Source of the DNA: Rubrobacteraceae bacterium
GTDB lineage: Bacteria > Actinomycetota > Rubrobacteria > Rubrobacterales > Rubrobacteraceae
Assembly (NCBI GenBank): GCA_013698525.1
Contig: JACCSM010000526.1
Location: 1-12,379, forward strand
Direction of reading: 5' to 3'
DNA length: 12,379 bases
This document shows, in pieces, positions 1-12,379 of the stretch. The position numbers and the translations under genes are program-made. The notes beneath the pieces are model-generated. The model saw only the letters and a list, made by a program, of their open reading frames with translations. It searched no databases and had not been told where the DNA came from. Position 1 is the first letter of the stretch, and the number at the start of each line of letters is the position of its first letter.

Positions 1-369
1 GGCTTCTACACGATGCTCGGAATTGAGGAGGCTTTCCGGCTGCATCATGACGACGGCTCGCTGATGCTCGTGTACCTTCACGTCTCTGGCGACCGTTTTA
101 TAGAGGTCTTCCCCGGCGGACCGGCCCCCGACCCGGAACGGACGCAGAGCTTTATGCACATTTGTTTACTGTCCGACGACCTGCATGCGACCGTCGAGCA
201 CCTGCGCGAGAACGGCGCGCCTATAGACCGCGAGCCTGCGGTCGGCCGCGACGGCAACTGGCAGGCGTGGACGCGGGACCCTGACGGAAACGAGATCGAA
301 CTCATGCAGCTCTCCGAGGAATCGCCGCAATGGCGGACGGCTCGCTCCGCCGAACGCGGCGGGACGTAG
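1..369 (+). CDS. VOC (glyoxalase/bleomycin-resistance fold) protein, 5' partial
   Basis: The reading frame is open from base 1, so the N-terminus lies outside the window; 122 codons are visible, ending in TAG. What remains is most of one vicinal-oxygen-chelate domain. It begins with a GFYTMLG helix end typical of the fold, then the strand RFIEVFPGG, then SFMHICLLSDDL, a helix (HATVEHLRENGAPI) and the closing PDGNEIELMQ strand. The Glu of FIEVF, the His of MHICL and the Glu of EIELM sit where metal ligands sit in VOC enzymes; the first ligand would be upstream of the window. The C-terminal 15 residues are low-complexity and charged. VOC members include glyoxalase I, dioxygenases and resistance proteins, and the substrate cannot be told from this fragment. 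It precedes the beta-mannosidase gene by 17 bp on the same strand and may be co-transcribed with it. Confidence 0.8.
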   Translation, partial: GFYTMLGIEEAFRLHHDDGSLMLVYLHVSGDRFIEVFPGGPAPDPERTQSFMHICLLSDDLHATVEHLRENGAPIDREPAVGRDGNWQAWTRDPDGNEIELMQLSEESPQWRTARSAERGGT

Positions 370-386
370 GGAGCGGCGCGGACTCT

Positions 387-2891
387 ATGTTCGAACGCGC
401 GCGGCTCAAAGACTTCGCCCCAGGTGAGGGGGTCCAGACCGGGGCTTTCCAGGAACGTTTCGATGAGGAAGGTTGGATCCCCATCCCAGTACCAAAAGAT
501 GTGCACCGGGCCCTGCTCGACGCAGGGCGCATCGAGGATCCCTTCTACGACCGTAACGAAGACGGGTGCGCCTGGATCGAAGACCGCGAGTGGTGGTATC
601 GCATGAGCTTCGATGGTTCCCAGGAACCGCTCCAACCCGGCGAGCGGCTGCGCCTCGTCTTCCACGGCCTCGACACCTTCGCCACCATCTGGCTGAACGG
701 CGAAAAACTCGGAGGTCACTCCAACATGTTCCGCGAGGCCGTCTTCGACGTTGGTGATCTCGTACGTCCAGGGGAGAACACCCTCGTCCTTCTCTTCGAT
801 CGCCCGCTCGACCACGTCGGAGAGGAGCACCCCGACCAGTGGGGACGAAACCCAGAGCGCGTCTCAATGCGCAAGGCGCAGTTCGGCTTCGGGTGGGACT
901 GGGGACCGAGGCTACCGACCGTCGGGATCTGGCGCCCCATCGAGCTACGCCGCGAACGCCGCGCCTCCGTCAGAGGCGTCCACTTCTACACCCTGGAAAT
1001 AGATTCAAAGGGCGAACGTGCCGCCGTCGCCGTGCGCGTCGAAGTCGATCAGTTCGCAACGGAGGACCCTCTCGAAGCCGCCATCACGCTAACTGCCCCG
1101 GACGGAACCTCGGTCGCAGAAACCTCTCTCATGCTCGACGGCGAAGGTTCCAACCTCACGGCATACCCGACGGTGGAGAATCCCCGCCTGTGGTGGACCC
1201 ACGACCTCGGCGAGCCTGTCCTGTACGGTCTGAGGGTGGAGCTACGCCAGGAAGGCGAAGTACTCGACCACTACGAGTCGAAGGTCGGCATGCGGACGCT
1301 GGAGCTCGACCAGTCCCCCGATCCGGACGAGCCGGGGACGCGCTTCTTCCGGTTCGTGTTGAACGGCGTGCCGATCTTCGCCCGCGGCGCAGATTGGATC
1401 CCCGCCGACTCTTTCGTCGGCGCTATCGAAGACGAACGCTACGAGACGCTGCTCCGGGCCGCGAAGGAAGCGAACATGAACATGCTGCGCGTCTGGGGCG
1501 GAGGCATCTACGAACATGACATCTTCTACGACCTGTGCGACTCCATGGGCCTCCTCGTCTGGCAGGATTTCATGTTCGCCTGCGCCACCTACCCCGAAGA
1601 GCCGCCCTCCTTCGTCGCCGAAGTCGAAGAGGAGGCCCGCTATCAGGTACGCCGCCTGCGGAGTCACCCTTGCCTGGCACTCTGGTGCGGCAATAACGAG
1701 AACCAGTGGATCCACGACCGGACCTTCTGGGACCGCGAGGACACCACCGTTCCTGGCGCGCTCTACTACCATGAAGTGCTGCCCCGCGTCGTCACCGAGC
1801 TCGACAGAAGCACTCCCTACTGGCCAGGTAGCCCTTTCGGGGGCGACGACCACAACGACCGTCGACAGGGCAACGTGCACAACTGGGAAGTCTGGCACGG
1901 CAACTCTCCCCGCTGCTTCGGTGAAGAGTCACGCCGGGACCCTACGCCGGAGAACGTCTCCTACCTCCGATACGCCGAGGATATGGGGAGGTTCATAAGC
2001 GAGTTCGGGATGCACGCCGCGCCCGTACGAGAGACCCTTCGGCGCGCGATACCGGAGGACCAGCTGTATCATCACAGCCCGTCGATGGACCACCACAACA
2101 AGGACGATCCCAAGAACAAAGGCGACGACCTCATGCTGACCGTGACGGGTTTGCCTGAGAACCTGGACGAGTACGTGGACTTCAGCATGATCTCACAGGC
2201 TGAAGGCCTGAAGTTCGCCCTCGAGCACTTCCGCCGCCGCAAGCCCCACTGCTCGGGCACCCTCTTCTGGCAGCTAAACGACTGCTGGCCGGTCCTCTCC
2301 TGGAGCGTTATCGACTACCACGGCTTCGGCAAGGCCGGCTACTACTACGCCAGTCGCGCCTACTCCCCACTCCTCGCTTCTTTCAAAGCGCTACCCGACG
2401 GAAGCATCGAACTCTGGCTCACCAACGACACCCTCTCGGAGGTGAAAGGTGACGTCACCGTGCGCCTGGGAACCTTCGAAGGCGAGGCGGTCTGGGAGGA
2501 AAACCTGGAGGTCCGGACCCCCGCAAACGCCAGTCGCCCCGTCGCCCGCTGGAGCGCTGACCGGGCATCCGGCGCTCTCGACCGCTACCTCTCGGTAAGT
2601 TCGGATCATGATCGCTTCCCGTCCAACCGCCACTTCTTCGCGGCCATCAAAGACCTCAGGAGAGACCCCGTCGGGCCGGACGTAGACATCACCCCGGCCG
2701 GAGAGCACGAACTAAGAGTACGTCTCGAGGCGCCTGCATACGCCTACTTCGTCCATCTCGAAGTCCCCGACGAATCCACCCGCTTCTCTGACAACTACTT
2801 CGACCTCGAGCCAGGACAAGAACGCACGATATCCGTCACCAACGAAAAGCGAGCGCTCGAGCCAGAATACATCAAACTCAAATGGCGCTGA
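387..2891 (+). CDS. Beta-mannosidase, glycoside hydrolase family 2
   Basis: This 834-residue enzyme is predicted to remove beta-1,4-linked mannose from the non-reducing ends of manno-oligosaccharides. It shows the GH2 order. An N-terminal jelly roll (EWWYRMSF, HGLDTFATIWLNGEKLGGHSN) is followed by WGPRLPTVGIWRPIEL, immunoglobulin-like strands, and a TIM barrel with RVWGGGIYEHDIFYDLCD. The acid/base Glu is expected in WCGNNENQW (E438), the nucleophile in ISEFGMHA (E539), and the substrate-site stretch FWQLNDCWPVLSWS lies downstream. Length matches bacterial beta-mannosidases. I chose ATG 387, which follows AGGGAG about 13 bp upstream. The frame is also open to an ATG at 330, but that would overlap the VOC gene by 40 bp and add an arginine-rich stretch with no family counterpart. 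No signal peptide is seen, so it is probably cytoplasmic and acts on imported oligosaccharides. It converges on the EamA gene with a 22-bp gap and no clear terminator. Confidence 0.93.
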   Translation: MFERARLKDFAPGEGVQTGAFQERFDEEGWIPIPVPKDVHRALLDAGRIEDPFYDRNEDGCAWIEDREWWYRMSFDGSQEPLQPGERLRLVFHGLDTFATIWLNGEKLGGHSNMFREAVFDVGDLVRPGENTLVLLFDRPLDHVGEEHPDQWGRNPERVSMRKAQFGFGWDWGPRLPTVGIWRPIELRRERRASVRGVHFYTLEIDSKGERAAVAVRVEVDQFATEDPLEAAITLTAPDGTSVAETSLMLDGEGSNLTAYPTVENPRLWWTHDLGEPVLYGLRVELRQEGEVLDHYESKVGMRTLELDQSPDPDEPGTRFFRFVLNGVPIFARGADWIPADSFVGAIEDERYETLLRAAKEANMNMLRVWGGGIYEHDIFYDLCDSMGLLVWQDFMFACATYPEEPPSFVAEVEEEARYQVRRLRSHPCLALWCGNNENQWIHDRTFWDREDTTVPGALYYHEVLPRVVTELDRSTPYWPGSPFGGDDHNDRRQGNVHNWEVWHGNSPRCFGEESRRDPTPENVSYLRYAEDMGRFISEFGMHAAPVRETLRRAIPEDQLYHHSPSMDHHNKDDPKNKGDDLMLTVTGLPENLDEYVDFSMISQAEGLKFALEHFRRRKPHCSGTLFWQLNDCWPVLSWSVIDYHGFGKAGYYYASRAYSPLLASFKALPDGSIELWLTNDTLSEVKGDVTVRLGTFEGEAVWEENLEVRTPANASRPVARWSADRASGALDRYLSVSSDHDRFPSNRHFFAAIKDLRRDPVGPDVDITPAGEHELRVRLEAPAYAYFVHLEVPDESTRFSDNYFDLEPGQERTISVTNEKRALEPEYIKLKWR

Positions 2892-2913
2892 CACCTGATG
2901 TCTGTAGCCTTCT

Positions 2914-3771
2914 CTATTGCCGGCGGGCCAGATAGACGCCGAGGAGGATCACGACTCCGCCGGCGATCTTATTGATCCCCAGCGTCTCGCCGAAGAACAC
3001 GATACCCGACGTGACCCCGACGACGGTGATGAGGTACTGGTAGACGAGCACCCTGTTCGCCCCGATACGGCTGATCCCCCTCTGCCACGCCGAGAACGCG
3101 AAAGCGGTGGCGAAGACGGCAGAGTAAGCGACCGCGGCCCAGGGCCCGGCTCCCACGCTCCCCCACTCCAGGCTCAGAAGCTGTGGGGAGGAAAGGAGCA
3201 GCAGGAAAGGGGTCCCGAACAAGACAGGATAGGTCGCGACCGCGAGCGGCGTGTGGCGCTCCAGCAGAGGCATCGAAAAAACCGCGTATGCGCCGACGCA
3301 GAAGGCGGCGATCAGGACCAGCAAGTCCCCGACGAAGCTGGCATTCCCTGACGTCAGTCCGTCCAGTACGACAATGGCCACACCCACGATGGAGAGCCCG
3401 ACGCCGAGCACACCCTTCCATGTCGGCCGCTCGAGGCCGAGGGCCGCGCCCAAGAGTAATCCCCACACGGGCGCCGTCGCGAAGATAAGGCCCGTGCTGC
3501 CGGCACTAGAGAGGCTAACGCCGAACGTGAAACCCGTCTGTGCCGTGGCCACCCCGAAGCAACCGAGTGCCGCCATCGGGAGCAAGTCGCTCCTTCGGAG
3601 CTTGCTCTTCGGTTCGAGGAGCCGTAGAACGAGCAGTAGCAATAGTCCACCGACCGTAAACCGCAGGGCGACCAGCATCAGAGGCGAGATAGTGGCGGCG
3701 GCATACTTCGTCGCGGCGAAGTTCAGGCCCCAGAAGGTCGCAGCCAGGACCAGCGAGACTTCCGTCGCCAC
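2914..3771 (-). CDS. EamA/DMT-superfamily transporter
   Basis: This is a hydrophobic protein of about 285 residues with roughly ten membrane segments in two EamA halves. The first half opens with VSLVLAATFWGLNFAATKYA and includes SPLMLVALRF and GLIFATAPVWGLLLGAAL. The second includes GDLLVLIAAFCVGAYAVFS, WAAVAYSAVFATAFAFSAWQ, and ends GVVILLGVYLARRQ. DMT proteins export metabolites, amino acids or drugs; the substrate cannot be predicted. The open frame runs 46 codons further upstream, but those codons are the tRNA-Arg gene and its spacer translated, so the long version is wrong. I chose GTG 3771, which has AAGGA ten bases upstream and starts just before the first membrane helix. An alternative GTG at 3798 would add nine residues and sits 8 bp after a TACAAT hexamer, which would make it nearly leaderless. 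It may be transcribed with the tRNA. Confidence 0.88.
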   Translation of the reverse strand: MATEVSLVLAATFWGLNFAATKYAAATISPLMLVALRFTVGGLLLLLVLRLLEPKSKLRRSDLLPMAALGCFGVATAQTGFTFGVSLSSAGSTGLIFATAPVWGLLLGAALGLERPTWKGVLGVGLSIVGVAIVVLDGLTSGNASFVGDLLVLIAAFCVGAYAVFSMPLLERHTPLAVATYPVLFGTPFLLLLSSPQLLSLEWGSVGAGPWAAVAYSAVFATAFAFSAWQRGISRIGANRVLVYQYLITVVGVTSGIVFFGETLGINKIAGGVVILLGVYLARRQ

Positions 3772-3830
3772 CGCAGCCCTGTCCTTGAGATCGAACACAG
3801 AGGAGGATTGTACCGTGTGAGTAAGAACAG

Positions 3831-3903
3831 CGGGCCTGGCAGGATTCGAACCTGCGACACACGGCCCCGGAAACCGTTGCTCTATCCCCTGAGCTACAGG
3901 CCC
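3831..3903 (-). tRNA. tRNA-Arg (anticodon CCG)
   Basis: All tRNA parts can be folded on the minus strand. The acceptor stem is GGGCCTG with CAGGCCC, the D stem GCTC/GAGC, and the anticodon stem ACGGT/GCCGT with one T-G pair. The loop is TTCCGGG, giving anticodon CCG. The T arm is GCAGG-TTCGAAT-CCTGC and the discriminator base is G. Total length is 73 and the 3' CCA is not encoded. It reads CGG codons, which fits a GC-rich genome. Confidence 0.95.
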
Positions 3904-3928
3904 GCGCAAGAGTGGGAACCGCCAGGGG

Positions 3929-3957
3929 ATGTTACCTTAACGCCCCCGGCGCTTCAA
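3929..3957 (-). promoter_or_regulatory. Promoter of tRNA-Arg
   Basis: On the minus strand a TTGAAG (-35) at 3957-3952 and a TAACAT (-10) at 3934-3929 are separated by exactly 17 bp. The -10 ends 25 bp before the tRNA 5' end. This is a good housekeeping-sigma match and could also drive the downstream EamA gene. Confidence 0.7.
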
Positions 3958-3972
3958 CGGACGGTCGGAGAG

Positions 3973-3990
3973 GGGCGATTGAAATCGCCC
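3973..3990. other. Perfect inverted repeat between divergent promoters
   Basis: GGGCGAT and ATCGCCC form a perfect 7-bp inverted repeat around a TGAA loop. It lies between the tRNA-Arg promoter and the phosphoesterase gene and overlaps the candidate -35 of the latter. No T-run follows on either strand, so a terminator is unlikely. An operator or chance are the alternatives. Confidence 0.4.
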
Positions 3991-4006
3991 ACCCAACGTA
4001 TAAACT
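3979..4006 (+). promoter_or_regulatory. Candidate promoter of the phosphoesterase-DUF2203-dtd operon
   Basis: TTGAAA at 3979-3984 is followed 16 bp later by TAAACT at 4001-4006; the overlapping TATAAA at 3999-4004 would leave only 14 bp. Transcription would start around 4012, leaving a leader of about ten bases with no Shine-Dalgarno, so the first gene may be nearly leaderless. Confidence 0.4.
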
Positions 4007-4021
4007 ACGCCGCACCCGAAT

Positions 4022-4741
4022 ATGTATGCGGTGATCTCGGACATCCACGCCAACCTCGAGGCCCTCGAAGCCGTCCTTGGCGACGTGCCCGAGGACGTAG
4101 AGACCATCTACTGCCTCGGCGACGTCATCGGCTACGGGGCGGACCCGGACGAGTGCTGCGACATCGTGCGCACTCTGGGGATGCCGACGATCTCGGGCAA
4201 CCACGACCTCGCCGTAACCGACCTCGAGACGGATCTGAACTGGTTCAACCCGACGGCCGCTGCGGCCGTGCTCTGGACGCGTGAACACCTGAGCGAGGAG
4301 AACGCCGAGTTCCTTCGTACGAGGCCGCGCATGATGCGGACCGAAGAGGCGCTCTTCGTCCACGGCTCTCTACGTGATCCCGACGAGTACATCATCAACA
4401 AGATCTCCGCGCAGGACAACCTCGCGATGTTGAAGAGCGTGTACCCTGACGTCCCGATCTGCTTTTTCGGCCATACGCACGTGAAGGCCGTAGCACCTTC
4501 TCCGAACGGCGCGATGTCGCGGGGACACACCCTGGATCTCCGGTCCGGCGGCCCCTACCTGGTGAACCCCGGCTCTGTGGGCCAGCCGCGCGATGGGGAT
4601 ACCTTCGCCTCGTACGTGATCGCCGACGGCGAAAGCGTGCTCTACCGCTTTGTCGAATACGACATAAAGAAAGCTCAGGCCAAGATACGGGCCGCAGCCC
4701 TCCCCGACATGCTCGCAGACCGCCTGGCCGTAGGCCGCTAG
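4022..4741 (+). CDS. Calcineurin-like metallophosphoesterase
   Basis: This 239-residue protein is a dinuclear-metal phosphoesterase of the YfcE/diadenosine-tetraphosphatase-like group (Metallophos_2 type). All metal-site motifs are present in order: DIHAN (D7, H9), GDVIGYG (D34), GNHD (N60, H61), HGSL (H114) and FGHTH (H151, H153). The stretch [11 protein letters not shown] after the second motif is common in this bacterial subgroup. The physiological substrate is unknown for most relatives; phosphodiesters or nucleotides are likely. It opens a three-gene operon with DUF2203 and dtd. The ATG at 4022 puts DIHAN close to the N-terminus, as in relatives. No strong Shine-Dalgarno precedes it. Confidence 0.88.
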
Positions 4742-4753
4742 CCTTTCCCAGGC

Positions 4754-5140
4754 GTGGACCCCGCCTTCCAGAGGCTCTTCACCGTCGAAGAAGCGAACGC
4801 CCTCCTACCCACCTTGCGCAAGATCCTGGACGAAGTGGCGCTCCACCGCGACGCGCTGCGCGAGAGGGCCCCTCATATGGAGCCCATCCTGGAGGCCGCG
4901 CCAGGGAACGGCGGCGGGAAGGCTGGAGCCGAGTACGGCGTCGAAGCGTACAACCTCTACCTGGCGATAGAGCGCATCAGGGAGCTTGGCGTCGTCCTCA
5001 AGGACCTGGATCTCGGCCTGCTCGACTTCCCGCACGAGCGCGGGGGACGCGTCGTCTTCCTCTGCTGGCACCCACCCGAAGAAAGGGTGGAGTACTGGCA
5101 CGACCTCGACGCCGGCTACGCAGGCCGCCAACCACTCTAA
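4754..5140 (+). CDS. DUF2203 family protein
   Basis: This 128-residue protein begins [19 protein letters not shown], the usual opening of DUF2203 proteins. It continues with a predicted long helix, a Gly-rich turn (GNGGGKAG), the helix [28 protein letters not shown] and a final strand segment with [22 protein letters not shown]. The conserved acidic and aromatic tail (W, H, D) suggests a binding site, but no activity is established for the family. Translation starts at a GTG 12 bp after the phosphoesterase stop and ends 5 bp before dtd, so it is translationally tied to both. I see no signal peptide or membrane segment. Confidence 0.82.
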
Positions 5141-5145
5141 AGACC

Positions 5146-5604
5146 TTGCGCATAGTCCTCCAACGCGTCAAGGAAGCCTCCGTCACGGTCGCGAGAGACA
5201 GGATCTCCGGCATTGGCCCAGGCCTCCTGCTGCTGGTCGGCGTCGCCCACGGAGATGGCGAACCAGAAGCGGACTGGCTGGCCGAGAAGATAGCAGGACT
5301 GAGGGTCATGGCCGACCAAGAAGGGAAGATGAACCGCAGCGTCAATGACGTCGGAGCGGCCGTCCTCGCCGTCTCCCAGTTCACCCTCCTCGCGGACACA
5401 CGCAAGGGCAGGCGCCCCAGCTTCGTCGGAGCAGCAGCGCCCGAGGAGGCCATGCGCCTCTTCGACTACTTCTGCGAGCGGCTCCGCGCGGCGGGCGTGG
5501 ACCAGGTCGAGACAGGCCGCTTCGGGGCGATGATGGACGTTGCGCTCGTCAACGACGGCCCCGTTACGATTGTCCTGGACAGCCCGCCGCCTATCGGCGG
5601 TTAG
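5146..5604 (+). CDS. dtd: D-aminoacyl-tRNA deacylase (DTD)
   Basis: This 152-residue protein hydrolyses D-amino acids (and glycine wrongly attached to tRNA-Ala) from tRNA, recycling the tRNA in the cytoplasm. Both family signatures are clear: [17 protein letters not shown] starting at S77, and NDGPVT at 136-141, which carries the Gly-Pro pair that gates the active site. The N-terminus [15 protein letters not shown] is standard, so the TTG at 5146 is taken as start despite being a rare codon; no nearer ATG fits. It is the last gene of the operon, 5 bp after DUF2203. Its TAG stop (5602-5604) is the first three bases of a TCAGC repeat element. Length is normal for the family (about 145-150). Confidence 0.95.
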
Positions 5605-5644
5605 TCAGCACGCCGCCTTGCAGACGGCTTGTCAGCTAGTCAGC
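5602..5644 (+). repeat. TCAGC-octamer element, copy 1 (3' end of dtd)
   Basis: The order of parts is TAGTCAGC (5602-5609), a core from ACGCC to GGC (5610-5628), TTGTCAGC (5629-5636) and TAGTCAGC (5637-5644). The core can pair GCCG with CGGC around a 9-base loop. The first TAG is the dtd stop codon. Similar parts in the same order recur at 10177-10221 (+) and 10451-10503 (-). Confidence 0.8.
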
Positions 5645-5660
5645 TTCTCATCGTAGGAGC

Positions 5661-7388
5661 TCACCCCGGCTGCACCTTGCGATTCGACTCCACGGCAGAA
5701 ACGTCTGCGGGTGCCGTAGAGTGGAGGACCGCGCTACCATGCTGACTAGCTGAAGTGCTGAAATGCTGACCAGCTGACATGCGCCAGTCGCTGTAGCCTC
5801 CTGTGTGGCGGTGCACTTCACCTTCGCTGACCTCGACTATGCCGTCGGCGATACGGTCTAGGAAGTAACGGTCGTGCGAAACGAAGATTACCGTGCCGGG
5901 GAACCGTTCCAGTTCGGCTTCGAGGATCTCCATCGAGTCTATATCGAGGTGGTTGGTCGGCTCGTCGAGAACGAGGCAGTTCGGTTCTCTCAGCATGATC
6001 AGGAGCAGCTGCAACCGGGTGCGCTCTCCTCCGCTCAGTGACGTCACTGGCTCCCTGACCTGCTCGTAGCGGAACAGGAAACGTCCGAGCAACTTTACGG
6101 CCTCGCCTTCGTAGAGAGGCCTGGCGTCACGCACGAGCCCGAGTGGTGAAGCGCCGGGTGGCGGTTCGTCGTTCTGGGCGAGGTAACCGATGTCAATGGA
6201 TGGGCCTGTCCAGCGCTCGCCCTCCGTCGGGGGGAGGATGCCGGCGAGGAGCTTCGCAAGCACGCTCTTGCCCGCGCCGTTCGGCCCGACTATCCCGAGG
6301 CGCTCGCCGCGCGAGACGCTAAGGTCGACACCGATCAGCACGGGGTCATCGTCGAAGGCCACGCTCGCCTCGTGGAGTTCGATTACCTTCTTGCCGCCCC
6401 TCGCCTTGCCGCGGAGCTCCAAACCTATCTTGCGCCGCTCCAGTACGGGGCGTTCGACTTTGTCCATGCGGTCGATCTGACGCTGCTTGTTACGGGCCTG
6501 CTTGATGTGACGTTCGTTTACGACCAAGCTCGCCCAGAGCTTGAAGCGCCGGATCGCCTCTTCGAGCCGCGCTATCTCCTTCTGCTGCGAGACGTAGAGT
6601 TGCTGCTGTCGTTTGAGCTTGAGCTCCCGCGCCACGGTATACGCGGAGTAATTGCCGGGCCACGATGTGATCCTCCCGTCTTCCAGCTCGGAGATCTCCT
6701 CCACCGTCTCGTCAAGCAGGTAGCGGTCGTGGGAAACGATGACGACGGCGCCATCGAACATGCGGACGATCGCCTCCAGCCGCTCCCTGCGTCCGGCGTC
6801 GAGGTGGGCTTCGGGCTCGTCGAGGAGCAAGACGTCGGGACGCCGCGCGAGGCAGGAGGCCAGGACCGCCAGCTTCCGCTGCCCGCCGCTCAGATCCCTC
6901 ATCGGACGATCGATGTCGCCGTCACCAAGACCAAGCGACCTCAGGTAGCCGCGTGACTCACCCTCGAAACCGGGTCCGCCGAGCTCCGTGAAACGGCGTA
7001 GTAACTGCTCCTGACGCTCGAGCACCCGCTGCATGCGGCGCAGGTCGGCCGCCACCCCGGGCGAGCCGAGCTGCTCCTCGCAGGCTCGAAGCTCTCTCTG
7101 GAGATCCGAGATCTCGGGACGCGCAGCGCGTACGACATCCATCGGCGTGCGCCCGTCGCCCTCGACGTACTTGGGTAAAGAAGCGACGCTCAGACCCCGG
7201 CGCCGGATCACCTCCCCCGCGTCGACCTCCTCTGTGCCTTCGAGTATGCGCAGCACCGTGGACTTACCCGCGCCGTTGCCGCCGACGAGCCCGATCCTCG
7301 CCCCCGCGTTCACCCTCATCCCCAGACCCCGCAGCACGGCCCGGCCTCCGTAGAACTTGTCTACGGAACTCAGGCCGATGAGGGTCAT
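5661..7388 (-). CDS. ABC-F family ATPase (first of two), with extended C-terminus
   Basis: This 575-residue soluble twin-ATPase lacks membrane segments. ABC-F proteins bind the ribosomal E site and act in translation or antibiotic protection. The first ATPase domain has Walker A GGNGAGKST (K42), LSGGQ (166-170), Walker B LLLDEPEAHLD (E191) and SHDRYLLD. A charged helical linker covers about 240-325. The second domain has GPNGAGKSV (K374), LSGGE (451-455), [11 protein letters not shown] (E476) and [16 protein letters not shown] replaces the usual DEPTNHLD, and GKSV replaces GKST. The ATG at 7388 has AGGAGG (7394-7399) five bases upstream. The family-like sequence ends near GGYSDWR; residues 537-575 encode five tandem TCAGC octamers followed by unrelated sequence, so this tail is probably translated intergenic DNA. 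The specific role (housekeeping or drug tolerance) is not determinable. Confidence 0.92.
   Translation of the reverse strand: MTLIGLSSVDKFYGGRAVLRGLGMRVNAGARIGLVGGNGAGKSTVLRILEGTEEVDAGEVIRRRGLSVASLPKYVEGDGRTPMDVVRAARPEISDLQRELRACEEQLGSPGVAADLRRMQRVLERQEQLLRRFTELGGPGFEGESRGYLRSLGLGDGDIDRPMRDLSGGQRKLAVLASCLARRPDVLLLDEPEAHLDAGRRERLEAIVRMFDGAVVIVSHDRYLLDETVEEISELEDGRITSWPGNYSAYTVARELKLKRQQQLYVSQQKEIARLEEAIRRFKLWASLVVNERHIKQARNKQRQIDRMDKVERPVLERRKIGLELRGKARGGKKVIELHEASVAFDDDPVLIGVDLSVSRGERLGIVGPNGAGKSVLAKLLAGILPPTEGERWTGPSIDIGYLAQNDEPPPGASPLGLVRDARPLYEGEAVKLLGRFLFRYEQVREPVTSLSGGERTRLQLLLIMLREPNCLVLDEPTNHLDIDSMEILEAELERFPGTVIFVSHDRYFLDRIADGIVEVSEGEVHRHTGGYSDWRMSAGQHFSTSASQHGSAVLHSTAPADVSAVESNRKVQPG
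5741..5780 (-). repeat. Five tandem TCAGC octamers inside the first ABC-F gene
   Basis: Read on the minus strand, the five 8-bp units are ATGTCAGC, TGGTCAGC, ATTTCAGC, ACTTCAGC and TAGTCAGC, with a decayed sixth (ATGGTAGC) following. The phase is exact: 5780-5773, 5772-5765, 5764-5757, 5756-5749 and 5748-5741. The TAG in the fifth unit is out of frame, so translation passes through. The GC-rich core seen in the other copies is absent here. Confidence 0.85.
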
Positions 7389-7487
7389 GCGGACCTCCTA
7401 TCTTTGACAAGACGTATCTTACTAACCGGAGAAATGATGACACCCGTTCGGAACCGGCGCATCACCCATTTGGGTGATCTTCGAGAA
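7389..7487 (-). promoter_or_regulatory. Leader between methyltransferase and first ABC-F gene
   Basis: This 99-bp spacer holds a perfect inverted repeat, ATCACCCA/TGGGTGAT at 7461-7478. It also holds a possible 15-codon minus-strand ORF (7469-7422, ATG to TAG), whose ATG lies in the hairpin, and a TAAGAT hexamer. The strong AGGAGG of the ABC-F gene is at its end. Ribosome-mediated attenuation is known upstream of several resistance-type ABC-F genes, but here no T-run terminator and no Shine-Dalgarno for the small ORF are visible, so any control role is a guess. Confidence 0.3.
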
Positions 7488-8285
7488 CTAAGCACCCTGC
7501 ACCAGACCTTCGACGTACACGGTGGCAGGACGTGTGTAGCCCTCGCTCAGGATCCTACCGCGCATGGCCTCGCGGCTCTCGCGTAACCGCCGCGCTGTCG
7601 CCGGCGGCAACGAGAACACTTCTGTAGGTTCGTCTTCGGCCAGGACCAGCTTTCCGAGGTGACGGATTCGCTGTGGTGGAAATACCTGCCACCGCACGTC
7701 CGTGAGTAGCTCCTCGTGCAAGTCTACGAGACGTTGTGGCGGCCCGATCCCGTAGGGCTCGCTTGCGTACGCCTCACGCCTCAACTCCGCCTCCAGCCTC
7801 TCGTCTTCGAGCTGTACTGCATCCTCGGAGTCGACGAAGTCGCCCGTCGCCACCCTGCCGCCTGGCCGTGCCGCAGAGTGGAGTGCCGCGAGCGCATCTT
7901 CCGCCGTCCTCTCCTTTACGTCCAGCTCGTGAAAGAGGCCGGAGGAGTAGACGAGGTCGAAGGTTGCTGAGGCAAACGGCATCCCGAAAACGTCACCCGC
8001 GAGAAGATGGACCGGGGCTACGAACTCCGCCTTGCCAAGAGAAGCTTGCGTCTCATCGACACGTTCCGCGTCCACGTCGATCGCGGTGACGCTACCGCCT
8101 TCTCCTATCCGCTGGCTGAGGCCTTCGACCCAGAGCGGTGAGGAGCCTCCGGCGTAGAGTACATCGAGGTCCCTGATGTCCCCGAGGAGGTCAAGCTCGC
8201 GGTCGCAGAAGGCGATGAGGTCGTCTTCGAGTTCCTCTCGCTCTTCCGGCGTCAGAGGGTCACCTTTGTATAATCTCCTCGTCAT
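7488..8285 (-). CDS. SAM-dependent methyltransferase, class I
   Basis: This 265-residue protein has a Rossmann-type methyltransferase core. The first strand and loop are LDVLYAGGSS (40-49), followed by helix WVEGLSQRI. The acidic residue that would hold the ribose is in VTAIDVD (D70), then GDVFGMPF (97-104), and the strand FDLVYSSGLFHEL. The loop AGGSS departs from the usual GxGxG. A helical N-terminal stretch and a C-terminal segment (QRLVDLHEELLTDVRWQVFPPQRI) probably shape the substrate pocket; the substrate is unknown. I chose the ATG at 8285. The frame is open 42 codons further, but those codons are antisense to the second ABC-F gene and look random. The start codon overlaps the ATG of that divergent gene. 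No Shine-Dalgarno is present, so translation may be leaderless or weak. Confidence 0.75.
   Translation of the reverse strand: MTRRLYKGDPLTPEEREELEDDLIAFCDRELDLLGDIRDLDVLYAGGSSPLWVEGLSQRIGEGGSVTAIDVDAERVDETQASLGKAEFVAPVHLLAGDVFGMPFASATFDLVYSSGLFHELDVKERTAEDALAALHSAARPGGRVATGDFVDSEDAVQLEDERLEAELRREAYASEPYGIGPPQRLVDLHEELLTDVRWQVFPPQRIRHLGKLVLAEDEPTEVFSLPPATARRLRESREAMRGRILSEGYTRPATVYVEGLVQGA
8269..8274 (+). promoter_or_regulatory. -10 element of the second ABC-F gene
   Basis: A perfect TATAAT ends nine bases before the ABC-F ATG at 8284, so transcription should begin at or within a few bases of the start codon. No Shine-Dalgarno lies between. A convincing -35 is not visible (TTCCGG at 8244-8249 is 19 bp away). 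The element lies inside codons 4-6 of the divergent methyltransferase gene. Confidence 0.55.
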
Positions 8286-10179
8286 GAAGGTGATTGTCGC
8301 AAGAGATCTCGTAAAGTACCACGGTGGAGACCTAAAGGTCCTCTCCGGCGCGACGCTCTCGGTCGAGGCCGGGGAGAAGGTCGGGCTGGTCGGGCGCAAC
8401 GGGGCCGGCAAGACGACCCTGCTCGATATTCTGGCCGGGCACTCGGAGCCCGACTCGGGCTCGGTCGAGCATCCGGGCGGCGCGAAGGTCGGGATGACGG
8501 CCCAAAAACTCTACGCCGGAGAACGGGGCGCCCTCTCTTTGGAGCAGGAGATCATCTCCGCCTTCAAGCCCCTGATGGTCCGCGAGAAGGAACTTGATGA
8601 GCTCGGTACACGCCTCTCCGAGGACCCTTCGAACGCGCTCATGGAACGATATGGCAAGCTTCAGAGCGAGTTCGAGCGGGACGGCGGTTACGAGTACCGC
8701 GCGCGGGCGGCCTCGACCATATCTTCTCTGGGGTTCGCCCCTGAGGACTGGAAGCGTCCGGTGGGCTCGTTCTCGGGCGGCGAGCAGGGCCGCATCGCCC
8801 TGGCCAGATTGCTGATGGAGGAGCCGGATCTCATCCTCCTCGACGAGCCGACCAACCACCTCGATTTGCGCGCCATAGAGTGGCTCGAGAACTTCGTCAA
8901 GGGGGCGAGGAGCGCCGTCCTGGTCGTCTCCCACGACCGCTACTTCCTCGACGCCGTCGCCGGTTCGATCCTCGAGCTCGAAGATGGCCGTCTCGACCGC
9001 TACCCCGGCAACTACAGCAAGTACGTGGCCGAGAAACGGGCCCGCGAGGAACAACTAGCCCGCAAGGCGAAGGCCAACGCCGAACGCAGGGCGCAACTCG
9101 AACGCTTTGTCGAGAAGAACCGGGCCAAGGCGAGTAAGGCCAGCCAGGCCAGGAGCAAGCAGAAGCTACTCGACAGGATGGAGAAGATAGAGGACCCGAG
9201 GACATCCTCGAAGAACGTCAGGCTCGACCTCGGCGGGGAGACCGCAAGGGCCGGACGCGTCGTGCTCGAGATGGAGGACGTCCGCTACGCCCACGACGAC
9301 GCTAACGAACCACTCCTGGAAGGCTTAGACCTCGTTATCGAACGCGGGGAGAGGGTTGCCTTGCTCGGCCTCAACGGGACCGGGAAGAGCACGATCATGC
9401 GCCTCGCCACAGGCGAACTCTCCCCCCAGAGAGGCATGGTCAGGCCAGGCAACAACGTGAGGCTCGCCTACCAGGATCAGCAGTTAGCCCGCCTCGACGA
9501 CGCCAAGACCGTCCTTGGGGAGGCGATGGACGCGACGGGGTTCGACGCCCCCGAGGCCCGCGACCTTCTCGGCGCCTTCCTGTTCTCCGGCGAGGACGTC
9601 TTCAAGAAGGTGAGATCCCTCTCCGGCGGCGAGAGGAACCGTCTGAGCCTGGCCGAGATCGTGGTGAGCGGTGCGAACCTGCTGTTGCTCGACGAGCCTA
9701 CCAACAACCTCGACATCCCTGCCCGCGAGGCTCTGGAAGATGCGCTGCTGGAGTACAGCGGCACGATGTTTTTCATCTCCCACGACCGCTACTTCCTCCG
9801 CAAGCTGGCGACCAGGATCGTGGATCTGGAAGGCAGGAAACTCGAGAACTACCTCGGTGGCTACGAGTACTACCGCTCCCACCTCAGGCTGGAGGCGGGC
9901 CCGAAGGGCAGCAAGGGCCGCCAGCGCCGGCGCGTGAGGCCCGGCCAGAGCAAAGAGCAGGGCATCCTTGCCACCCGCCTCGTCGCTGTGGAGGGCGAGA
10001 TCGACGCAACCGAGCGCCGCGTGGCCCGCCTCGAAAAGGAGCTGGCCACCTCAGAGCTCTACTCCGACGGCAAACGCTCCCGCGAAGTCATCACCGAGCA
10101 TCGTCAGCTGAAAGGCTTGCTCGACGGCTTGTACGCCGATTGGGAGCAGCTACTCGAAGAGGCGGGAGAAGATAGCTAG
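8284..10179 (+). CDS. ABC-F family ATPase (second), Uup-like with C-terminal coiled coil
   Basis: This 631-residue soluble twin-ATPase is predicted to act on the ribosome. Domain 1 has GRNGAGKTT (K43), FSGGEQ (163-168), [11 protein letters not shown] (D187, E188) and SHDRYFLD. The linker at about 245-300 is very basic ([18 protein letters not shown]), as in the P-site-tRNA-interacting motif of ABC-F proteins. Domain 2 has GLNGTGKST (K368), LSGGE (446-450), [12 protein letters not shown] (E471) and SHDRYFLR. After a basic stretch ([13 protein letters not shown]) comes a C-terminal helical hairpin ([22 protein letters not shown]), resembling the Uup/EttA-relative C-terminal coiled coil. NNLD replaces NHLD in the second site. 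The ATG at 8284 gives the standard family N-terminus; the open frame upstream is antisense to the methyltransferase. It probably has a leaderless mRNA. The TAG stop (10177-10179) begins a TCAGC repeat. Confidence 0.93.
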
Positions 10180-10221
10180 TCAGCATGTCAGCACGCCACG
10201 GCTTCGCCTTCGCTTGTCAGC
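10177..10221 (+). repeat. TCAGC-octamer element, copy 2 (3' end of second ABC-F)
   Basis: TAGTCAGC (10177-10184) and ATGTCAGC (10185-10192) are followed by a core starting ACGCC and ending CGC (10193-10213), then TTGTCAGC (10214-10221). The first TAG is the ABC-F stop codon. The core differs from copy 1 in sequence but keeps ACGCC at its start and GC immediately before TTGTCAGC. Confidence 0.78.
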
Positions 10222-10297
10222 TTTCGGCTGTTCGCGCTTGACGGGCGACTTCCGGAAGGCACTCTTGCCGGTGCTCCGGGCAGTACACCATTACCCG

Positions 10298-10305
10298 GCT
10301 GACTT
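10298..10305 (-). repeat. Single TCAGC octamer after tRNA-Pro
   Basis: AAGTCAGC on the minus strand, preceded by CTAGC, lies 11 bases past the 3' end of tRNA-Pro. A CTTTTC follows the tRNA directly. The rest of 10222-10297 holds no gene I can support; it contains the 10-bp palindrome CTTCCGGAAG at 10249-10258. Confidence 0.5.
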
Positions 10306-10315
10306 GCTAGAAAAG

Positions 10316-10389
10316 TCGGGACGAGAGGATTTGAACCTCCGACCTCCTCGTCCCGAACGAGGCGCGCTACCAGGCTGCGCTACGTCCCG
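10316..10389 (-). tRNA. tRNA-Pro (anticodon CGG)
   Basis: On the minus strand the acceptor stem is CGGGACG with CGTCCCG. The D arm is GCGC-AGCCTGGTA-GCGC and the anticodon stem CCTCG/CGAGG around TTCGGGA, giving CGG. The T arm is GGAGG-TTCAAAT-CCTCT with one G-T pair, and the discriminator is A. Length is 74 and CCA is not encoded. It reads CCG codons. Confidence 0.95.
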
Positions 10390-10401
10390 ACTGAGAGAGC
10401 T

Positions 10402-10429
10402 ATTATAGCAGTCAGCCACCAGCCGTCAG
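10402..10429 (-). promoter_or_regulatory. Promoter of tRNA-Pro
   Basis: A perfect TATAAT (10407-10402, minus strand) lies 12 bp before the tRNA. Sixteen bases upstream is CTGACG (10429-10424), matching four of six -35 positions. That -35 lies inside the GTCAGCC heptad array. Confidence 0.65.
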
Positions 10430-10431
10430 CC
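10411..10431 (+). repeat. Heptad array GTCAGCC/ACCAGCC/GTCAGCC
   Basis: Three direct 7-bp units lie upstream of tRNA-Pro, the middle one with two changes. The GTCAGC core is shared with the octamer elements but the unit length is 7 and the strand is opposite to the neighbouring copy at 10451-10503. Confidence 0.55.
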
Positions 10432-10450
10432 ACGACTCGCGCACGCGAAA

Positions 10451-10503
10451 GTTGAAATGCTGACAAGCCGCCAAAGGCGGCGTGCTGACCGGCTGAAATG
10501 CTA
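10451..10503 (-). repeat. TCAGC-octamer element, copy 3 (3' end of amidase)
   Basis: Read on the minus strand, the amidase stop TAG plus C (10503-10500) is followed by ATTTCAGC (10499-10492) and CGGTCAGC (10491-10484). Next is the core from ACGCC to GGC (10483-10467), then TTGTCAGC (10466-10459) and a decayed ATTTCAAC (10458-10451). The core contains a perfect GCCGCC/GGCGGC hairpin around TTT. No T-run follows. Confidence 0.82.
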
Positions 10504-11571
10504 TACGGCTATGAACGCTGTATCGCGGCCGGCGTAGAGTTCGAGGGCGCTGGCTATGGCTTCGGCGACGGTTGCGGGATAGTAGGGGTCGGAGGCGAGG
10601 TCTAGCTCTTCGGCGTTGGTAAGGTGCAGGGGCTCGAGGATTATTGCCGGGATGTTCGTCTCGCGCAGGATCTCGAAAGACCTGCCGAACTCCCCGATAT
10701 CGGGGGTACCCAGAGTCTGGCTGATGCACCGCTGCAGGTAGGCTGCGGCCATCCTGCCCCTGTGCGACTGGTAGCCGAGCCGCCCGAAATAGAAGGAAGC
10801 CGTCCCGCAGGCGGTCGGGGTCGAGTGGGAAGCGTGGTGGACGGAGACGATCATCTTCGCCCCCGAGGAGTTGGCGAGGAAGGCCCTGTCGGCCGCCGAG
10901 ACCTCCTCGTCCCCGCTTCTGGTCAACAGGACTTCTCTGGCAGGCAGGATCTGGGCCAGCTCCTGGGCCACGGCGAGGTTCAAATCTGCCTCGGAGATCC
11001 CGGTCGGGCTCGCATACCCTGTGTCCCTGCCGCCGTGGGCGGCGTCGACGACTATGGACCCCGAGAAGAGGTCATCGGTGAAATACCCTCCGCTCTTGTC
11101 CGGGAGCTGGTGGGTTCCGAGAGACTGTGCGGCGAAGGTGTTCAGAACTTTGAAGACCGTGGCATCGACCACCCCGTCATCCTGCAGGCCAGCGTTCCTC
11201 TGGAAGTCACGAACGGCCCTTACGGTACGCGGGTCGAACAGCCCGTTGACGGCGCCGGGGTCGAACCCGAGGTCGTCGAGCATCTGCTGGAGTTCGATGA
11301 CGTCGGCGCCCCTGAAGGGCGGTTGCCTGAGGTATAGCAGGCGTCCTCCCGGCCTGTAGCAGGCCTCCACGATCTCGCGCCAGCTGATAGGACCGACGAG
11401 CCCGTCGGCGAGGAGACCCAGGTGCTGCTGGAAGGCCCTAACGGCGAGCTCAGTCCTCTCCCTGAAGACGCCGTCTATGCCCCTGTTTCCAAGGTCGAAG
11501 CCAAGAGCCTGCAGACGGGTCTGGAGGTCGACGACCTCACGCCCCCTGTCTCCCCTACGCAGCGTACGCAC
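10501..11571 (-). CDS. CwlM-like N-acetylmuramoyl-L-alanine amidase with two PG-binding domains
   Basis: This 356-residue protein has two PG_binding_1 domains (about 3-66 and 75-145) followed by an Amidase_3 domain (about 170-350). The first begins LRRGDRGREVVDLQTRLQAL and the second has ADVIELQQMLDDLGFDPGAV and TVRAVRDFQRNAGL. Amidase_3 enzymes are zinc hydrolases that cut the bond between muramic acid and the stem peptide. The expected zinc ligands are visible: H179 in VVDAAHGGRDTG, E194 in ISEADLNL, and H245 or H246 in SVHHAS. The catalytic-type Glu is E313 in IILEPLHLTN. No signal peptide or membrane helix is seen. This is the architecture of mycobacterial CwlM, a cytoplasmic regulator of MurA thought to be catalytically inactive; here the active-site residues look intact. 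The GTG at 11571 is the only sensible start. The thioredoxin neighbour supports the CwlM assignment. Confidence 0.87.
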   Translation of the reverse strand: MRTLRRGDRGREVVDLQTRLQALGFDLGNRGIDGVFRERTELAVRAFQQHLGLLADGLVGPISWREIVEACYRPGGRLLYLRQPPFRGADVIELQQMLDDLGFDPGAVNGLFDPRTVRAVRDFQRNAGLQDDGVVDATVFKVLNTFAAQSLGTHQLPDKSGGYFTDDLFSGSIVVDAAHGGRDTGYASPTGISEADLNLAVAQELAQILPAREVLLTRSGDEEVSAADRAFLANSSGAKMIVSVHHASHSTPTACGTASFYFGRLGYQSHRGRMAAAYLQRCISQTLGTPDIGEFGRSFEILRETNIPAIILEPLHLTNAEELDLASDPYYPATVAEAIASALELYAGRDTAFIAV

Positions 11572-11625
11572 GTACCCGACCGGTCTCCCACTTTCCTCGC
11601 TCAGTCTTCGAGCCGGCCAACGCGT

Positions 11626-11658
11626 GAGCGCCGGGTCCCGCGAGGATGCCCGGCGCTC
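11626..11658 (-). terminator. Strong hairpin between groES and the amidase gene
   Basis: GAGCGCCGGG and CCCGGCGCTC form a perfect 10-bp stem with a 13-base loop, 29 bp after the groES stop. No T-run follows on the minus strand, so it may be a T-less terminator, a processing or stability hairpin, or an attenuator reducing amidase expression. Confidence 0.45.
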
Positions 11659-11686
11659 CGGAGAGCCGACTCTTGCTCTCTTTCCT

Positions 11687-11956
11687 CTAGCTCTCGACTA
11701 TCCCCAGGATGTCGTCAGCGTCGAGGATCATGTAGTCCTCTCCGTCGAGGCTGATCTCGGTGCCAGAGTACTTGGCGAAGACGATGACGTCGCCCTCACT
11801 GACCTTGACCCCGTTCTCGAACTGGCCGACGGCGACGACCTCGGCCGTCTGCGGCTTCTCCTTGGCTGTGTCGGGCAGGACTATCCCCGAGGCTGTCGTC
11901 TCCTCGCGCTCGACGATCTGGACGAGCGCCCGCTCTCCCAATGGCTTGAACTTCAT
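11687..11956 (-). CDS. groES: Co-chaperonin GroES (Cpn10)
   Basis: This 89-residue co-chaperonin forms the heptameric lid on GroEL in the cytoplasm. It shows the family order: [14 protein letters not shown] at the start, the mobile loop [20 protein letters not shown] with the GroEL-contacting IVL, then AEVVAVG, the roof segment, [19 protein letters not shown] and the ending [16 protein letters not shown]. Length is a little short of the usual 95-100 but all blocks are present. AGGAGG at 11970-11965 sits eight bases before the ATG. groEL is not adjacent: the downstream gene is the amidase and the upstream gene is thioredoxin. It has its own promoter and a structured leader of about 80 bases; I find no CIRCE operator. 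Confidence 0.96.
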
Positions 11957-12006
11957 TTTACTTACCTCCTTGTATCTTCGGACTTACTACGACGCCCCGC
12001 GCGACG

Positions 12007-12032
12007 GCCGGGCGTACCCGGCTCCGCGGAGC
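12007..12032 (-). promoter_or_regulatory. Structured 5' leader of groES
   Basis: In the predicted groES leader (about 12039-11957), GCCGGG and CCCGGC pair around a TACG tetraloop (12007-12022), next to the 12-bp palindrome GCTCCGCGGAGC (12021-12032). The ribosome-binding site further down is unpaired in these hairpins. A role in mRNA stability or heat response is possible but unproven. Confidence 0.4.
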
Positions 12033-12045
12033 TTATGCGCAAGAG

Positions 12046-12074
12046 ATTGTAACCGCGAGTGTTGCTTCTCGCAA
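12046..12074 (-). promoter_or_regulatory. Promoter of groES
   Basis: TTGCGA (12074-12069) and TACAAT (12051-12046) on the minus strand are exactly 17 bp apart and begin right after the thioredoxin stop. Each hexamer is a reasonable housekeeping match, so groES can be transcribed independently of trxA. Confidence 0.6.
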
Positions 12075-12379
12075 TTACAGGCCGAGCTGTGCCGATAGCT
12101 GGTTCTTCGGCAGGGCTCCTATCGCCTGCTGGGTGACCTGCCCCTCCTCGAATCGGGCGATGGTCGGAATGCTCGAGATACTGTAGTTCATCGCTGCCTG
12201 AGGGTTGTCGTCTACGTTGACCTTGACGAAAGCGACGTCCTGGCGCGACTCTGACATCTCTTCGAGGATCGGGGAGACCCGCCGGCAAGGCACGCACCAC
12301 GGCGCCCAGAAATCTACTATGACCGGCCTCTCCGATCGCAGAACGTCGCTCTCGAAAGTCGCGTCCGTTACTTCGGCTA
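12075..12379 (-). CDS. trxA: Thioredoxin, N-terminus cut by window edge
   Basis: The minus-strand frame is open to the window end; 101 codons are visible, so only a few N-terminal residues are missing from a typical protein of about 105. The redox motif is WAPWCVPCRR, preceded by RPVIVDFW, followed by VAFVKVNVDDNPQAAMNYSISSIPT (cis-Pro in SIPT), RFEEGQ and a final helix LSAQLGL. It reduces disulphides in cytoplasmic proteins and is normally recycled by thioredoxin reductase. WCVPC instead of WCGPC is a known variant. A GTG at 12293, in the middle of the active site, is not the start. In mycobacteria trxB, trxC and cwlM are adjacent, so a trxB may lie past the right edge. Confidence 0.95.
   Translation of the reverse strand, partial: AEVTDATFESDVLRSERPVIVDFWAPWCVPCRRVSPILEEMSESRQDVAFVKVNVDDNPQAAMNYSISSIPTIARFEEGQVTQQAIGALPKNQLSAQLGL

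Follow-up and report, generated by a model that had tools for sequence, protein, structure and literature searches.

TCAGC octamer arrays at gene ends of some Rubrobacteraceae form two-armed palindromic elements, probably a REPIN- or MITE-like mobile repeat

The window, by which we mean the whole stretch of DNA analysed (12,379 nt of a Rubrobacteraceae bacterium, GCA_013698525.1, contig JACCSM010000526.1), contains a tRNA-Pro gene and four protein genes with Pfam matches: dtd (Tyr_Deacylase), ABC-F 1 and ABC-F 2 (ABC_tran, twice) and an amidase (Amidase_3). Our array scan, which collects groups of KTCAGC units in which a step of 8 bp occurs once or more, recovered all four of the octamer arrays that an earlier sequence-only reading had described, at 5602-5644 (+), 5741-5780 (-), 10177-10221 (+) and 10459-10499 (-). 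When 1000 first-order Markov versions of the window were scanned, the mean was 0.011 arrays and none had more than 1. Counts of lone KTCAGC units carry less weight: the window has 27, the shuffled mean is 15.7, and 27 is reached in 1 of 200 shuffles. The plan proposed for three of the arms was confirmed as TCAGC-ACG..hairpin..CTTGTCAGC at 5605-5636, 10188-10221 and 10459-10488, and the TAG stops of dtd, ABC-F 2 and the amidase are indeed located at the outer end of an arm. These four arrays, together with a unit behind tRNA-Pro and an arm upstream of it that is absent from the sequence-only reading and that the scan overlooked because its units, at 10411 and 10425, have a spacing of 7 nt, are the arms of three two-armed palindromic elements:

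Element 1 left arm, 5602..5644, + strand: at the dtd stop (TAG 5602-5604), in the order TAGTCAGC, hairpin module, TTGTCAGC, TAGTCAGC.
Element 1 centre, 5645..5740, no strand: 96 nt, one of 49 larger centres.
Element 1 right arm, 5741..5783, - strand: 5741-5780 in the array scan.
Element 2 left arm, 10174..10221, + strand: AGC, TAGTCAGC (holding the ABC-F 2 stop, TAG 10177-10179), ATGTCAGC, hairpin module, TTGTCAGC.
Element 2 presumed centre, 10222..10297, no strand: placed by its position only.
Element 2 right arm, 10298..10308, - strand: a single unit, AGC AAG TCAGC, behind the tRNA-Pro gene, presumably belonging to element 2.
Element 3 left arm, 10407..10430, + strand: upstream of tRNA-Pro, AGC-AG-TCAGC-CACCAGC-CG-TCAGC.
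Element 3 centre, 10431..10450, + strand: 20 nt, CACGACTCGCGCACGCGAAA, with a consensus of about CAGGRCTTGCRCANGCGAAA.
Element 3 right arm, 10451..10503, - strand: carries a hairpin module (6 bp, perfect) and lies at the amidase stop (TAG 10501-10503).

Element 3 as a whole (10404-10506) folds into one long hairpin (z -3.85), whereas a single arm folds no better than its shuffles (z +0.8). Rfam at gathering scores identified nothing in the window beyond two tRNAs, and a search for intrinsic terminators (hairpin plus T tract) gave no match on any of its elements. Octamers are absent at the element 2 left-arm end in L087, L090 and L091.

The repeat is abundant beyond this locus. In the window's genome (G000, 80% complete), TCAGCNNNTCAGC is present 525 times, against once for the reversed pattern, and in a 1.47-Mb sample of the sister genome G227, which is about 91% identical in aligned stretches, our scan identified 211 arrays, against 1 in Markov sequence. 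NNKTCAGC octamers are strung together with short hairpin modules (AC-stem-loop-stem-TTGTCAGC) to make up an arm, whose outer end is often AGC, and a full copy consists of two converging arms flanking a centre. The arms converge (TCAGC...GCTGA) in all 56 gaps that hold exactly two of them, and 88 of the 149 grouped elements of G227 have just one scanned arm. With search patterns that fix the flanks AC and TTGTCAGC, and thus leave hairpins with other tags outside the count, we identified 270 modules in G227 (control 0), 92 in G000, 25 in G206, 14 in Rubrobacter tropicus and 0-2 in the other five genus members. A stem of at least 4 bp is formed by 99 of 128 distinct module cores, against 31 of 128 when shuffled.

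Among the triloop cores (stem of at least 4 bp, any closing pair), the loop on the TCAGC strand is TNC in 52 of 73, which is GNA on the other strand, and the reverse in none; in a comparison set of 90 other intergenic triloop hairpins (C-G closed, stem of at least 5 bp) these counts are 6 and 12. C-GNA-G is an exceptionally stable DNA triloop. An energy preference for the observed loops was rejected: their mean ViennaRNA ranks (30.3-32.5 of 64) are those expected by chance, so the idea of a DNA triloop rests on the loop counts and on general triloop chemistry, and not on folding energies. The more stable fold is on the GCTGA strand for 121 of 128 cores with DNA parameters and 80 of 128 with RNA parameters, and on the TCAGC strand for 7 and 11 cores, respectively. 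Complementary spacers between arms were also rejected: the innermost ones match in 7 of 67 pairs where shuffling gives 7.7, and the sharing of any spacer by both arms (57 against 51.2 +- 2.6 shuffled) is at most weak. A heptamer TCAGG class is also present in the bacterial family, with converging sites at several loci of relatives.

Special attention was given to the placement of the arms relative to genes. Of those facing a gene 3' end in G227, 66 of 127 start within 10 nt of the stop, against 6 of 81 facing a 5' end, a strong enrichment at stops, as the sequence-only reading had expected (p = 4e-12). The strand bias that it had also expected is absent: arms in co-directional gaps are sense in 54 cases and antisense in 51 (p = 0.85), and in the window itself the arm at 10407-10430 (+) is antisense to both of its neighbours, which corrects the earlier claim that all copies carry TCAGC on the coding strand. 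The seeming agreement with gene direction is explained by the palindromic plan: going inwards from its outer end, each arm spells TCAGC, and an abutted gene consequently has TCAGC on its coding strand. As for arrays inside called genes, 0 of 208 placed arrays in G227 and 0 of 19 in R. tropicus are found there (overlap with a gene's last 30 nt not being scored as inside). The refutation conditions of the sequence-only reading thus have a split outcome, with strong stop enrichment and no strand bias. Their density is 2.03 per kb in convergent gaps, 0.94 in co-directional and 0.49 in divergent ones, where 19 of 214 gaps have arrays. Among genes with a sense arm, TAG is the stop in 42 of 66 where the arm lies within 8 nt and in 36 of 61 where it is more distant, compared with 644 of 1406 genes overall; the excess at near arms is only moderate (p = 0.003). 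A TCAGC unit is present within 70 nt downstream of 2 of the 19 tRNA genes in the G227 sample and upstream of 1 of 19, for which we do not claim enrichment.

Comparison of copies and genomes provides evidence of dispersal. The 25 best-matching element pairs of G227 align over 147-224 bp with 68-83% identity, and alignments of three element sets have their centres in common and unrelated flanks. One centre (B) has 14 copies in G227 (74-100% identity, query included); it has no BLAST match at E 0.001 in the window's genome (80% complete), where the element 1 centre does not match it either at this threshold, and R. tropicus has more diverged centres of similar outline. One site is empty in a relative: two convergent genes of G227 (L258) have a two-arm element between their stops, which are separated by 266 nt, whereas in G206 (L278) the stops are 11 nt apart with no element, and no target duplication was seen by eye at this one site. 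Between G000 and G227, modules are missing or swapped at four places (C54, C67, C60 and C42), and octamer number varies between homologous arms, for example beside the stop at C8. TCAGC-type units were observed by eye in both genomes at 14 of 17 compared places, one genome being without them at 3; by the array scan, both have arrays at 6. Three species have an occupied dtd end, and site C31 is occupied in G227, G206 and R. tropicus with changing contents. TCAGC positions change little and spacers much: 3-8% of the former differ with G227 as reference and 9-17% with G000 (misalignments included), against a background of 10.2% at intergenic sites outside arrays and 17.7% at fourfold sites, and this low change may reflect constraint or homogenisation.

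Several known systems resemble these elements. According to PMC3733652, REPs, BIMEs and REPINs are likewise short, high-copy intergenic hairpins, mainly in convergent and co-directional gaps, in inverted pairs and patchy among relatives, and the gap-type order reported for REPs resembles the convergent > co-directional > divergent order seen here. The intergenic palindromes (270 modules in G227, with 0 of 208 arrays in genes) and the inverted pairs (56 of 56 two-arm gaps and the element 3 fold, with 88 of 149 elements one-armed) agree with this. However, the REPs and REPINs described there carry a GTAG or CGTC tag at one end (the GTAG and CGTC super-families), whereas the modules here are flanked by AC and TTGTCAGC, and here we found octamer chains with a centre, very variable stems and no RAYT. 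The elements are also MITE-like, being non-coding, up to about 250 bp, with inverted arms, dispersed copies and one lineage-specific burst; they differ in that their ends are modular arrays and not a fixed terminal repeat, no target duplication is seen at the one empty site, and they are not known to have a parent transposon. Cyanobacterial STRRs are arrays of degenerate short tandem heptamer repeats. Like these and the identical 7-nt TAACTGA repeats of Beggiatoaceae (PMC4679880), our elements are intergenic and consist of very short tandem units in high genomic number, but most TAACTGA sets in the genome studied there lie just upstream of starts, while here the unit is 8 nt with a free spacer, hairpin modules and converging arms, located at 3' ends. 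Intrinsic terminators and hairpin clusters (PMC8355165) also have hairpins soon after stop codons; here, in contrast, T tracts are rare (among strong 3' hairpins, 6 of the 73 in G227 and 3 of the 29 in R. tropicus have one), arrays also occur in divergent gaps and antisense arms are as frequent as sense ones.

In the search for an enzyme, a Y1 transposase (PF01797) matched in 2 of 9 genus genomes, with no match in the element-bearing R. tropicus and G206, and the three Y1 loci, taken with flanks of about 1.5 kb as far as the contig extends, have no 8-spaced array. A link to an associated RAYT (Y1) transposase is therefore unsupported among these nine genomes, and reverse transcriptase, with matches in 0 of 9, was rejected as a partner. 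One Y1 locus (L169) adjoins a TnpB-like gene.

An explanation that we consider possible but rather unlikely is a functional 3'-end RNA element, in which post-stop hairpins and a UCAGC chain protect the 3' end of the mRNA or act as terminators, which between convergent genes would work both ways, and selection keeps the element. The preference for convergent gaps and the ends that stay occupied while their contents change are consistent with it, as is the fact that arms often begin at the stop or right after a long hairpin: among the 763 G227 genes whose gap is 50 nt or longer, 73 have a perfect hairpin of 9 bp or more near the stop, and of these hairpins 33 have TCAGC within the next 14 nt, 6 have a T tract after them, 3 are themselves modules and 31 belong to none of these groups. 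Clusters of hairpins without poly-U have also been put forward as terminators (PMC8355165). In R. tropicus, however, TCAGC comes after just 4 of the 29 such hairpins, a T tract after 3 and neither after 22; close relatives are almost without modules, 19 of 214 divergent gaps have arrays, antisense arms match sense arms in number in co-directional gaps, the window elements have no terminator-like match, and a lone arm folds no better than shuffles. A protein-binding array, with TCAGC or UCAGC recognised at 8-nt intervals, for instance in a Rho-loading site (UC dimers, coding strand), is very improbable, although the steady TCAGC positions and variable spacers would speak for it: hairpins break up the chain, antisense arms are as frequent as sense arms in co-directional gaps, and the spacing at which published work counts Rho YC motifs is 9-13 nt (PMC9160355). 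Local slipped-strand growth of the 8-bp unit with no mobility, which the sequence-only reading had offered and which would fit the differing octamer numbers of homologous arms, as at C8, is just as hard to credit, given that adjacent spacers are identical in 3 of 100 cases, against 14.5 expected, and that their classes alternate between T and G types in 76 of 94 steps (6 other steps excluded). Conserved centres and related copies at unrelated loci are also against it, and because the centres are dispersed it is refuted as a full account.

The elements are probably non-autonomous mobile DNA: dispersed, structured, non-coding repeats resembling REPINs or MITEs, present in some Rubrobacteraceae. 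The earlier interpretation is thus partly supported: of its three options, a mobile element near stops is the one that the dispersed centres, the lineage-specific burst and the empty site support best. An enzyme acting in trans would move or copy the elements, perhaps as a single strand folded at its hairpins, and the arms would then be reshaped through exchange between TCAGC repeats. Copies would persist mostly where harm is small, between convergent genes and just past stops, and an insertion into last codons could persist if the element supplies an in-frame stop. It is important to note that no enzyme was found in the genomes searched, that no target duplication was seen by eye, and that the occupancy at 14 of 17 compared places and at the dtd end in three species is more persistence than plain insertion needs. 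A mobile repeat of a new kind, travelling as folded single-stranded DNA with neither an HUH enzyme nor a reverse transcriptase known as its partner, gaining hairpin modules at TCAGC and settling at stops, is improbable; the TNC/GNA triloop skew, the alternating octamer classes and the TCAGG converging sites in relatives are hints in its direction.

The grammar is new for REPIN- or MITE-like repeats, and with the patchy presence it makes the spread of REP-like repeats without a resident RAYT testable in Rubrobacter tropicus. Among the matches listed in the open-licence literature, we did not find a description of this abundant repeat family for the group. The window also provides a clear case of a palindromic element that enters gene ends, giving stop codons and C-terminal residues: as had been noted from the sequence, the reading frame of ABC-F 1 continues through the right arm of element 1 without a stop at the arm's TAG, so that arm and gap together encode its 39 C-terminal residues.

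The TCAGC octamer arrays are real: in the window's draft genome, whose completeness is 80%, TCAGCNNNTCAGC occurs 279 + 246 times against 1 + 0 for the control, and in the 1.467 Mb scanned of the sister genome G227 our study identified 211 arrays, whereas the Markov and the reversed-sequence controls each yielded 1. Among 396 genomes drawn from the phylum, the three-unit pattern was counted 168 times in the window's genome, 186 in G227, 116 in Rubrobacter tropicus and 22 in the comparison genome G206; the remaining five genus members of this sample have none, eleven further genomes of the family have 1-23, and beyond the family, most of the phylum matches listed consist of a single unit repeated in tandem. 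The R. tropicus genome (G195) was recognized by its second contig, which is plasmid NZ_CP045120.1 (100% across 12 kb). The closest relatives in the amidase search are Rubrobacteraceae, whose loci were fetched as L087 (MAG AVDCRST_MAG58), L088, L089, L090 and L091; L087 was assigned to G227 since counts and coordinates coincide. In the window, arms of NNKTCAGC octamers and hairpin modules surround a centre in three palindromic elements:

Element 1, 5602-5783: fills the dtd/ABC-F 1 gap
Element 2, 10174-10308: ABC-F 2/tRNA-Pro gap; right arm of one unit, presumed to pair
Element 3, 10407-10503: tRNA-Pro/amidase gap; 20-nt centre at 10431-10450

By folding, the RNA of element 3 forms a single long hairpin (-49.6 kcal/mol, z -3.85), and the single arm of element 2 folds no better than its shuffles. 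The arm of element 1 and the gap (window 5661-5783) encode the C-terminal 39 residues of ABC-F 1; the L087 orthologue likewise enters its arm and has its stop codon within it. Between 5500 and 10600 there is a single sigma-70-like promoter hit (0.6 expected), CTGACG-16-TATAAT at 10402-10429 on the minus strand; it is positioned upstream of tRNA-Pro, and the left arm of element 3 supplies its first hexamer.

Genes of the fetched stretches were predicted with a simple codon-usage caller, so that starts are rough and small genes possibly missed. We could place 208 of the 211 G227 arrays between genes, the other three being at contig edges, and none of those placed is inside a called gene when overlap with the last 30 nt is permitted and not counted; under this rule the window's ABC-F 1 arm would be scored as inside a gene end. 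All 56 G227 gaps with exactly two arms (17 convergent, 28 co-directional, 11 divergent) show the order + then -, and the element is therefore palindromic; 86 other array-bearing gaps have one arm and 3 have three or four. Because geometry alone makes arms sense in convergent gaps and antisense in divergent ones, co-directional gaps are the only fair test of the gene-strand bias seen in the sequence-only reading, and the arms there are 54 sense to 51 antisense (p = 0.85). The 19 arrays in 400 kb of R. tropicus comprise 14 convergent, 3 co-directional sense and 2 antisense. The same reading's enrichment at stop codons is borne out in G227, with 66 of 127 arms facing a 3' end starting within 10 nt of the stop versus 6 of 81 facing a 5' end (p = 4e-12). 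At the most frequent offset (17 arms) a single base separates the stop from the first spacer, and 14 of the 17 have a TAG stop with C as the next base, as if T and the element's AGC had formed it. Another 48 arms lie 12-60 nt from the stop, many beyond a long intervening hairpin, and in several such hairpins the coding end itself is one side. Several stop-adjacent hairpins at G227 3' ends have one arm in the coding end and carry the stop codon within or close to the loop.

The most frequent of 419 spacers in the G227 sample are ATT (118) and ACT (86), followed by NNG types; of 94 steps between adjacent spacers, 76 switch between the xxT and xxG classes, and 3 of 100 adjacent pairs are identical. 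Hairpin cores are varied (128 distinct among 197), and 99 of the 128 have a stem of at least 4 bp versus 31 when shuffled. Of 73 core triloops, 52 read TNC when taken on the TCAGC strand, which makes them GNA on the opposite strand and comparable to GNA triloops of DNA, and no core has GNA on the TCAGC strand itself; 90 further intergenic hairpins with a triloop and a C-G closing pair include 6 TNC and 12 GNA. In fifteen arm pairs the arms are separated by exactly 20 nt, and in 14 of these pairs the centre sequence is shared by eye; the weight matrix built from these 14 copies and the window copy gave 34 hits in the G227 sample, training copies included, with 24 intergenic between TCAGC and GCTGA and 7 weaker ones in coding sequence. 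Larger centres number 49 (75-135 nt). Among their families, B is represented by 14 copies in G227 and a single marginal match of 28 nt in the comparison genome G280, with no match in the seven remaining genus members searched, and C has 5 copies in G227 and 4 in the window's genome (G000).

Across 12 aligned contig pairs of G000 and G227, 8.7% of sites differ overall, 17.7% at fourfold sites and 10.2% at intergenic sites outside arrays. In ungapped aligned octamers, 13 gapped units per direction being left out, spacer positions differ by 28-46% with G227 as reference (39 units) and by 38-51% with G000 (47 units, misaligned ones included), and TCAGC positions by 3-8% and, again with misaligned units, 9-17%, respectively. 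Where either genome has an array (17 places), the scan detected arrays in both genomes 6 times; TCAGC-type units can be seen in both at 14 places, one counted on a single unit, and one genome has none at the other three (ABC-F 2, amidase, and contig C67 near 835). Entire hairpin modules occur in one genome only at contigs C54, C67 and C60 and are swapped at C42. ABC-F 2 ends in Gly-Leu-stop without octamers in three relatives and in Asp-Ser-TAG within the element in the window. One convergent site measures 266 nt from stop to stop in G227, with a two-arm element, versus 11 nt in G206, without it; the two-arm element of R. tropicus at this site is a different one, and the comparison genome G248 has a short sequence containing a single TCAGC. 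Another site is occupied in G227, G206 and R. tropicus with differing contents. At about 22120-25497 of C42 in G227, ~3.4 kb is absent between near-neighbour stretches of G000 contig C37.

Dispersed copies with common centres, the lineage-limited burst, the empty site and the patchy distribution argue for a non-autonomous mobile repeat, REPIN- or MITE-like in its working. Two tests of REP membership were negative, those for the REP tag and for an associated Y1 transposase (RAYT), and the TCAGC element is therefore not classed as REP; among known repeats, cyanobacterial STRR also offer a comparison for the arrays. A role at 3' ends, be it original or acquired, is also possible, given that some 3' ends stay occupied, TCAGC positions change little and hairpins adjoin the arms. 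No 8-spaced TCAGC array is near one G227 Y1 transposase match, at locus L169, which adjoins a TnpB-like gene as an IS605-type pair.

Arrays of TCAGGNN heptamers are present in the same bacterial family, with 126 matches in the comparison genome G270, 38 in G280 and 28 in R. tropicus and none for the control pattern in all 39 genomes; + and - sites converge at several loci, and the amidase end carries these heptamers in L091 and octamers in the window. Also in L091, 3' of the stop of the ABC-F 2 orthologue, are arms of a TTTTTGG/TTCTTGG heptamer and then roughly its complement; this makes a third type of unit, arranged in the same converging way. In R. tropicus, some 3' hairpins are followed by TCAGC arrays of 7-nt spacing, beside the 8-nt class.
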